From an uncultured Bradyrhizobium sp. (GTDB lineage: Bacteria > Pseudomonadota > Alphaproteobacteria > Rhizobiales > Xanthobacteraceae): DNA of 64,000 nt. The translations under genes and the position numbers were made by a program. The notes beneath the pieces are model-generated. The model saw nothing but the letters and a program-made list of their open reading frames with translations, was not told the origin of the DNA and searched no databases. Within the stretch, counting starts at the first letter, position 1; each line of letters starts with the position of its first letter. Of the stretch, positions 1 to 64,000 are shown piece after piece. The stretch is taken from positions 1 through 64,000 of the forward strand of contig NZ_CAKZHY010000164.1 of NCBI RefSeq assembly GCF_936928535.1, given 5' to 3'.

Positions 1-1
1 G

Positions 2-163
2 CCGAAGCCACCGCTGGCCGCGCCGGCCGCACCAAGCCCGCCGTTGGCAAGCCAGCAGATCGCCCCCTTGCCGCCGCCGATCGACGTGCGGCCCGCCCCG
101 GGCCCGCCGCCCGCAAAGCCCCGGCCGAAGCCGCCGCTGGTGCTGACGCCGCAGAATCCGTAA
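2..163 (+). CDS. C-terminal fragment of a proline-rich protein (5' end outside window)
   Basis: An open frame runs from the left edge to a TAA at 161-163 and encodes about 53 residues very rich in Pro, Ala and Lys (for example APAAPSPPLA and RPKPPLVLTPQNP). No domain is visible. Such tails are common in periplasmic or envelope proteins with a flexible linker, but the body of the protein lies outside the window and the function cannot be assigned. GC-rich DNA also gives chance open frames, so reality of the gene is only moderately supported. Confidence 0.35.
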   Translation, partial: PKPPLAAPAAPSPPLASQQIAPLPPPIDVRPAPGPPPAKPRPKPPLVLTPQNP

Positions 164-416
164 GGCGAAGGCAGGCGAGACGCCGCCGCAGTCTCCGTCA
201 TGCCGGGGCCTGTCCCGGAGGCCCGAGGGGCCGCCTTACCTCGCGGTAACCCCGTTCGCTCGCATTTGAATGAATTTTCGTCAGCAAAACTGATGCGACG
301 ATTTTACCGGATTCTCGCGTTTGTTCCCTAGCGTTGGTCTCAGAGGAACCCGGCGTCCTGCCCGCTTCCCGCAGGATGGCTGGCCAGGAACTGGACCAAG
401 AACTGGGGTTATCGAG

Positions 417-1541
417 ATGGATGGGGCGAAAACGCTTCTACAGGATCTGGACGACGCAATCGCGCGCGGCACCGACGAGAGCCGGGCGAAGGCATTGTGG
501 CATGCGACCGATCTTCTGATCACCGGTCGCTACGTCGACGACGATATCAGCATGTTCGGCGAGGTCATCGGCCGGCTTGCGGACGAGATCGAGGTCGCCG
601 CGCGGGCGCAGCTCTCCGAATTGTTGGCAGGCTGCGATCACGCGCCGCTCAACGTGATCGAGAAGCTCGCGCTCGACGACGAGATCGAGGTCGCAGGCCC
701 CGTGTTGCGCGACTCCGTCAGGATCGGTGAGAAGGTGCTGGTCGAAAGCGCGATGACCAAGGGCCAGGCCCATCTGCTCGCGATCTCCCAGCGTGACGCG
801 ATCGGCGAGGCCGTGACCGACGTTCTCGTCAAGCGTGGTAACCAGGAGGTTGTCACCTCGGTCGCCAGGAACGAGGGTGCGCGCTTCTCCGGCTCGGGCC
901 TGCTGCATATGGTCCGCCGCGCCGAGGGCGACTCGATCCTTGCCGAGCAGCTCGGCCTGCGCAAGGACGTGCCGCGCCATATCTTCCAGCAGCTCATCTC
1001 CAAAGCGTCGGAGGATGTCCGTCGCCGGCTCGCGACCGAGCGTCCCGAGATGATGTCGCAGATCCAGAGCTCGGTGACCGAGGTCACCGGCGATCTGCAG
1101 TCCAAGTTCGGTCCGTCCTCGCGCAGCTACTTCGTTGCCAAGCGCGTGGTGACGACGCAGTACCGGCAGGGCAACCTCAACCAGGTCTCGATCTCGAACT
1201 ATGCGCGCCAGCATCGCTTCGACGAGGTCCAGATCGGCCTGTCGCTGCTGTCCTCGCTCCCGGTCGACGTGATCGAGCGTGCGCTGATGGATCGTAACCG
1301 CGAGATGATCCTGGTGCTCTGCAAGGCGCTCGACTTCTCCTGGGACACGACGATGTCGCTGTTGTTCCTCGGCGCCAAGGATCATCTGATCACGGCGCGC
1401 GAGCTCCACGACAATGAGCGCGATTTCAGCCGGCTCAAGATCGAGACGTCGCGCAGCATTCTGAAATTCTACCAGTCGCGCAAGAACAGCGCCGGCGCCG
1501 ATCCCGCCACGGGTCGTCAGCCTGAGCTCCAGGTTCACTGA
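417..1541 (+). CDS. DUF2336 domain-containing protein
   Basis: This 374-residue protein has the helical, repeat-like character of the DUF2336 family, which is frequent in alphaproteobacteria and has no firmly known function. Charged amphipathic helices fill residues 1-270, with repeated segments such as IEVAARAQLSELLAG and IEVAGPVLRDSVRIG. The chosen ATG begins MDGAKTLLQDLDDAI, where family-like sequence starts. The frame stays open upstream to 321, but that stretch is Arg/Pro-rich and unlike a protein N-terminus. The 81-residue gene at 1567 follows after 25 bases and may be cotranscribed. No membrane segment or signal peptide is seen. Confidence 0.75.
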   Translation: MDGAKTLLQDLDDAIARGTDESRAKALWHATDLLITGRYVDDDISMFGEVIGRLADEIEVAARAQLSELLAGCDHAPLNVIEKLALDDEIEVAGPVLRDSVRIGEKVLVESAMTKGQAHLLAISQRDAIGEAVTDVLVKRGNQEVVTSVARNEGARFSGSGLLHMVRRAEGDSILAEQLGLRKDVPRHIFQQLISKASEDVRRRLATERPEMMSQIQSSVTEVTGDLQSKFGPSSRSYFVAKRVVTTQYRQGNLNQVSISNYARQHRFDEVQIGLSLLSSLPVDVIERALMDRNREMILVLCKALDFSWDTTMSLLFLGAKDHLITARELHDNERDFSRLKIETSRSILKFYQSRKNSAGADPATGRQPELQVH

Positions 1542-1566
1542 GCGGGATATCGAGGGAGTATTTGCA

Positions 1567-1812
1567 ATGTTGCCTCAATTCGGCACCGCAGTTCGCAAGA
1601 ACAAAAGCCTGACCAAGACGCTTCCCGCCGACACCGGCGGTGGGGCTCCTGAGAAGGCCACGGTCGACGCCGCATGGCTCGCGCTGGAAGCCGCCAACGA
1701 TCTCGGCGACCACGCCGCGATCGAGGCCTGCCGCCGCGTGATAGACGCCGAGCTGAACGGCACGGTGCCGGGCAGCGCGGATGTCGACCTCGTCGTGGGC
1801 TATTTCCGCTAG
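1567..1812 (+). CDS. Small hypothetical protein (81 aa)
   Basis: The protein begins MLPQFGTAVRKNKS and has a central helical stretch (WLALEAANDLGDHAAIEACRRVIDAEL) that ends in VVGYFR. A purine-rich ribosome binding site (gagggag) lies about 9 bases before the ATG. It lies 25 bases after the DUF2336 gene on the same strand, which suggests one transcription unit. I do not recognise a named family. It is cytoplasmic by composition and has no Cys or His metal motif. A short GGCAGC/GCTGCC hairpin just after the stop may help end transcription before the convergent gene. Confidence 0.6.
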   Translation: MLPQFGTAVRKNKSLTKTLPADTGGGAPEKATVDAAWLALEAANDLGDHAAIEACRRVIDAELNGTVPGSADVDLVVGYFR

Positions 1813-1834
1813 GGGCAGCAAGGCTGCCGGCCGT

Positions 1835-2197
1835 TCAGCCGCAATTCCAGATCGCGCCGATCGGCGTCCGCGTCCAGCAGGGACCGAAGGTGCCACCATT
1901 GTAGCGCGAGCCGCCAAAGCCGGGCCGGCCGAAATAATGCCATTCGCCGTCGAAGTAGCGGTAATAGGCCGGCACCGGATCGATGTACCAGGGACGCTGG
2001 TTTTCGCGCGCGTAACGGCGAAACCCATTCTTCTGCATGAAGATCGGCTGGCTGTTGCTCAGCGGCTGGCGGTAGCCGGGCAGGAAGCCGTAGCCGTGCC
2101 AGCTTTGCTTGGGCCTCTTGTGGGCGGGCGCGGCCGGTGCCACCACCGGCAACAGTGACATGATGACAGCAACGAATAGACACAGGATGCGGGGCAT
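1835..2197 (-). CDS. Secreted hypothetical protein with signal peptide (120 aa)
   Basis: The start is taken at the ATG giving MPRILCLFVAVIMSLLPVVAPAAPA, a clear Sec signal peptide with a likely cleavage after APA. The mature part is small and rich in aromatics, Pro and Gly (ARENQRPWYIDPVPAYYRYF, FGRPGFGGSRYNGG) and contains two Cys near the C-terminus (GPCWTRTP, WNCG) that could form a disulfide. The open frame extends upstream, but that part is not protein-like. The gene is convergent with the gene ending at 1812. The function is unknown; an envelope or periplasmic location is inferred. Confidence 0.6.
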   Translation of the reverse strand: MPRILCLFVAVIMSLLPVVAPAAPAHKRPKQSWHGYGFLPGYRQPLSNSQPIFMQKNGFRRYARENQRPWYIDPVPAYYRYFDGEWHYFGRPGFGGSRYNGGTFGPCWTRTPIGAIWNCG

Positions 2198-2484
2198 AGG
2201 CCGACCATAGACAGTCGATTGCGGGAAAGCCATCCAATTTCGGTGGAGAAAACCGGCCGGGCTTAATCGCGGCGGAGCCGTCACGTCCTTGTTGCTTGCG
2301 CAGTAATGTCCTCCGCTGCGCCGATCCTGCACCGGCGCGATCAGCGCATGGACACGCAAATTGCACGTAGCTGTGATCTGTGGAACCACGGATGCTGGTA
2401 ACGACGAAAAGCTCCTCCTCGTAGAGGCCTAAGCGAGCGCGTTTCGCAAAGCCGATCAACTGCAATCCGGGGAGAAACGATCCG

Positions 2485-2970
2485 ATGCTGCGATTCAACG
2501 TCGCGGAGAATGGTGGCGGTTCTTATCGTCCGCTCGCCATGCTCCGCTGGGTCATGGTGGTCATATTCGTAGCGTTTGGAATGCAGAAATTCACGCTGCA
2601 ATCCGCGCAGGGCATCGCCCAGTTCATCAGCAACAGTCCGTTTGTCTCCTGGCTCTCGGTGTTCGGCTTGAGGGGCGAGGCGTATTTTCTCGGCGTCACC
2701 GAGTTCGTGATTGCAGCGCTGCTCGCGGCCGGCAGCTTCAATCCGCTCTTGTCCGCGCTCGGTTCGTTCATGGGCGTGGTCACCTTCGCCATCACCTGGT
2801 CGTTCTTCTTCACGACGCCGGGCGTCGTGACATGGAGCCTTTCATCCGATCCGATGGCGTGGAACCTGACCGGCGAATTCCTGTTCAAGGACATCGTGCT
2901 GTTTTGCGTCTGCGCCGTGCTGTTTCTCGCTTCATTGCCGCAGTCAGTGGTCCGGTTGCGCGCTGGGTGA
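2485..2970 (+). CDS. DUF417 (YkgB/RclC-like) inner-membrane protein
   Basis: This 161-residue membrane protein has about four hydrophobic segments: around residues 20-36 (LRWVMVVIFVAFGMQKF), 68-85, 90-110 and 135-152. The FGMQKFT motif after the first segment and the TPGVVTW segment in the second half are typical of DUF417. Relatives include Escherichia coli YkgB and RclC; RclC belongs to a reactive-chlorine resistance operon. There are no rcl-type neighbours here, so a role in oxidative stress is only a family-level suggestion. A bidirectional terminator follows at 2999. Confidence 0.8.
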   Translation: MLRFNVAENGGGSYRPLAMLRWVMVVIFVAFGMQKFTLQSAQGIAQFISNSPFVSWLSVFGLRGEAYFLGVTEFVIAALLAAGSFNPLLSALGSFMGVVTFAITWSFFFTTPGVVTWSLSSDPMAWNLTGEFLFKDIVLFCVCAVLFLASLPQSVVRLRAG

Positions 2971-2998
2971 ATGCAACAAGCCTCGTCCGATGCAAAAA

Positions 2999-3023
2999 GG
3001 CCTCGCCGAAGCGAGGCCTCCTT
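2999..3023. terminator. Bidirectional intrinsic terminator between convergent genes
   Basis: An 8-bp perfect stem (GGCCTCGC, loop CGAA, GCGAGGCC) is followed on the plus strand by TCCTTGTTT. On the minus strand it is followed by a run of five T (plus-strand caaaaagg at 2993-3000). It lies between the DUF417 gene and the convergent small secreted-protein gene, so it can stop transcription from both sides. Confidence 0.85.
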
Positions 3024-3044
3024 GTTTCACTTGACTGCCACGAA

Positions 3045-3275
3045 CTAATCATCGTCCCAATGATGACGGCGGATCACGACGCCGCGGTCGTAGTCGCGGT
3101 CGTGATGGTACCAGCCATGATGCCAGCCGCGATCATGCTCGTAGATGCGGGCACGCGGGCCGTAATCATCGCGGTCGCCGCCGACATAGACGCCGAAGCC
3201 AGCCGCATTGGCGATGGTGGGGGCACCGATTGCGAGTGTCGCAACTGCCGCAAGAGCGTAAGTGAGCTTCCTCAT
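3045..3275 (-). CDS. Small secreted His/Asp/Arg-rich protein (76 aa)
   Basis: A typical signal peptide (MRKLTYALAAVATLAIGAPTIANA) is followed by a short mature domain beginning AGFGVYVGGDRDDYGPRA. The rest is unusually rich in His, Asp, Arg, Tyr and Trp (DRGWHHGWYHHDRDYDRG) and ends RRHHWDDD. Small proteins of this composition are common in Bradyrhizobium and their function is unknown; metal binding is conceivable from composition only. A good ribosome binding site (aggagg) lies 8 bases before the ATG. The frame continues upstream but loses protein character there. Confidence 0.7.
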   Translation of the reverse strand: MRKLTYALAAVATLAIGAPTIANAAGFGVYVGGDRDDYGPRARIYEHDRGWHHGWYHHDRDYDRGVVIRRHHWDDD

Positions 3276-3466
3276 CTGTTCCTCCTTCTGCATCGTCGGT
3301 GAGTCAACCGCCGCCGTCACGGCCTGTTGCAGGAACTGACAAGAAACTTTCTTGAATAGGTGTTCAGGTTTCATTGCCATCGTGAGAAAGCCAAAAACGC
3401 GTGGTGCACTGCGCGCGAACCGGAACATTCGTGTCGCGTCGGATCGCTGGCCAGCCAGGGGCAAAC

Positions 3467-3832
3467 ATGTCGGAACCGCCTTCGATCCTGATCGTGGAGG
3501 ATGAATATCCGTTGCAGGGCGTGCTCGAGAGCGTGCTGGCGGATGCAGGCTTTGCCTCCGACATCCTTTCGTCCGGCGAAGAGGCGATGACGGTGTTCGT
3601 CGCGCGCGGCAAGCGTCACAAGGCGCTGGTCACGGATGTCTATCTGGGCGGCAAGCTCAATGGTTGGGATCTCGCCCGGAGAATGCGGGAAAAGGATCCG
3701 GCCCTTCCGGTCGTGTACATCACGGGCAGCGCTGGTGCTGCATTGTGGAGGTCGCAGGGTGTGCCCAACAGCGTGCTGCTCGAAAAGCCGTTTCATCCCG
3801 AACGGCTGGTTGCGACGCTGATGGGGTTGTGA
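3467..3832 (+). CDS. Single-domain response regulator (CheY-like receiver)
   Basis: The 121-residue protein is a stand-alone receiver domain. The acidic pair E11-D12, phospho-acceptor D57 (LVTDVYL), T86 (VYITGS) and K107 (LLEKPF) are all in place, so it should be phosphorylated normally. It has no output domain. The start at MSEPPSILIVEDE fits the family; an upstream in-frame start would add 22 unrelated residues. It is convergent with the hybrid histidine kinase ending at 3875, only 42 bases away, which suggests but does not prove that it belongs to the same phosphorelay. Confidence 0.9.
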   Translation: MSEPPSILIVEDEYPLQGVLESVLADAGFASDILSSGEEAMTVFVARGKRHKALVTDVYLGGKLNGWDLARRMREKDPALPVVYITGSAGAALWRSQGVPNSVLLEKPFHPERLVATLMGL

Positions 3833-3874
3833 GCTGCCGCGCAACGGAACAGCGCTCGCATCGACGCAACGATC

Positions 3875-5578
3875 TCAGCCGGAATTTCGTCTGGCTCCTG
3901 CATCGCCCTGCAAGCCAGACCTTGCTGCACTCAAGGCTGCGGCGAGCTCTTCGAGGTGGTAGGGCTTCGCCAGGATCTGGATGCCCGCCGCCTGCGCCTC
4001 GTGCAACGACGCTTCGGCGTAACCGCTGGTCAGCAGCACCGGGATGTCGCCGCGTCGTCGCCTGATCTCGCGCGCGAGCTCGATTCCATTCATGCCACCG
4101 GGCATCATGATGTCGGAGAAGATGACATCGACGGAGCGACCATCGGCCAGGGCGCCGAGCGCGGCGGCTCCACTCGCTGCTCGCGTCACGCCGTAACCAA
4201 GCTGAGCGAGCATCTCGCTGACCAGCGCGGCCACCTCCTCGTCGTCTTCAACCAGCAGAACCTGGCCCTGGTCATTCTTCTTGGGCCGCGCCTTGTTGAA
4301 GTCGATCAAATGCCGATGCTCCAAAGGTACATCGTTTGAGCGCGGTAGATACAGTTCGATGCTGGTGCCCTGGCCCAGTTGCGACTTGATACGGACCGTT
4401 CCGCGTGACTGGGTGGCAAAGCCATGGACCTGCGCCAACCCGAGGCCGGAGCCTTTGCCGATCTCCTTCGTCGTGAAGAATGGTTCGAACACCCGCGACA
4501 GGATCTCCGGGCTCATGCCCGTGCCTGTATCGGTCACGGATAGCCGAACGTAGTCCCCGAAAATCTGCTCCTCGTTCGCGTCGGGCAGGTTCTCGCCGCG
4601 CACGACGATCGTGCCGCCATTGGGCATGGCGTCGCGGGCGTTGACGGCCAGATTGAGGATGACCAGCTCGAGCTCCCCGGGATCGACCTCCACCGGCCAG
4701 AGCTGATCCGGAAAATCGAATTCGACATGAACGTCGCCTCGCAGGCTGCGATCGAGCAGTTCGCGCATTCCGCCGATCTGCATGGCGACGTCGACAGCCT
4801 CGGGTCGTAGCGTCTGGCGGCGCGAAAACGCCAGGAGCTGCTTGGTCAGGCTGGCACCGCGCTGCGCGGCCTGGATCATCCCGTCCATGAGGCGGCGCCT
4901 TCGATTCGGGTCGGGCTGGCGGTCGAGCATGTCGAGGCCGCCGGAGATCACCATCAGGAGATTGTTGAAGTCATGCGCCACGCCGCCGGTGAGCTGGCCG
5001 ATGGCTTCGATCTTCTGGGCCTGGCGGAGCGTTTCCTCGACGCGCGTGCGCTCCTCCATTTCCAGGCGCAATTGCTCGTTGCTTTCCGCCAGCGCACGTG
5101 TGCGCTCGGCCACGAGGTTTTCGAGCTCTTGGGCCGTCTGCTCGCGCGCGGCGAGCAGGGCCCGGATTTCGTATTGGCGTCGTCGGGCACGCAACGCCGA
5201 CTGGACGGCGCTGGTCAACGTCATCGGCTGCACTGGCCGTTCGAGCAGAGAGACGTTGCGCAGAAGCGAGACAAGGCTGCGGCGCCAGGACACGACCGCC
5301 GGCTGTTCGCGGTGGCTGGTAAGAACGACGAAAGGCAGGTCGGACCAAGGTGGCTGGCTCTCGATCCATTGGGCCAGCGGCGCAGTGTCCTTCCCGAACA
5401 GGGCTTCTTCAGCCACAAACACCGCACCGACGCCGGCACGCATTTCGCTCACCAGCGCGGTCAGGTTCCGGCAGGCGATCGCCTCCAGGTTGGTACTTCG
5501 GAGCAACTCGACGGATGCTGGCCCGTCGCGCCCGATCGGAGCAAAAACCAGGATACGGTGATCCGGCCCGGCGCTCAT
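3875..5578 (-). CDS. Hybrid sensor histidine kinase with N-terminal receiver-like and C-terminal receiver domains
   Basis: This 567-residue soluble kinase has no membrane segments. Residues 1-125 form a receiver-like fold without the usual phospho-Asp (FVAEEAL at the expected site). A coiled-coil linker follows at about 130-190. The HisKA domain has phospho-His H202 in GGVAHDFNN. The ATPase domain has the N-box near N313 (NLAVNARDAMPNGG) and G-boxes DTGTGM and GKGSGLGLA. A C-terminal receiver has D489 (FSDIMMPG) and K538 (LAKPY). The ATG overlaps the stop of the upstream KaiC-like gene by four bases, so the two are translationally coupled. The N-terminal pseudo-receiver may take its signal from the KaiC-like partner; this is an inference from gene order. 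Confidence 0.92.
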   Translation of the reverse strand: MSAGPDHRILVFAPIGRDGPASVELLRSTNLEAIACRNLTALVSEMRAGVGAVFVAEEALFGKDTAPLAQWIESQPPWSDLPFVVLTSHREQPAVVSWRRSLVSLLRNVSLLERPVQPMTLTSAVQSALRARRRQYEIRALLAAREQTAQELENLVAERTRALAESNEQLRLEMEERTRVEETLRQAQKIEAIGQLTGGVAHDFNNLLMVISGGLDMLDRQPDPNRRRRLMDGMIQAAQRGASLTKQLLAFSRRQTLRPEAVDVAMQIGGMRELLDRSLRGDVHVEFDFPDQLWPVEVDPGELELVILNLAVNARDAMPNGGTIVVRGENLPDANEEQIFGDYVRLSVTDTGTGMSPEILSRVFEPFFTTKEIGKGSGLGLAQVHGFATQSRGTVRIKSQLGQGTSIELYLPRSNDVPLEHRHLIDFNKARPKKNDQGQVLLVEDDEEVAALVSEMLAQLGYGVTRAASGAAALGALADGRSVDVIFSDIMMPGGMNGIELAREIRRRRGDIPVLLTSGYAEASLHEAQAAGIQILAKPYHLEELAAALSAARSGLQGDAGARRNSG

Positions 5579-7089
5579 TCAATGGTCCCGTCCGGCAGGG
5601 CAGGGCCGGTATAATGCGGTGTGCCGGAAAAGATGCCACTGAACTCCTTGAGTGGCGGCCCGAGCTTGACGCCGCCCCTGGTCAGTCGAAACTCGCGGAT
5701 CGCATGCTCGTGGTTGCCGCTTCGCTTCTTGACCACCGAGAGCGCGCGCCGCACCATTCCGCCGAGCTCGAAATAGCGCAGCATGAGCACGGCATCGCTC
5801 AGATAGCTGATGTCGAGGTTGGAATAGGTCGGGCCCATCAACCCATGCTGGGCAAGGATCAGGATGGTCAGCACGCCTTGCTGGGCGAGATAGCTGAGCA
5901 GCTCGTGCATCTGCAGGATGAGGAAGCGCTCGTCCGGCATTGCGTTGAGATAGCCGTTCAGACTGTCGATGATGACGATCTGGGCATTGTCGCGTTCGAC
6001 GCTCGCCCTCACGTTGGCCGCGAACTCGCCGGGCGAGAGCTCGGCGGGATCGATTTGCTGAAAGCGGATGTGGCCCGACTCGATATGCTTCTCGAGATCC
6101 AGGCCCAGCGTCCTGGCGCGCGCTTCGACCGTGCCGCGGCCCTCGTCGAACGCGAAGAATACGGCGTGCTCGCCGCGTTCCGCCGCCGCGATCGCATAGG
6201 TCAGCGCCACCGAGGATTTACCGACGCCGGCAGAGCCGATGAGGAGCGCGTTCGTTCCGCGCTCGAGGCCACCTCCCAGGAGCTGATCGAGTTCTGCACT
6301 GCCGCTCGGCGTGAAGTTCCCGACAAACGATTTGTGGTGCTCGGCTGCAATGAGGCGGGGGAAAATCTTGAGGCCACCCATCTCGATGATGAAGTCGTGA
6401 TAGCCGCCGCGAAAGCGGATGCCGCGCATCTTGATCACGCGAAGCCGGCGCCGCTCCGCGCCGTAGTCGATCGCAAGCTGCTCGAGCATGACGACGCCGT
6501 GCGCGATCGAATGCAGTTGCAAATCGTCTTGAGCAGAAGACAGGTCGTCGAGCAGGATGACCGTGCAGTTGCGGTTGGTGAAGAAGTGCTTCAAGGCCAG
6601 CACCTGCCGCCTGTAGCGCAGCGGGTTCTGGGCGAGCAGGCGCAGCTCGGACAGGCTGTCCAGCACGACGCGGGCGGGATTGACGCGCTCGACTTCCCTG
6701 AAGATCAGACTGGTGGTCTCGCTCAGCTCCATCTCGGCGGGATGAAACACCGTGAGCTCGCGGTCGGGATCGAGCGTCGTCTCGGGCGGCACCAGCTCGA
6801 AGATGTCGACGCCCTCCAGGGACCAGCCATGCCGTTGCGCGACCAGCGCCAGCTCACGTTTGGTTTCGGAGAGCGAAATGTAGAGCACGCGCTCGCCATA
6901 CCTTGCTCCGCGCAGCAGGAACTGAAGCGAGATCGTTGTCTTGCCGGTTCCAGGCCGTCCCTCATAGAGGTACATCCGGTTGGCGTCGAACCCGCCGCCG
7001 AGGATATCATCCAGGCCGTCGCTGCCGGTCGAAATTCGCAGCAAATCGGTGGGGTTGCTGCCTGAAGCAGCCTTGGATGAACCGGTCAT
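5575..7089 (-). CDS. KaiC-like double-domain RecA-fold ATPase
   Basis: The 504-residue protein has two KaiC/RecA domains. Walker A motifs are GRPGTGKTT (about 44-52) and GSAGVGKSS (285-293). Acidic residues follow where KaiC has its catalytic glutamates (ISLSETKRE; FAFDEGRG). The region matching the autophosphorylation loop of cyanobacterial KaiC reads ISYLSDAVLML (427-437), so the residues aligned with S431 and T432 are Ser428 and Tyr429. The C-terminus (FSGIFSGTP) also resembles KaiC. The start at MTGSSKAAS is preceded by gagggg. No kaiA or kaiB is present. The gene is coupled to a hybrid kinase, so a role as a signalling ATPase is more likely than a full clock. Confidence 0.9.
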   Translation of the reverse strand: MTGSSKAASGSNPTDLLRISTGSDGLDDILGGGFDANRMYLYEGRPGTGKTTISLQFLLRGARYGERVLYISLSETKRELALVAQRHGWSLEGVDIFELVPPETTLDPDRELTVFHPAEMELSETTSLIFREVERVNPARVVLDSLSELRLLAQNPLRYRRQVLALKHFFTNRNCTVILLDDLSSAQDDLQLHSIAHGVVMLEQLAIDYGAERRRLRVIKMRGIRFRGGYHDFIIEMGGLKIFPRLIAAEHHKSFVGNFTPSGSAELDQLLGGGLERGTNALLIGSAGVGKSSVALTYAIAAAERGEHAVFFAFDEGRGTVEARARTLGLDLEKHIESGHIRFQQIDPAELSPGEFAANVRASVERDNAQIVIIDSLNGYLNAMPDERFLILQMHELLSYLAQQGVLTILILAQHGLMGPTYSNLDISYLSDAVLMLRYFELGGMVRRALSVVKKRSGNHEHAIREFRLTRGGVKLGPPLKEFSGIFSGTPHYTGPALPDGTIE

Positions 7090-7171
7090 TGAAACCCCTC
7101 TATGCGCTCTGAACCCGCTATCTGCCCCGAACCTCCAAAGGGGTGGGCTGGGACAAAGTGGTCCCACAATT

Positions 7172-7198
7172 GGAACTCCCGAGCGGCGGTCGAGTTCC
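7172..7198. promoter_or_regulatory. Inverted repeat upstream of the KaiC-like gene (possible operator or stress promoter)
   Basis: GGAACTC and GAGTTCC form a perfect 7-bp inverted repeat with a 13-base spacer, 83 bases before the KaiC-like ATG. On the minus strand it also reads GGAAC-N16-AGTT, one base off the general-stress consensus GGAAC-N16-CGTT. A second smaller repeat (GGGAC/GTCCC) lies at 7150-7165. Either an operator or a weak stress promoter is possible. Confidence 0.25.
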
Positions 7199-7315
7199 CG
7201 GCGGTCTCTTCGTTCAGACAAAGTTGGGGCGAAAGGCCCACCCTCGTCGGTTCAAGAGTGAACACAAGCAGCTCACGAGCCATGGCTGCCACAACGGCTC
7301 GATAAGATTTGGGTT

Positions 7316-7823
7316 TTAGTGGATTTGCCGCCGGATGCGGTAGATCACGACCGCTTCGCCGTGATGAATCGTGGTCTTCTCGAGCAGATAGTTCGCCTTT
7401 TCCAGCACGCGGCGCGAGGCGCCGTGTTCGATGAGGACCAGCCCGATCAGCGACGCTAATTTCAGCTCCAAGAGTCCAATGTCAGTCAGCGCGGTCGCGA
7501 TTTCGCTGGCAAGCCCGTGGCCCCAGAACTCGCGCTTGAAGGTGTAGGCAATCTCGATCTCGTCGATGCCGTCCACGGGAATGTGCCGGATGCCGGGCGC
7601 GTCCGGCGAATGCGCCGTCCTTCGTGCGCAGCGCCCACAGCCCGAAACCGTGCCGATCCCAATGCGCCATGTTGGTCGCAAGATAAGTCTTGGTGACTGC
7701 GGCGGAGCGCACGCCGCCGAGATAGCGGGAGACCTCGGCATCGAGATGCAGCGCGACGAGGTCGGCGAGGTGGTCCTCGCGCAAGCGCTCGGCGGCCAAT
7801 CTGTTCGTTTCGAAGTGATCCAT
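7316..7823 (-). pseudogene. GNAT family N-acetyltransferase interrupted by a one-base frameshift
   Basis: The N-terminal part (MDHFETNRLAAERLREDHLA to AFAGRA) reads in one frame. The C-terminal part (GIRHIPVDGIDEIEIAYTF, FWGHGLASEIATALTDIG, RRVLEKANYLLEKTTI) continues in another. Removing one G from the GGG run at 7595-7597 joins them as FAGRA-GIRHIPVDG, giving an intact protein of about 168 residues of the RimJ/RimL-like type. This type acetylates protein or small-molecule amines with acetyl-CoA. Either the gene is newly broken or the base is a sequencing error. The rest of the frame is undamaged, which favours a recent event or an error. Confidence 0.8.
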
Positions 7824-7921
7824 GGAGGTAGACCGCAGCCATTGACACGGGACAACCACCGTCCTGCCGCGATTTATTCGGGCGTGTCAATCGCCCCCGA
7901 AGGCAGGTCTCACCCGCCAGA

Positions 7922-8158
7922 TCAGTCGGAGAGGGCCTCACCAGCCCCGATCTCCTGGAGACGTTCCAGCTCGAGCTGCCGCTCGGCTTCGTACCAAAAC
8001 TCATCCATTTGACCAGCCGGCTCACCCGCTTCTTTCCAAATCAGGAAAGCGCGTTCACGGACGTCGTCGTCGTCGAGGTGTTTCATGACCTCAGCTCGAT
8101 CAAATGGTTTATGGGCCGTCTGATCATCGCGTGAAATTCCCTGATCTTGTTCTGCCAT
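7922..8158 (-). CDS. DUF2934 family small protein (78 aa)
   Basis: The protein contains VRERAFLIWKEAGEPAGQMDEFWYEAERQLE, the compact helical pattern of DUF2934 (R-x-RA-x-x-IW-x-x-x-G-x-P). Such proteins are small, cytoplasmic, of unknown function and frequent in rhizobia near stress genes. The start at MAEQDQGIS has a GGAG ribosome binding site eight bases upstream. The N-terminal 20 residues are polar and probably disordered. Confidence 0.75.
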   Translation of the reverse strand: MAEQDQGISRDDQTAHKPFDRAEVMKHLDDDDVRERAFLIWKEAGEPAGQMDEFWYEAERQLELERLQEIGAGEALSD

Positions 8159-8212
8159 GAAGAGTTCTCCAACTATTCAAGCAGAGAAGCAGAGCGACGT
8201 TCCTAACGACCG

Positions 8213-8374
8213 CTATTGCTGCAAGGGCTGCAGAGGTCGAACCTCGCTTTGGCGACACAATGCGTCGGCAGGAGAGCACGAATTGTCGTTCTCCAGCGCT
8301 CCATAGAATACGAGACTGGCGAGGACGAGGATCACCAGAAGCCCGCCGATCAGCAGCCAATCCAGCTCGGACAT
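8213..8374 (-). CDS. Very small single-pass membrane protein (53 aa)
   Basis: The frame encodes MSELDWLLIGGLLVILVLAS followed by LVFYGALENDNS, then two Cys residues (SCSPADALC) and a polar tail. One strong membrane helix spans about residues 7-25, with the tail probably periplasmic. The ribosome binding site is weak. The hydrophobic segment is long and clean enough to support a real gene, but no family is recognised. Confidence 0.5.
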   Translation of the reverse strand: MSELDWLLIGGLLVILVLASLVFYGALENDNSCSPADALCRQSEVRPLQPLQQ

Positions 8375-8811
8375 TCTGTCGAACACACGTATCCTTCGTT
8401 AGGGAAGATCGGAGGGTAGCTGGTGCAAGGGTCCAGATCCGACCGCGTGTGAGGCTAGCTCTAGGCCGAACGTGATGACGGTCCAAAAGTGAACATTGGC
8501 TTCGTCTGGAAAGGCCAAGCAGCCTCGGCTCTGGAAGGGTGATGAGCCGAGGCCGCCTGTGCTTCGGAACGGAGGCGAATCCAACCGACGCTATCTGACT
8601 GTAGATCTGCATGAGGGGCGGCGCGTGTGCACTTTTGAACACTGGTGCGGCTTTGTTCGAGCGCGTGCTTTACGTCGCGTGAACAGGGAGCGACCTTCTT
8701 TGCCTCGGCGTGGTGCTGAGCCGCCGATTTTCGATAGGCGCCGGTATTTCCCCGGAGGTGTGCCCAAGGCTTGTTAAACCTATGTTGCCACGCGCGTTAG
8801 CGTGAGTGAGC
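8375..8811. other. Intergenic stretch without a convincing gene
   Basis: No frame here has a protein-like composition on either strand. The notable structure is a 10-bp perfect inverted repeat (GCCTCGGCTC at 8522-8531 and GAGCCGAGGC at 8544-8553) with a 12-base loop and no following T run. It could be a weak terminator or an RNA structural element. Confidence 0.5.
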
Positions 8812-8985
8812 ATGAGCAGCGTTGGCACCAAGGACGATCCACCTATTCTCATCTGCTCTCAGTGCGGACGCCCGATGGATTTCCTCACGACTCTTGCAGA
8901 GATTGCAAATCTGCCGGCGGTGCATGCGTACAGATGCTTGCCGTGCCGTCGGGTGGAAACGATCGATCTCAGGCAAAGCAGGTGA
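8812..8985 (+). CDS. Small zinc-ribbon-like protein (57 aa)
   Basis: The protein begins MSSVGTKDDPPILICSQCGR. It has a CxxC pair at residues 15-18 and a second CxxC pair at 42-45 (YRCLPCRRVET), the spacing of a small zinc ribbon. It lacks any other domain. Small proteins of this layout are frequent in Bradyrhizobium and their role is unknown; zinc binding is inferred from the four cysteines. The ribosome binding site is weak (gtgagtgag). Confidence 0.55.
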   Translation: MSSVGTKDDPPILICSQCGRPMDFLTTLAEIANLPAVHAYRCLPCRRVETIDLRQSR

Positions 8986-9018
8986 TGAGATGGAGCATGA
9001 AGGCAGGAGCGCCTGGCT

Positions 9019-9201
9019 TCAACTTAATACAGCCTCAGCCAGAAGAGCGAAGTAGGAGATGATCATGAAGAAGGCCATGGTCTGAAGCTCCTTCGCACGC
9101 AACTCGGCATCGCGATAGCTGAGGGGCTTCGAACGGCGATTGACTGCTGCTCTGCGAAGCGGGACGAGGCGCCGCTCCAAGATTCGATACACGAGTCTCA
9201 T
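9019..9201 (-). CDS. Small protein with C-terminal membrane helix (60 aa)
   Basis: The start is taken at MRLVYRILERRLVPLRRAAV, preceded by caggaacg. The N-terminal two thirds are strongly basic and polar (NRRSKPLSYRDAELRAKELQ). The last 20 residues (TMAFFMIISYFALLAEAVLS) form a likely membrane helix, so the protein may be tail-anchored with the basic part in the cytoplasm. No family is recognised. It lies between other short genes of the same type. Confidence 0.45.
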   Translation of the reverse strand: MRLVYRILERRLVPLRRAAVNRRSKPLSYRDAELRAKELQTMAFFMIISYFALLAEAVLS

Positions 9202-9229
9202 CGTTCCTGGTTCTCTCGTCAGCAATCTT

Positions 9230-9430
9230 TCACTCAGGATGTTCGTCGCGCTGTTGGCTGACGAACAGAGAGGAAGGCGAGCCTTCGCAGCGCTCCAGCT
9301 CTTCAGCTTGCGCGTGATACTGCGCGGCAATCGATTTCAGGGTTTGGGATGCTCTGTGGTCGCTGATGGTTTGCGAAAGCCGCTCTGCCTGAAAAGCCTG
9401 TTCGCGCAATCGGTGGGAATCTTCGCTCAT
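9230..9430 (-). CDS. Small helical protein under a probable general-stress promoter (66 aa)
   Basis: The sequence MSEDSHRLREQAFQAERLSQ continues to SQTLKSIAAQYHAQAEELER. This resembles a common rhizobial family of short coiled-coil proteins with the pattern RLR...AxxLxxxxxDxxxxxxLxxIAxxYxxxAxxLE. The function is unknown. A sequence matching the EcfG consensus lies 28-52 bases upstream, which suggests expression during general stress or stationary phase. The cytoplasmic location is inferred from the absence of hydrophobic segments. Confidence 0.65.
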   Translation of the reverse strand: MSEDSHRLREQAFQAERLSQTISDHRASQTLKSIAAQYHAQAEELERCEGSPSSLFVSQQRDEHPE

Positions 9431-9457
9431 GAAATAATCACCTGGCTAATGGCAGAA

Positions 9458-9482
9458 AACGCCTCAGGTCTCAGCTTGTTCC
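9458..9482 (-). promoter_or_regulatory. EcfG-type general stress promoter
   Basis: On the minus strand the sequence reads GGAAC (9482-9478), a 16-base spacer, then CGTT (9461-9458). This matches the GGAAC-N16/17-CGTT consensus of EcfG, the alphaproteobacterial general stress sigma factor. It lies at a suitable distance from the small gene starting at 9430. Confidence 0.65.
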
Positions 9483-9712
9483 TGGCGCTATGCCGCCAAC
9501 GGCTGCGCCGTGGCCCCCGCTACCGCAATCCAACATTTATCAAGTTTCGATGGAGACATGCGACCCATGCGCATCGACTGCATCCATTGCCTCAGACAAT
9601 GCAGCGTTCACCTGTCCGACAGGGACATGAACCAAAGCCCGGGCGAGCTTTCATCCCTCATTCACTGTCTCGGTCCTAAACGGCCGGCCGGCGAAACGGC
9701 AAGGTTGGGACA

Positions 9713-10039
9713 ATGTCCTTTGATCCGATGGCCGCGGCGGTCGATTGGCTTGACGCCTACCGCGCCGGCGATATCGAGAGCATCCTGGAAATGTATGCGC
9801 GCGATGCCGAGATTCATTGCGGCTGCGACGGCATGAAGACGATCTCGGATGCAAATGGCCGACGCGCCTATTGGCTCGATCGTCTCCGAACTTGTCCCGC
9901 GTTGGATCTCGATAATCTCCAGCCGTGGGAGGGTGCCGTGGTCCTCTCATACGTCACCCGCGCCGGTATCGTGAGCACAAGTCTGACCTTCAATTCCCAG
10001 GGAAAGATCACTTCGCAGGTCTGTGGTTTTTCGAATTAG
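9713..10039 (+). CDS. NTF2-like (SnoaL-type) small protein
   Basis: The 108-residue protein starts MSFDPMAAAVDWLDAYRAGD, then IESILEMYARDAEIHCGCDG. This is the opening helix-turn-helix of NTF2-like folds, in which a helix carrying WxxAxxxGD is followed by MYxxDAxxxxG. The second half has the expected beta-strands (AVVLSYVTRAGIVSTSLTFN). Members bind small ligands in a cone-shaped pocket and may be enzymes or sensors; no specific reaction can be inferred. A ribosome binding site (aaggttggga) precedes the ATG. Confidence 0.7.
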   Translation: MSFDPMAAAVDWLDAYRAGDIESILEMYARDAEIHCGCDGMKTISDANGRRAYWLDRLRTCPALDLDNLQPWEGAVVLSYVTRAGIVSTSLTFNSQGKITSQVCGFSN

Positions 10040-10202
10040 ACCGTGACCCAGCGTCGTGACGGGAACGACAACGTCCGCTTTGCCGGCGCTTTGCACCTAT
10101 AGCGGCCGGAGTTGTGCGGCAGCGCAAAACGTCGCGATTGGCCATAGCCGGGCTCATGTGTAGCAGCGGAGTGACGGCATTAGATCCCTCATGGAGGGAA
10201 AG

Positions 10203-11746
10203 CTACTCGGGCAACCCCGCTTTCCGAAGGCCCTCAATCAACAGCTTCGAGTTTGACTTCCCACCCCGACCGATCCATCCGGATATCGTGAAGGCGGGAT
10301 CGAGCTCAAGCACACGCGACGCAGCCTCACGCGCCTCTGCAACACGACCGAGATGGGCGAAAGCGGACGCGAGACACCGGTAGGTTGGTAAATGGGAGGG
10401 ATTCTGACGTTGGGCTTTCTTCCCGGCGACGATGGCCTCATCAAAGCGACCAAGCTCAATAAGGGCCATCCCAATGCCTTCAAACGTCAAGTATGCTACC
10501 GGGCTCAACCGGTTGGCGCGTTCAAAGCTGCGGACCGCTTCTGCCGGCAGCCCCGCAACTCTATAGACATGGCCTCTGTTGTGCCATGTGATCCATGAAT
10601 TTGGGTTGAGCGCGACCGCCCGGTCAGCCATTTCGATCGAGGCTTCACTATCGCCGACCATGAACGCCGAGATTACGGCGGCCACTGCTAACACGTCCGG
10701 ATCACCATCATCGATGCTCAATGCCAGACGAAAAAGCCGAATTGCTTCCTTGCGGTCGAACTGCGGATCGTTGCTATAGCCCAAGAGGACGCTGACCATG
10801 TGGCAGATACCCGCCAAAGCCGCGACAGCGCTGAAACGAGGGTCGAACTCCAAGGCGCGATGAGCCAGCCTCATCGCCTCGGCAAAACCTACTCGCGTCG
10901 CTAGATAGTACTGTTGCAGGGCTCGGAGGCTAAGATCGTAGGCGGTGCGGTCTTCCGGTCGCCGCCGCGTCGCCAGTTCAATCTCTGTTTGAAGCATTTT
11001 TGGCTGAATAGCCGAGACAACGGCGGCGGTTACTTCGTCTTGGAGAGCGAAAATATCGGTCAGGTCACGCTCGAACCTATCCGCCCAGATGTGCGCACCT
11101 GTCACGGCATCAACCAACTGCCCTGTGATGCGTACTTTCCCCGACGACTTGCGTACAGCCCCCTTGAGGACATAGCGCACGCCAAGCCTGCGCCCGACTT
11201 CCGTGATGTCGACCGCCTTGCCCTTGAAGGTGAAGCTCGAATTGCGCGCGATCACGAACAGCGATTTAAAACGCGACAGCGCAGTCGTAATCTCCTCAAC
11301 CATTCCGTCCGCGAAATAATCCTGTTCGGGGTCGCCGCTCATGTTCTCGAACGGCAGCACGGCGATGGAAGGCTTGTCGGGAAGCGCAAGAGCGCTCTCG
11401 GACGCAGCTTCGCCGGGATCTGAGCGCACCGCTTCTCTCGCCTCCCGCACGCATCCGACGAAACGGAATCCCTTGCGCGGAAGCGTCCTGATCAGGCGCT
11501 GCTCGTTCCCGGAGTCACCGATAGCGCTTCGCGCGACATTCCTTCGGGTCGTCAGCGCTGCATCCGAAACGCTGCGCCCATTCCAAATGGCATTGATGAG
11601 ATCGTCTTTGTTTACGACGCGCTCCCTGTTGCGGATCAGGTAATCAAGCAGATCGAATACCTGTGGGTGACGGAGACCACGTCCGTTCCGTGATGCAACT
11701 CGCGCCGGTCCGTGTCGAATGCGTACTCCTCGAAGAGATAGCGCAA
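10203..11746 (-). pseudogene. Winged-helix / TolB-like / TPR transcriptional regulator with a frameshift near the N-terminus
   Basis: Reading 5' to 3' on the minus strand, RYLFEEYAFDTDRRELHHGT starts an OmpR/CadC-type winged helix. The frame breaks at the GGG run 11665-11667. With one extra G the helix continues as PQVFDLLDYLIRNRERVVNK through RTLPRKGFRFVG. After that come a TolB-like domain (PSIAVLPFENMSGDPEQDYF), then TPR repeats to the end. The downstream frame is intact for over 480 codons. Relatives usually start with ATG; here the matching codon is TTG at 11746. The family probably senses through its TPR part and acts as a DNA-binding regulator. Frameshift, sequencing error or a shorter internal start (11450) are all possible. 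Confidence 0.8.
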
Positions 11747-11917
11747 GCTGCGAATCCCATGAGCGCGCCTCCGATTGTCGTTAGGAGGCCCTTTAGCTCC
11801 GCTTGGAGAACCAAGAATAAGCCGCTGGTGAGCAAAATGTAAGCCGCTTGTTAAGCGCACTCGCTCTGACTCAGGCACCTTGGCCGGGTGGAAAGAACGT
11901 ACCTTGGAGGTGCTGCA

Positions 11918-12214
11918 ATGAGCACGACTTATAGCGCAACGAATGCGGCCCAGCCAACCGCATCGACGCCGCGAGTCTCCAGCGTTTTCAAGACCTTTTG
12001 GGCTGCCGCTCAAGAATGGCGCAAATGGGAGCGGCTGAAGGGCGTTTTATGTAACCTGAGTGATCGGGAGCTGATGGATATCGGCATTGCGCGTGGCGAA
12101 ATCAACTACGTCGCCTCGAACCGAGATGCGGACCCCCGTGGTATACGATCCAGTGAATGGCTGCGATATCTGCCAACGGTGGACGGCCATGTTGGAGCCA
12201 CCGACTTCCGTTAA
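11918..12214 (+). CDS. DUF1127 domain-containing protein (98 aa)
   Basis: After a Thr/Ala-rich N-terminus, the segment AAQEWRKWERLKGVLCNLSD continues to RELMDIGIARGEINYVAS. This is the YjiS-like DUF1127 pattern (W-x-x-R-x-x-L-x-x-L-x-DREL-x-DIG-I-x-R). Small DUF1127 proteins in alphaproteobacteria have been linked to RNA turnover and phosphate or nitrogen physiology; this copy has a longer tail than the shortest members. A strong ribosome binding site (ttggagg) lies seven bases before the ATG. Confidence 0.8.
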   Translation: MSTTYSATNAAQPTASTPRVSSVFKTFWAAAQEWRKWERLKGVLCNLSDRELMDIGIARGEINYVASNRDADPRGIRSSEWLRYLPTVDGHVGATDFR

Positions 12215-12266
12215 GGATCAGAAGCGGGCGATCAAGTGCCGACGCCGACACAGACCCGGCCTGCTT

Positions 12267-12727
12267 ATGCATGCGGTTCAGTCAGGGGGCCAAACTGTGG
12301 TGCTGAATAGACGGGATGCGTTGAAGATTTCCGCAGGAGCGATTCTTGCGCCAGCTCTCGTGCCAACTTTGGCCGCGGCACAATCGGCCCGCACAAAAAT
12401 CGTTCTGTTGGGCACGACCGGAGGGCCCCCCTTGCAAGTCGGAAGAGCTGCACCGTCAAATGCGGTCGTGGCCGGAGATGCACTTTATGTGGTTTATTGC
12501 GGCAACGGCGTTGCACGGCAGATTGTGCAAGCTGGCCTTAGACTCAACGCATTGAGGAGCATTTTCATCACGCACCAGCATTCGGATCACAATTTGGATT
12601 ACGGAAACCTTTTTTATTTCACCTGGTATTCAAGCCTGCGGAATCCAGTGAATTCTTATGGTCCACCGCCACTGACGGAAATGACAAAGAAGTTTTTCGA
12701 GTTAAATGCGTTCGACATCGACACTAG
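12267..12727 (+). pseudogene. N-terminal half of a Tat-exported metallo-beta-lactamase-fold hydrolase, cut by a mobile insertion
   Basis: A twin-arginine signal (NRRDALKISAGAILAPALVP) is followed by the beta-lactamase fold start (KIVLLGTTGGPP). The metal-binding motif is HQHSDH, in FITHQHSDHNLDYGNLFY. The sequence stops at the CTAG at 12724-12727, where an IS5-type element begins. The rest of the protein is found at 18434-18984: joining the two at CTAG restores the frame as FDIDTR-IRDEGKPDP, giving about 335 residues. An alternative start is the GTG at 12300. The half gene cannot give an active enzyme, since later metal ligands are in the other half. Confidence 0.88.
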
Positions 12728-13311
12728 GATGCGGACTCATTAAGGCGCAGCCATAACCTGATTGACGCGAGCTGAACGAAGGCAAGGTAGTTGGCGGCGA
12801 GCCTGTCGTAGCGCGTCGCCACCCGACGACATTGTTTGATCCTGTTGAAGAACCGCTCGACCTGATTGCGATCGCTGTAGAGATAGGGGCTGAAGCAGAT
12901 CGGATCGCTGCGATTGCTTTTCGGCGGGATGTTGGCCCACGCACCCTTTTTCATGGCCAGCTCTCTTATCCAATTGGCGTCATAGCCACGGTCGGCAAGC
13001 AGCATTGACCCGGGCTTCAGGCGAGAGAGCAGTTTTCCGGCAAATCGAACGTCGTGGGCCTCGCCGGGACTCAGCGCCAGCCGTACCGGCAGACCATTGC
13101 TATCGACCACCGCATGGATTTTGCTCGTCAAGCCGCCGCGGGACCTTCCCATCGATTGGCGCTGGTTTCTGTTGATGCAGGATCCATGCTGATGCACTCG
13201 GACAATCGAGGTGTCGATCATCTGGACAGCGGCATCATGTGCAGCTGCAAGTGCGTCTATGATGCGACCCCAGACACCAGCCCGCCGCCACCTGACGAAG
13301 CGTTGTAGCAA
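12724..13311 (-). CDS. IS5/IS427 transposase, catalytic frame (orfB)
   Basis: This frame carries the DDE catalytic core: first Asp in MIDTSIVRVHQHGS, second in LLADRGYDAN, and Glu in QVERFFNRIKQ. It overlaps orfA by 55 bases and lacks its own convincing start (the first codon is TTG), so it is expected to be translated by a frameshift from orfA. Its TAG stop lies inside the CTAG target sequence at the left edge, meaning the host target supplies the stop codon. All catalytic residues are present, so the transposase could be active. Confidence 0.8.
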   Translation of the reverse strand: MLQRFVRWRRAGVWGRIIDALAAAHDAAVQMIDTSIVRVHQHGSCINRNQRQSMGRSRGGLTSKIHAVVDSNGLPVRLALSPGEAHDVRFAGKLLSRLKPGSMLLADRGYDANWIRELAMKKGAWANIPPKSNRSDPICFSPYLYSDRNQVERFFNRIKQCRRVATRYDRLAANYLAFVQLASIRLWLRLNESAS

Positions 13312-13500
13312 GTGGTGTATGGGCCAAACGCTGCCGGCAGATCACGCCAGGGTGCTCCTGATCGAAGGACCCAGAAGATGCCATTAAGGACACGTCGGTC
13401 GTTCACCCGAGGAACGCCACGCGGCTTGTTCGGCAGCATCGGGCTTATCGCAGTCCATTCATAGTCGGCGAGTTCGTAGCGCATGATTCGAGTCCCCAGT
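12728..13500 (-). mobile_element. IS5 family (IS427 group) insertion sequence
   Basis: The element is about 773 bp. Its tips are gatgcggactc on the left and, read inward from the right, actggggactc (8 of 11 identical). It carries a DDE transposase in two overlapping frames on the minus strand. The left tip abuts CTAG, the target preferred by this group. The right tip at 13500 is not followed by CTAG, which fits a role as one arm of a larger composite unit. Confidence 0.75.
13257..13484 (-). CDS. IS5/IS427 transposase, N-terminal frame (orfA)
   Basis: The frame starts MRYELADYEWTAISPMLPNK, the conserved DNA-binding N-terminal domain of IS5-type transposases. It continues through GIFWVLRSGAPWRDLPAAFG to YTTCYN, after which family similarity moves to the next frame. 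In this group full transposase is normally made by ribosomal frameshifting between two frames, so the pair may be functional. The gene begins just inside the right end of the element. Confidence 0.8.
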   Translation of the reverse strand: MRYELADYEWTAISPMLPNKPRGVPRVNDRRVLNGIFWVLRSGAPWRDLPAAFGPYTTCYNASSGGGGLVSGVAS

Positions 13501-13658
13501 TTGGGAGTTTGAATCACGGGAGTTCCGCCAAACGCAACGCTTCTGGCTCGGCCCCGGTTCGGTGCTTACGGGCAGGAGAGGACATCAACCTGCCGACAAT
13601 CCCTGACGAATCCGTCGAAAATGGACCCATTGCCGACGGGTCGATGACTGTCCCGCGA

Positions 13659-14567
13659 TTACCTGCCATCGCGACTTGCGACCTGAAACTTAATTTCATC
13701 GACTTTCGAAAGCAGAAATCTCAGCAGCGGAGAGGTGTTAGCTTCGCTGTAGCCGATCACGAGGTCGACTATCGGCGGCTTGCCCTGGATTGGACGACTG
13801 ACGATGGATTTCGGCATCAAGTTTTGCGCGTAAAGCGGAAGCAGACTGATGCCGCCGGTGGAAGCGATCAGAGAACTCGCCATAGCCAAATTCTCCGCCT
13901 GATGCGCGGGCTTGATGGTCAATCCATGGCGTTTAAAGAAGTCCTCGATGACCGTCCGCAATACCGATGCCCTTATCGGTGATACGCCGATGTAGGTCTG
14001 CCCCACCAACTCCTGCGGTCGGATCGCGCTCTTGGCCGTAAGGGGGTGATCATATGGCATCAACACAATCACCGGATCATGCCTTAGCAGCTTGAATTGC
14101 AAGCCAGGCGCATTCTTCTCTGGACGAAGGAAGGCGAGATCGATCTTGCCGCGTACCAGTCCGGCGGCAAGGTCCGGAGAATCCTCGCTGTGGATCGTGA
14201 TCTCAGTGCTTGGCAGTTTACCGCGCAGGATACCCATCACGGCCGGGAGCCAGTCCATTTCATAGCCGGTGAGAAATCCGATCGAGAGAGATGATTTTGC
14301 CGGCTGCGCGGCGCGGCGCGCAGCTTCGCTGGCGGCTTCGACCTGCAACAGTGCTACGCGCGCGTGATCGAGAAATACCCGCCCCGATGGGGTCAGTTCG
14401 ATGCCGCGCGGTCCACGGATCAACAATTGCACCCCGAGTTCCAGCTCAAGATCATGAATCTGCCGGCTCAGCGACGGTTGTGCCGTGTGCAGGCGCTTTT
14501 GGGCCGCCACCGTGAGACTGCCTTCTTCGGCTACGGCGACGAAATAGCGGAGGTGTCGGAGTTCCAT
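13659..14567 (-). CDS. LysR family transcriptional regulator
   Basis: This full-length 302-residue LysR protein has an N-terminal winged helix (MELRHLRYFVAVAEEGSLTV, HTAQPSLSRQIHDLE) and a two-lobed effector domain from about residue 90 (SLSIGFLTGYEMDWLPAV). It is divergent from the SDR-SDR-GST operon, with a 181-base control region between, the normal LysR arrangement. It probably activates that operon in response to its substrate; the inducer cannot be read from the sequence. The gene is cargo of the IS-bounded insertion and appears intact. Confidence 0.92.
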   Translation of the reverse strand: MELRHLRYFVAVAEEGSLTVAAQKRLHTAQPSLSRQIHDLELELGVQLLIRGPRGIELTPSGRVFLDHARVALLQVEAASEAARRAAQPAKSSLSIGFLTGYEMDWLPAVMGILRGKLPSTEITIHSEDSPDLAAGLVRGKIDLAFLRPEKNAPGLQFKLLRHDPVIVLMPYDHPLTAKSAIRPQELVGQTYIGVSPIRASVLRTVIEDFFKRHGLTIKPAHQAENLAMASSLIASTGGISLLPLYAQNLMPKSIVSRPIQGKPPIVDLVIGYSEANTSPLLRFLLSKVDEIKFQVASRDGR

Positions 14568-14748
14568 GGAGCCAGTCCTGGAAAGTATGGCTTGAACCTT
14601 ACAAAGTCTTTCTCCCGAGCGCCAGTATTTCCTAAATCACTCCCAGACGCTGAAGCAGATCGATCAAGCGCGTTGCACGTGCTTCGTCGATCGGTCCATT
14701 CAGCCAGACCAAATGGGTATGGCAGTGGTTCTATTTGGGAGATGCATG

Positions 14749-15495
14749 ATGAGCCATCCAGTTGTCCTGATCACCGGCGGACTCACCGGCATCGGCCGCG
14801 CGACGGCGTTGGCCTTTGCTCGCGAAGGTGCTCGTGTCGTTGTTTCCGGTCGCCGCAACGATGCCGGCATGGCGCTCGCGGTTGAGCTGCGGGCGCTCGG
14901 CGCTGAAGCGGAGTTCGTTGGTGCCGATGTTCGACGCGAGAGCGAGGTGCAGGCGCTGGTCGAACGGACGGTCAAGCAGTTCGGCCACATCGACATCGCC
15001 GTGAACAATGCCGGTACCGAGGGAATGCCCGGCCCCGTCACCGATCAGAGTGCCGAGAGCTATACAGCGACGTTTGACACCAATGTGCTCGGCGTTCTCC
15101 TTTCGATGAAGCACGAACTGCGAGTGATGCAGCCGCAGGGATCGGGAAGCATCGTCAACATCTCCTCGACCATGGGCAGTCGCGGCGCGCCGAACGCGTC
15201 GCTCTACACTGCAAGCAAACACGCCGTCGAAGGTCTGACCAAATCCGCCGCATTGGAAGCCGCGGCCTTCGGCGTCCGTGTCAACGCGATCGCCCCCGGT
15301 CCGGTAGAGACCGCGATGCTTGACCGGTTCACCGGTTCGGCCGAGCGCAAGGCCGGGATGGTGGCCGGTATCCCGCTCAAGCGCGCGGGCAAACCGGACG
15401 AACTCGCCGATGCCATCCTGTTCGTGGCGTCGGACAAGGCATCGTTCATTACCGGCCAAATCATCAGCGTCAACGGCGGCCGGACGGCCGCGTAG
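14749..15495 (+). CDS. Short-chain dehydrogenase/reductase (SDR)
   Basis: The 248-residue protein is a classical SDR. The cofactor motif is TGGLTGIG near the N-terminus, NNAG follows near residue 90, and the catalytic YTASK comes after the SSTMGS serine segment. The C-terminal ITGQIISVNGGRTA is typical. An Arg after the second strand (SGRRND) suggests NADP(H). Two adjacent ATG codons (14746, 14749) are possible; the second has better spacing to ggga. It is the first gene of the LysR-controlled operon; the substrate is unknown. Confidence 0.9.
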   Translation: MSHPVVLITGGLTGIGRATALAFAREGARVVVSGRRNDAGMALAVELRALGAEAEFVGADVRRESEVQALVERTVKQFGHIDIAVNNAGTEGMPGPVTDQSAESYTATFDTNVLGVLLSMKHELRVMQPQGSGSIVNISSTMGSRGAPNASLYTASKHAVEGLTKSAALEAAAFGVRVNAIAPGPVETAMLDRFTGSAERKAGMVAGIPLKRAGKPDELADAILFVASDKASFITGQIISVNGGRTAA

Positions 15496-15533
15496 CTTCA
15501 CACCCAACCATCAGACACATCAGGAGATTAGTC

Positions 15534-16280
15534 ATGACCGACCTCATCAGCCGAACCGCCCTCGTCACCGGTGCTTCCCGCGGCATCGGCCGCGCCACCG
15601 CTCTCGCGCTGGCCAATGCCGGTGCTCGCGTTATCGTTCACTACGGCAATTCCGCCAAGGACGCGGACTCGCTGGTCGCCAAAATCCGCGAGGCCGGCGG
15701 GCGGGCCGACGGCGTCAAGGCAGACTTGTCGGCGCCAAATGGTGCGCACAAACTCGCGAACGAAGTTGGCAAACTCGTCGACGGTAAGCTCGATATTCTC
15801 GTCGCCAACGCGGGCATTTCGGTGCCGGCCAGCATCGAGGCGCAGACCGTCGAAGACTTCGACCGTATGTTCGCAGTCAATGTCCGCGCCCCGTTTTTCC
15901 TGGTGCAGCAATTGCTACCGCTGATGGCCGAAGGCTCGAGCATCGTGATGACGTCGTCGCTGGCGGCGCGCGCTGCTGTGGGCCAGTTGCCGGCTTATTC
16001 CGCCACCAAGGGCGCGATCGACACGCTTGTGAAGCATTTCGCGTCGCTGCTGGGATCTCGTGGTATCCGCGTCAACGCGGTCGCACCGGGGATCATCGAT
16101 ACCGACATGTCGGAGTTTTCCAAGACCGAGGAAGGCCGCAAATATGCTCTGGGGATGCAGGCGCTGCAACGAATCGGTCATGCGGATGACGTCGCGGAGG
16201 TCGTGACGTTCCTGGCGTCAGATTCTGCGCGCTGGGTCACCGGCGACACCGTCCAGGTGGGCGGCGGTTCGAAACTTTGA
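15534..16280 (+). CDS. SDR family oxidoreductase (3-oxoacyl-ACP reductase-like)
   Basis: This second classical SDR has 248 residues. TGASRGIGR is the cofactor motif, VANAGIS replaces the usual NNAG region, the catalytic motif is YSATK and it ends TGDTVQVGGGSKL. It follows the first SDR by 38 bases with a ribosome binding site (aggag), so the two are cotranscribed. Closest in style to FabG-like reductases of secondary metabolism. Two SDRs in one operon may act in sequence on the same alcohol/ketone or form a heteromer; this is not shown by the sequence. Confidence 0.9.
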   Translation: MTDLISRTALVTGASRGIGRATALALANAGARVIVHYGNSAKDADSLVAKIREAGGRADGVKADLSAPNGAHKLANEVGKLVDGKLDILVANAGISVPASIEAQTVEDFDRMFAVNVRAPFFLVQQLLPLMAEGSSIVMTSSLAARAAVGQLPAYSATKGAIDTLVKHFASLLGSRGIRVNAVAPGIIDTDMSEFSKTEEGRKYALGMQALQRIGHADDVAEVVTFLASDSARWVTGDTVQVGGGSKL

Positions 16281-16298
16281 CGCCCGGAGAAAGCAGCG

Positions 16299-16931
16299 AT
16301 GAAACTCTATCAGTCAAATGCCTCGCCCAATTCTCGCCGCGTGAGAATCTACCTCGCGGAGAAGGACATCTCGATGACCGTTGTGCCGGTCGACCTCGGC
16401 GCACGCGAACAGTTCTCCGAGGCCTATGCGACGATCAATCCGCGCCGTGTCGTCCCCGCTCTCGTTCTCGATGACGGATCGACCATCGGCGAAGTCCCAG
16501 CCATCATCCGCTATCTCGAGGAGACGTACCCTCACCGGCCACTGCTCGGAACTACAGCTAAGGAAAAGGCCGCAATTACCATGTGGGAGCGTCGGATGGA
16601 GCAGGAGGGATTCGCCGCAGTCATGGAGACGGTTCGTAACGGCGCCGCCGCTCTTAAGGGGCGCGCCATCGCGGGACCGCACGGCTACGACCAGATCCCT
16701 GAATTGGTCGAGCGTGGCCGTCGTCGCATTGCCGACTTCTATGACGATCTGGAGACCCGGTTGGTCGAAGTGCCATTCGTGGCTGGGGATCAGTTCAGCG
16801 TCGCTGATATCACAGCAATGGTCGCAATCGATTTTGCAAAAAAAGCGTTGAGCTTGGAGATACCACCCAAAAACGCAGGTTCGAGGCGTTGGTATGACGT
16901 CGTATCATCGCGTCCAAGCGCCGACGCGTAA
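16299..16931 (+). CDS. Glutathione S-transferase family protein
   Basis: The 210-residue protein has the thioredoxin-like N-terminal domain of GSTs (MKLYQSNASPNSRRVRIYLA, then PRRVVPALVLDDGSTIGEVP with the cis-Pro and the glutathione gamma-glutamyl contact). An all-helical C-terminal domain follows (VAGDQFSVADITAMVAIDFA). It begins 18 bases after the SDR stop and is the last gene of the operon. Together with two SDRs it suggests modification of an electrophilic or xenobiotic compound, by inference only. The C-terminus appears complete. Confidence 0.88.
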   Translation: MKLYQSNASPNSRRVRIYLAEKDISMTVVPVDLGAREQFSEAYATINPRRVVPALVLDDGSTIGEVPAIIRYLEETYPHRPLLGTTAKEKAAITMWERRMEQEGFAAVMETVRNGAAALKGRAIAGPHGYDQIPELVERGRRRIADFYDDLETRLVEVPFVAGDQFSVADITAMVAIDFAKKALSLEIPPKNAGSRRWYDVVSSRPSADA

Positions 16932-17061
16932 GGCTCTAGTCATGGAGGCCGGGACTCGCGGATTTTCTTGGTCGTCTCTGGCCCATCGAGACATTTGCTG
17001 CGGTTGCGGAAAGGCCGTCGGTGTCGGGACGAACCGGATATCGAAGAGGATTTATGATGGG

Positions 17062-17074
17062 GTGGACGCCCCGC
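17062..17074 (+). repeat. Left subterminal inverted repeat of the IS1111-type element
   Basis: The 13 bases gtggacgccccgc are the exact reverse complement of 18406-18418. They lie about 57 bases before the transposase start. Confidence 0.8.
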
Positions 17075-17130
17075 CGACGGCATCGATGTGCCAAAGTGGA
17101 GGTGTTGAGCACCACTTAAGGGAGGCGTCC

Positions 17131-18165
17131 GTGTCGGAGGTTAGCATAATCGGTCTGGATATCGCCAAGCATGTTTTCCACGCTCACGGAGCAGACGGGA
17201 AAGGGCGAACTGTATTCAGCAAACGAATCACTCGGGGAAAATTGCTGGATTTCTTTGCAGCCCAGCCGAGTTGTACCGTCGCGTTGGAGGCATGTGGCGG
17301 TGCTCATCACTGGGCGCGCCAGCTCACCCAGTTTGGCCACCAGGTACGGCTGATCCCACCGGCCTACGTAAAACCGTTTGTGAAGCGACAGAAGAACGAC
17401 GCGATCGATGCCGAGGCGATTTGCGAAGCCGCTCAGCGACCGAGCATGCGGTTTGTGGCCGTAAAGAGCGAAGAGCAACAAGCGGCGGGCTTGGTATTTC
17501 GAACCCGCGATCTGTTGGTGCGACAGCGAACTCAGCTCATCAACGCTATACGGGGACATCTCACGGAATATGGCTGGGTCGCACCCAAGGGGCCGTCGCA
17601 TGTAACGATGCTTGCCGATCTGATCGAGGAAGATGAGATGGTCAACTCGCTTCCCAAAGCGGCCCACGCGATGTTCCGAGTGATGTTAGACCTGCTCGAC
17701 AGTTTGAACGGCAAAATCGCGGATCTCGACAAGGAGATCGCAAGGCGCGCTCGGGAGGATGAAGTATCGCGCCGGCTCATGACCATTCCCGGTATCGGCC
17801 CAATCTCAGCCACTGCGATCGCAGCCTTAGCTCCGCCAGCTGAAACCTTTGCCAAGGGTCGTGACTTTGCCGCCTGGCTAGGTCTCACGCCTCTTCAAAG
17901 ATCGACGGGCGGCAAGCAGAAGCTCGGTGCAACATCCAAGATGGGCGAACGCACGCTGAGACGTCTACTCATCATCGGCAGTAGCGCCGTTGTAAAGCAG
18001 GCGAGCAAACGTGGCGCCCCTAAAGGCTCCTGGCTCGAACAGATGCTGGCTCGCAAGCCGCGTATGCTGGTAACAGTCGCACTCGCCAACAAGATGGCGC
18101 GGATCGTATGGGCGCTGCTGCTGAAGCAGGAGAACTACAAGGCTCCGGTCGCCGCCAAGGCATAA
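17131..18165 (+). CDS. IS110/IS1111 family transposase
   Basis: The 344-residue protein begins at a GTG with a good ribosome binding site (aagggagg). The N-terminal DEDD (RuvC-like) domain has its first Asp in IIGLDIAKHVF, then Glu in ALEACGG and the DAIDAEA motif with the remaining acidic residues. The C-terminal Transposase_20 domain has IPGIGPISATAIAALA and a Ser-containing segment (LQRSTGGKQKLG). The frame continues upstream to 16894 but without family similarity. All recognisable catalytic residues are present, so it could be active. Confidence 0.92.
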   Translation: MSEVSIIGLDIAKHVFHAHGADGKGRTVFSKRITRGKLLDFFAAQPSCTVALEACGGAHHWARQLTQFGHQVRLIPPAYVKPFVKRQKNDAIDAEAICEAAQRPSMRFVAVKSEEQQAAGLVFRTRDLLVRQRTQLINAIRGHLTEYGWVAPKGPSHVTMLADLIEEDEMVNSLPKAAHAMFRVMLDLLDSLNGKIADLDKEIARRAREDEVSRRLMTIPGIGPISATAIAALAPPAETFAKGRDFAAWLGLTPLQRSTGGKQKLGATSKMGERTLRRLLIIGSSAVVKQASKRGAPKGSWLEQMLARKPRMLVTVALANKMARIVWALLLKQENYKAPVAAKA

Positions 18166-18405
18166 CCTTAGCGGACCTGAGGTCGTCAGAGATGTAGTCG
18201 GTCGAAGGAGGGTATGGCACACAGTCGGCGAGACGAGGCCGGAAGAACCAGGCGTACTCATCGTGCCTAGAGCACGCTTTTATGATTTGGTTCCGGTCTG
18301 CGAACTCCCATACGGGCCCGCGGCTTCATCGCTGCACCATCAGAGGCCGGACAGATGGCAGCATCCGACTACGTGCCGATCTTCCTCAAAAATCGCTTGC
18401 ATCTC
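18166..18405 (+). ncRNA. Candidate guide (bridge/seek) RNA region of the IS1111-type element
   Basis: This 240-base non-coding region lies between the transposase stop and the right inverted repeat. In IS110-family elements a structured RNA made from a non-coding end guides target choice, and in the IS1111 group it is located downstream of the transposase gene. The position and size fit; the RNA fold and its guide loops were not worked out, so the call rests on family knowledge. Confidence 0.35.
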
Positions 18406-18418
18406 GCGGGGCGTCCAC
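18406..18418 (-). repeat. Right subterminal inverted repeat of the IS1111-type element
   Basis: gcggggcgtccac is the exact complement of the left copy at 17062-17074. One base separates it from the IS5-type remnant. Confidence 0.8.
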
Positions 18419-18419
18419 A

Positions 18420-18433
18420 GATGAGTACGCGCC
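18420..18433 (-). repeat. Remnant of an IS5/IS427-type terminal inverted repeat
   Basis: Read inward from CTAG, the sequence is ggcgcgtactcatc. The left IS5 tip reads gatgcggactcatt: 10 of 14 bases agree and both abut CTAG. It is the only trace of a right-hand IS5 copy. Confidence 0.5.
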
Positions 18434-18984
18434 CTAGAATTCGCGATGAAGGCAAGCCTGATCCCAGAGCAATGCTTGTCTCGCATGAGATAGAAGCGGC
18501 CGGAACTGTGATGCAAGACGACAATGTGAGGGTCAGCTGCATCTTGGCTGACCATCCACCGCTTCCGGTGGCACTGTCGTATCGCTTTGACACTGCGGAT
18601 CGCTCCATCGTGTTCTCTGGAGATACCCGAAAGACAGATGCTCTAATTGACCTGGCTAAAGACGCGGATGTATTCGTGTGCGAGGCGCAATATCTTCGGG
18701 GAGCGCGCCAAGTGCTCGATGGAGCCGTGAAAGTAGGCCGGTTTGATAAGGAGACCGCAGACAACCCTTTCAAAAGCATATCAGGCAATGCACTTACGGT
18801 CGAGCAAGCAGGCGAAGTGGCCCAAGCCGCAGGGGTCAAAAAGCTGGTGCTAAGTCATTTCGTACCAGGAAACGGCGCCGTTCCCGATCAGGTGTTCGTA
18901 GACGAAGCTCGCAAAGCTTTCTCCGGCGAAATCATAGCGGGCCGGGACTTACTCGAAATTAAGGCCTCAACCGTTAGCCATTAA
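18434..18984 (+). pseudogene. C-terminal half of the split metallo-beta-lactamase-fold hydrolase
   Basis: From the CTAG onward the frame reads RIRDEGKPDPRAMLVSHEIE, continues through CILADHPPLPVALSYRFDTA and DRSIVFSGDTRKTDALIDLA (the SGDT metal-ligand region), and ends with LVLSHFVPGN (late His ligand) and EIKASTVSH. These are the second-half motifs missing from the fragment at 12267-12727. The frame is open to 18355 through the IS1111 end, so a hybrid protein starting upstream could be made but would lack the HxHxDH site and the Tat signal. Confidence 0.88.
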
Positions 18985-19073
18985 TATCAGGCCTGTCGTG
19001 CACGGCGGAGAACGGGGCGTGCGGGAGATCGCTGGGAGAAGATCGGAAGGCGTTTTCACTGATGTCTACGCTG

Positions 19074-20765
19074 TCAGCGTGCCGACGGCACCACGGCTGC
19101 AGCCTCGACGAGGTCACCGATGCAGAAATGGGCCATGTGCGCGACAGCTTCGGCGCTGTGATAGTCGCCGAATTCGGCCGTGGCTTCCTTGCCGGCGTAC
19201 ATCCGGGCGATGCCGGCGCCACCGGGGTGATGCGGGGCCCATTCAGTGATGTCGTAAACCTTCCCTGCAATGATGACCCAGCAGTCGTCCCGCGTATTGT
19301 GCCGGGCGACCTCCGCGCGCGCGACGGGCCGCCGCTCCCTGGCGGCGGCGGCCGGCGTCCAGAGCTTGCCGGGAATGGTGGCGTAGTTGGCCTTGGCGGC
19401 CCGGCGGAAATCCCACGGCCCCAATCTCTTGTAAGGCAGCTCGGTGCCGATATTGCGGGCGTCGTAGGCGTAGATCCAGGAATCGTCCTCGCCGCCGCGC
19501 TTGTCATGGGCAAACGCCGGGCTGACCCGCTCGTCCAGCTTCTCGAGCAGCGCCTTCTGCTCGGCGGTGTCCTTGGCCCGCAGATGATCGAAGGCGAATT
19601 TGGAGCCGAGCTGGAAGCGGGTGGCGCGGTAATGCCGCACGCGCTCGTAATGCAGCAGCGCTGTCGCCACATCGTCCTTGTTCAGGGCGAAGGCGCTGCC
19701 GAGCGCGGCGGCGTCCTCGAAGGACTGCGCGGCGCCCTGGCCAAACGTCGGAAGCATCGGGTGCGCTGCATCGCCGAGCAGACAGATCCGGCCTTGCACC
19801 CAGGTTTCGAGCGCGTCGCGATCGTAGAGGCCCCACTTTGTGGGACGCACGATCGCCCCTGCCAGGGCCAGCAGGTCGTCGCGACTGGGGCTGCCCTCGA
19901 ATGCCTCGCCCACCTCGCGAAGGATCTCCTCCCGACCGACCGGAAACCAGTCGCCTTCCTCCTGCTCGAACGCGGCAGAGTCGGGCTCATAGCGGGCGAT
20001 CCACACGTTCAGCAACTCGCCGCCGCGGACCCAATAGGTCGTCGCCCCGCTCTTGTCGTTGCGATGCCGGTCCATGCTGAAGGAGTCGATCGGATTGTTG
20101 TCGAGCGCCCTGCCGTCGGCCTTGCGGAGCGAGGCGACCGCCGTCCGCGGAATGAGTCCGCGAAAGCAGGTCACCTCGGTCCAGCGCTTGGGACGCGGGT
20201 TCTGCCACGCCAGGTGCAACGTGGCAGAGTTGATCCCGTCGGCCCCGACCAGAACCTCTCCCGTGGCGGTTCGGCCATTCGAAAAGCTGGCCGTCACCTC
20301 GCTTGCGCTCTGGTGCAACTGTGTCAGCCGGCAATCCATATGCACGGTGATCGGGCATGGCTCTCCGCTATCGGGACCGAACGCGAACACCCGCTTGTAG
20401 AGGCACATCAACAGGTCCAGCCTGTGCATGTGATGAAATCCGGCACCATCGCCGGCTGCCGTGACGTGATCGAAGGGCCGCTTCGTGACGCTGCCATCCG
20501 CGTTGAACTGCCGGGTCGATTCCAGAATGGCCGCCCGGCCACCGTCGATCGCCCCATCGGGGCCCTTGGGATCGCCGCCATCGAGATCGACACCCAGCCA
20601 ACGGCATAGCCGCGCTCCGTTAGGCGGGATGTTCAGGCCGGCGCCCGCTGTGCTGGGCACCTTGGTCTGCTCGTAGACATCGACCGATGCGAAGACGCCG
20701 GACTGCCGCAGCGCCAGGGCCGTCATCAACCCGCCCATTCCGGCACCGATGATCACCGCCCGCAT
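19074..20765 (-). CDS. FAD-dependent monooxygenase with C-terminal cytochrome b5 domain
   Basis: The 563-residue protein starts MRAVIIGAGMGGLMTALALR, the dinucleotide-binding motif of salicylate-hydroxylase-type flavoproteins. Further motifs are VGADGINS and LLGDAAHPMLP, which bind FAD. From about residue 475 a cytochrome b5 domain follows (ARHNTRDDCWVIIAGKVYDI), with heme ligands H513 in HPGG and H536 in GDYHSAEA. The fusion would pass electrons between heme and flavin in one polypeptide; the substrate (an aromatic acid in relatives) is not known. The start is preceded by aaggatgacagg. No partner gene is adjacent. Confidence 0.88.
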   Translation of the reverse strand: MRAVIIGAGMGGLMTALALRQSGVFASVDVYEQTKVPSTAGAGLNIPPNGARLCRWLGVDLDGGDPKGPDGAIDGGRAAILESTRQFNADGSVTKRPFDHVTAAGDGAGFHHMHRLDLLMCLYKRVFAFGPDSGEPCPITVHMDCRLTQLHQSASEVTASFSNGRTATGEVLVGADGINSATLHLAWQNPRPKRWTEVTCFRGLIPRTAVASLRKADGRALDNNPIDSFSMDRHRNDKSGATTYWVRGGELLNVWIARYEPDSAAFEQEEGDWFPVGREEILREVGEAFEGSPSRDDLLALAGAIVRPTKWGLYDRDALETWVQGRICLLGDAAHPMLPTFGQGAAQSFEDAAALGSAFALNKDDVATALLHYERVRHYRATRFQLGSKFAFDHLRAKDTAEQKALLEKLDERVSPAFAHDKRGGEDDSWIYAYDARNIGTELPYKRLGPWDFRRAAKANYATIPGKLWTPAAAARERRPVARAEVARHNTRDDCWVIIAGKVYDITEWAPHHPGGAGIARMYAGKEATAEFGDYHSAEAVAHMAHFCIGDLVEAAAVVPSAR

Positions 20766-20967
20766 CCTGTCATCCTTCGCGTCAGGTGGATGTCGTTTGA
20801 ACGGATGAAATCGCGACGAACCGCCGGCCGAGCGGCGATCGTGCGATGATGCCATCATGCCAGTGTTTTGCCCGACGGGTCAACGGATTTTCCGAAGTTC
20901 CGGAACCAGCCTTCGGGCAGCGGGCTACTGTGCATGGGGTTGTTTTCGAGTTTTGGTTTGGCGGGGG

Positions 20968-22839
20968 CTACCCGGCGCCCAACGCGAGCGCGACATTGTA
21001 GGTCAAGAGGCTCGCCGCATAGGCCAGCGCCAGCATGTAGGCGAAGGTTGCCGCCATCCAGCCCCAGCTTCCGGTCTCGCGCCTGATGACGGCGAGGGTG
21101 GAGGCGCATTGCGGAGCGAAGATGTACCAGGCGAGCATCGACAGCGCGGTCGCGAGCGACCATTTGGTCGCGAGCACCTGGCCGATCTGCTCGGCCGCTT
21201 CCTTGCCGCCTTCGATCGCATAGACGGTGCCGAGCGCGGCGACCGCGACCTCGCGCGCTGCCATGCCGGGGATCAGCGCCACCGCGATCTGCCAGTTGAA
21301 GCCGACAGGATGCAGCAACGGCTCGATCGCCTTGCCGATGATCGCCGCGAGGCTGAAGTCGATCGCGGGCTCGGTCGAGCCTGCAGGCGGCTGCGGGAAC
21401 GAGGCCAGGAACCAGATCAGCACCATCATCGAGAAGATCGTGGTGCCGGCGCGCTGCAGGAACATCTTGGCGCGGGTGAAGATGCCGATCGCGATCGATT
21501 TCAGCCGGGGCACCTTGTAGTCCGGCAGCTCCAGCATGAAGGGCGCCGGCGCATAGTCGCGCAGCATGAAGAACTTGATCAGGAACGAGACAACCAGCGC
21601 GCTGATGATGCCGGCGGCATAGAGGCCGAACATCACGAGGCCCTGCAAATTGATGAAGCCCAAGACGTCCTTTGCCGGGATGAACGCCGAGATGATCAGC
21701 GTGTAGACGGGGATGCGCGCCGAGCAGGTCATCAGCGGCGCGATCAGGATCGTGGTCAGGCGGTCGCGCTTGTTGTCGATCACGCGCGTCGCCATGATGC
21801 CGGGAATGGCGCAGGCAAAGCTCGACAGCAGCGGGATGAAGGCCCGGCCGTGCAGTCCCGCGCCGCCCATGATGCGGTCCATCAGGAACGCCGCGCGTGC
21901 CATGTAGCCGAAATCTTCCAGCAGCAGGATGAACAGGAAGATGATGATGATCTGCGGCAGGAACACGATGACGCTGCCGACGCCCGAGATCACGCCGTTC
22001 TGAAGGAAGCTCTGCAGCAGGCCGGCGGGCAGGGTGGCGTGCACGAACTCGCCGAGCGCGTCGAAGCCGGATTGCAGCAGCTCCATCAGCGGCTGTGCCC
22101 AGGCGAACACCGCCTGGAACATCACGAACAGGATCAGCGCCAGCACGATCAGGCCGCCGACCGGATGCAGCACGATCGCATCGATCCGCGCGGTCAAGGT
22201 GTCGGGGCGGGCAGGCAGGCTGACGCAGTCCGAGATGATGCGGTCGGCCTCGCGCTGGGTCGAGCGCAACTCGGAGACGCTGAGCGCGCGCCAGCTGTTC
22301 GGCTGCGGCTCGGCGGCGAGCCTGGCGGAGATCTCGTCGGTGAGCGCCAGGAGGTCGGCCGTGCCGCCCTTGCGCACCGCAATCGAGGTGACCACGGGCA
22401 CGCCGAGCTCCTTGGCGAGCCTGGCGACGTCGACCGAGATGCCGCGGCGGCTCGCGATGTCGAACATGTTGAGCACCAGCACCAGCGGCCGGCCGGTGCG
22501 CTTCAGCTCGAGCAGCAGGCGGATGGTGAGACGCAGATTGGTGGAGTCCGCAACGCACAGCACGAGATCGGGCACGATCTCGCCGGAGGCCTTGCCCAGC
22601 ACGAAGTCGCGCGTGATCTCCTCGTCGGGGCTGCGGCCGCGCAGGGAATAGGTGCCGGGCAGGTCGACGATCGAGACCTGACGTCCCAGAGGCGTGACGA
22701 AAAAACCTTCCTTGCGCTCGACGGTAACGCCCGGATAGTTCGCGACCTTCTGCCGGCTGCCGGTCAGCGCATTGAACAGCGAGGTCTTGCCGCTGTTTGG
22801 CGTGCCCACCAGGGCGAGATGCAGCAGGGGTAATTCCAT
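20968..22839 (-). CDS. feoB: Ferrous iron transport protein B
   Basis: FeoB has an N-terminal G-protein domain followed by a membrane channel domain. Here the G1 motif is GTPNSGKTS (12-20), G3 is DLPG and G4 is NMFD. The membrane part includes two inward-facing gate regions with conserved Cys (FACAIPGIMATR, MTCSARIPVYTLI) and about eight to ten helices to the C-terminus. At 623 residues it is shorter than the roughly 770 of Escherichia coli, mainly in the soluble spacer, as is common in alphaproteobacteria. It follows feoA by 25 bases. It imports Fe(II) across the inner membrane. An 81-base frame after the stop (20855-20935) is too short to judge. Confidence 0.95.
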   Translation of the reverse strand: MELPLLHLALVGTPNSGKTSLFNALTGSRQKVANYPGVTVERKEGFFVTPLGRQVSIVDLPGTYSLRGRSPDEEITRDFVLGKASGEIVPDLVLCVADSTNLRLTIRLLLELKRTGRPLVLVLNMFDIASRRGISVDVARLAKELGVPVVTSIAVRKGGTADLLALTDEISARLAAEPQPNSWRALSVSELRSTQREADRIISDCVSLPARPDTLTARIDAIVLHPVGGLIVLALILFVMFQAVFAWAQPLMELLQSGFDALGEFVHATLPAGLLQSFLQNGVISGVGSVIVFLPQIIIIFLFILLLEDFGYMARAAFLMDRIMGGAGLHGRAFIPLLSSFACAIPGIMATRVIDNKRDRLTTILIAPLMTCSARIPVYTLIISAFIPAKDVLGFINLQGLVMFGLYAAGIISALVVSFLIKFFMLRDYAPAPFMLELPDYKVPRLKSIAIGIFTRAKMFLQRAGTTIFSMMVLIWFLASFPQPPAGSTEPAIDFSLAAIIGKAIEPLLHPVGFNWQIAVALIPGMAAREVAVAALGTVYAIEGGKEAAEQIGQVLATKWSLATALSMLAWYIFAPQCASTLAVIRRETGSWGWMAATFAYMLALAYAASLLTYNVALALGAG

Positions 22840-22864
22840 GGGATCAGATATCCGGTCGCGATGC

Positions 22865-23140
22865 CTAGGCGACGATGATCGCCATGGCCTCGCGGCGGCG
22901 CACCGCGATGGTGATGTTGTCGACGCGTACGGCGATCGGGTCGCGCCCGACCAGCCCCTCGTGCAGGACCTCGACCCGGGCGCCCTCGACGAAGCCGAGC
23001 TCGATCAGCCGGCTCTCGAGCTCGATGTCCGAGAGAGCTGAGCCGGCCTCCTTGGCGGCGAGGTGCTGGATGACGCCGGTGTAGCCGCGCTGGGCCAGGC
23101 CCAGCGGCATCTCGCGGCGCATGTCATTGATATCGGTCAT
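22865..23140 (-). CDS. feoA: Ferrous iron transport protein A
   Basis: The 91-residue FeoA is a small SH3-like protein needed for FeoB-dependent Fe(II) uptake. The fold shows as PLGLAQRGYTGVIQHL (first strands), SRLIELGFVEGARVEVLHEG (the conserved L-x-E-x-G-F-x-x-G) and DPIAVRVDNITIAVRRREA at the end. The start is the ATG at 23140; an in-frame TTG at 23155 is an alternative. It heads the feoAB unit. No Fur or Irr box was confidently seen in the 130 bases upstream. Confidence 0.92.
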   Translation of the reverse strand: MTDINDMRREMPLGLAQRGYTGVIQHLAAKEAGSALSDIELESRLIELGFVEGARVEVLHEGLVGRDPIAVRVDNITIAVRRREAMAIIVA

Positions 23141-23271
23141 GCCCTGTATTTTCAACGCAAGGCATTGAGGTCAAGCGCGCGCGCCCGTGGAAACCGCACC
23201 TTAGAGCGATTTTAAAGTGCAGATCACGAAGCCGTGGGCCAAGCGCCGCAGGCTTAATTGGCGCCCCGGCG

Positions 23272-23526
23272 CTACTGCGCCGGGATCTTGTCCGGCTGCA
23301 TGGCGGCCATGGCGCGGCTCTTGAAGTAGTCGAGCACGAACAGGCGGATCGCCGAGGACAGATTGCCCTGCTGGCGGGCGCCGTCGATTTCGCCGACGAG
23401 CTCGGACAGCGTCATGTTGCGCAGGCCCGAGATCTCCTTCATGCCGTTCCAGAACGCCTCTTCCAGGCTGACGCTGGTCTTGTGACCGGCGACCACAATG
23501 GAACGCTTCACGACGGGCGACTTCAT
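23272..23526 (-). CDS. Ribbon-helix-helix domain protein (84 aa)
   Basis: The strand KRSIVVAGHKTSVSLEEAFW followed by helix IS...LRNMTLSELVGEID is the RHH_4-type ribbon-helix-helix pattern of small alphaproteobacterial proteins. These could bind DNA as dimers; the targets are unknown. Its ATG overlaps the stop of the DUF4169 gene by four bases, so the two are translationally coupled, an arrangement seen widely in Rhizobiales. Residues 60-84 are a basic/polar tail. Confidence 0.8.
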   Translation of the reverse strand: MKSPVVKRSIVVAGHKTSVSLEEAFWNGMKEISGLRNMTLSELVGEIDGARQQGNLSSAIRLFVLDYFKSRAMAAMQPDKIPAQ

Positions 23527-23711
23527 GGCTGCTCCTCGCGATCGATCCGGTGCTGGTCCAGATGCGCCTTCGCCTGGTCCGCCTGCTTCTCCTCCGCCGA
23601 TCGCTCGGCCTTCGTGCGGCCGAACTTCGTTCGGTTGGCGTCCGCCAACTTCGTCGAGGCTTCCCGCTCGGCGCGCTTCCTGAAACGATTCAGGTTGATG
23701 ACGTTCCCCAT
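23523..23711 (-). CDS. DUF4169 family protein (62 aa)
   Basis: The N-terminus MGNVINLNRFRKRAEREAST is the signature of DUF4169, and the remainder is a single highly charged helix (KLADANRTKFGRTKAERSAE). The family is small, cytoplasmic and of unknown function. It is the first gene of a coupled pair with the ribbon-helix-helix protein, suggesting that the two proteins act together. About 280 bases without a gene separate it from fumC. Confidence 0.85.
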   Translation of the reverse strand: MGNVINLNRFRKRAEREASTKLADANRTKFGRTKAERSAEEKQADQAKAHLDQHRIDREEQP

Positions 23712-23992
23712 GCCGCGTCTCCATCACACGATCCTCTGCGGGAGGGATGTTACATTCAAACACCGGGCGCGGCCGCGCGCCGCACAAGACTTGATCGTCG
23801 TCATTTGCTTGTCCTCGTCAATTGGCCTCAATGGCCATCAAACGATGAATTCGCCCCGTCACGGGCATGAAGGCTTTGCGTAGCACGCGCCTCCCCCGAA
23901 ACATTGACGGTAATCAAATCCTACCCTTCAAACCTTATAATTATGAGCTTTAGGGCTCCGTATCATTACGGATGACTATCGGAATTCGGAAT

Positions 23993-25408
23993 TCATCCGG
24001 GCCGCGTCATCTTCTCCGGCTGTACCAGGCGGTCGAACTCGTCTGACGAGACGAAGCCGAGCCGCAGCGCCTCCTCCTTCAGCGTGGTGCCGTTGGCATG
24101 CGCGGTCTTGGCCACCTTGGCGGCGTTGTCGTAACCGATCTTCGGCGCCAGCGCGGTGACCAGCATCAGCGAGCGCTCCATCAGCTCCTTGATGTGCTTT
24201 TCGTCGGCACGGATGCCGCTGACGCAATGTTCGGTAAAGGAGCGCGCCGCGTCCGCCAACAGGCGGATCGAGTGCAGCATGTTGTAGGCGAGCACGGGCT
24301 TGTAGACATTGAGCTCGAAATGACCCTGGCTGCCGGCGACCGTGATCGCAGTCTGATTGCCGAACACCTGGCAGCACACCATGGTCATCGCCTCGCATTG
24401 CGTCGGATTGACCTTGCCCGGCATGATCGACGAGCCCGGCTCGTTTTCCGGCAGGATCAATTCGCCAAGCCCCGAGCGCGGACCAGATCCGAGCAGGCGG
24501 ATGTCGTTGGCGATCTTGAACAGGCCTGTGGCGACGGAATTGATGGCGCCGTGCGCCAGCACATAGGCGTCGTTGGACGCGAGCGCCTCGAATTTGTTGG
24601 CGGCGCTGGTGAAGGGGAGCTTGGTGATCCCGGCAACGTGCTTTGCAAACAGCCTGGCAAAGCGCGGCTTGGAGTTGAGGCCGGTGCCGACGGCCGTGCC
24701 GCCCTGCGCCAGTGGATAGAGATCCTTCACTGCGACCTTCAGTCGCGCGATGCCGCTTTCGACCTGCGCGGCATAGCCGGAGAATTCCTGGCCGAGCGTG
24801 AGCGGCGTCGCATCCTGGGTATGGGTGCGGCCGATCTTCACGATCCTGGCGAACTCCTTCTCCTTCTTGCGGAGCGCGCGGTGCAGTTCGCCGAGCGCGG
24901 GGACGAGATCGACATTGATGCGGCTTGCCGCGGCAATGTGCATCGCGGTCGGGAAGCTATCGTTCGACGACTGGCTCATGTTGACGTGGTCGTTGGGATG
25001 CACCGGCTTCTTGGCGCCGAGCTCGCCGCCCAGGAGTTCGTTGGCGCGGTTGGCGATGACCTCATTGAGGTTCATGTTGCTCTGGGTGCCCGAGCCGGTC
25101 TGCCACACCACCAGCGGGAAATGATCGTCGAGCTTGCCCTCGATCACCTCGTGGGCGGCCCGGATGATCGCGCCGGCTCTGCGCTTGTCGAGCAGGCCAA
25201 GTTCGAGGTTGGACTGTGCCGCCGCAAGCTTGACGATGCCGAGCGCATGGACCAGCGAGATCGGCATGCGATCGATGCCGATGCGGAAATTCTGCCGCGA
25301 GCGTTCGGTCTGTGCCCCCCAATAACGATCGGCAGGCACCTCGATGGGACCGAAACTGTCGGTCTCGATGCGGGTCGCGGGGCGGGCGGTCTTCGCGGCT
25401 TTGGCCAT
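23993..25408 (-). CDS. fumC: Class II fumarate hydratase
   Basis: FumC converts fumarate and water to L-malate in the TCA cycle without an iron-sulfur cluster. The 471-residue protein has the family signature [11 protein letters not shown], the active-site loops [19 protein letters not shown] and [19 protein letters not shown], and [19 protein letters not shown]. An N-terminal Ala/Lys-rich stretch ([20 protein letters not shown]) precedes the fold. The start at 25408 matches the usual N-terminus of rhizobial FumC; an ATG at 25453 would add 15 residues and has a fair ribosome binding site. The C-terminus is complete. Confidence 0.95.
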
Positions 25409-25509
25409 GAGCACATCCATTTTGCCGTGCGAGGTGCCGCACGGCTTGTTCATGTGCTCTTCTATATAGGGAGATTGGGCGGACGCGACGGTCTCGCGGC
25501 CAAGCTAGA

Positions 25510-26025
25510 TCATTTCTTGCGGAAACGATCGAGCCGCACGACTTCGGCGCCGCCTTGGTTCGGCGGGCTCGGCTCTTCCGCGGTCTCCGTCGGCTCAGCG
25601 GCAGGCGCGGGCATCGCCACAGCCGTCGGGGCAGGGGCAGCCGGCAACGTCTCGCCCGCCACTTCGGCGTCGGAGGTTTCGAACTGGAGGCCGAACTTCA
25701 CGGACGGGTCCAGGAAGCTCTTGATGGCGCTGAACGGCACCACCAGCCGCTCCGGGATGCCGCCGAAGGACAGGCCGACCTCGAAACGGTCCTCGAGCAC
25801 GGTCAGGTCCCAGAACTGGTGCTGGAGGATGATCGTCATCTCTTCCGGATATTGCGCCAGCAATCGGCTCGACAGCTTCACGCCCTCGGCCTTCGATGCG
25901 AAGGTGATGAAGAAATGATGCTCGCCTGGCAGGCCGTGGGCCGCGGCGTCGGTCAGCACTTTCTTGACCACGCCGCGCATCGCCTCGCTCGCCAGCACGT
26001 CGTATCGGATGTGATCGGTCGCCAT
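25510..26025 (-). CDS. sspB: SspB-type ClpXP adaptor protein
   Basis: SspB delivers ssrA-tagged proteins to the ClpXP protease. The conserved fold covers residues 1-125 (MATDHIRYDVLASEAMRGVV, HHFFITFASKAEGVKLSSRL, TIILQHQFWDLTVLEDRFEV, IPERLVVPFSAIKSFLDPSV). A Pro/Ala-rich linker follows, then a short C-terminal segment (AEVVRLDRFRKK) that would be the ClpX-binding tail. The 171-residue length fits the alphaproteobacterial form. It lies about 115 bases downstream of the ssrA gene on the same strand, linking tag and adaptor. Confidence 0.9.
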   Translation of the reverse strand: MATDHIRYDVLASEAMRGVVKKVLTDAAAHGLPGEHHFFITFASKAEGVKLSSRLLAQYPEEMTIILQHQFWDLTVLEDRFEVGLSFGGIPERLVVPFSAIKSFLDPSVKFGLQFETSDAEVAGETLPAAPAPTAVAMPAPAAEPTETAEEPSPPNQGGAEVVRLDRFRKK

Positions 26026-26140
26026 GGTGGTCCTGTTGCATTCCAGGAGACGGGTCCCGCCGGCCCGACTCGCCAAGCCGCAATAGTACCGCGCCTGACG
26101 GGTCAGCAGGAGTCCCCGCCGGGAGGGAAATCAGAGGTAA

Positions 26141-26497
26141 GTGGAGGCTTCTGTTGCCAGGTGCCTCCGAACCCCGCCTAACGGAGCTTAACCCGTTAGG
26201 ACTTTAAGTTGGTCTTTCAAACTGCGTTACGCAGCCTGAGCAACCGGAGCAAAGTTGTCGTTGGCAACTATTGCAGTAGCCCGATAACGGCGGAACAATA
26301 CCGGGAAAAAGTACGCCCTTTACGCCCTCGTCGATCCTATTTCGCCCCCGCCAAAGCCCGCTTCGGGTGAGCCCTTAAATGGGCCTTCAAGTGGGCTTTG
26401 GTGGAGGCGCCGGGTACCGCCCCCGGGTCCGAATGGTTTATTGCGACGACCGTTTATTTCCATAGCCGGCGAACCGGCACACCCAATATAGGGGGCA
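26141..26497 (-). ncRNA. ssrA: Circularly permuted two-piece tmRNA
   Basis: Order on the minus strand: first the acceptor piece, ending GGCGCCTCCACCA with the CCA at 26399-26401; then an intervening loop of about 50 bases with its own hairpin; then the coding piece, starting GGGGGCGAAATAGGATCGAC at 26349. The 5' GGGGGCG and 3' CGCCUCC pair as the acceptor stem. The tag frame is 26265-26227, ANDNFAPVAQAA with stop TAA. A hairpin (GGAGGC...GCCTCC, 26142-26168) closes the coding piece. The outer ends are estimates. tmRNA rescues stalled ribosomes and marks the product for ClpXP. Confidence 0.95.
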
Positions 26498-26613
26498 AAG
26501 GTTTCAAAAAACAGAGGTTTCGAGCGGTGAGGGTGCGGTTCCCTTGGGATAGATCCAAGACGGCCCGGAGCCTGATCTTGGCCACCCTGCGACCCGCGTT
26601 CTAAGCTCCTGAC

Positions 26614-27243
26614 ATGTCCACGGATTCGGCACCGGCCGCCCAAGAGCCGGATCAAGAACCAGATCAAGGGCCGGATCATCCCGCCATCCACGCGCCTCCG
26701 CCCGGCCTGCTGGCACTGTTCCTGGCCTTTGCCCGGATGTCGCTGGCCGGGTTCGGCGGCGTCCTGGTGTTTGCCAGGCACGCCATCGTCGATCGGCACC
26801 GCTGGATGACCGCGGACGAGTTCAACGAGACCTTCGCGCTCTGCCATTTCCTGCCGGGGCCCAACATCGTCAATCTATCGATGGTGTTCGGATCGCGGCT
26901 ACGTGGCATCGCCGGAGGCGTGGCGGCCTTCACCGGGCTGTTGCTGCCTCCGACGCTGATCATGACGGTGCTTGCGATCATCTACGCCCGGTTCGGCGAC
27001 GTCGAGGTGCTGCGCCGTATTCTCGCAGGCATCTCCTGCGCCGCGGTCGGCCTGCTGATTGCCGTGGTCTTCAGGATGATGACGCCGCTGCTCAAGCGGA
27101 TGGACGTCGTCGTGCTCATCCTGATGCTCGGCGTGTTCACGGCCATCGGCGTGTTTCGCTGGCCCTTGCAGGCAGTGTTGGTCATCGCGATCCCGCTCAG
27201 CATCGCGGTGACTTACGTGATGCGACGGAAGGTAGCAGTATGA
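26614..27243 (+). CDS. Chromate transporter family protein, N-terminal-type half
   Basis: After a Pro/Asp-rich cytoplasmic start (repeats of PDQEPDQGPDH), one CHR domain of about 175 residues follows: ARMSLAGFGGVLVFARHAIV, MTADEFNETFALCHFLPGPN and GGVAAFTGLLLPPTLIMTVL. Five to six membrane helices are expected. Short-chain CHR proteins work as pairs with opposite topology; the partner gene overlaps by four bases (ATGA). The family exports chromate or a related anion in proton symport, although many chromosomal pairs have no proven role. Confidence 0.88.
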   Translation: MSTDSAPAAQEPDQEPDQGPDHPAIHAPPPGLLALFLAFARMSLAGFGGVLVFARHAIVDRHRWMTADEFNETFALCHFLPGPNIVNLSMVFGSRLRGIAGGVAAFTGLLLPPTLIMTVLAIIYARFGDVEVLRRILAGISCAAVGLLIAVVFRMMTPLLKRMDVVVLILMLGVFTAIGVFRWPLQAVLVIAIPLSIAVTYVMRRKVAV

Positions 27244-27770
27244 GCAGTCAGAACCCGATCTGGGCGCTGATCTCCACCTTTGGTCTTATGTCTCTATTCG
27301 CGGTGGGCGGCGCTGCCGCCGCAGTGCCCGAGATGCACCGCATCGCTGTCGATGTGCATCACTGGATGACCGACAAGCAGTTCGCGGATGCCTATGCGAT
27401 CGCGCAGCTCTCGCCGGGTCCGAACGTGCTGATCGTCACGTTGATCGGCTATGCCGTTGCCGGCATTCCGGGCGCGCTGGCCGCGACGCTGGCGATGTGC
27501 CTGCCGACGGCGCTGCTTGCCTACTATGTCAGCCGCCTGTTGAATCGGCCGAGCCAATCGCGCTGGCCTGCCCTGATCCAGGCTGCATTGGTTCCGCTGT
27601 CGATCGGATTGATGGCGGCGAGTGCCTTGATCCTCGCACAGTCGACCGATCGCACCATTGCTGCGCTGCTCCTGACCGCGACAGTTGCACTGATCGCTTC
27701 CGTCTCGCGCGTCAATCCGCTGTGGCTTCTGCTCGCAGGCGGCCTGTTGGGTTTTGCTGGCATTGTGTGA
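27240..27770 (+). CDS. Chromate transporter family protein, C-terminal-type half
   Basis: This 176-residue second CHR half starts MSSQNPIWALISTFGLMSLF. The conserved motifs are GGAAAAVPEMHR, WMTDKQFADAYAIAQLSPGP and GIPGALAATLAMCLPTALLA. About six hydrophobic segments span it. The start overlaps the preceding stop by four bases, so both halves are made together. The Pro residues in SPGPN and LPGPN in the two halves are in the family's conserved positions. Confidence 0.88.
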   Translation: MSSQNPIWALISTFGLMSLFAVGGAAAAVPEMHRIAVDVHHWMTDKQFADAYAIAQLSPGPNVLIVTLIGYAVAGIPGALAATLAMCLPTALLAYYVSRLLNRPSQSRWPALIQAALVPLSIGLMAASALILAQSTDRTIAALLLTATVALIASVSRVNPLWLLLAGGLLGFAGIV

Positions 27771-27865
27771 TGAAAATCGCTAGGCAATAAATCGGGGCGG
27801 GGATCCAGTTCCAGCCGATTAAGAATAACAGTGCTCGTGACTTACGGGTCGCGGAGGAGACATGC

Positions 27866-28627
27866 ATGGCCGATACAATGGGCCACTCGGCGACAGCCAC
27901 CAGGAACACCTCGGTGGCGCTTGGCTTCTGCCTGCTGGCGCTCGCCCCTCAGATTTTCGAGTTGATCTGGTCGATCGGGACGATCTTCGGCTGGGGGGCC
28001 GGACGCGGTCCGGCCACGGTCCTGATCAGCCACACGACGGCGCTCGTCGCCGGCGCGCCCGCTGCGCTGCTTGGCGCGATCGGCGGTGAGACCAAGAAGG
28101 CGTCATCGGATGTCTTGCTGGCGCTGATCTATTCCTATCCGTTGTTCGCGGTGGCGATCGTCACGCTGTTCATGACGATCAAATCGGGACAGGACTATAT
28201 CGGCGGCGTCATCCTGATGGCGCTCGCGCTGTTCGCGCTGTGGGCCTCGAGCGATTTGCAGGGGATGCGGGGCTTCTCCTTCGGAGCGGGCACCGCGCCG
28301 CGGATGTTCGGCGGATTGCTGGTGGCTCTGTCCGCCGCGATAGCGCTGACGGGCCTTTTGAACGAGGGGCCGGCGCTCGCACATTATTCCTGGCGTGGCC
28401 CGTTGTTCGTGATGTGCGCGATCCTGTTCTTCGCCTTGGCGATCCGGCCCCTGGGCCTCGTGGTCTCGGCGTTCGTGAGCTTCATGGTCGCCGCGCTCGG
28501 ATCGCATGAAACACGCTGGGGGGAGGCCGCCCTTGTCGGCGCCTGTCTGACGATCGGCTGCGCACTGCTGTTCCCTTATGTGCTCGGCCTGCCGATGCCG
28601 ATGTTCCCGCGTTTCCTGGCTCAGTGA
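27866..28627 (+). CDS. tctB: TctB-like small membrane subunit of a tripartite tricarboxylate transporter
   Basis: The 253-residue protein has about six membrane helices (LGFCLLALAPQIFELIW, VLLALIYSYPLFAVAIVTLF, LFVMCAILFFALAIRPLGLV, LTIGCALLFPYVLGLPMPMF). The layout and the final LGLPMPMFP segment are typical of TctB. It lies seven bases before tctA. It is longer than the usual 150 residues because of an extended N-terminal half, a known TctB subtype. The system imports carboxylates using the sodium or proton gradient; no TctC binding protein is in the window. Confidence 0.85.
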   Translation: MADTMGHSATATRNTSVALGFCLLALAPQIFELIWSIGTIFGWGAGRGPATVLISHTTALVAGAPAALLGAIGGETKKASSDVLLALIYSYPLFAVAIVTLFMTIKSGQDYIGGVILMALALFALWASSDLQGMRGFSFGAGTAPRMFGGLLVALSAAIALTGLLNEGPALAHYSWRGPLFVMCAILFFALAIRPLGLVVSAFVSFMVAALGSHETRWGEAALVGACLTIGCALLFPYVLGLPMPMFPRFLAQ

Positions 28628-28634
28628 GGCTGTC

Positions 28635-30149
28635 ATGGAGCTTTTTGCCAACCTCGCTCACGGCTTCGTCGTCGCCTTCTCTCCGATCAACCTTCTGATG
28701 TGCCTGATCGGCGCGCTCGTCGGCACGCTGGTCGGCGTGCTGCCGGGCATCGGCACCATCGCCACCGTCGCGATGTTGCTGCCGATCACCTTCGGATTGC
28801 CGCCGGTCGGCGCGCTGATCATGCTCGCCGGCATCTATTACGGCGCCCAGTATGGCGGCTCGACCACCTCGATCCTGGTCAACATTCCCGGCGAGGCGAC
28901 ATCGGTCGTCACCGCCATCGACGGACACGCCATGGCCAAGCAGGGCCGCGCCGGTCCGGCGCTGGCGATTGCCGCGATCGGCTCGTTCTTTGCCGGTTGC
29001 GTTGCGACCGTCTTGATCGCTGTTCTCGGCGCGCCGCTCACAAAACTCGCGCTCGCATTCGGGCCGGCGGAGTATTTCTCGCTGATGGTGCTCGGCCTGA
29101 TCTTCGCGGTCGTGCTCGCCAAGGGCTCGGTGCTGAAGGCGATCGCGATGATCGTGTTTGGCCTGTTGCTGTCGATGGTCGGCTCGGACATCGAAACCGG
29201 TGCCTCGCGCATGGCCTTCAACATTCCGGAGCTTGCCGACGGTCTCGGCTTTGCGACGGTCGCAATGGGCGTGTTCGGCTTTGCCGAGATCATCCGCAAT
29301 CTCGACGCCGGCGCCGAGATGAACCGCGATCTCGTGCAGCAGAAGATCACCGGCCTGATGCCGACCAGGAAAGACCTGATCGACTCGGCGCCGGCCATCC
29401 TGCGCGGCACCGCGCTCGGCTCGATCCTCGGTATCCTGCCCGGTGGCGGTGCGGTGATTGCGTCGTTTGCCGCCTATACGCTCGAGAAGAAGCTCGCCAG
29501 GAACCCGTCGCGGTTCGGCCGCGGCGCGATCGAGGGCGTGGCGGCGCCGGAAAGCGCCAACAACGCCGCGGCGCAGACCTCCTTCATCCCGCTGCTGACG
29601 CTCGGCATCCCGCCGAATGCGGTGATGGCGCTGATGGTTGGCGCGATGACCATTCACGGCATCGTTCCGGGTCCGCAGGTGATGCAGAAGCAGCCGGATC
29701 TCGTCTGGGGCATGATCGCCTCGATGTGGATCGGCAATCTGATGCTGATCATCATCAACCTGCCGCTGGTCGGCATCTGGGTGCGTCTCTTGCGGGTGCC
29801 TTACCGGCTGATGTTCCCCTCGATCGTGATCTTCTGCGCGATCGGCATCTACTCGGTGAACAACGCGCCGGTCGATGTCATCCTCGCAGGCGTGTTCGGC
29901 CTGGTGGGCTACTGGCTGATCAAGCATGATTTCGAGCCAGCCCCGCTGTTGCTCGGCATGGTGCTCGGGCCGCTGATGGAAGAGAACCTTCGCCGCGCAC
30001 TGCTGATCTCGCGTGGTGATTGGAGCGTGTTCGTGACGCGTCCGCTCTCGGCCGTGCTGCTCGCGATTGCCGCCTTCCTGCTGGTGCTCACGCTGCTGCC
30101 GATGCTACGCACCAAGCGCGACGAGGTGTTCACCGAATCCGAGAATTGA
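28635..30149 (+). CDS. tctA: TctA-like large membrane subunit of a tripartite tricarboxylate transporter
   Basis: The 504-residue protein has the two conserved TctA repeats: GALVGTLVGVLPGIGTIATV near the N-terminus and GTALGSILGILPGGGAVIAS near residue 265. Also present are GIYYGAQYGGSTTSILVNIP, where substrate is thought to pass, and APESANNAAAQTSFIPLLTL. About eleven to twelve helices are expected. The start MELFANLAHG follows tctB by seven bases. A strong terminator follows at 30211. Confidence 0.93.
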   Translation: MELFANLAHGFVVAFSPINLLMCLIGALVGTLVGVLPGIGTIATVAMLLPITFGLPPVGALIMLAGIYYGAQYGGSTTSILVNIPGEATSVVTAIDGHAMAKQGRAGPALAIAAIGSFFAGCVATVLIAVLGAPLTKLALAFGPAEYFSLMVLGLIFAVVLAKGSVLKAIAMIVFGLLLSMVGSDIETGASRMAFNIPELADGLGFATVAMGVFGFAEIIRNLDAGAEMNRDLVQQKITGLMPTRKDLIDSAPAILRGTALGSILGILPGGGAVIASFAAYTLEKKLARNPSRFGRGAIEGVAAPESANNAAAQTSFIPLLTLGIPPNAVMALMVGAMTIHGIVPGPQVMQKQPDLVWGMIASMWIGNLMLIIINLPLVGIWVRLLRVPYRLMFPSIVIFCAIGIYSVNNAPVDVILAGVFGLVGYWLIKHDFEPAPLLLGMVLGPLMEENLRRALLISRGDWSVFVTRPLSAVLLAIAAFLLVLTLLPMLRTKRDEVFTESEN

Positions 30150-30210
30150 TTGAGCCGCACCGGCGTCTGCGCGGAGGCAACTTAACCAGCGATTTCAAGC
30201 AAATAGAGAG

Positions 30211-30243
30211 GGGGCGGGACGTCGAGTTCCGCCCCTTGTCGTT
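30211..30243 (+). terminator. Intrinsic terminator after tctA
   Basis: A 10-bp stem (GGGGCGGGAC with GTTCCGCCCC, one G-U pair) has a five-base loop and is followed by TTGTCGTTT. It separates the transporter pair from thyA. Confidence 0.8.
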
Positions 30244-30356
30244 TCGGCCGGGAACACTCACTTTTCCGGGTATAATCAACGCGTACAGCGAATCGCAGCT
30301 GTCGCAGCGCCGGGGCGGTCGTTAAGTTCGCCGCCTCCCCAAAGGCTCATTGGCAC

Positions 30357-31151
30357 ATGCACCAGTATCAGGACCTGCTCGAGCGGATTCTTTCAGACGG
30401 CGCCGAGAAGACCGATCGGACCGGCACCGGCACGCTGTCGGTGTTCGGCCATCAGATGCGCTTCAATCTGTCCGCCGGCTTCCCGATGCTGACCACCAAG
30501 CGGCTGCCGCTGAAGGCGATCGTGCATGAGCTGCTGTGGTTCCTGAAGGGCGACACCAACATCAAATATCTCAGGGACAACGGCGTCACCATCTGGGACG
30601 AATGGGCTGATGCCAATGGCGATCTCGGCCCGGTCTACGGCCATCAATGGCGCTCCTGGCCCGCGCCTGACGGACGCAGCATCGACCAGATCGCTGGCGT
30701 CGTCGACATGATCAAGCGCAATCCGGACTCGCGCCGTCTGATCGTCTCGGCCTGGAATCCGGCCGAGGTCGACAAGATGGCGCTGCCGCCCTGTCACTGC
30801 CTGTTCCAGTTCTATGTCGCCAACGGCAAGCTGTCCTGCCAGCTCTACCAGCGCTCGGCCGACGTGTTCCTCGGCGTGCCCTTCAACATCGCCTCCTACG
30901 CGCTGCTCACCATGATGGTCGCGCAGGTCACCGGCCTGAAGCCCGGCGACTTCGTGCATTCGTTCGGCGACACCCACCTCTATTCCAACCATCTGGAGCA
31001 GGCGCGGCTCCAGCTCTCCCGCGCGCCGCGCGCGCTGCCGGTGATGAAGATCAATCCTGACGTGAAGGACATCTTCTCCTTCCGCTACGAGGATTTCGAG
31101 CTCGTCGGTTACGATCCGCATCCGCACATCAAGGCGGAAGTCGCGGTTTAG
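30357..31151 (+). CDS. thyA: Thymidylate synthase
   Basis: ThyA methylates dUMP to dTMP with methylene-tetrahydrofolate, releasing dihydrofolate. The 264-residue length is that of the Escherichia coli enzyme. Motifs: [17 protein letters not shown] at the N-terminus, catalytic Cys in [13 protein letters not shown], the [20 protein letters not shown] substrate segment and [13 protein letters not shown]. It is the first gene of a unit with a GNAT enzyme and folA, which recycles the dihydrofolate made here. A TATAAT at 30271 could be a -10 box, but no matching -35 was seen. Confidence 0.97.
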
Positions 31152-31156
31152 CAGCG

Positions 31157-31642
31157 ATGTCGCTGAACATCCGCCGCGCGCGTCCGGACGAGGCTCCGCT
31201 CGTCCTCGAGTTCGTCCACGAACTTGCCGAGTACGAAAAGCTCTCGCATGAGGTCGAGGCGAGCGAGGCTGACATTGCGGACGCCTTGTTCGGCAACGAC
31301 CCGCGGCTGTTTTGTGCGATCGCCGAGTGGAACGGCGAGCCTGCCGGCTTTGCCGTGTGGTTCCTGAATTTCTCGACGTTCAGTGGCCGCCACGGCATCT
31401 ATCTCGAAGATCTCTATGTGCGGCCGTCGCATCGGGGCAAGGGCCTCGGCAAGGCGCTGCTGATTTATCTCGCAAAGGAATGCGTCGATAACGGCTGGTC
31501 GCGCCTGCAATGGTCGGTGCTCGACTGGAATGCGCCGTCGATCGCGTTCTACAAGTCGCTCGGCGCCGTGATGCTGGACGACTGGACGCTGTGTCGCGTC
31601 ACGGGGCCTGCGTTGACGCGACTTGCAGGGAGCGCGTCCTGA
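31157..31642 (+). CDS. GNAT family N-acetyltransferase
   Basis: The 161-residue protein has the GNAT acetyl-CoA loop RPSHRGKGLGKALLIYLAKE (R-x-x-G-x-G/A), preceded by the strand GIYLEDLYVRP and followed by LQWSVLDWNAPSIAFYKSLG. This resembles the diamine acetyltransferase (SpeG/SAT-like) branch. The gene starts five bases after thyA, and its stop overlaps the folA start by one base, so all three are cotranscribed. A link to folate metabolism is not obvious; the small-molecule amine substrate is unknown. Confidence 0.9.
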   Translation: MSLNIRRARPDEAPLVLEFVHELAEYEKLSHEVEASEADIADALFGNDPRLFCAIAEWNGEPAGFAVWFLNFSTFSGRHGIYLEDLYVRPSHRGKGLGKALLIYLAKECVDNGWSRLQWSVLDWNAPSIAFYKSLGAVMLDDWTLCRVTGPALTRLAGSAS

Positions 31643-32154
31643 TGGAGATCGTCTTCGTCGTTGCAGTTGCGGAGAACGGCGTCATCGGCGCCGGCAACGC
31701 GATCCCGTGGCGATTGAAATCCGACATGGCGCGCTTCAAGGCGCTGACCGTTGGCAAGCCCGTGATCATGGGCCGCAAGACCTTCGAATCCTTGCCGCGT
31801 CGGCCGCTCCCGAACCGCACCAACATCGTGATCACGCGCGATGCGGCCTATCGCGCCGCCGGCGCCGTCGTCACGACCTCCGCGGAGGACGCTGGCGCGG
31901 TCGCACTTGGTGATGCCCTGCGGCGTTCAGCCACTGAAATCGCGGTGATCGGCGGGGCGGAAATCTACCGCCAATGGCTTGATCGCGCCGACCGCCTCGA
32001 GATCACCGAAGTGCATGCGCAGCCGGACGGCGACACGCATTTCGACATCGACAAGGCGAAGTGGGAGGAAACGGCGCGCGTCCGCCACCCCGCCGGGCCC
32101 GACGATAGTGCCGACTACTCCTATGTGACATATCGTCGGCGGCGGCCCCATTGA
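31642..32154 (+). CDS. folA: Dihydrofolate reductase
   Basis: FolA reduces dihydrofolate to tetrahydrofolate with NADPH. The 170-residue protein has VVAVAENGVIGAGNAIPWRL (substrate and Met20-loop region), the catalytic acidic position in KSDMARFKALT, PVIMGRKTFESLPRRPLPNR for NADPH, and IAVIGGAEIYRQWLDRADRL. The start overlaps the GNAT stop as TGATG, implying coupled translation. The C-terminal extension is Arg-rich. A probable terminator follows at 32249. Confidence 0.96.
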   Translation: MEIVFVVAVAENGVIGAGNAIPWRLKSDMARFKALTVGKPVIMGRKTFESLPRRPLPNRTNIVITRDAAYRAAGAVVTTSAEDAGAVALGDALRRSATEIAVIGGAEIYRQWLDRADRLEITEVHAQPDGDTHFDIDKAKWEETARVRHPAGPDDSADYSYVTYRRRRPH

Positions 32155-32248
32155 CTGCATTCACCAATGTTAACATTGACTTTTCTACCCCCGAGCTTAG
32201 CTCGGAGGGCGGCGAGGCTTGCGTTGTAAGGGTCCGTTCGGTCCCCTA

Positions 32249-32281
32249 TAAAGCCGGACCGGACAATGCGGACCGGCTTTA
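32249..32281 (+). terminator. Probable terminator hairpin after folA
   Basis: TAAAGCCGG and CCGGCTTTA form a 9-bp perfect stem with a 15-base loop, followed by GTTTC. It lies 95 bases after folA and just before hflK. The tail is weakly T-rich, so termination may be partial. Confidence 0.5.
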
Positions 32282-32314
32282 GTTTCAGTCTCGGTCTGCC
32301 GAGGAGAGCGTCGA

Positions 32315-33451
32315 ATGCCGTGGAAGAATCAGGGCGGTGGCCCGTGGGGCTCGGGTCCGAAAGGACCATGGGGCACAGGCCCGCAACCGGTCGGGCCGAG
32401 GCCGCCGGATCTGGAAGACCTTCTGCGGCGTGGCCAGGACCGGCTGCAGCAGATCATGCCGGGCGGCTATTTCTCCGGCATCGGTATCACGCTGATCCTG
32501 CTCATCGTCATCGCGCTCTGGCTGCTGTCGGGCTTCTTCCGGGTGCAGTCCGAGGAGCAGGGTGTGGTGCTCCGTTTCGGCAAGCATGTGCGCACCGTCG
32601 ATCCGGGCCTGAATTATCATCTGCCCTATCCGATCGAGACCGTGCTGCTGCCAAAGGCGCTGCGCGTCTCCACCATTTCCATCGGCATGACGCTGATCGA
32701 CGATCCGGCCCGGCGCGGCCGCTCGATCCGTGACGTGCCTGAAGAGAGCCTGATGCTGACCGGCGACGAGAACATCGTCGACGTCGACTTCACCGTGCTG
32801 TGGCGCATCAAGCCCAACGGCGTCGGCAATTTCCTGTTCAACATCCAGAACCCCGAGGGCACCGTGAAGGCGGTGGCCGAAAGCGCGATGCGCGAGGTGA
32901 TCGGCCGCTCCAACATCCAGCCGATCCTGACCGGCGCGCGGACGCAGACCGAGACCACCGTGCAGGATCTGATGCAGAAGACGCTCGACGGCTACGGCGC
33001 CGGCATCCAGATCACGCAGGTGCAGATGCAGAAGGTCGATCCGCCAGCGCAGGTGATCGACGCATTCCGCGACGTGCAGGCAGCGCGCGCCAATCTGGAG
33101 CAGCTGCAAAACGAAGCGCAGACCTATGCCAACAAGGTCGTGCCGGAAGCGCGCGGAAACGCGGCGCGGATCCTGCAAGCCGCCGAAGGCTACAAGGAGC
33201 AGGCGGTTGCCGAGGCCAAGGGCCAGAGCTCGCGCTTCCTGAAAGTGTACGAGGAATACAAGAAGGCGCCCGACGTGACGCGTGAGCGGATTTATCTGGA
33301 GACGATGGAGCGCGTGCTCGGCGGCTCGGACAAGCTGATCTATGACGGTGGCTCCTCGGGCCAGGGTGTCGTGCCCTATCTGCCGCTCAACGAATTGTCG
33401 GCCAAGAAGCCCACGACGCCGGGCCAGCAGCCGGTCGGAGGCTCCCGATGA
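32315..33451 (+). CDS. hflK: FtsH protease modulator HflK
   Basis: HflK is a single-pass membrane stomatin-like protein that forms a cage with HflC around FtsH. The 378-residue protein has a Gly/Pro-rich cytoplasmic start (MPWKNQGGGPWGSGPKGPWG), a membrane helix around residues 57-75 (LILLIVIALWLLSGF), then the SPFH/PHB domain (VVLRFGKHVRTVDPGLNYHL) and a periplasmic coiled coil to about 330. The hflC start overlaps the stop (ATGA). The complex limits FtsH degradation of membrane proteins. Confidence 0.95.
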   Translation: MPWKNQGGGPWGSGPKGPWGTGPQPVGPRPPDLEDLLRRGQDRLQQIMPGGYFSGIGITLILLIVIALWLLSGFFRVQSEEQGVVLRFGKHVRTVDPGLNYHLPYPIETVLLPKALRVSTISIGMTLIDDPARRGRSIRDVPEESLMLTGDENIVDVDFTVLWRIKPNGVGNFLFNIQNPEGTVKAVAESAMREVIGRSNIQPILTGARTQTETTVQDLMQKTLDGYGAGIQITQVQMQKVDPPAQVIDAFRDVQAARANLEQLQNEAQTYANKVVPEARGNAARILQAAEGYKEQAVAEAKGQSSRFLKVYEEYKKAPDVTRERIYLETMERVLGGSDKLIYDGGSSGQGVVPYLPLNELSAKKPTTPGQQPVGGSR

Positions 33452-34344
33452 GGTCTCCCGTAACAGGCATCGTCGCGCTGCTTGCGGCGCTTCTGGTCGT
33501 GATCGTCGGCTATATGTCGTTGTTCACGGTGCAGCAGACCGAGCAAACCATCGTGCTGCAATTCGGCAAGCCGGTAGACGTCGTCACCGACCCCGGGCTG
33601 CACTTCAAGGCGCCGTGGAACTCGGTGATTAACATCGACAAGCGGATCCTCGACCTTGAGAACCCGTCGCAGGAGGTCATCGCTTCCGACCAAAAGCGGC
33701 TCGTTGTCGACGCCTTCGCGCGCTACCGGATCAAGGACGCGCTGCGCTTCTATCAGAGCGTCGGCTCGATCCAGGCAGCGAACCTCCAGCTCACCTCGCT
33801 GTTGAACGCGGCGCTGCGCCGCGTCCTCGGCGAGGTCAACTTCATCACCGTGGTGCGCGATGACCGCGAGAAGCTGATGGGGCGCATCCGCGAGCAGCTC
33901 GACCGCGAGGCCGACGGTTACGGCATCGAGGTGGTGGATGTTCGGATCCGCCGTGCTGACCTGCCGGAGCAGAACAGCCAGGCGGTCTACCAGCGCATGC
34001 AGACCGAGCGTCAGCGTGAAGCAGCCGAGTTCCGTGCGCAGGGCGGTCAGAAGGCGCAGGAGATCAGGTCGAAGGCAGATCGCGAGGCGACGGTGATCAT
34101 CGCCGAGGCCAACTCACAGGCCGAGCAGACCCGCGGCGTCGGCGACGCCGAGCGCAACCGCCTGTTCGCCGAAGCCTATGGCAAGGATCCTGACTTCTTC
34201 GCCTTCTACCGGTCGATGACGGCCTATGAGAACGGGTTGAAGAAGGACGACACCCGCTATTTGCTGCGACCGGACTCGGATTTCTTCCGGTATTTTGGTA
34301 ACCCGTCAGGGAAGACGGCGACCGAGACGCCGGCGAAACCGTAA
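33448..34344 (+). CDS. hflC: FtsH protease modulator HflC
   Basis: The 298-residue partner of HflK has an N-terminal membrane helix (VTGIVALLAALLVVIVGYMS), an SPFH domain (IVLQFGKPVDVVTDPGLHFK, LIVLDAFARYR-like strand VVDAFARYRIKD) and a charged helical region (RADLPEQNSQAVYQRMQTER) that lies in the periplasm. The C-terminal part includes DFFAFYRSMTAYENGL, strongly conserved in HflC. Its start overlaps hflK by four bases, giving equal synthesis of the two subunits. Confidence 0.95.
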   Translation: MRSPVTGIVALLAALLVVIVGYMSLFTVQQTEQTIVLQFGKPVDVVTDPGLHFKAPWNSVINIDKRILDLENPSQEVIASDQKRLVVDAFARYRIKDALRFYQSVGSIQAANLQLTSLLNAALRRVLGEVNFITVVRDDREKLMGRIREQLDREADGYGIEVVDVRIRRADLPEQNSQAVYQRMQTERQREAAEFRAQGGQKAQEIRSKADREATVIIAEANSQAEQTRGVGDAERNRLFAEAYGKDPDFFAFYRSMTAYENGLKKDDTRYLLRPDSDFFRYFGNPSGKTATETPAKP

Positions 34345-34351
34345 GTTAGAC

Positions 34352-34376
34352 AAGGGCGGCAAGTTTGGCCGCCCTT
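34352..34376 (+). terminator. Hairpin between hflC and the DUF2065 gene
   Basis: AAGGGCGGC and GCCGCCCTT form a 9-bp stem with a 7-base loop eight bases after the hflC stop. There is no T run, so it may be a weak terminator or an mRNA processing or stability element rather than a full stop. Confidence 0.45.
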
Positions 34377-34415
34377 CGTCCAGACAAAAACAGCACCACG
34401 GGAGGTTCCAATCCG

Positions 34416-34622
34416 ATGAGGTCCATTGCGTTCGCCGACTTCCTCATCGGCTTAGGCATCCTGTTTGTGCTGGAAGGCTTGATGTTCGCGGCAAGTCCGA
34501 ACTGGATGCGCAAGGCCATGAAGAGCGCCATCGCTACGCCGGACAATATCCTGCGGGCGGTGGGGATCGGCTCGGCCGTGGCTGGTCTGATCCTGATCTG
34601 GGCGATGCGACGGCCGATCTAG
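34416..34622 (+). CDS. DUF2065 family membrane protein (68 aa)
   Basis: The protein has two membrane helices (FADFLIGLGILFVLEGLMFA and LRAVGIGSAVAGLILIWAMR) joined by the conserved cytoplasmic piece SPNWMRKAMKSAIATPDNIL. This is the complete DUF2065 (YjeT-like) family layout, and members regularly lie next to hflKC. A ribosome binding site (gggagg) precedes the ATG. The function is unknown; the position suggests a link with membrane protein quality control. Confidence 0.85.
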   Translation: MRSIAFADFLIGLGILFVLEGLMFAASPNWMRKAMKSAIATPDNILRAVGIGSAVAGLILIWAMRRPI

Positions 34623-34765
34623 CCGCAGGGCCAACGCCAAAGTGAAGGCGAGGGGCGGGTTTTCGCCGTATTATCCGGGGCGTGAGGCCCGTTAAGCTCC
34701 GCGCTTGCGCCGTGCCCCCGTTCGAGCGCAGTCTTGGCGCCGAATCCTTTTCTCTGGAGACCACA

Positions 34766-36265
34766 ATGACCGCTGCCACCATTGTCCCGACCCGCTTGCG
34801 ATTTGGGTTGGCTGCGCTCGCCATCGGCGCTGTCAGCGCATTGGTCTCGCCGGCCTATGCGCGCGGACCGGAGGGCATCGCCGACGTCGCCGAAAAGGTG
34901 ATCGACGCGGTCGTCAACATCTCGACCTCGCAGACTGTCGAAGCCAAAGGCGGCGGCAGCAACACCATGCCGCAATTGCCGCCCGGCTCGCCGTTCGAGG
35001 AATTCTTCGACGACTTCTTCAAGAACCGCAAAGGCCCCGGTGGTGGCGGCAAGGGCGGCGATAGCGGCGGTGGCCCGCCGCGCAAGACCAATTCGCTCGG
35101 CTCCGGCTTCATCATCGACACGTCGGGCATCGTGGTCACCAACAACCACGTCATCGCCGATGCCGACGAGATCAACGTCATTCTCAACGACGGCACCAAG
35201 ATCAAGGCCGAGCTGGTTGGCGTCGACAAGAAGACCGACCTCGCCGTCCTGAAGTTCAAGCCCCCGAAGCCGCTGATCTCGGTGAAATTCGGCGACTCCG
35301 ACAAGCTGCGTCTGGGTGACTGGGTGGTCGCGATCGGCAACCCCTTCAGCCTCGGCGGCACCGTGACCGCTGGCATCGTCTCGGCCAAGAACCGCGACAT
35401 TTCCTCGGGACCCTATGACAGCTACATCCAGACCGATGCCGCCATCAATCGCGGCAACTCGGGTGGTCCGCTGTTCAATCTCGAAGGCGACGTCATCGGC
35501 GTCAACACGCTGATCATCTCGCCCTCCGGGGGCTCGATCGGCATCGGCTTCGCCGTGCCGTCGAAGACGGTTGCGGGTGTGGTCGACCAGCTCCGCCAGT
35601 TCGGCGAACTGCGCCGCGGCTGGCTTGGCGTGCGCATCCAGAGCGTCACCGACGAAATCGCCGAGAGCCTCAACATCAAGCCGGCGCGCGGCGCGCTGGT
35701 GGCCGGCGTCGATGACAAGGGTCCGGCCAAGCCCGCCGGCATCGAGCCGGGCGACGTCGTCGTCAAGTTCGACGGCAAGGACGTCAAGGACCCCAAGGAC
35801 CTGTCCCGCGTCGTGGCCGACACCGCGGTCGGCAAGGAAGTCGACGTCGTCGTGATCCGCAAGGGCGAGGAGCAGACCAAGAAGGTCACGCTCGGCCGCC
35901 TGCAGGATCCCGACAAGGTGCAGGCCGCCGTGAAGACCGACGAGCCTCCGCCGGAGAAGCTGGTGACGCAGAAGGCGCTCGGCCTCGATCTCGCCGTGCT
36001 GAACAAGGATCTGCGCGCGCGCTACAAGATCAAGGACAGCGTCAAGGGTGTGGTCGTCACCAATGTCGACGCCAGTTCGGATGCGGCCGAGAAGCGGCTC
36101 TCCGCGGGAGATGTCATCGTCGAGGTCGCACAGGAAGCGGTCTCGAGCGGCGAGGACATCCAGAAGCGGATCGACCAGCTCAAGAAGGACGGCAAGAAGT
36201 CCGTGCTGCTGCTGGTGTCCAATGGCGACGGCGAATTGCGGTTCGTGGCGCTGAGCGTGCAGTAG
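34766..36265 (+). CDS. degP: Periplasmic serine endoprotease DegP/HtrA-like
   Basis: The 499-residue protein has an N-terminal signal (FGLAALAIGAVSALVSPAYA), a trypsin-like domain with catalytic H128 (NNHVIAD), D158 (KKTDLAVLK) and S232 (NRGNSGGPL), then two PDZ domains (about 290-375 and 405-490). A Gly-rich flexible loop lies at 91-104. It degrades or chaperones misfolded periplasmic proteins. The ATG with ctggaga upstream is chosen over an earlier in-frame ATG at 34682. It follows hflKC and DUF2065, forming a protein quality-control neighbourhood. Confidence 0.93.
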   Translation: MTAATIVPTRLRFGLAALAIGAVSALVSPAYARGPEGIADVAEKVIDAVVNISTSQTVEAKGGGSNTMPQLPPGSPFEEFFDDFFKNRKGPGGGGKGGDSGGGPPRKTNSLGSGFIIDTSGIVVTNNHVIADADEINVILNDGTKIKAELVGVDKKTDLAVLKFKPPKPLISVKFGDSDKLRLGDWVVAIGNPFSLGGTVTAGIVSAKNRDISSGPYDSYIQTDAAINRGNSGGPLFNLEGDVIGVNTLIISPSGGSIGIGFAVPSKTVAGVVDQLRQFGELRRGWLGVRIQSVTDEIAESLNIKPARGALVAGVDDKGPAKPAGIEPGDVVVKFDGKDVKDPKDLSRVVADTAVGKEVDVVVIRKGEEQTKKVTLGRLQDPDKVQAAVKTDEPPPEKLVTQKALGLDLAVLNKDLRARYKIKDSVKGVVVTNVDASSDAAEKRLSAGDVIVEVAQEAVSSGEDIQKRIDQLKKDGKKSVLLLVSNGDGELRFVALSVQ

Positions 36266-36272
36266 TCGCACT

Positions 36273-36353
36273 GTCGTTCCGGGATGGTGCGCAAGCACCA
36301 GACCCGGAATCTCGAGATTCCGGGTTCGATGCTTGGCATCGGCCCGGAACGAC
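36273..36353. repeat. Bradyrhizobium-type GC-rich palindromic repeat
   Basis: The outer arms GTCGTTCCGGG and CCCGGAACGAC are inverted copies. Inside is a second palindrome (CCCGGAATCTCGAGATTCCGGG). It lies between the degP and serB 3' ends and may also act as a bidirectional transcription stop. A related shorter copy is at 45409-45447. Confidence 0.7.
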
Positions 36354-36363
36354 TGTGAAGCAG

Positions 36364-37269
36364 CTACCCCTCGACGAACTCGTCCCGCCGATAGCCCTGC
36401 GCGTACAGCAGCGCGGTGAGATCGCCGTGGTCGATCCGTGCCGCGGCGGCGGCCGCCACCGCCGGCTTGGCGTGATACGCCACGCCGAGCCCAGCCGCCT
36501 GGATCATCGCCAGATCATTGGCGCCGTCGCCGACGACGACGGAGTCGATGTCGTCGAGATCGAACGACTCCATCAAATCCACCAGCGTCGCAAGCTTCGC
36601 CGCGCGACCCAAAATCGGCTCCTTCACCTCGCCGGTGAACTTGCCGTCCCGCACGACGAGCTCGTTGGCGCGGTTCTCCTGGAAGCCGATCTTGGCGGCG
36701 ACCGCGCTCGTGAACAGCGTAAAGCCGCCGGAGACGAGGCAGGTATAGGCGCCGTGGGCGCGCATGGTCGCGACCAACTCACGGCCGCCCGGGGTCAGCG
36801 TGATGCGCTTTTGCAGCACTTCGTCGACGACGCCGGCGGGAAGGTCCTTCAGCAGCGCGACGCGCTCGCGCAGCGCCGGCTCGAACTCGATCTCGCCCCG
36901 CATCGCCCGTTCGGTGATGGCGGCGACGTGGGCCTTCATCCCGACGAGATCGGCGAGCTCGTCGATGCATTCCTGGCCAATCATGGTGGAATCCATGTCG
37001 GCGAGAAAAAGCTTCTTGCGCCTGAAGCCGGCAGGTTGCACCACGATGTCGATGGGCAGGTCGCCGCGAAGCTCGCGGAGCCGCTCTTCGATGGCGTGAC
37101 GGTCGCCTTCGAGGTTACTGTCGGCGCCGAACGGAATGTCAACCGCAACCCCGTCGAACAGCCAGTGTGCGGGCGCGGCGCTGGGCAGCACGGCGCGGGC
37201 GCCATCCACGATGGTAGAGTCGAGCGCGGGATTGTTGGGGTTGCAGATCAGCGTGGCGACGAGAGACAT
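36364..37269 (-). CDS. serB: Phosphoserine phosphatase
   Basis: SerB performs the last step of serine synthesis. The 301-residue protein has an N-terminal ACT-like regulatory region ([20 protein letters not shown]) and a HAD phosphatase domain. Motif I is [10 protein letters not shown] with nucleophile and acid Asp, motif II is LVSGGFT, motif III contains the Lys in [10 protein letters not shown], and motif IV is [12 protein letters not shown]. The start is 11 bases from the start of miaA on the opposite strand, so promoters overlap in a very short divergent region. Confidence 0.95.
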
Positions 37270-37280
37270 TTGAGGTTTTC

Positions 37281-38222
37281 GTGAGCGAGGGGCATTCGAG
37301 CAAGGCCGTGCTTATCGCAGGCCCGACCGCCAGCGGCAAGTCGGCGCTGGCGCTCGAGCTCGCCCTCCGCGCAGGCGGCGTCGTGATCAATGCCGATTCC
37401 ATGCAGGTCTATCGCGATCTCCGTATCATCACGGCGCGTCCCACGCGCGACGAAGAAGCCCGGGTGCCGCACCGGCTCTATGGCCATGTCGATGCGGCCG
37501 TGAATTTCTCGGCCGGCACCTGGGTGACTGATGCCGCGAAGATATTGGAGGAGGCCAAGGCCGAGGGCCGCTTGCCGATCTTGATCGGCGGCACCGGCCT
37601 GTATTTCAAGGCGCTGACGGCGGGCCTTTCGGTGGTGCCGCCGATCCCTGCGGAGATACGCGAGGCGGTCCGCGCGCGCCTGGAGCGGAATGGCGTCGAG
37701 GCGCTGCATGCGGAACTGGCGCGCCGCGATCCGCGCGCGGCGGAACGACTGAACCTGCGCGATCGCACCCGCATCGCGCGCGCCCTCGAAGTGGTCGAGG
37801 CGACCGGGCGTTCGCTGCTCGACTGGCACCATGAGGGCCAGCCGCCGCTGCTGCCCAAGGACAGCTTTCGGGCGGTGTTTGTGGCCCCCGAGCGTGACGA
37901 GCTCTATGCCCGCATCGACGCCCGCTTCGATGCCATGATCGGGGCCGGCGCGTTGAACGAGGTCGAGAAGCTCGCTGCCCGCGGCCTCGATCCGCTGCTG
38001 CCGGCCATGAAGGCCCACGGCGTGCCGGCGCTGATTCGGCATCTGCGCGGCGAGCTCAGCCTGGAGGAGGCCGCCACCATCGGCCGGGCCGATACTCGCC
38101 ACTACGCCAAGCGACAATTCACCTGGTTCAGGCACCAATTGCCGGAGTTCGAATGGGTCAACCCGGCGGAGGCGAGGGGCTGGCTGGCCGCCGCCGCCAT
38201 CAAGGGTTGGAAGCCCGGCTGA
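37281..38222 (+). CDS. miaA: tRNA dimethylallyltransferase
   Basis: MiaA adds a dimethylallyl group to A37 of tRNAs reading U-starting codons. The 313-residue protein starts at a GTG (sequence [20 protein letters not shown]), with the P-loop [11 protein letters not shown], then [36 protein letters not shown], and the tRNA-binding insert before [13 protein letters not shown] near the C-terminus. A conserved DTRHYAKRQ precedes it. The gene is divergent from serB and is followed by the ilvB control region. Confidence 0.95.
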
Positions 38223-38316
38223 CACGCTTTTGTGCCTTGGTTCCCGATTTTACCTCTCGCCGAACGAGGGGAACACCGCTACACTGCCAAAATCGCGCGG
38301 AAGTGGCCGCTTTGCC

Positions 38317-38344
38317 TTGACATCGAGGCTTTGGTCGTTATGTT
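38317..38344 (+). promoter_or_regulatory. Sigma-70-type promoter of the ilvB leader
   Basis: TTGACA (38317-38322), a 16-base spacer and TATGTT (38339-38344) match the housekeeping consensus well. The start of transcription would be near 38351, about 26 bases before the leader peptide start. Confidence 0.7.
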
Positions 38345-38376
38345 TCGCGCAACCTTTGGGAAGCCGAGCGTCTGCC

Positions 38377-38442
38377 ATGCGCAACATTATTACCAAACTC
38401 CTTATCGCCGTCGTACCCAGGCACACCGCCGGGGGTGGCTAG
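38377..38442 (+). CDS. Branched-chain amino acid leader peptide of the ilvB attenuator
   Basis: A 21-residue frame encodes MRNIITKLLIAVVPRHTAGG plus G. Residues 4-13 contain three Ile, two Leu and two Val, the pattern of leader peptides that control ilv operons by ribosome stalling. It lies between a sigma-70-type promoter and a terminator hairpin, 109 bases before ilvB. When charged Ile/Leu/Val tRNAs are scarce the ribosome would stall here and prevent termination. The peptide itself has no other expected role. Confidence 0.75.
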   Translation: MRNIITKLLIAVVPRHTAGGG

Positions 38443-38494
38443 CTGCCATCCACATGACAGGCGGTGTGCAGGGTCCCTCTTCGGGGCCTTTTTT
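38421..38494 (+). terminator. Attenuator structures upstream of ilvB
   Basis: GCACACCGCC (38421-38430) pairs perfectly with GGCGGTGTGC (38460-38469), and a smaller hairpin lies inside. Directly after it, GGTCCC (38472-38477) pairs with GGGGCC (38483-38488), followed by TTTTTTATTT, a typical intrinsic terminator. The upstream arm overlaps the end of the leader peptide frame, so ribosome position can decide which structure forms. Confidence 0.75.
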
Positions 38495-38551
38495 ATTTCC
38501 CGAAACCGAAACGAACGAAGCCGCTGCCAACAGCGCATCCGGAGCAAGACA

Positions 38552-40327
<1,776 letters not shown>

Positions 40328-40331
40328 GGCC

Positions 40332-41285
40332 ATGTTCGACCTGACGGAGCTCGAGCGCGCACATGCGATCGTGGGGCAGGCGGTGCCGGCAACGCCGGCA
40401 CGCGCCTGGCCGCTGCTCGCTGGGCGGCTCGGCACGGAGGTCGTCGTCAAGCATGAGAACCATACGCCGATCGGCGCCTTCAAGGTGCGCGGCGGGCTGG
40501 TCTATCTCGATCGGCTGAAGCGTGAGCGGCCGAACACGCCGGGCATTATCTCGGCGACCCGAGGCAATCACGGACAAAGCCTCGCCTTTGCCGCCGGTCG
40601 GCATGGCGTGCCGGCGGTGATCTACGTGCCACGCGGCAACTCGGTCGAGAAGAACCGGGCGATGAAGGCCTTTGGCGCCGAACTGGTCGAGCACGGCGAG
40701 GACTTTCAAGCCGCCCGCGAGGAAGCCGAGCGCCGCGCGCAGTTCGCAGGGCTCCATATGGTGCCGTCGTTCCATCCGGATCTGGTGCTGGGTGTTGCGA
40801 CCTATGCGCTCGAACTGTTCCGCTCCGCGCCCGATCTCGACGTGCTCTATGTGCCGATCGGGCAAGGCTCCGGCATCTGCGGCTGCATCATGGCGCGCGA
40901 CCTGCTGGGCCTGAAGACGGAGATCGTCGGCGTGCAGTCGACGGAGGCGCCGTCCTACGCGTTGTCGTTTGCCGCCGGCAAGATCGTGACGACTGCGTCC
41001 GCAAACACGCATGCCGACGGTATGGCGACACGCATTCCCGATGAGGATGCATTTGCGCTGATCCGCAAAGGCGCCTCGCGCATCGTCCAGGTCACTGACG
41101 AGGAGGTCGCTGCCGCGATCCGCGCCTACTGGACCGACACGCACAATCTTGCCGAAGGCGCCGGCGCTGCCGCGCTCGCCGCGGCGCTGCAGGAAAAGAG
41201 CAAGCTGAAGGGCAAGCGCGTCGGTCTCGTGCTGTCCGGCGGCAATATCGATTTCGATCTGTTCAAGCAATGGGTGGTCGCATGA
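40332..41285 (+). CDS. Threonine/serine dehydratase-like PLP enzyme
   Basis: The 317-residue fold type II PLP enzyme has the PLP lysine in HENHTPIGAFKVRGG, the phosphate loop GQGSGICGCIMARD and the substrate loop SATRGNHGQSLAFAA. The C-terminal regulatory (ACT-like) domain of biosynthetic IlvA is absent. It starts four bases after ilvB. Making 2-oxobutyrate from threonine would supply the isoleucine branch of IlvB, which fits the position, although a catabolic or hydroxyamino-acid role is also possible. It separates ilvB from ilvN. Confidence 0.88.
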   Translation: MFDLTELERAHAIVGQAVPATPARAWPLLAGRLGTEVVVKHENHTPIGAFKVRGGLVYLDRLKRERPNTPGIISATRGNHGQSLAFAAGRHGVPAVIYVPRGNSVEKNRAMKAFGAELVEHGEDFQAAREEAERRAQFAGLHMVPSFHPDLVLGVATYALELFRSAPDLDVLYVPIGQGSGICGCIMARDLLGLKTEIVGVQSTEAPSYALSFAAGKIVTTASANTHADGMATRIPDEDAFALIRKGASRIVQVTDEEVAAAIRAYWTDTHNLAEGAGAAALAAALQEKSKLKGKRVGLVLSGGNIDFDLFKQWVVA

Positions 41286-41313
41286 TGCCGCGAGCGCTCA
41301 TCAAATACATAGC

Positions 41314-41416
41314 TGTCATCGTCCGGCTTGACCGGACGATCCAGTACGCCGCGGCAGATGTGGGGCCCACGATGCCGGTGATTGCTGGATGCCCCGCCTT
41401 CGCGGGGCATGACACG
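41314..41416. repeat. Palindromic intergenic repeat between the dehydratase gene and ilvN
   Basis: A hairpin GTCCGG-cttga-CCGGAC at its left and ATGCCCCGC-cttc-GCGGGGCAT at its right are enclosed by TGTCAT and ATGACA. This type of dispersed element is common in Bradyrhizobium. In the ilvB-ilvN unit it could modulate downstream expression. Confidence 0.6.
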
Positions 41417-41436
41417 AAGGACAAGAGGGGACGATC

Positions 41437-41979
41437 ATGAACCAGCCCGCATCCGCCTATTTCATCGAAGAGCGTCACGATCCCAACGAGACGCACACGC
41501 TCGCGGTGCTCGTCCAGAACGAGCCGGGCGTGCTGGCGCGCGTCATCGGCCTGTTCTCGGGCCGAGGCTACAACATCGAGAGTCTCACGGTCTCGGAGAC
41601 CGAAGCCCAGAAGCACCTCTCGCGCATCACCATCGTCACCACGGGCACGCCGATGGTGATCGCGCAGATCAAGCATCAGCTCGACCGCATGATCCCGGTC
41701 TATCAGGTCGTCGATATGACCCAGACCCGCCGCTCGATCGAGCGCGAGCTGGCGATGGTGAAAGTGCGCGGGCAGGGCGAGCATCGCGTCGAGGCGCTAC
41801 GGCTGGCCGATGCATTCCGCGCTCGCGTGATCGACGCGACCACCGAAAGCTTTGTGTTCGAGATCACAGGCAATACCGACAAGATCAACCAGTTTATCGA
41901 TCTGATGCGCCCGCTCGGCCTTGTCGAGGTGTCGCGCACCGGCGTTGCCGCGATCGGTCGCGGGCCTGAGGGGATGTGA
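41437..41979 (+). CDS. ilvN: Acetolactate synthase small (regulatory) subunit
   Basis: IlvN carries valine feedback control of acetolactate synthase. The 180-residue protein has an N-terminal ACT domain (TLAVLVQNEPGVLARVIGLF, GRGYNIESLTVSET) and a C-terminal ALS_ss_C domain (RAVDATTESFVFEITG-like segment RVIDATTESFVFEITGNTDK, LVEVSRTGVAAIGRG). A strong ribosome binding site (agagggga) precedes the ATG. Its separation from ilvB by another gene and a repeat is unusual but would still allow cotranscription. Confidence 0.96.
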   Translation: MNQPASAYFIEERHDPNETHTLAVLVQNEPGVLARVIGLFSGRGYNIESLTVSETEAQKHLSRITIVTTGTPMVIAQIKHQLDRMIPVYQVVDMTQTRRSIERELAMVKVRGQGEHRVEALRLADAFRARVIDATTESFVFEITGNTDKINQFIDLMRPLGLVEVSRTGVAAIGRGPEGM

Positions 41980-41982
41980 ACC

Positions 41983-42678
41983 ATGCTGGCGCGCGACTGG
42001 TACTATAACGAGCGGAACCGGATGGGCATCGAGCCCGCGGTGGCGTCGATCTACGACGCCCACGACGATGCCGATCTGCGGGCGCGCGCCGCACTGAAGA
42101 TGCTGGGCGTCCAGCGCGGCTGGCGCATTGCCGATATCGGCTGCGGCAACGGCGTGCTGGCGACCGAAGCTGCGCTGATGGGCGCCGAAGTCGACGCCAT
42201 CGACATCTCGCCGGCTATGCTGGCGCTCGCCGAGATCTATGCCCGCGACCGCAAGGCGCCCGTGCGTACCCAGTCCGCCGGACTGCTCAGCTTCGCCTAT
42301 CGGCCCGAGTCTTATGATTTGATCGTCAGCGAGTTCACGCTGCATCATCTGCCCGATTTCTGGAAGGTCGTGGCGATGTCGCGGATCTTTCGCGCGCTCA
42401 AGCCCGGTGCGAGCTTTTATCTGCGCGACATCGTCTATGTCTCGATGCCAGATGCGGTCGAGCGCGATGTCGAGCAATGGGCCGACTACCAGATCAAGAA
42501 CCACGATTTCTCCCGCGAGAGCGTGGTGACGCATATGCGCGACGAATATTCCACCTTCGGCTGGGTGATGGAACGGATGCTGACCGATGTCGGCTTCACG
42601 CTCGTCTCGGCCGACTATCACGCGCCGATGCACGGCACGTACCTCCTCCGCAAACCGAAAGCCGGCGAGCAAGGCTAG
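41983..42678 (+). CDS. Class I SAM-dependent methyltransferase
   Basis: The 231-residue protein has motif I as IADIGCGNGVLATEAALMGA, the acidic end of strand 2 as EVDAIDISPAML, and the typical SEFTLHHLPDFWKVVAMSRI and FRALKPGASFYLRDIVYVSM segments. The methyl acceptor is unknown. It starts four bases after ilvN, so it may belong to the ilv transcript; a role in branched-chain amino acid synthesis is not indicated by the family. Confidence 0.88.
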   Translation: MLARDWYYNERNRMGIEPAVASIYDAHDDADLRARAALKMLGVQRGWRIADIGCGNGVLATEAALMGAEVDAIDISPAMLALAEIYARDRKAPVRTQSAGLLSFAYRPESYDLIVSEFTLHHLPDFWKVVAMSRIFRALKPGASFYLRDIVYVSMPDAVERDVEQWADYQIKNHDFSRESVVTHMRDEYSTFGWVMERMLTDVGFTLVSADYHAPMHGTYLLRKPKAGEQG

Positions 42679-42727
42679 ACCAGAAGAACAAGCAGGGCTG
42701 CACGACAGGGCAGAACCGGAAACAACA

Positions 42728-43636
42728 ATGAAGCCGGCCGACATCCTCATCGCCCTCATGGTGGCGATCATCTGGGGGCTTGCCTTCGTGGCCAGCCGGA
42801 TCGCGCTCGACGAGTTTTCGCCGGAACTGATGACGGCGATGCGCTTTTCCATCGCCGCGCTGCCGTGCCTATTCGTTCCGAAGCCGAAGGTCGCCTGGTC
42901 GCTGCTGATCGCGATCAGTTTTACGCTGTTTCTCGGCCAGTTCCTGAGCCAGGCCTACGGCATCGCTCATGGCGTGCCGGTGGGGTTGACGTCCGTCGTG
43001 GTGCAGAGCCAGGCGCTATTCACGATCGGTTTTGCCGCGGTCGCCTTCGGGGAACGGCCGACCGCGATGCAGGCGCTGGGCATAGCCATTGCTGCAGCCG
43101 GCTTGCTGATGATCTGCGGCACAGTCGGCTATGATTTCAGTATCAGCGCTTTTGCGGTGCTGATGATCTCGCCGATCTGCTTTGCGATCGGAAACCTCCT
43201 TCTGCGCGGCGCACGTGGCGCACCGATGTTCGACCTGTTCGCGTGGTTGTGCCTGACGGCCGCCGTGCCGCTGTTCGCGCTCGCGCTCGTCGTCAACGGG
43301 CCGGTCCCGACCTTCCACTCGCTGATCCATATGTCGCTGACGGGCCTGATCTGCCTGCTGACGATCGGTGCCGTTTCGACCAGCATTGCCTATTGGCTAT
43401 GGGGCCGGTTGCTACGTGACTATCCGGCTGCGCAAGTCGTGCCGTTCGCGCTGCTGGTGCCATTCGTTGGCTCGGCGGCGTCGAGCATCGTGTTCGGCGA
43501 GCGGTTCGGGCCGCTGCGGCTCGCCGGGATGCTGACCGTGATCTGCGGCATCGCGGTGATGGTGCTGGTCAGGCGGCCCAAAGCGTTATCTGGCAAAAAG
43601 GCGTTATCAGGCAAATCGCTTGAGAAGACCGCGTGA
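42728..43636 (+). CDS. EamA/DMT family transporter
   Basis: The 302-residue protein has ten predicted helices in two EamA repeats (ILIALMVAIIWGLAFVASRI at the start, FAVLMISPICFAIGNLLLRG in the middle, VVPFALLVPFVGSAASSIVF near the end). The family exports amino acids, metabolites or drugs. The C-terminus carries a short direct repeat (KALSGK KALSGK), encoded by a tandem DNA repeat near 43585-43610. It lies 50 bases after the methyltransferase gene and before a LysE exporter, so both may export amino acids. Confidence 0.9.
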   Translation: MKPADILIALMVAIIWGLAFVASRIALDEFSPELMTAMRFSIAALPCLFVPKPKVAWSLLIAISFTLFLGQFLSQAYGIAHGVPVGLTSVVVQSQALFTIGFAAVAFGERPTAMQALGIAIAAAGLLMICGTVGYDFSISAFAVLMISPICFAIGNLLLRGARGAPMFDLFAWLCLTAAVPLFALALVVNGPVPTFHSLIHMSLTGLICLLTIGAVSTSIAYWLWGRLLRDYPAAQVVPFALLVPFVGSAASSIVFGERFGPLRLAGMLTVICGIAVMVLVRRPKALSGKKALSGKSLEKTA

Positions 43637-43643
43637 GGTGACG

Positions 43644-44246
43644 ATGGCCAACTCGCTGTTCTATGCCTTTCTCGCTTTCATGGTGGTGATGTATTTCACG
43701 CCGGGGCCGAACAACATCATGCTGATGTCCTCCGGGCTGACCTACGGCTTCCGCCGCACGATTCCGCACATCGTCGGCATCGTCCTCGGCTTCGCCTTCA
43801 TGGTCGGCTCCGTCGGCCTCGGGCTCGGCACGGTGTTTCTGGCCTACCCGATCCTGCAGACCGTCCTGAAATATGCCGGCGCCGCCTACCTGATTTACCT
43901 CGCGGCCGTGATCGCCTTCTCCGGTCCGGCCAAGCCGGGCGAGGCAGACGGCCGCGGCCCTATGACCTTCTGGGGCGCGGCCATGTTCCAATGGATCAAT
44001 GCCAAGGGCTGGGTGATCGTGATCGGCACCATCACCGCCTATGCGGCTATTGCCCGGTTTCCGGTCAACATCGCGATCCAGACCCTGATCAGCCTCCTGG
44101 TCGGCACGGTCTCGACCGTAGTCTGGGCCTTCTTTGGCACTGCACTACGGCCGGTGCTGACCTCGGAGCGGTTGGTCCGCGCCTTCAATATCCTGATGGC
44201 GCTCCTGCTGCTCGCCTCCCTCTACCCCGTTTTCATGGATGCATGA
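43644..44246 (+). CDS. LysE family amino acid exporter
   Basis: The 200-residue protein has about six helices and the family opening FLAFMVVMYFTPGPNNIMLM, with the TPGPN motif, followed by GLTYGFRRTIPHIVGIVLGF and later FQWINAKGWVIVIGTITAYA. It probably exports an amino acid or homoserine-lactone-like compound by proton exchange. It starts eight bases after the EamA gene. Two exporters between ilvN and ilvC could prevent build-up of branched-chain amino acids or intermediates, by inference from position. Confidence 0.9.
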   Translation: MANSLFYAFLAFMVVMYFTPGPNNIMLMSSGLTYGFRRTIPHIVGIVLGFAFMVGSVGLGLGTVFLAYPILQTVLKYAGAAYLIYLAAVIAFSGPAKPGEADGRGPMTFWGAAMFQWINAKGWVIVIGTITAYAAIARFPVNIAIQTLISLLVGTVSTVVWAFFGTALRPVLTSERLVRAFNILMALLLLASLYPVFMDA

Positions 44247-44300
44247 TGTCGCGGATTTCCATGCAGAAACGGGTTTCCCTCAGGGGCCGAAATGCTCTAG

Positions 44301-45398
<1,098 letters not shown>

Positions 45399-45408
45399 CG
45401 GCATCGCC

Positions 45409-45447
45409 GTCATTCCGGGTTCGCGACTTTGTCGCGCCCGGAATGAC
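45409..45447. repeat. Short copy of the GTC(G/A)TTCCGGG palindromic repeat
   Basis: GTCATTCCGGG and CCCGGAATGAC enclose a smaller stem (TCGCGAC/GTCGCG). The outer arms match those at 36273-36353 with one base changed on each side, which keeps the pairing. It lies just after ilvC. Confidence 0.7.
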
Positions 45448-45493
45448 GACTTGAGCACGCCAAACGAAGTCTTAAGTCTTCGCGGATATATCT

Positions 45494-45525
45494 GAGCGAG
45501 ATCGCAAACAGCGGTCTCGCTCTTT
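45494..45525 (+). terminator. Probable intrinsic terminator of ilvC
   Basis: GAGCGAGATCGC pairs with GCGGTCTCGCTC (12 bp with one G-U) around an AAACA loop and is followed by TTTCTGTC. Confidence 0.7.
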
Positions 45526-45905
45526 CTGTCTCGCGCGAAGCATTGCTGCTTCATTCAAATTCTTCGCGAGTTGATGTGCTCTCAGAGAGCCAAGAACTGA
45601 CGCTTAAACCACATTCTTGCGCTTGCGTCGTTTCGCAGAGATTTCTCGAAATCCTCAATCACCAAAAACGTAGCGTCCTCAGAGTTTAGGATTCGACTCT
45701 TCATCTGCGCTTTCAAGATATGAAGGATCGCGCGTCGCGACGTTCGCGCACCACGTCATCTTAAGAACCGAAACCCGATGCGCCTTCTTGCAGCCCGGCG
45801 TAGGCTCGAAAAAGCCTTTCGGTGCGCGGCTTGAGAATCCGATGGCATTGCGTTGGCGCAACCTTCCCCTACATTGACCGCGGGGCGCAAAAGGGGGGAA
45901 TGATC
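45526..45905. other. Intergenic stretch without a convincing gene
   Basis: About 380 bases of lower GC content separate the ilvC terminator from the SDR gene. The short open frames here have no protein-like features, no tRNA fold was seen, and only a purine-rich ribosome binding site (aaaaggggggaa) at the right end is clear. The region probably holds the SDR promoter. Confidence 0.5.
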
Positions 45906-46757
45906 ATGAAATCTGTCGTCGTCACCGGTGCGTCCACCGGCATTGGCTGGGCCGTTGCGAAATTGCTGATCGGGCGCGGCTATCGCGTCTTCGGCAGCGT
46001 TCGCAAGCAAGCCGATGCCGATCGCCTGACCAGCGAGTTCGGTGCTAACTTCACGCCGCTACTGTTTGACGTGACCGATGAGGTCGCCGTGCTGGCCGCC
46101 GCCCGCCAGGTGCGCGAGGCGCTGGCCGGCGAGACGCTGGCGGGCCTCGTCAACAACGCCGGCGTCGCGGTCGCCGGTCCTGTGCTCGAATTGTCGGCCG
46201 ACGATTTCCGCCGCCAGATGGACATCAACGTCATCGGGCCTGTCATCACGACGCAGGCGTTCGGGCCGCTGCTCGGCGCGGATCCCTCGCTGAAGGGGCC
46301 GAAGGGGCGGATCGTGATGATCAGCTCGGTCGCGGGTAAGAACGGCAATCCGCTGTCGGCGCCTTATTGCGCCTCCAAGCACGCGATCGAGGGCCTGTCG
46401 GAAAGCCTGCGCCGCGAGCTGATGCTGTTCGGCATCGATGTCATCGTCGTCGCCCCCGGTGCGGTGAAGACACCGATCTGGGGCAAGGCCGAGCAGACCG
46501 ATCTCTCGGTCTACCAGAACTCGCCCTATTTGCCGGCCCTCAAGAAGGTCATGGCCTTCATGATGGAGCTCGGCGCCAATGGCCTGCCGGCCGAGCGCAT
46601 CGCCGAGATCGTGTTCGAGGCGCTGACCGCGGCAAGCCCCAGGGTGCGCTACCAGATCACGCCTGACCCGCTACGCCATCTGATCGGCGCTGTGTTGCCG
46701 AAACGGACGTTCGACCGCATCATCGCCAAGCGGCTCGGATTGTTGCCGCAGAGCTGA
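45906..46757 (+). CDS. SDR family oxidoreductase
   Basis: The 283-residue protein is an SDR of the short/classical type with an extended C-terminus. Motifs: TGASTGIGWAVAKLLIGRGY, LVNNAGVAVAGPV, the ISSVAGKNGNPLSAPYCASK catalytic region with Ser, Tyr and Lys, and PGAVKTPIWGKAEQ. Arg/Lys after strand 2 (GSVRKQADAD) favours NADP(H). The C-terminal 60 residues (TPDPLRHLIGAVLPKRTFDR) resemble retinol-dehydrogenase-like SDRs. The start MKSVVVTGAS suits the ribosome binding site; an ATG six bases earlier is possible. The substrate is unknown. Confidence 0.9.
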   Translation: MKSVVVTGASTGIGWAVAKLLIGRGYRVFGSVRKQADADRLTSEFGANFTPLLFDVTDEVAVLAAARQVREALAGETLAGLVNNAGVAVAGPVLELSADDFRRQMDINVIGPVITTQAFGPLLGADPSLKGPKGRIVMISSVAGKNGNPLSAPYCASKHAIEGLSESLRRELMLFGIDVIVVAPGAVKTPIWGKAEQTDLSVYQNSPYLPALKKVMAFMMELGANGLPAERIAEIVFEALTAASPRVRYQITPDPLRHLIGAVLPKRTFDRIIAKRLGLLPQS

Positions 46758-46764
46758 TCGACGC

Positions 46765-47385
46765 TCAGCTCGCTTCGGCCGTCCGTCCTCGTGGGTGGGC
46801 GGCCATCGCGATCATGCGGAGCGCCATCACGACCAGGAGCGGAATGAGGAATGCCGCGTAGAGCGGCATGGCCGGCACGCGCTTGCCGAACGACACCATG
46901 AACTGGAACCAGAGATAGTAGCCGCCGATGAGGTGCAGCGTGCGCCAGGCGCGCGGTCCGATCAGCGCGGCCGTGCGGTCGAACGAGGTCGCGCTCATGG
47001 CGATGATCGCGGCATAGCCGATGCCGCCGAAGATGTAGGAGGCCACCGAGGTGGCGTCCGCGAATCCTGCCGGATCCATCCTGGCGAAAACGACGATCGC
47101 CATCGCATGGATGGCGTGGGAGACGGCAAAGCTAAGGCCTAGATAGCGGCGGTTGCGGCGTTGCCACCGCGTCCAGGCGTTGGGCCAGAGCCGGGCCAGC
47201 GCTGCGGCACTGAAGGCCAGACAGAACAACAGCAGCGAGCTGCGCGCCGTGAAACGGATCACCATGCGGACGCCCTCGACCTCGAACTGTCGCATCGAGG
47301 CGATCCAAAGGCTCAAGACGATCAGGCTCAGCGTGAGCACGGCGAGCAGCCGCCAGCCTTCGAACCAGGTGTGACGTTGCGACAT
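46765..47385 (-). CDS. Ferric-reductase-like (YedZ/MsrQ type) membrane protein
   Basis: The 206-residue protein has about six helices, with His residues placed as in b-type heme-binding ferric reductase domains (SFAVSHAIHAMAIVVFARMD, RTLHLIGGYYLWFQFMVSFG). No flavin or NAD domain is attached. The start MSQRHTWFEG has a ggaga site at the right distance; an ATG 15 bases upstream is less likely. It is divergent from a TetR gene, with two palindromic operator-like sites between them, so it is probably repressed by that regulator. Confidence 0.75.
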   Translation of the reverse strand: MSQRHTWFEGWRLLAVLTLSLIVLSLWIASMRQFEVEGVRMVIRFTARSSLLLFCLAFSAAALARLWPNAWTRWQRRNRRYLGLSFAVSHAIHAMAIVVFARMDPAGFADATSVASYIFGGIGYAAIIAMSATSFDRTAALIGPRAWRTLHLIGGYYLWFQFMVSFGKRVPAMPLYAAFLIPLLVVMALRMIAMAAHPRGRTAEAS

Positions 47386-47405
47386 CGTGGTGGTCTCCAT
47401 CCGTT

Positions 47406-47424
47406 ATGTAATCATCGATTACAT
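47406..47424. promoter_or_regulatory. Palindromic operator 1 between the membrane-protein gene and tetR-like gene
   Basis: ATGTAATC-ATC-GATTACAT is a perfect 8+3+8 palindrome located 21 bases before the ferric-reductase-like start. TetR proteins bind sites of this size. Confidence 0.7.
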
Positions 47425-47449
47425 TTCGGGCTAGCGCGATCGTCAATGG

Positions 47450-47466
47450 TGTAATCGATGCTTACA
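47450..47466. promoter_or_regulatory. Palindromic operator 2 of the TetR-type regulator
   Basis: TGTAATC-GAT-GCTTACA repeats the core of operator 1 with one mismatch between the arms. Its centre is 43 bases from the first and it lies 29 bases before the regulator start, fitting autorepression. Confidence 0.65.
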
Positions 47467-47495
47467 TTCACGTTCGAGTGATGCTAGAAGGCGCC

Positions 47496-48152
47496 ATGCC
47501 TGTCCGCCAAAAAAACTCAAAGCCCAGCGCCCGTCGCCGGACTCCCGAAGCCCGGCCCTATCACCATGGTGACCTGCGCCGCGTGCTGATAGATGCTGCG
47601 TTGCAACTGGCGGCCGAGGGGGCCGAGGTCTCGGTGCGCGAGGCCGCGCGCCGCGCCGCGGTGTCGCCGGCGGCGCCATTCCGGCACTTTCCCAACCGCG
47701 ACGCCTTGATGGCGGCGGTGGCTGAGGAGGCGCAGCGGCGCTTCCGCGTCGAGATCGAGGCTGCGCTGGCGGAAGCAGCCTCCGCCGACCCGCTGGCGCG
47801 ATTCCGCGCCTTCGGCGTCGCCTATGTGCGCTGGGCGATGCACAACCCCGCGCATTTCGAGATCATCTCCACGGGACGCTATTTCGCGTATGACAGCTCG
47901 GCCGAATTGACCCGCGACAATGCCGAGCTCGTCGCATTGACCGAACGGATGCTGGCTGAAGCGGCCTCGCAGGGCCTGCTGCGGTCGGCGGATCTGAAAC
48001 GTATCCTGATTGCCGGCCGCGCTCTGATCTACGGCTTTGCCCGTATGAATCTCGACGGCCATTTCCCGCGCTGGGGCGTGGAGGAGGGGCAGATCGAGCG
48101 GATGGCGGAGGAGGTAATCGATCTGTTCATTGCCGGGATCGCCAAGGGGTAG
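47496..48152 (+). CDS. TetR family transcriptional regulator
   Basis: The 218-residue protein has the TetR helix-turn-helix at about 20-65 (YHHGDLRRVLIDAALQLAAE, VREAARRAAVSPAAPFRHFP). A helical ligand domain of the TetR_C/WHG type follows (YVRWAMHNPAHFEIISTGRY). The start MPVRQKNSK has an agaagg site. A basic N-terminal arm may contact DNA. Two palindromes in the divergent region suggest that it represses itself and the ferric-reductase-like gene; the ligand is unknown. Confidence 0.92.
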   Translation: MPVRQKNSKPSARRRTPEARPYHHGDLRRVLIDAALQLAAEGAEVSVREAARRAAVSPAAPFRHFPNRDALMAAVAEEAQRRFRVEIEAALAEAASADPLARFRAFGVAYVRWAMHNPAHFEIISTGRYFAYDSSAELTRDNAELVALTERMLAEAASQGLLRSADLKRILIAGRALIYGFARMNLDGHFPRWGVEEGQIERMAEEVIDLFIAGIAKG

Positions 48153-48262
48153 GCGCCTCGACGGTCCAGCTGCTGCTCAAATTGGCGTTGGCGGGTGACG
48201 CGGCGCCGCATACACTGCCGTGCATATTTTTCTCGTTTCCGACATTATGATGCTTGCCAAAG

Positions 48263-49240
48263 ATGGATCGACGCACATTTTTTCTGGCGGCCGGCACCTT
48301 GCCGATCTGGACGAACCCGGCCCTCGCTCAATCGACGCGGCCGACGATCGGCTTCCTCGCCAGCGGTTCGCCAGAGACCTTTGTCACGGTGGTGACCGGC
48401 TTCGAGGAAGGGCTCAAAGCCGCCGGGCTGGTTGCGGGCAGTAACGTCGTCATCGAATATCGCTGGGCTGAGGGGCAGTTCAAGCGGTTGCCCGAACTGG
48501 CGGCCGAACTGGTCCAGAAGCAGGTCGACGTGATCGTCACCATGGGTGGCAACGTGGCCGTGCTTGCGGCCAAGCGAGCGACATCCGTTATTCCCATCGT
48601 CTTTCTCACAGGGGACGATCCCGTCTCCACGGGCTTGGTCGAAAGCCTGAACCGGCCTGGTGGTAACGTCACTGGTGTGACCTGGCTCGCCGGAGAGCTT
48701 GGGGCCAAAAATCTCGAGCTGGTCAGCGAGTTGGTCCCGGCCGCGACCACGATCGGCGTCTTGGTGAACCCGAACCGGCCGACCGCAACTGCCCAGCTCG
48801 AAAGCGCAAAGGAGGCGGCCAAAGCCATTGGAAAGAGCCTGCTCGTGCTCAAGGTCAGTCAAAAGGACGATATCGACAAGGCCTTTGCCGACATCGCGCA
48901 GGCCCGCGTCGAGGCGCTGTTCGTGACAGTTGATCCAGTCTTCATCGTAAATCGCGTCCAGATCATCGAAGCCTCGGCGAAACAGCGGGTGCCGACCCTG
49001 TACTTCCAGCGCGAATTCGTCGATCTCGGCGGCCTCGTGAGCTACGGGGCCAGCGCGCACGACGCCTCGCGTCTCGTCGGCGGCTATGCGGCGCGGATCC
49101 TGAAGGGGGCCAAGCCGGTCGATCTTCCCATTCAGCGTTCGACCAAGATCGAGACGATCGTCAATTTGAAGACCGCCCGATCGCTGGGCATGACGATTCC
49201 GCCAAACCTGCTCGCCCGGGCCGACGAGGTGATCGAGTAG
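48263..49240 (+). CDS. ABC transporter substrate-binding protein (TrpX/ABC_sub_bind type)
   Basis: The 325-residue protein begins MDRRTFFLAAGTLPIWTNPA, a possible Tat or Sec signal with twin Arg. The type I periplasmic-binding fold follows (TIGFLASGSPETFVTVVTGF, EYRWAEGQFKRLPELAAELV, VSTGLVESLNRPGGNVTGVT). Such proteins occur in large numbers in Bradyrhizobium, often without transporter genes, as here. The ligand cannot be deduced; some relatives bind aromatic amino acids. An in-frame TTG three codons earlier is possible. Confidence 0.85.
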   Translation: MDRRTFFLAAGTLPIWTNPALAQSTRPTIGFLASGSPETFVTVVTGFEEGLKAAGLVAGSNVVIEYRWAEGQFKRLPELAAELVQKQVDVIVTMGGNVAVLAAKRATSVIPIVFLTGDDPVSTGLVESLNRPGGNVTGVTWLAGELGAKNLELVSELVPAATTIGVLVNPNRPTATAQLESAKEAAKAIGKSLLVLKVSQKDDIDKAFADIAQARVEALFVTVDPVFIVNRVQIIEASAKQRVPTLYFQREFVDLGGLVSYGASAHDASRLVGGYAARILKGAKPVDLPIQRSTKIETIVNLKTARSLGMTIPPNLLARADEVIE

Positions 49241-49472
49241 CTGGTCGCGTTTCGCGGTCGCCTCGGGCTGGGGATGGGCATTGCGGTGCGGCCTTTCGCC
49301 GTCCGCTAACATTAAGCGAAGGTTGCATCGCCACGCGCGTTGCCTGTCCGTGACCGTTCCGTTACAGTTTTGTGACACGGTGCAGCCGGCTGCGCCGGAC
49401 GCCCTGGCGGTCTTGAGGCCGGCCAACCGGCTTCGCGTTCCCGCGCCGGACTTAAAGTTCAGCGTGTCGTCG

Positions 49473-51185
49473 ATGGCGTCCGCGCCCAATTCTGGTCCTT
49501 CTGCCACCACCGCCGTTCTGGCGAGCGTTGCCGCGCTCGGCATCTGGCGGCTGCTTGCGGTGGTCGCGCCGCATGTCGCTGCACTTGCATTGATGTACCA
49601 GACCGAGACCGATTTCGGCTCGCGTTTGTCCTTCCTGCTCGCCTGGGGCATTCTCAACTTTTTCTGGATCACGCTGTTGCGCCGGCCGGCGCTGTCGGGC
49701 GCATTGTCGCTTACTATGGTCGTGGTGCTGGTGCTGCTGTCCCAGCTGAAGCACGACGTCGTGCAGATGACGGTCAACTTCATCGACCTGATGATGATCG
49801 ATCGCGACACGGTCGCGTTCCTGTTCACAATCTTCCCGAATTTGCGTTGGTCGGTGATCGGGGCCGGCCTTGTCACGCTGCCGTTGATGTACGCGCTGTG
49901 GTGGCTCGATCCGTTCCGTATCCGCCGCCTTCCGGCGCTCGCCTGCAAGCTCGCCTGTCTCGCCGCCCTGGTCTTCTATTCCGTCTATCATCCCGACGAA
50001 GCCTGGCGCGGCTATTACGACGACGGTTATCTTTCAAAGTTCTTCCGCTCCGGCGTCACTGCGGTCTCGGATTTCGTCCAGTACGGCTTCATGGAGTCGG
50101 CCGCCGCGACCAATGAACGCCTCAACATGCCGCTGATCGACGCCTGCCACCCGGCCGGCCGCCGGCCGAACATCATCATGATCCATGATGAATCGAGCTT
50201 CGACATCCGCGCCGCGCAGGGCATCAAGGTGCCGCCGGGCTATGGCAGCCACTTCAAGTCCTGGGACGGCAAGGAGCGCACCTTCCTGGCTGAAAGCAAT
50301 GGCGGGCCGAGCTGGTTCACCGAATACAACGTGCTTGCAGGTCTGTCCTCGCGCTCGTTCGGCCGCTTTGCCTATTTCGTGACTCGCATCGCGTCGGGCC
50401 GCGTCGAGCGTGGCCTGCCGCTGGCGCTGCGCCGTTGCGGCTACGACACCATGTCGCTCTATCCTGCCTACGGCGGCTTCATGGGCGCGCGCAGCTTCCA
50501 GATGACGACCGGCGTCGAGCGCTTCCTCGACTCGCATGATCTCGGCGCGAAAGACGTCGAGCCCGACAGCTTCTTCTACGACAAGGCACTGCGGCTGATG
50601 GGCGACCGCACGCCGAACAAGCCGCTGTTCACCTTCATCTATCTCGGCGCCAACCATTTCCCCTGGGAGACGCGCTTCCGGCCCGACCTGCTGCCGAACT
50701 GGCGCGCGCCCGGCAACGTGCGGTCCATCGACGAATATCTGCGCCGCCAGGCGATGAGTGCCGAGCAATACAAAACCTTCGTCGCGGGCTTGAAGAAGAA
50801 TTTTCCGGGCGAGCCGTTCCTGATCGTGCGCTACGGCGATCACCAGCCGGAGTTCGCCCCTGCTATCCTCGAGCCCGGGCTCGACGAAGGTGCGATCGGC
50901 AAGAAGCTCGACGCCTATGATCCGCGTCTCTACGCGACTTATTACGCGATCGACGCCGTCAATTTCGAGCCGGTGAAGAGCGACGCCGTGATGGACACGA
51001 TCGACGGTCCCTATCTACCGCTGGTGATCCAGGAAGCTGCCGGTATCCCGCTCGACCCGTCCTTCGTCGAGCAGAGGAACATCATGTTGCGCTGCAAGGG
51101 CATGTTCTACGGTTGCGATGACGGCGCCGAGGCGCGCCGCTTCAATCGCCTGCTGATTGACGCCGGTATGATTAGGGGGCTGTAG
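49473..51185 (+). CDS. LTA-synthase-like sulfatase / alkaline phosphatase superfamily membrane protein
   Basis: The 570-residue protein has about five N-terminal membrane helices up to residue 180, then a periplasmic catalytic domain of the sulfatase family: PNIIMIHDESSFDIR with the metal Asp/Glu near residue 235, FLAESNGGPSWFTEYNVLAG with the likely nucleophile in a Gly-Pro-Ser/Thr context, and IVRYGDHQPEF with the metal DH pair. Relatives transfer phosphoglycerol or phosphoethanolamine to envelope lipids or glycans. The next gene is lpxO, so lipid A or glycan decoration is likely. The start is the ATG at 49473; GTG 49464 is possible. Confidence 0.85.
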   Translation: MASAPNSGPSATTAVLASVAALGIWRLLAVVAPHVAALALMYQTETDFGSRLSFLLAWGILNFFWITLLRRPALSGALSLTMVVVLVLLSQLKHDVVQMTVNFIDLMMIDRDTVAFLFTIFPNLRWSVIGAGLVTLPLMYALWWLDPFRIRRLPALACKLACLAALVFYSVYHPDEAWRGYYDDGYLSKFFRSGVTAVSDFVQYGFMESAAATNERLNMPLIDACHPAGRRPNIIMIHDESSFDIRAAQGIKVPPGYGSHFKSWDGKERTFLAESNGGPSWFTEYNVLAGLSSRSFGRFAYFVTRIASGRVERGLPLALRRCGYDTMSLYPAYGGFMGARSFQMTTGVERFLDSHDLGAKDVEPDSFFYDKALRLMGDRTPNKPLFTFIYLGANHFPWETRFRPDLLPNWRAPGNVRSIDEYLRRQAMSAEQYKTFVAGLKKNFPGEPFLIVRYGDHQPEFAPAILEPGLDEGAIGKKLDAYDPRLYATYYAIDAVNFEPVKSDAVMDTIDGPYLPLVIQEAAGIPLDPSFVEQRNIMLRCKGMFYGCDDGAEARRFNRLLIDAGMIRGL

Positions 51186-51305
51186 CGTCGCAGCAACGGT
51201 TCCTGCTCAAGCGCGAGTCGCCGTCTTGAACGTGGTTGCATATTTCTGCTACGTTCCTCGCTGGTCGTTTTTTTGCAAGATCTTCGATTTTTTGCGGGAT
51301 CTTTC

Positions 51306-52238
51306 ATGGTATTACGTCTTCTTTCGCCGCAATTCCTCTTGCTCTGGGCCTTCATCGGCTCGACGCTCGCCGTGCATTTCCGCGGCAAGGTGCGACTCGG
51401 TTTCTGGCGGCAGTTCACCGATCATTCGACACTGATGGCGCCGTACAACGTGCTCATGTATATGTTCTCGGCGGTGCCGAACCGGCCGATCATCGAGGAG
51501 ACATCGTTCCCCGAGATGAAGGTGCTCCGCGACAATTGGCAGACTATCCGCGAGGAGGCGCTCCTTCTGTTCGCGCAAGGCCAGATCAAGGCCGCTGACA
51601 AATACAACGATTGGGGCTTCAACTCCTTCTTCCGTACCGGCTGGAAGCGCTTCTATCTGAAATGGTACGATGAGCCGCTGCCTTCAGCGCTCGCCAACTG
51701 CCCCAGGACCGTCGCGCTGTTGAGCTCGATCCCGAATATCAAGGGCGCGATGTTCACCAACCTGCCGCCGGGCGGACGCTTGGTGCAGCATCGCGATCCC
51801 TTTGCCGGCTCGATCCGCTACCACCTCGGCCTGCAGGTGCCGACATCGCCCGGCGAGTGCCGCATCTTCATCGACGGCGATCCCCATACCTGGCACGACG
51901 GCGAGGCCCTGCTGTTCGACGAGACCTATCTGCACTACGCTGAGAATACCACCAGCGACGACCGGCTGATTTTATTTTGCGACATCGAGCGTCCGCTGAC
52001 GAGCAAGGCGATGACTTCAGTCAACCGCTGGTTCTCCGATCACATCATCCGGGAAAGCGCGACCCAGAACGTCGAGGGTGAACGCGTCGGCTGGATCAAC
52101 CGCATCTTCGCCTACGCCTATCAGGTGCGGCTGTTCGGCAAGCGGATGAAGGCCTGGAACAGGCGTGTATACTACACGGTGAAGTTCGCCTTGATCGGCG
52201 GCATCATCGCGGCCTTTCTGGCGACGGCGTTTGCGTAA
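51306..52238 (+). CDS. lpxO: Lipid A hydroxylase LpxO-like (aspartyl/asparaginyl beta-hydroxylase family)
   Basis: The 310-residue Fe(II)/2-oxoglutarate dioxygenase is very close in layout to Salmonella LpxO, which hydroxylates a secondary acyl chain of lipid A. Seen: an N-terminal membrane helix, VRLGFWRQFTDHSTLMAPYN, DKYNDWGFNSFFRTGWKRFY, the iron motif LVQHRDPFAGSIRYHLGL with first His and Asp, and the distal His in FDETYLHYAENTTSDDRLIL. A C-terminal membrane helix is present too (FALIGGIIAAFLATAF). It lies 120 bases after the sulfatase-like gene, supporting an envelope-lipid role. Confidence 0.9.
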   Translation: MVLRLLSPQFLLLWAFIGSTLAVHFRGKVRLGFWRQFTDHSTLMAPYNVLMYMFSAVPNRPIIEETSFPEMKVLRDNWQTIREEALLLFAQGQIKAADKYNDWGFNSFFRTGWKRFYLKWYDEPLPSALANCPRTVALLSSIPNIKGAMFTNLPPGGRLVQHRDPFAGSIRYHLGLQVPTSPGECRIFIDGDPHTWHDGEALLFDETYLHYAENTTSDDRLILFCDIERPLTSKAMTSVNRWFSDHIIRESATQNVEGERVGWINRIFAYAYQVRLFGKRMKAWNRRVYYTVKFALIGGIIAAFLATAFA

Positions 52239-52457
52239 AGTATCGTATTACGGTGTTGTAATCTTTCGAACGCGGACGCCGTTTTCAAACTAAAGTCTGA
52301 GCCGAACAAGGCCGAAATCACCGACTTGTAATTGGCAGGCCGCTCCGCTTCCCAAACTTCGTCACGATTTCTTCCATCATCCGCCAAGCGGCCGCCGTCG
52401 TCTTTCAGGCGGAGGGTCGTCCATCTCTGGTCCGTTTTCCTTGCAGGAGTATCGTCC

Positions 52458-53624
52458 ATGCGAGCGCTCGATGCTGCGCGTCTTGCCTTTGCCCTCATGT
52501 TGCTCGGCCCGCCCGCTTATGCGGCCGAACCGGCGCACGACATCAAGGGCCTCTACCTCATGACCGACTATCCGGCGGTCACGGTGCGGCCGGGGACTAC
52601 GACCAATGTGTCGCTGCGGTTGCAGGATTACGGTCTCGCGCCGGAGCGCTATCAGCTTTCGGTCGCCGGCGTGCCGAGCGGCTGGACCGCGACATTGCTG
52701 GGCGGCGGCCAGCCGGTTGGTGCCGCGATGCCGGCGCCCGATGGCAGTGTCGCGCTCCAGCTTCGGCTCGACATCCCCGCCACCAGCGATCTCAGCGCAC
52801 ATACGCTCACGGTCAAGGCCGAGGGGCAGGGCACCAACGCCGAACTTCCCATCGCCGTGTCGCTGGCCAAGGAGCTGCCCGCCAAGCTCAGCTTGAAGTC
52901 CAGCCTGCCGTCGCTGCGGGGCAGTCCGAAATCGAATTTCGACTATACGCTCTCGATCAAGAACGATTCGGGCCGCAACGTTGTCGCCAGCTTCGCCGCC
53001 GACGCGCCTGCCAATTTCGAAACCTCGTTCACCGAGGCCTACGGCACGCAGGAGCTGTCTTCGATCCCGATCGATGCCGGCCAGTCCAAGGACATCAAGC
53101 TGAAGGTGCGGCCGCCCAGCTCGACCTCAGCCGGCCATTTTCCGGTGAAGGTGACGGTGAAGGCGGGCGACGCTTCAGCCTCGACCGAGCTTGCGCTCGA
53201 CGTGGTCGGCGAGCCGCAGCTCCAGATCTCCGGCCGCGATGGCCTGTTGAGCGCGCGTGCCGTCGCGGGCAAGCAGAGCTCGATCCCGATCGTCGTGAGC
53301 AACAGCGGGACGGCGCCGGCCGAGAATATCAGCCTCGCCGGCACGGCGCCGAACGGTTGGAAAGTGACGTTCGAGCCCGCGACGATCGATCGTCTCGTGC
53401 CCGGCAAGGACAGCGAGGTCCAGGCGCTGCTCACGCCCAGCGACAAGTCGCTGGCCGGCGATTATCAGGCCAATATCCGCGCCACGTCCAAGGGTGAAAC
53501 CGCCTCGAGCCAGTTACGCATCACGGTCGCTACCTCGACCGTATGGGGCGTGGCCGGCGCCGGCGTCATCGGTGTCGCGCTGCTGTTGATGCTCGGGGCC
53601 GTTGCGAGGTTCGGACGGCGATGA
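52458..53624 (+). CDS. Secreted/anchored NEW3 domain protein of an ABC system
   Basis: The 388-residue protein has a signal peptide ([16 protein letters not shown]) and about three Ig-like NEW3 (NPCBM-associated) repeats, for example [40 protein letters not shown] and [20 protein letters not shown]. One C-terminal membrane helix follows ([20 protein letters not shown]). It is anchored in the inner membrane with a large periplasmic part. The ABC ATPase gene overlaps its 3' end by four bases, so it is probably the extracytoplasmic subunit of that transporter. Confidence 0.85.
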
Positions 53625-54598
53625 ACGAGCAGCAGAGCACGACCACGACTCCTCCCGTCATCCACGCACGCGGCCTGACCAGGCGCTACGGTGACACGGC
53701 CGTCGTTGACGGCATCGACCTCGACATCATCAGGGGCGAAGTGTTCGGCTTGCTCGGCCCGAACGGCGCCGGCAAGACCACGACCATCCTGATGATGCTC
53801 GGCCTCACCGAGATCTCATCGGGTGAGATCAGCGTGCTCGGCTTCAATCCGGCGCGCGAGCCGCTCAAGGTCAAACGTCGCGTCGGCTATCTGCCGGATG
53901 CCGTGGGCTTCTATGACCAGCTCACGGCGACGGAGAACCTCGCCTACACCGGCAAGCTGATGGGGCTCCCTCGCGCGGAGCGTGCGGGCAGGATCGAACA
54001 GGCGCTGAGGCGCGTCGGCCTGATCGACGTCGCGTCGAAGCGGGTCGCGACCTTCTCCCGCGGCATGCGGCAACGGCTGGGCCTTGCCGAGATCATCATG
54101 AAGCGCGCCGAGATCGCGATCCTGGACGAGCCGACATCGGGTCTCGATCCGCAGGCAACTCAGGAGTTTCTCGGGTTGATCGGCGAGCTCAAGGCTGAAG
54201 GCATCACGGTGCTGCTGTCGTCCCATATGCTCGATCAGGTTCAGCGCATCTGCGATCGCGTCGCGTTGTTCAAGGCCGGTCATATCGTGCTGATGGGGGC
54301 GGTGCCGGAGCTTGCGGTCAAGGTGCTGGGCGCCGGCTTTGTCGTGGAAGTCGAGGCCGAAGGTCCCGGGATCGCCAGGCGCCTCGCCATGATTCCCGGC
54401 GTCACCCAGGTCGAGACGCTCTCGGCCGATCGCTTCCGAATGACTGCGGAGCGTGACGTGCGACCTGATGCGGCGCGCGCAGTGGTCGCGGTTGACGGTT
54501 CCTTGCGCAGGCTGTCCGTCGACGAGCCGAGCCTGGACACGATCTACGCGCGCTACTTCCAGGACCACTCTGCGGGAGGCGTTCGTCATGCGGCGTGA
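53621..54598 (+). CDS. ABC transporter ATP-binding protein (export type)
   Basis: The 325-residue protein has Walker [13 protein letters not shown]-loop region [20 protein letters not shown], signature [20 protein letters not shown], Walker [14 protein letters not shown] and the H-loop [11 protein letters not shown]-terminal 80-residue domain ([20 protein letters not shown]) is usual for NosF/ABC-2-type ATPases. It overlaps the NEW3 gene upstream and the permease gene downstream (11 bases), so all three are cotranscribed. The exported substrate is unknown; the closest arrangement is the copper/nitrous-oxide-type NosDFY exporters, but nos genes are absent here. Confidence 0.92.
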
Positions 54599-55550
54599 GG
54601 GATCACCTTTCCAGGGAATGTCGACCGTCTTCGTCAAGGAGCTCGCCGACCATATCTCCAGCGTCCGGATGTTGATGCTGGAGCTCCTGATCGTCTTCAC
54701 GGCACTTGCGGCCCTGTACGAAGCCATCAACAGCCTCAGGCAAAACACCGCCGAGGATCCGTTCCTGCTGCTGCGACTGTTCACGATCGACCAGGCGCCG
54801 TTGCCGTCCTTCGTCGCAATCCTCGGCTTCCTCATTCCGCTGATGGCGATTGGACTGGGCTTCGACGCGGTCAATGGCGAGCACAACAGGCGAACCTTGT
54901 CGCGTATCCTGGCGCAGCCGATTTATCGAGATGCCTTGTTGATGGGGAAATTCCTTGCGGCGCTCGCCACCATCGGAATCAGCCTTGCTGCCTTGTGGTT
55001 GCTGGTGATCGGCCTCGGCCTGATCTTTCTCGGCGTGCCGCCCGGCAGCGAGGAGGTCGCGCGATCGCTCGTGTTCCTGGCCGTGGCGATCTTCTACGCG
55101 GGTGTCTGGCTATCGCTGGCGATGCTGCTGTCCACGGTGTTCCGGTCGGCTGCGACCGCCGCCCTGGTCTCGCTGGGCATCTGGCTGTTCCTGACGGTGC
55201 TCTGGCCGATGCTGGCGCCGGCCCTGGCACAGGCGGTCGCACCGGCCGATCCGCGTTATGCGCTGCTTGGCCTGAACGATCCGGCGACTGCAGTGTGGAC
55301 GCAGGAGCTGTTGCGGCTATCGCCGAACGACCTGTTTGAAGAGGCGATGCTTGCGGTGCTGTCGCCGACGACCCGCGCGCTTGGCCCTGTCTTCCTCGAT
55401 CAGCTCCGTGGCGCCGTTATGGGCGCGCCGCTGCCATTCGGCGAAAGCGTCATGCTCGCATGGCCGCAGACAGTCGGCCTCGTCGCCGGCACCATTGTAC
55501 TGTTTGCATTCAGCTATGTGCTGTTTCAGCGGCAGGAAGTGAGGGCATGA
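54588..55550 (+). CDS. ABC-2 type permease
   Basis: The 320-residue protein starts [20 protein letters not shown] with the typical cytoplasmic amphipathic [12 protein letters not shown]. Six membrane segments follow ([78 protein letters not shown] and others). The conserved [20 protein letters not shown] is the ABC-2 coupling region. The 5' end overlaps the ATPase gene. The long periplasmic loop near 240-280 is a family feature. Confidence 0.92.
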
Positions 55551-55591
55551 GCTGATTGTGTTTTGCCCTCTCGTCCTCCAGAGATGGGCAC

Positions 55592-55628
55592 GAGGGGGTG
55601 GCTGGACGTCCCCAGCAGCCACCCCCTC
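55592..55628 (+). terminator. Strong hairpin after the ABC exporter operon
   Basis: GAGGGGGTGGCTG pairs perfectly with CAGCCACCCCCTC (13 bp) around an 11-base loop. There is no T run, so it may be a Rho-aided or mRNA-stabilising element rather than a classical terminator. Confidence 0.45.
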
Positions 55629-55786
55629 AACTCCGCTTGTCGCCGCGCAGCCCTGTCGCGAAGCATTTTCGTCACTACATTTCATCGACACCTTCCTCGT
55701 GTCATCCCCCGAACGAGGGACGCGGCGAAAGACGAGGCCGGCTAATCGGGGACACCAGACAAGCCGAAAACGACAGGAGAACTCAC

Positions 55787-56164
55787 TTGCCAATTTCCGT
55801 GAAGCAGATGTTGGAAGCCGCCAACGCCGCCGTGACCAAGATCACGCCGGCAGAGGCAAAGGAGATGATCGGCAAGGGCAACGTGCTCGTGCTCGATGTG
55901 CGCGATGCGCCTGAAGTCGAGAAAAGCGGCAAGGTTCAGGGCGCGCTGAATGTTTCCCGCGGCATGTTGGAATTCCGCGCCGATCCTGACTCGCCGTATC
56001 ACGACAAGGCGTTTGCCAAGGACAAGCCCGTGATCCTCTATTGCGCCTCCGGCGGTCGGTCCGCCCTGGCTGGCAAGCTGCTCAAGGATATGGGCTACAA
56101 CCAAGTCTACAACGTCGGTGGCTTCAAGGATTGGGTCGACGCCGGCGGCGCCGTCGACAAGTAG
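55787..56164 (+). CDS. Rhodanese-like sulfurtransferase (TTG start)
   Basis: The 125-residue protein is a single rhodanese domain: AKEMIGKGNVLVLDVRDAPE, the CDC25-like GALNVSRGMLEFRADPD, and the active-site loop VILYCASGGRSALAGKLLKD with catalytic Cys. The in-frame TTG at 55787 has an ideal ribosome binding site (aggaga, seven bases before), while the first ATG (55808) has none, so TTG is chosen. It has no signal peptide and acts in the cytoplasm. The sulfur donor and acceptor are unknown. Confidence 0.88.
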   Translation: MPISVKQMLEAANAAVTKITPAEAKEMIGKGNVLVLDVRDAPEVEKSGKVQGALNVSRGMLEFRADPDSPYHDKAFAKDKPVILYCASGGRSALAGKLLKDMGYNQVYNVGGFKDWVDAGGAVDK

Positions 56165-56198
56165 TCTGTGCGCGGGAGGGCCGGGCGTTGGGAATAGC

Positions 56199-57758
56199 CT
56201 AGCGCCCGCCGACCTTCCCCCACAGCCACTTCGCCACCGCATCTGGCGAGGAATTCGCGTCGTTGCCGCTGGCGCGCAGGTTTGCCTCGCGCATGGTGGT
56301 GATGTCGATCTTGCCGAGCAACGGGCTCAGTGCCGCCTTGAGCCGCTCGTCGCCGGCGCGCTTCGGCGCCAGCAGCAGGATGGCGTCATAGGGCGGGATC
56401 GCCTGCTTGGGATCGTCGAGCGCCACCAGGTTATATTTGGCGATCAGGCCGTCGCTGGTGTAGCCAGCGATCACGTCGACCTCGCCGCTCGCCACGGCCG
56501 CATACATGAAGTCCGGCTGCATCTGGCGCTGCGCGCTGAACTGAAGACCATAGGCCTTCTGCAGAGCCGCCCATTCCGGTCGCGAGAAGAACTCGTAGTC
56601 GCCGGCGATCGACATCGTCGAGGAATGCGCGGCGAGATCGGCGATGGTGTGGATGCCAAGCGCGTCGGCGCGCTTCTTCGGCATCACCAGCGCATAGGCA
56701 TTCTCGAAGCCGAGCTCGCCGAGCAGGGTGATGTTGTCCTTGGCGAGCGCCGTCTTCAACTCCGTCACCAGCTCGGCGCGCGGCTTGATGTCGGTGCGGT
56801 GCAACTGATTGGCCCAGAGCGTGCCGGAATAATCGACATAGAGATCGATATCCCCGGCCTTCAACGCCCCGAAGATCACGCTAGAGCCGAGGCCTGACCG
56901 TGCGGTCGCTTGGAGGCCGGCCGCCTGGAGGCGGTCGCGAAGCAGGGCGGAGAGCACATATTGCTCGGCAAAGGTTTTTGCGCCGACCACATAACCGGCC
57001 GACGAACGCCCCATCGTCGGCACCAGCGTCGCCACAACCAGCGCCGCAATCCCGGTTGCGCCGAGCGCCGTCGACAGGCGGCCGCGCTGCCGTAGCCCGC
57101 TCTCGATCAGGCCCAGCAGTTGATCGACGGCAAGCGCGAGTAGGGCTGAGGCGACGCAGCCAAACAGCACGAACACCCAGTTTTGGGTCTGCAGCCCGGC
57201 AAAGATGTAATTGCCGAGGCTGGTCTGTCCGATCGGGGTTGACAGCGTCGCGGTACCGATCACCCACACCGCGGCGGTGCGGATGCCGGCCATGATCACC
57301 GGCAGCGCCAGCGGCAGCTCGACCATGACGAGCGATTGCCGCGCCGTCATGCCGACGCCCTTGGCGGCTTCGATCAATGCGGGATCGATGCCGTTCAGTC
57401 CGGTGATCCCGTTGCGCAGCACCGGCAGCATCGAATAGAGCGCCAGCGCCAGCATCGCCGGCAGGAAGCCGAACGCCGAGAATGAGACGCCGAACCACGC
57501 GAGCGTCACCGAGGCCACGAACAGCAACAGCGGATAGAACAATGCGAGCAGCGCCAGCCCCGGCACGGTCTGCACGATGCTGGCGAGGGCGAGCAGGACG
57601 GCGCGCGGCGCGGGACGGTTGCGCGTCAGGATCGCGAGCGGCAGGCTGACAACGAGGCCAAGCGTGAGCGCGGCGAGGCTCACCCGCACATGATTGCCGA
57701 GATAGTCGGGCAAATGCGACAGCGCCTCGCCCCAGCGCGGATCGTCGAAGAGGCTCAT
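56199..57758 (-). CDS. Osmoprotectant ABC transporter, permease fused to substrate-binding domain
   Basis: The 519-residue protein combines an OpuCB-like permease (about 1-240, six helices, with the EAA-type loop EAAKGVGMTARQSLVMVELP) and an OpuAC/QAT-type binding domain (about 265-519: GAKTFAEQYVLSALLRDRLQ, DIDLYVDYSGTLWANQL). This fusion is known from osmoprotectant and choline-type importers. It overlaps the upstream ATPase gene by four bases. The substrate is probably a quaternary amine such as glycine betaine, based on the family. Confidence 0.92.
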   Translation of the reverse strand: MSLFDDPRWGEALSHLPDYLGNHVRVSLAALTLGLVVSLPLAILTRNRPAPRAVLLALASIVQTVPGLALLALFYPLLLFVASVTLAWFGVSFSAFGFLPAMLALALYSMLPVLRNGITGLNGIDPALIEAAKGVGMTARQSLVMVELPLALPVIMAGIRTAAVWVIGTATLSTPIGQTSLGNYIFAGLQTQNWVFVLFGCVASALLALAVDQLLGLIESGLRQRGRLSTALGATGIAALVVATLVPTMGRSSAGYVVGAKTFAEQYVLSALLRDRLQAAGLQATARSGLGSSVIFGALKAGDIDLYVDYSGTLWANQLHRTDIKPRAELVTELKTALAKDNITLLGELGFENAYALVMPKKRADALGIHTIADLAAHSSTMSIAGDYEFFSRPEWAALQKAYGLQFSAQRQMQPDFMYAAVASGEVDVIAGYTSDGLIAKYNLVALDDPKQAIPPYDAILLLAPKRAGDERLKAALSPLLGKIDITTMREANLRASGNDANSSPDAVAKWLWGKVGGR

Positions 57759-58537
57759 GCCGCACCGCCCTGGGGCAGCAGCGCGTTCAGCCGTTCGATC
57801 TGGCGCCGCGGCGTGCGCAGCAATTCCAGCACATAGGCGTCGTTGCTCGCTGACAGCTCCGCCGGCGTACCCTGGGCGAGCAGCCTTCCGCCGCGCATCA
57901 CCGCGATCCGATCGGCGAGCAAAATCGCCTCCGTCACGTCGTGCGTGATCATCACGGTGGTCAGGCCGAGCTTGCTGTGCAACTGGCGAAAATCCTCGCC
58001 GAGAGCGTCGCGCGTGAGGGGATCGAGCGCGCCGAACGGCTCGTCCATCAGCATGATGCGGGGCTTGGCTGCCAGGGCCCGCGCTACGCCAACGCGCTGG
58101 CGTTGGCCGCCCGAGAGCGCTTCCGGCAGCCGGTCGCGATGGGCGGCACGGTCGAGCTGCATCAGCGCGATCAACTCGTCGACGCGCCCAGCAATCTCGG
58201 CTGCCGGCGCGCCGAGCAGCTTCGGCGTAATCCCGATATTGTCGGCGACGCTCAAATGCGGAAACAGCCCGCCGCTCTGGAAGACGTAGCCGATCCGGCG
58301 CCGCAGCGCGACCGGCTCGATGTCTTGCACGTTTCCGCCCTCGATCGTGATGGTGCCGCCGTCGGCCTCGATCAGCCGGTTGGCGAGCCGCAGCAGCGTC
58401 GTCTTGCCGGAGCCCGAGCCGCCGACGACGGCCAGAAACTCGCCTTCGGCGATGTCGAGCGAGACATCGTCGACGGCCCGGAGGGGGCCGAAGCTCTTGG
58501 TGACGTTTCGGTAGCTGATCGCCGGCTTGGAAGGCAT
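57755..58537 (-). CDS. Osmoprotectant ABC transporter ATP-binding protein
   Basis: The 260-residue protein is an OpuCA/ProV-like ATPase: Walker A GGSGSGKTTLLR, Q-loop GYVFQSGGLFPH, signature LSGGQRQRVGVARALA, Walker B IMLMDEPFGALDP and H-loop MITHDVTEAI. It lacks the C-terminal CBS domains found in many OpuCA proteins. It is the first gene of the unit with the fused permease/binding protein. A divergent region of about 140 bases with a palindrome at 58562 separates it from the nitrate/sulfonate-type ATPase gene. Confidence 0.93.
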   Translation of the reverse strand: MPSKPAISYRNVTKSFGPLRAVDDVSLDIAEGEFLAVVGGSGSGKTTLLRLANRLIEADGGTITIEGGNVQDIEPVALRRRIGYVFQSGGLFPHLSVADNIGITPKLLGAPAAEIAGRVDELIALMQLDRAAHRDRLPEALSGGQRQRVGVARALAAKPRIMLMDEPFGALDPLTRDALGEDFRQLHSKLGLTTVMITHDVTEAILLADRIAVMRGGRLLAQGTPAELSASNDAYVLELLRTPRRQIERLNALLPQGGAA

Positions 58538-58561
58538 CGCGGGTGGGCTCGCTGTTCTCTT

Positions 58562-58582
58562 ACCCTCCCCTCCGGGGAGGGT
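58562..58582. repeat. Short palindrome in the divergent ABC region
   Basis: ACCCTCCCC-tcc-GGGGAGGGT is a 9-bp perfect stem. Similar CCCTCCCC...GGGGAGGG elements are dispersed in Bradyrhizobium genomes. Because the flanking genes diverge, a terminator role is unlikely. Confidence 0.5.
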
Positions 58583-58678
58583 GAAAGCAAGGCCGACCCA
58601 TGCCTAGCACGCTTGGCGGCTTGATTGAACTTGGTCGCGCGAGCGGCTAAGGCATCAAGCAAAGTTCGGAGGAAAGAC

Positions 58679-59497
58679 ATGACAACGCCCGACGCAGTGG
58701 CGCTGGAGGATGCCAAGGTTGCGTTCCGGCTGGGGGACGGGCGGGTCTATACGGCGGTGGAGAAGGCCCATCTGACGATCGCGCAGGGCGAGTTCGTCGC
58801 CATTGTCGGGCCGACCGGCTGCGGAAAATCGACGCTGCTCAACGTCGCCGCCGGCCTGTTGAGGCCTGCCGCCGGCAGCGTCAGGATTTTTGATCGGCCG
58901 CTCGCGGGGTTGAACCGGGATGCCGGCTATCTGTTCCAGGCCGACGCGCTGTTCCCCTGGAAGACCGCGCTCGACAACGTTGCCATCGGCCTCGAGATCA
59001 GGGGCACCCCGCGTGCCGAGGCGCTGCCCCAGGCGCAGAAATGGCTGACCTCCGTGGGCCTCGGCGCCTTTGCGGGCCGCTATCCCCACATGCTCTCAGG
59101 CGGCCAGCGCAAGCGCGTGGCGCTGGCCCAGGTCCTGATCCGGGATCCCAAAATCCTCTTGATGGACGAGCCGTTCGGGCCCCTCGATGCGCAGACGCGG
59201 CAAGTCATGGGCAATCTGCTGCTCGATCTCTGGAACGCTGACCGCAAGGCCGTGCTGTTCGTGACCCACGATCTCGAAGAGGCCATCGCGCTCGCCGACC
59301 GCGTCGTGATCATGTCCGCGGGGCCGTCCTCGCGCATCATCGGTGACTGGCGTGTCACGCTCGCGCGCCCGCGCGACATTTTCGAGGTGCGGATGGACAA
59401 GGAGTTCCATGCGCTGCATCGCGAGATCTGGAGCGTGCTCAAGGACGAGGTGATGAAGGGCTACGCGCAATCCACCCATGCGGCGGAGGCGGTCTGA
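58679..59497 (+). CDS. Nitrate/sulfonate/taurine-type ABC transporter ATP-binding protein
   Basis: The 272-residue protein belongs to the SsuB/TauB/NrtD group: Walker A GPTGCGKSTLLN, Q-loop YLFQADALFPWK (the FQ...LLPW-like signature of this group), LSGGQRKRVALAQVLI, Walker B ILLMDEPFGPLDA and H-loop FVTHDLEEAI. An ideal ribosome binding site (ggagga) precedes the ATG. The permease gene starts at the last base of its stop. No binding protein is nearby, so the substrate (aliphatic sulfonate, nitrate, pyrimidine precursor) cannot be assigned. Confidence 0.93.
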   Translation: MTTPDAVALEDAKVAFRLGDGRVYTAVEKAHLTIAQGEFVAIVGPTGCGKSTLLNVAAGLLRPAAGSVRIFDRPLAGLNRDAGYLFQADALFPWKTALDNVAIGLEIRGTPRAEALPQAQKWLTSVGLGAFAGRYPHMLSGGQRKRVALAQVLIRDPKILLMDEPFGPLDAQTRQVMGNLLLDLWNADRKAVLFVTHDLEEAIALADRVVIMSAGPSSRIIGDWRVTLARPRDIFEVRMDKEFHALHREIWSVLKDEVMKGYAQSTHAAEAV

Positions 59498-60282
59498 TGT
59501 CGCGCGTCTCGCTGCTTGCGCTGCAAGTTCTGGTTGCGATCGTCTGCATCGCGCTGTGGCAGCTGTTTTCGAGCGTTCCTGTGTTCGGCAAGATCCTGCT
59601 GCCGCCGTTCTTCTTCTCCAATCCGGTCGACGTATTCAGCCAGATCGTGAAGTGGTTCGTGAGCGGCGTGATCTGGAAGCACCTGGCAATCACGCTCTGG
59701 GAATCGATTCTCGCCTTCGTGATCGGCTCGCTTAGCGGCGTCCTGGTCGGTTTCTGGTTTGCGCGGCAGCCGCTCGTTGCCGCGGTGTTCGATCCCTACG
59801 TCAAGATGGCCAATGCGCTGCCGCGCGTGGTGCTGGCGCCGATCTTCGCGCTGTGGCTGGGCCTCGGCATCTGGTCCAAGGTCGCGCTCGGCGTGACGCT
59901 CGTGTTCTTCATTGTGTTCTTCAATGTCTACCAGGGCGTCAAGGAAGTCAGCCGCACGGTGCTCGACAATGGCCGCATGCTCGGCATGAGCGAGGGGCAG
60001 TTGATGCGGCATGTGTATTGGCCGTCGGCGCTGTCGTGGATGTTCTCCTCGCTGCACACGTCAGTGGGTTTTGCCGTGGTCGGCGCGGTCGTCGGCGAAT
60101 ATCTGGGATCGGCGGCTGGCCTGGGCTATCTCATTCAGCAGGCCGAGGGCGTGTTCGACGTTGCCGGCGTGTTCGCCGGCATGTTCGTGCTGTCGGCCTT
60201 CGTCATCCTGATCGATTTTGGAGTGACGCTGGTGGAGCGGCGCCTGCTGGTTTGGCGGCCGACCGCGGACGGGCGCGGCTAG
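59497..60282 (+). CDS. Nitrate/sulfonate/taurine-type ABC transporter permease
   Basis: The 261-residue protein has about six helices (LLALQVLVAIVCIALWQLF, ILAFVIGSLSGVLVGFWFAR, VALGVTLVFFIVFFNVYQGV, SVGFAVVGAVVGEYLGSAAG, AGMFVLSAFVILIDFGVTLV). The ATPase-coupling loop reads DNGRMLGMSEGQLMRHVYWP. It is a SsuC/TauC-like permease, translationally coupled to the ATPase gene by a one-base overlap (TGATG). It would need a periplasmic binding protein encoded elsewhere. Confidence 0.93.
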   Translation: MSRVSLLALQVLVAIVCIALWQLFSSVPVFGKILLPPFFFSNPVDVFSQIVKWFVSGVIWKHLAITLWESILAFVIGSLSGVLVGFWFARQPLVAAVFDPYVKMANALPRVVLAPIFALWLGLGIWSKVALGVTLVFFIVFFNVYQGVKEVSRTVLDNGRMLGMSEGQLMRHVYWPSALSWMFSSLHTSVGFAVVGAVVGEYLGSAAGLGYLIQQAEGVFDVAGVFAGMFVLSAFVILIDFGVTLVERRLLVWRPTADGRG

Positions 60283-60322
60283 GCTGCCTTACTGCCGCTG
60301 ACTTTTATGTGATCGAGCGGTC

Positions 60323-60347
60323 GGAATAGAATGCGCGCCCACGCGTC
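60323..60347 (+). promoter_or_regulatory. Candidate ECF sigma factor promoter of the DUF305 operon
   Basis: GGAAT (60323-60327), a 16-base spacer and CGTC (60344-60347) resemble the ECF-type pattern GGAAY-N16-CGTY. It lies 36 bases before the DUF305 start, at the head of an operon that ends with an ECF sigma gene, so autoregulation is plausible. Confidence 0.4.
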
Positions 60348-60382
60348 AAATCCCCATGCAACGACCCGCATGGGAGTTTTCG

Positions 60383-60910
60383 ATGTCACCCCTACAGTTT
60401 CGCCGCGGACTGACAGCGCTAGCAGGCAGATGTCGATGGTCCAGGCCCGGCCTCGGCACGGTGCTCATTGCTGCGCGCATTCTGGTCGCGTTTGCGTTGC
60501 CTCCGCTCGTGTTCGCGCATGAAGCCCATCCGCCGGCTGCGTCGAGTGCCGAAGAACGGGCGTTCCTGGAAGAAAACGAAGGCGCCATGACGAAGATGAT
60601 GAACGACATGACGCTCAAGCCCACCGGCGATAGCGATCGTGACTTCGTCGCAATGATGAACCCGCATCATCAGGGCGCGATCGACATGGCGGTGATCGAA
60701 CTTCGCTATGGCAAGAACGAGCAGCTGAAGCGCATCGCCCAGGAAATCATCGTCGACCAGATGCAGGAGATCGCGGCCATGAAGCTCGCCATCGGCGAGC
60801 CGGCCACGGACACCACGCCTGCTCCGACCCAGTCGCCACCCACTCCCGTCGCAGCCGCTCATCATCATCCGGGCCTGCAGACGGACATGTCCAGCGAAAT
60901 GAAGAAGTAG
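60383..60910 (+). CDS. DUF305 family periplasmic protein
   Basis: The 175-residue protein has a basic N-terminus and a hydrophobic export segment (ILVAFALPPLVFAHEAHPPA). The DUF305 domain follows, with the conserved FVAMMNPHHQGAIDMAVIEL and KRIAQEIIVDQMQEIAAMKL. A His/Pro-rich tail (VAAAHHHPGLQ) follows. The His-rich MMxPHHQGAxxMA motif suggests metal or copper binding, although the function is unproven. It opens a four-gene unit with a beta-propeller protein, an ECF sigma factor and its anti-sigma factor. Confidence 0.88.
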   Translation: MSPLQFRRGLTALAGRCRWSRPGLGTVLIAARILVAFALPPLVFAHEAHPPAASSAEERAFLEENEGAMTKMMNDMTLKPTGDSDRDFVAMMNPHHQGAIDMAVIELRYGKNEQLKRIAQEIIVDQMQEIAAMKLAIGEPATDTTPAPTQSPPTPVAAAHHHPGLQTDMSSEMKK

Positions 60911-60919
60911 GAGCCGCAG

Positions 60920-62389
60920 ATGATCACGTCACGAAGCAACATGATCAAGAGCATTTTCCTGATGGCGACCATGCTCGCTACCGGCTCTGCTTCATGGGCC
61001 GGACAGGCACCAGGCGCGCTGTCCGCTCCCGATATTCCGGTTAGCCACCACGATCGCGTTTACGCTGCGGAACAGTTCTCGAATACGGTCTCGGTCACGG
61101 ACCCCGTTGACAACAAGCTGCTTGGCCTGATCCGGCTGGGCGACCCGCAGCCCGGTAATTTCAGCCCGCTGTACAAGGGGCAGGTGCTTGTGCATGGCAT
61201 GGGCTTCGCGCCCGACCACAGGACGCTTGCCGTGGTGTCAATCGGTTCGAATTCGGTGACGTTCATCGATACCGCGACCAACGCGGTCAAGCACACGACC
61301 TATGTCGGTCGCTCTCCGCACGAGGCATTCTACACCCCCGACGGCAAGGAGGTCTGGGTTACCGTCCGCGGTGAGAACTACATCTCCGTCATCGATGCAA
61401 AGAGCTTCGCGGAGAAGAGCCGTATCACCACCCCGAACGGGCCGGGCATGCAGATTTTTTCGGCCGACGGCAAGTACGGCTACATCTGCTCATCGTTCAA
61501 TCCTGAGACCGACGTCGTCTCAGTCGCCGACCACAGGATCGTCGCCAAGGTGAAGCAGGAGAGCCCGTTTTGTCCGAACATTGCGGCGACGCCGGATGGA
61601 AATCAGGTGTGGTTCACCCTGAAAGACGTCGGCCGCACCCAGGTGTTCAACGCGAAGCCGCCGTTCAATCTCATCACGACGATCGACACCGGCCCGATCA
61701 CCAACCACGTCAACTTCGCGCATACGCCCAGGGGGACGTTCGCTTACGTGACGGTCGGTGGCTTGAACCTCGTAAAGGTATTCCGCACCGACGATTTCTC
61801 GCAGGTTGCGGCGATCCCGGTCGGCAATCTACCGCATGGCGTCTGGCCATCCGGCGACGGTACGCGGATTTACGTCGGGCTTGAGAACGCCGACGCTCTC
61901 GCGGCGATCGACACCGCGACCAACAGCCTCGTCACGAATGTCCCGGTTGGCCAGGCACCGCAGGCGATCGCCTATGTTCCAAACGCGGCGCCAAATCCGG
62001 ACGACCGTCAGAACCTGCAGCCACTCGGCGTTGCCGGCCAGGTCGCTCATCTCTCGCTCACGTCGAAGGACGGTGCAAAGGACGGCAAGGCGCCCACCAG
62101 CGTGTCGCTGTTCGATCAGGGGCTGATCCAGATCCTGCAGGCTTCGGTCACGGGACTTGAGCCCAAGCAGAAATATGTGCTTGCGCTGGCGGAGCGGGGT
62201 GACGGGAGTGGCCACCTGCAGCCGCTGGCGGCGTTCATGACCAATCCGGCCGGATCGGCTATCGTCAACGCCGCTGGCCCGATCCGGCAGATCGTCGACC
62301 AGCCGTCTACTGCAGCCAAGCGTTATTTGGTGATTGCCGCCGGCGACGCTGCGATGCCCGGCGAGGCGGTCCAGATCGAGGCGCAATGA
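60920..62389 (+). CDS. YncE-like beta-propeller protein (secreted)
   Basis: The 489-residue protein has a signal peptide (IFLMATMLATGSASWAG) and about seven 40-residue beta-propeller repeats: VYAAEQFSNTVSVTDPVDNK, TLAVVSIGSNSVTFIDTATN, EVWVTVRGENYISVIDAKSF, IYVGLENADALAAIDTATNS. A C-terminal domain of about 120 residues (HLSLTSKDGAKDGKAPTSVS) follows. Such YVTN/cytochrome-d1-like propellers are periplasmic binding or scaffold proteins. The ribosome binding site aggag lies 9 bases after the DUF305 stop; the sigma gene starts 40 bases later. Confidence 0.88.
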   Translation: MITSRSNMIKSIFLMATMLATGSASWAGQAPGALSAPDIPVSHHDRVYAAEQFSNTVSVTDPVDNKLLGLIRLGDPQPGNFSPLYKGQVLVHGMGFAPDHRTLAVVSIGSNSVTFIDTATNAVKHTTYVGRSPHEAFYTPDGKEVWVTVRGENYISVIDAKSFAEKSRITTPNGPGMQIFSADGKYGYICSSFNPETDVVSVADHRIVAKVKQESPFCPNIAATPDGNQVWFTLKDVGRTQVFNAKPPFNLITTIDTGPITNHVNFAHTPRGTFAYVTVGGLNLVKVFRTDDFSQVAAIPVGNLPHGVWPSGDGTRIYVGLENADALAAIDTATNSLVTNVPVGQAPQAIAYVPNAAPNPDDRQNLQPLGVAGQVAHLSLTSKDGAKDGKAPTSVSLFDQGLIQILQASVTGLEPKQKYVLALAERGDGSGHLQPLAAFMTNPAGSAIVNAAGPIRQIVDQPSTAAKRYLVIAAGDAAMPGEAVQIEAQ

Positions 62390-62429
62390 CTTCGGCCAGG
62401 ACAGCATCAGAAAGCTGGCGGAGCGCCTC

Positions 62430-62948
62430 ATGAAGGACATGCTGGTTCAGGTCGAACCACTGATCCCCGCGCTCCGTCGCTATGCGCGCGCCCTCGTGCG
62501 CGACCGCTCGGCGGCTGACGATTTGGTCCAGGACTGTCTGGAACGCGCCGTCAGCCGCTGGCATCAGCGGCGCGACGGCAGCGTGCGCGCCTGGCTGTTC
62601 ACCATCCTCCACAATCTGGCGGTCTCCCAATTTCGCCAGACAATAGCGCGAGGCAGGCATATGCCGATCGACGATGCCGGCGAGCAGGAGCTTGTCAGCG
62701 CGGCAGCGCAGGAGCAGAGGCTGATCTATCAGGATGTCCTGAGCAAACTTGCCAAACTCCCCGAAGAGCAGCGGGCCGTGCTGTTGCTCGTGGCTGTCGA
62801 AGATCTTTCCTACGCGGACGCTGCGGCAGTTCTCAACGTCCCGATCGGTACGGTAATGTCACGACTGTCGCGCGCGCGGGAGAGGCTGCAGCAGGAGATG
62901 GACAGCGTTGCACCGGGAAATGTCGTGGCATTGCGGAGCTTGAAATGA
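62430..62948 (+). CDS. ECF-type RNA polymerase sigma factor
   Basis: The 172-residue protein has sigma region 2 (PLIPALRRYARALVRDRSAA, DDLVQDCLERAVSRWHQRRD, VRAWLFTILHNLAVSQFRQT) and region 4 (LPEEQRAVLLLVAVEDLSYA, AAAVLNVPIGTVMSRLSRAR), with no region 3, as in ECF factors. The start MKDMLVQVEP has a ggcggag site. Its stop overlaps the anti-sigma start by four bases. It probably controls the operon it belongs to; the signal is unknown. Confidence 0.93.
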   Translation: MKDMLVQVEPLIPALRRYARALVRDRSAADDLVQDCLERAVSRWHQRRDGSVRAWLFTILHNLAVSQFRQTIARGRHMPIDDAGEQELVSAAAQEQRLIYQDVLSKLAKLPEEQRAVLLLVAVEDLSYADAAAVLNVPIGTVMSRLSRARERLQQEMDSVAPGNVVALRSLK

Positions 62949-63718
62949 ACCAGCGGCCGATCACAGAAGACGATCTGCACGCCTATGTGGACCAGGTGCT
63001 CGAGCCCGAGCGCCGCGCGGAGGTCGCATCCTATCTGGACCATCACCCCGACGTCGCCGGGCGCGTCGCGGCTTTCGCCACCCAGCGCGAGCAGTTGCGG
63101 GGCGCGTTGGCGTCAATCGCCGACGAGCCATTGCCGGCGGAGCTGAACCTGTTGCATATCATCGAGGGCCGGAAACGGCGTCCGCGATGGGCGTGGGGCA
63201 TGATCGCAGCCATGCTGCTCCTCGGCCTCGGCGGTCTCGGCGGCTGGACCACGCGCAGCCTGCTGCAGGATGGTTCGAACGGACTGTCCTCGTTGGCCCA
63301 GGAGGCCGCCTACTCCTATAGCGTCTTTGCACCCGATCGCGTGCGGCCGGTCGAGATCAAAGCATCTAATAGCGCAGAGCTCACGCAATGGGTCTCCAAC
63401 CGGCTGAAGCAGCCTATCAAGGTGCCAGATCTCTCGGCGTCGGGTTATCGGCTGATGGGCGGTCGGCTGGTTCCGACGTCGCGTGGCCCGGCGGCGATGT
63501 TCATGTACGATGACGATCGCGGCGACCGTCTCGTGGTGCTGACGCGTCCTATGAGCAACCCCAATCTGGCGACGCCGATGATGCCGCAATCGACCGGCGA
63601 TGTCGCGGGTTTGGTGTGGGCGGAGGGCGGCATGGGTTACACGCTCGTCGGCCAGCTTCCGGGCGACGTCCTCAAGCCGATCGCAAACGAGATCCGTAAG
63701 CAGGCGCGCCCTATCTAG
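62945..63718 (+). CDS. Anti-sigma factor (membrane-anchored)
   Basis: The 257-residue protein has a cytoplasmic anti-sigma domain (ITEDDLHAYVDQVLEPERRA, VASYLDHHPDVAGRVAAFAT), one membrane helix around residues 80-98 (WAWGMIAAMLLLGLGGLGGW) and a periplasmic domain of about 150 residues (AAYSYSVFAPDRVRPVEIKA). No zinc-binding HxxxCxxC motif is present. It is coupled to the sigma gene by ATGA. The periplasmic part may sense an envelope signal, perhaps with the DUF305 and propeller proteins of the same operon. Confidence 0.9.
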   Translation: MNQRPITEDDLHAYVDQVLEPERRAEVASYLDHHPDVAGRVAAFATQREQLRGALASIADEPLPAELNLLHIIEGRKRRPRWAWGMIAAMLLLGLGGLGGWTTRSLLQDGSNGLSSLAQEAAYSYSVFAPDRVRPVEIKASNSAELTQWVSNRLKQPIKVPDLSASGYRLMGGRLVPTSRGPAAMFMYDDDRGDRLVVLTRPMSNPNLATPMMPQSTGDVAGLVWAEGGMGYTLVGQLPGDVLKPIANEIRKQARPI

Positions 63719-63783
63719 TACCGGAATCGACGGGTCCTTACGACCGTGCGAGCCGGACGCTCAACCTCGCTCAGCTTTCGGCC

Positions 63784-64000
63784 TCAATCCAGCAATCTGA
63801 CGTCGTCGGGCGCCTGCGGCGACGTCTTGATCGCGATCGCCTTGACCTGGCCGCTGATCGGCTTGGTGCCACCATGCGGCGTGCCCTTGGGGATGATGAC
63901 GAGGTCGCCCGGCTTCACCGTCACCTCCTTGTCGCCGAGCCAGATCGTCCCTGTGCCATCGAGAATGTACTGGATCTCGTTGGTGTTGGGATGCAGATGC
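63784..64000 (-). CDS. Cupin domain protein (5' end outside window)
   Basis: The 72 visible C-terminal codons read HLHPNTNEIQYILDGTGTIW, LGDKEVTVKPGDLVIIPKGT and PHGGTKPISGQVKAIAIKTS, ending VRLLD. This is the double-stranded beta-helix of a small cupin with metal ligands (HxH...E and a late PHG). The N-terminus lies beyond position 64000. The reaction is unknown; such proteins bind metal ions and small ligands. It is convergent with the anti-sigma gene, 65 bases away. Confidence 0.85.
   Translation of the reverse strand, partial: HLHPNTNEIQYILDGTGTIWLGDKEVTVKPGDLVIIPKGTPHGGTKPISGQVKAIAIKTSPQAPDDVRLLD

Follow-up and report, generated by a model that had tools for sequence, protein, structure and literature searches.

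Class A flavoprotein monooxygenases are textbook single-component enzymes driven by NAD(P)H. In this study, we asked what a cytochrome b5 domain does at the C-terminus of such an enzyme, encoded within a 64,000-nucleotide stretch of DNA (hereafter the window) from an uncultured Bradyrhizobium sp. A first-pass annotation of this DNA had placed a flavin monooxygenase with a C-terminal b5 domain at 19074-20765. These coordinates were right; the gene lies on the minus strand, as a single unbroken open reading frame (ORF) whose translation gives 563 residues and a stop. The ORF stays open up to 20858, and the start at 20765 is supported because relatives begin at the same residue: 33/36 full-length relatives have ATG at residue 1, and the other 3/36 have a V or L codon there (possibly GTG or TTG). 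Pfam analysis of the 563-residue protein gave two matches above the curated cut-offs, Cyt-b5 at residues 483-552 (E = 4e-23, 81.6 bits) and FAD_binding_3 (E = 3e-16). The features of the gene are as follows.

19074-20765, minus strand: gene for the b5-fused class A FAD monooxygenase (563 aa; the coordinates include the stop), from the ORF, Pfam and 36 full-length homologs with identical domain order
19446-20765, minus strand: FAD monooxygenase domain, residues 1-440 (boundary approximate), from Pfam FAD_binding_3 and the structural alignment of the model
20730-20747, minus strand: GxGxxG motif, residues 7-12; G7, G9 and G12 invariant in 37/37
20217-20240, minus strand: DG motif, residues 176-183, ending in Leu183 instead of the usual Arg; from the alignment, codon checked
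19761-19775, minus strand: GD motif, residues 331-335; G331, D332 and H335 invariant in 37/37
19320-19445, minus strand: fast-evolving linker, residues 441-482; median dN/dS 0.27, mean identity 50% to the window protein
19110-19319, minus strand: cytochrome b5 domain, residues 483-552; Pfam Cyt-b5, 81.6 bits
19227-19229, minus strand: H513, first predicted heme ligand (HPGG); His in 37/37, codon checked
19158-19160, minus strand: H536, second predicted heme ligand; His in 37/37, codon checked

The GxGxxG, DG and GD motifs of group A flavoprotein monooxygenases were all present and invariant in 37/37 full-length sequences (36 homologs and the window protein), except for the final residue of the DG motif. 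Both heme-ligand histidines, which the first-pass annotation had numbered exactly as H513 and H536, were conserved in all 37, HPGG included; these sequences are not fully independent, as L018 is nearly identical to L026, and one genome supplied both L028 and L047. Judged from its sequence, the window ORF is a real two-domain protein of flavin/heme type with both predicted ligands. A frameshift or assembly error joining two genes, which the annotation had itself named as the objection to its reading, has a negligible chance: it is excluded by the 36 full-length homologs, each in another record and in one reading frame, and nothing was found in its favour. The assignment to a salicylate-hydroxylase type held at the superfamily level and no further. 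The NCBIfam salicylate 1-monooxygenase model TIGR03219 scored 119.5 bits against a cut-off of 446.35, and none of the NCBIfam matches listed (25 of 47) came near its cut-off, all lying far below.

We constructed a model of the window protein using AlphaFold2, which was of moderate quality (mean pLDDT 75, pTM 0.80). The first ~440 residues aligned to TrlE (8rqh; Z 36.5, rmsd 2.9 A, 363 residues aligned) and to NicC (8uiq; Z 36.0, rmsd 2.9 A, 364 aligned). The fold neighbours were class A hydroxylases, including NicC, vanillate 1-hydroxylase and 3-hydroxybenzoate 6-hydroxylase, in a PDB comparison list that covers mainly residues 1-453. For the b5 domain, the top-scoring solved relative was the b5 domain of flavocytochrome b2 (3ks0, 60 bits). 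Residues 516-535 of the b5 core had pLDDT values under 50, which makes the model unsuited to reading a FAD-heme distance.

A search for proteins with the same two-domain order, suggested along with the annotation, was productive. A scan of genome contigs returned 54 loci, and 43 of them (L009-L051) were taken as family members. Full-length homologs with the identical domain order numbered 36 of the 43, counted as ORFs of more than 500 residues and leaving out L036, L049 and L050 (broken) and L038, L046, L048 and L051 (contig ends). The records carrying the fused gene include Bradyrhizobium, Ruegeria, Pseudomonas fluorescens, Streptomyces, Nocardioides and Methylibium. The gene also occurs in metagenome-assembled genomes (MAGs) of Thermoleophilia and Acidimicrobiia. 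Some MAG labels in the set may be wrong (one MAG is called Klebsiella). A plasmid collection held one record with at least 80% query coverage, a Streptomyces plasmid (L092). A gammaproteobacterial MAG (G1025) carries two fused copies, L028 and L047, in differing contexts.

The annotation had called this design unusual, and it is indeed rare. Within the window's genus, 16/265 genomes carry the gene, including the window's own and one (G564) with a broken copy; in the sample of the window's class it was found in 1/385 genomes, the window's own, and the family to which the Pseudomonas record belongs gave 1/398, that record itself. The only Cyt-b5 match in the window's genome (7.5 Mb) is the domain of the fused gene, and in a phylum sample a Cyt-b5 match at E 1e-8 was found in 2/398 genomes, again including the window's own. 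The broken G564 copy (L126) is in two pieces, with the break inside the FAD domain near residue 294, and has apparently decayed. Rare as it is, the design is not unknown: the relevant passage of a 2026 paper (PMC13386531) describes OnpA, a bacterial monooxygenase of 558 residues that needs its fused b5 domain to be active, and cites Xiao et al. 2012 (J. Bacteriol. 194:1342) for it. The architecture is thus not new, having been represented in print by OnpA since 2012.

We then built a tree from the 37 fused sequences and 25 unfused ones, omitting L070 and L072, which were in the wrong frame. The fused sequences were monophyletic (support 0.974), on a long stem, and fell into two clades: clade A, with 21 members including the window protein, and clade B, with 16 members. 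The window protein is 60-66% identical to clade B, in which 13/16 homologs are 555-559 residues long. Among close pairs, the median dN/dS was 0.068 for the b5 domain, 0.090 for the FAD domain and 0.27 for the linker; mean identity to the window protein was 80%, 77% and 50%, respectively. By these measures, conservation of the b5 domain equals or exceeds that of the FAD domain, the linker is less conserved, and both domains are under purifying selection. Monophyly, conservation and patchy spread therefore indicate a fusion that is old and kept by selection, with the scattered occurrence expected of a horizontally moved gene. The b5-fused design is a conserved, rare family spread across several phyla.

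The surroundings of the window gene were then analysed. Pfam identified feoA and feoB upstream, and a FeoB 95.8% identical lies upstream of the fused gene in L114 as well. Downstream, 89 bp from the stop, an MBL-fold hydrolase gene is represented by its C-terminal part, and its N-terminal part follows 5.6 kb further on; the two parts match consecutive stretches of an intact protein in L015. This hydrolase gene (window 12087-18984) appears to be split by a 5.6 kb insert carrying a DDE transposase, a LysR regulator, two SDRs, a GST and an IS110-family transposase, with a G+C content of 60% (67% in the fused gene). An MBL-fold hydrolase gene stands convergent, just downstream of the fused gene, in the window (18355-18984), in L015 (3846-4682) and in L037 (3183-4277), so that both clades are represented; it is possibly a pathway partner. 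Near the window gene, we found no electron carrier, no catechol dioxygenase and no ferredoxin-type reductase.

To assess the coenzyme site, we compared motif residues between fused and unfused enzymes. In p-hydroxybenzoate hydroxylase (PHBH), the DG pair occupies positions 159-160, and NADPH binding has been linked to Arg166 along with other residues (PMC3546652). Counted along the motif (Asp plus 7), the equivalent residue of the window protein is Leu183. Position 183 is Leu in 36/37 fused members and Arg in L039 only, whereas the unfused relatives have Arg in 21/25 and Gln in 4/25, a set obtained from 40 extracted candidates after 12 were dropped for length, L078 by name, and L070 and L072 for wrong frame. 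Among the solved chains whose alignment was shown, the residue is Arg in 4/5 and Gln in 1/5 (GsMNX1). At another place in the chain, G41-A-G43 is present in 37/37 fused sequences, and a 'GxG' in the coenzyme loop is given as the mark of NADH-using enzymes in the pertinent passage of PMC6315137. Since the DG-motif Arg is replaced by Leu while the GxG is kept, the sequences suggest that the NAD(P)H site of the fused family has been changed, not necessarily lost. The lone full-length fused member seen with the DG-motif Arg, L039, offers a natural test case for coenzyme use.

Gene context had also been proposed for examination. A conserved neighbourhood that might point to the substrate was lacking, as no neighbour cluster was common to more than 3/44 loci; the clusters above that number were the gene itself or its shadow frames. 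Some clade B contexts nevertheless look catabolic on the basis of their gene content. In P. fluorescens L033, a [2Fe-2S] reductase (L033 9866-10825) begins ~190 bp downstream of the monooxygenase, and the same locus has a catA that passes the NCBIfam catechol 1,2-dioxygenase model TIGR02439 (409 versus 392 bits). In Streptomyces L044, the neighbours are an intradiol dioxygenase, a dienelactone hydrolase, a cycloisomerase-family protein, a CoA-transferase subunit and a LysR regulator, together with a [2Fe-2S] reductase that is a homolog of the L033 one (37%). Most of these neighbours also have homologs on plasmid L092. We rejected the reading of the Streptomyces context as a hydroxyquinol pathway: NCBIfam favours the (chloro)catechol dioxygenase family, though below the cut-off (292.6 versus 359 bits), and no model backs the name maleylacetate reductase for the Fe-ADH protein.

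Electron carriers recurred in clade B. In Bradyrhizobium altum L035, a ferredoxin reductase and a Fer2 ferredoxin lie directly downstream; the small Rieske ferredoxins of L028 and L029 resemble each other (70%), and L050 has another. Overall, a ferredoxin or [2Fe-2S] reductase was present within 8 kb in 7/9 clade B loci with full flanks (L050 and L092 being assigned to this clade by identity, not by the tree), and all seven were confirmed by Pfam. The same search, run with longer flanks on all three sets, found none in 22 loci of clade A, the window's clade, and none in 26 unfused class A controls; of these controls, L128 extends less than 0.4 kb to the right of the gene, and the left flanks of L053 and L140 are shortened. 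The nine short-flank clade B loci (L030, L031, L032, L034, L037, L041, L042, L043 and L045) had no carrier in a looser first run, the L034 hit of that run being a shadow frame inside the gene, which brings clade B overall to 7/18. Fisher's exact test gave P = 5e-6 for 7/9 against 0/26, and 9e-5 after related loci were merged to 5/7, with a carrier motif that was first loose and was tightened after the hits had been seen, and with controls mostly of the window's genus. Oxygenase-size Rieske proteins were not counted as carriers (two each in L018 and L026; one of 445 residues in L133, from the motif only), and hits in L011 and L121 were judged spurious by eye. In L018 (6567-7814) and L026 (about 6550-7790), from two Rhodospirillales MAGs, the monooxygenase has a gene for a VanA-like Rieske oxygenase upstream, at a distance of 135-151 bp. 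The changed DG-motif residue that marks the fused family and the carrier genes near clade B loci are what is new here.

We next considered which other oxygenases these carriers might serve. The Streptomyces plasmid record is devoid of Rieske matches, and the one P450 in it that exceeds the cut-off is 1.1 Mb off; on the L044 chromosome, the nearest Rieske match is more than 3 Mb away. In P. fluorescens C2, the contig of the gene has none of the genome's 13 Rieske matches, and the genome has no P450 match. Because Rieske and P450 partners are absent or distant, no usual oxygenase partner lies nearby in the Streptomyces and P. fluorescens lineages, save the fused monooxygenase itself. The other carriers have candidate partners. 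Four gammaproteobacterial genomes are Rieske-rich (40, 21, 57 and 25 matches), the contigs that carry the L028 and L029 ferredoxins also encode oxygenase-sized Rieske proteins, at about 8 and 15 kb as judged from the coordinates, and L050 has a Rieske oxygenase within the same cluster. In B. altum, a P450 ~15 kb away could use the ferredoxin pair.

These findings point to a flavohemoprotein monooxygenase, probably of the OnpA kind, in which one chain, conserved as a unit, combines a class A FAD hydroxylase domain with a b5 domain at the C-terminus. We favour this assignment because of the domains, the invariant ligands, the selection on both domains, the monophyly, the OnpA precedent, the size of clade B proteins, the fold and the catechol-cleavage neighbours. 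OnpA is reported to be the ortho-nitrophenol 2-monooxygenase of Alcaligenes sp. NyZ215, containing FAD and heme. By analogy with class A chemistry, reduced FAD would bind O2, and the resulting C4a-hydroperoxyflavin would hydroxylate a carbon of a phenol or aromatic acid. This position may bear a leaving group, as is said of o-nitrophenol for OnpA, and a catechol or o-quinone would result. The b5 heme b would exchange single electrons with FAD and would be needed for turnover. We lean towards direct reduction of FAD by NAD(P)H and, for some members of the family, an additional route through the heme from a ferredoxin-type partner. The window's enzyme could have an entirely different substrate: the protein belongs to clade A and is 60-66% identical to clade B, and its gene surroundings yielded no catechol dioxygenase or ferredoxin-type reductase.

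How electrons reach the flavin can be read in several ways. If NAD(P)H reduces FAD directly, the b5 domain would be a required accessory (an electron store, a docking surface or a stabilising element), and the clade B reductases would act on quinone, as OnpB does; this is a plausible account, to which we give a little less than even confidence. OnpA was reportedly assayed with NADPH, and OnpB, encoded next to it, is said to be an o-benzoquinone reductase. The L033 reductase, with catA in the same locus, fits this pattern; by analogy, the reductase in such an OnpA-like locus may simply be a quinone reductase. The kept G41-A-G43, an NADH-type motif in the relevant part of PMC6315137, also agrees with direct reduction, but the Leu found in 36/37 at the counterpart of PHBH Arg166 (as the motif is described in PMC3546652) argues against it. 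Moreover, the carriers include Rieske ferredoxins and a small Fer2 ferredoxin, and proteins of these kinds are not known to reduce quinones. In another reading, which is possible but doubtful, the heme is the entry port, with electrons passing from a ferredoxin or PDR-type reductase through b5 to FAD in place of direct NAD(P)H reduction. The Arg-to-Leu change, the carriers in 7/9 full-flank clade B loci against 0/26 unfused controls, and the lack of an ordinary partner near the reductases of the Streptomyces plasmid and P. fluorescens C2 favour it. It also has precedents, as passages in the respective sources describe COQ6, a class A enzyme, as inactive with NAD(P)H and working with FDXR/FDX2 (PMC7615680), and the FAD of QhpG as not reduced by NAD(P)H (PMC7876137). 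On the other side, partners were seen in 0/22 clade A loci and in 7/18 of clade B in all, the controls come mostly from the window's genus, and the carrier motif had been narrowed once the first hits were known. The L028, L029 and L050 carriers share their contigs or cluster with Rieske oxygenases, in genomes with 21-57 Rieske matches, and the B. altum pair could serve its P450. OnpA, too, is reported to work with NADPH alone.

The broadest form of the entry-port reading is unlikely: that the heme replaced direct NAD(P)H reduction throughout the family, with loss of the DG-motif Arg as its mark, and that ferredoxins or PDR-type reductases joined it as partners on independent occasions, at a minimum in Pseudomonas, Streptomyces, Bradyrhizobium altum and other gammaproteobacteria. 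Alternatively, the heme could be a built-in quinone reductase: once hydroxylation has expelled a leaving group, reduced b5 would give the o-quinone its two electrons singly so that catechol is released and not quinone. Single-electron heme chemistry and the catechol-cleavage neighbours of L033, L044 and L092 would fit such a role, but a separate quinone reductase, as OnpB is said to be, would then be superfluous, and we regard it as quite improbable. Electron exit, in which FAD oxidises the substrate and b5 hands the electrons to an acceptor, as in flavocytochrome b2, is more improbable still; it agrees with the best-scoring solved relative of the b5 domain (3ks0), but the flavin domain is a class A hydroxylase and not an FMN lactate dehydrogenase, and the neighbouring reductases would donate electrons, not accept them. 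The extra electron route suggested by the first-pass annotation thus gained some indirect support from the DG-motif change and the clade B carriers. For clade B, the evidence modestly favours a heme that helps to deliver electrons; for clade A, to which the window belongs, it has little to say.

The OnpA kind breaks the picture of the single-component, NAD(P)H-driven enzyme, since its heme domain is reported as required in the passage cited above (PMC13386531). The fused family provides two clues to the electron path, a coenzyme motif altered at one residue and, in one clade, ferredoxin-type genes that recur nearby. It could also matter for the breakdown of nitro- or chloro-aromatic pollutants. 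Among known systems, flavocytochrome b2 also has a b5 domain fused to a flavin domain. In that enzyme, however, the b5 domain is N-terminal, the flavin domain is an FMN lactate dehydrogenase and electrons exit through the heme, whereas the window protein has a C-terminal b5 domain on a class A FAD enzyme. COQ6 belongs to a separate family and is said to lack a fused heme domain. Its likeness is that of a class A enzyme fed by a ferredoxin couple, as PMC7615680 describes, and it is a model for heme entry. TrlE, NicC and 3-hydroxybenzoate 6-hydroxylase have the fold in common with the window protein (Z 33-36) and, like salicylate hydroxylase, carry the GxGxxG, DG and GD motifs; these unfused class A enzymes are without a b5 domain, and the solved chains are 16-27% identical to the window protein.

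The closest known system is OnpA, and it differs in context, a feature that does not strictly define the kind. OnpA is reportedly encoded together with OnpB and with OnpC, a catechol 1,2-dioxygenase, whereas no catechol dioxygenase or reductase was found near the window gene, which adjoins feoAB and the broken MBL-fold gene. The likeness lies in the protein itself. The window protein is also a FAD monooxygenase of ~560 residues with a fused b5 domain, in what is said to be the domain order of OnpA, and it has the two conserved heme-ligand histidines on which OnpA activity reportedly depends. The window ORF is therefore likely to encode a homolog of the OnpA kind, a likeness drawn from architecture, size and context.
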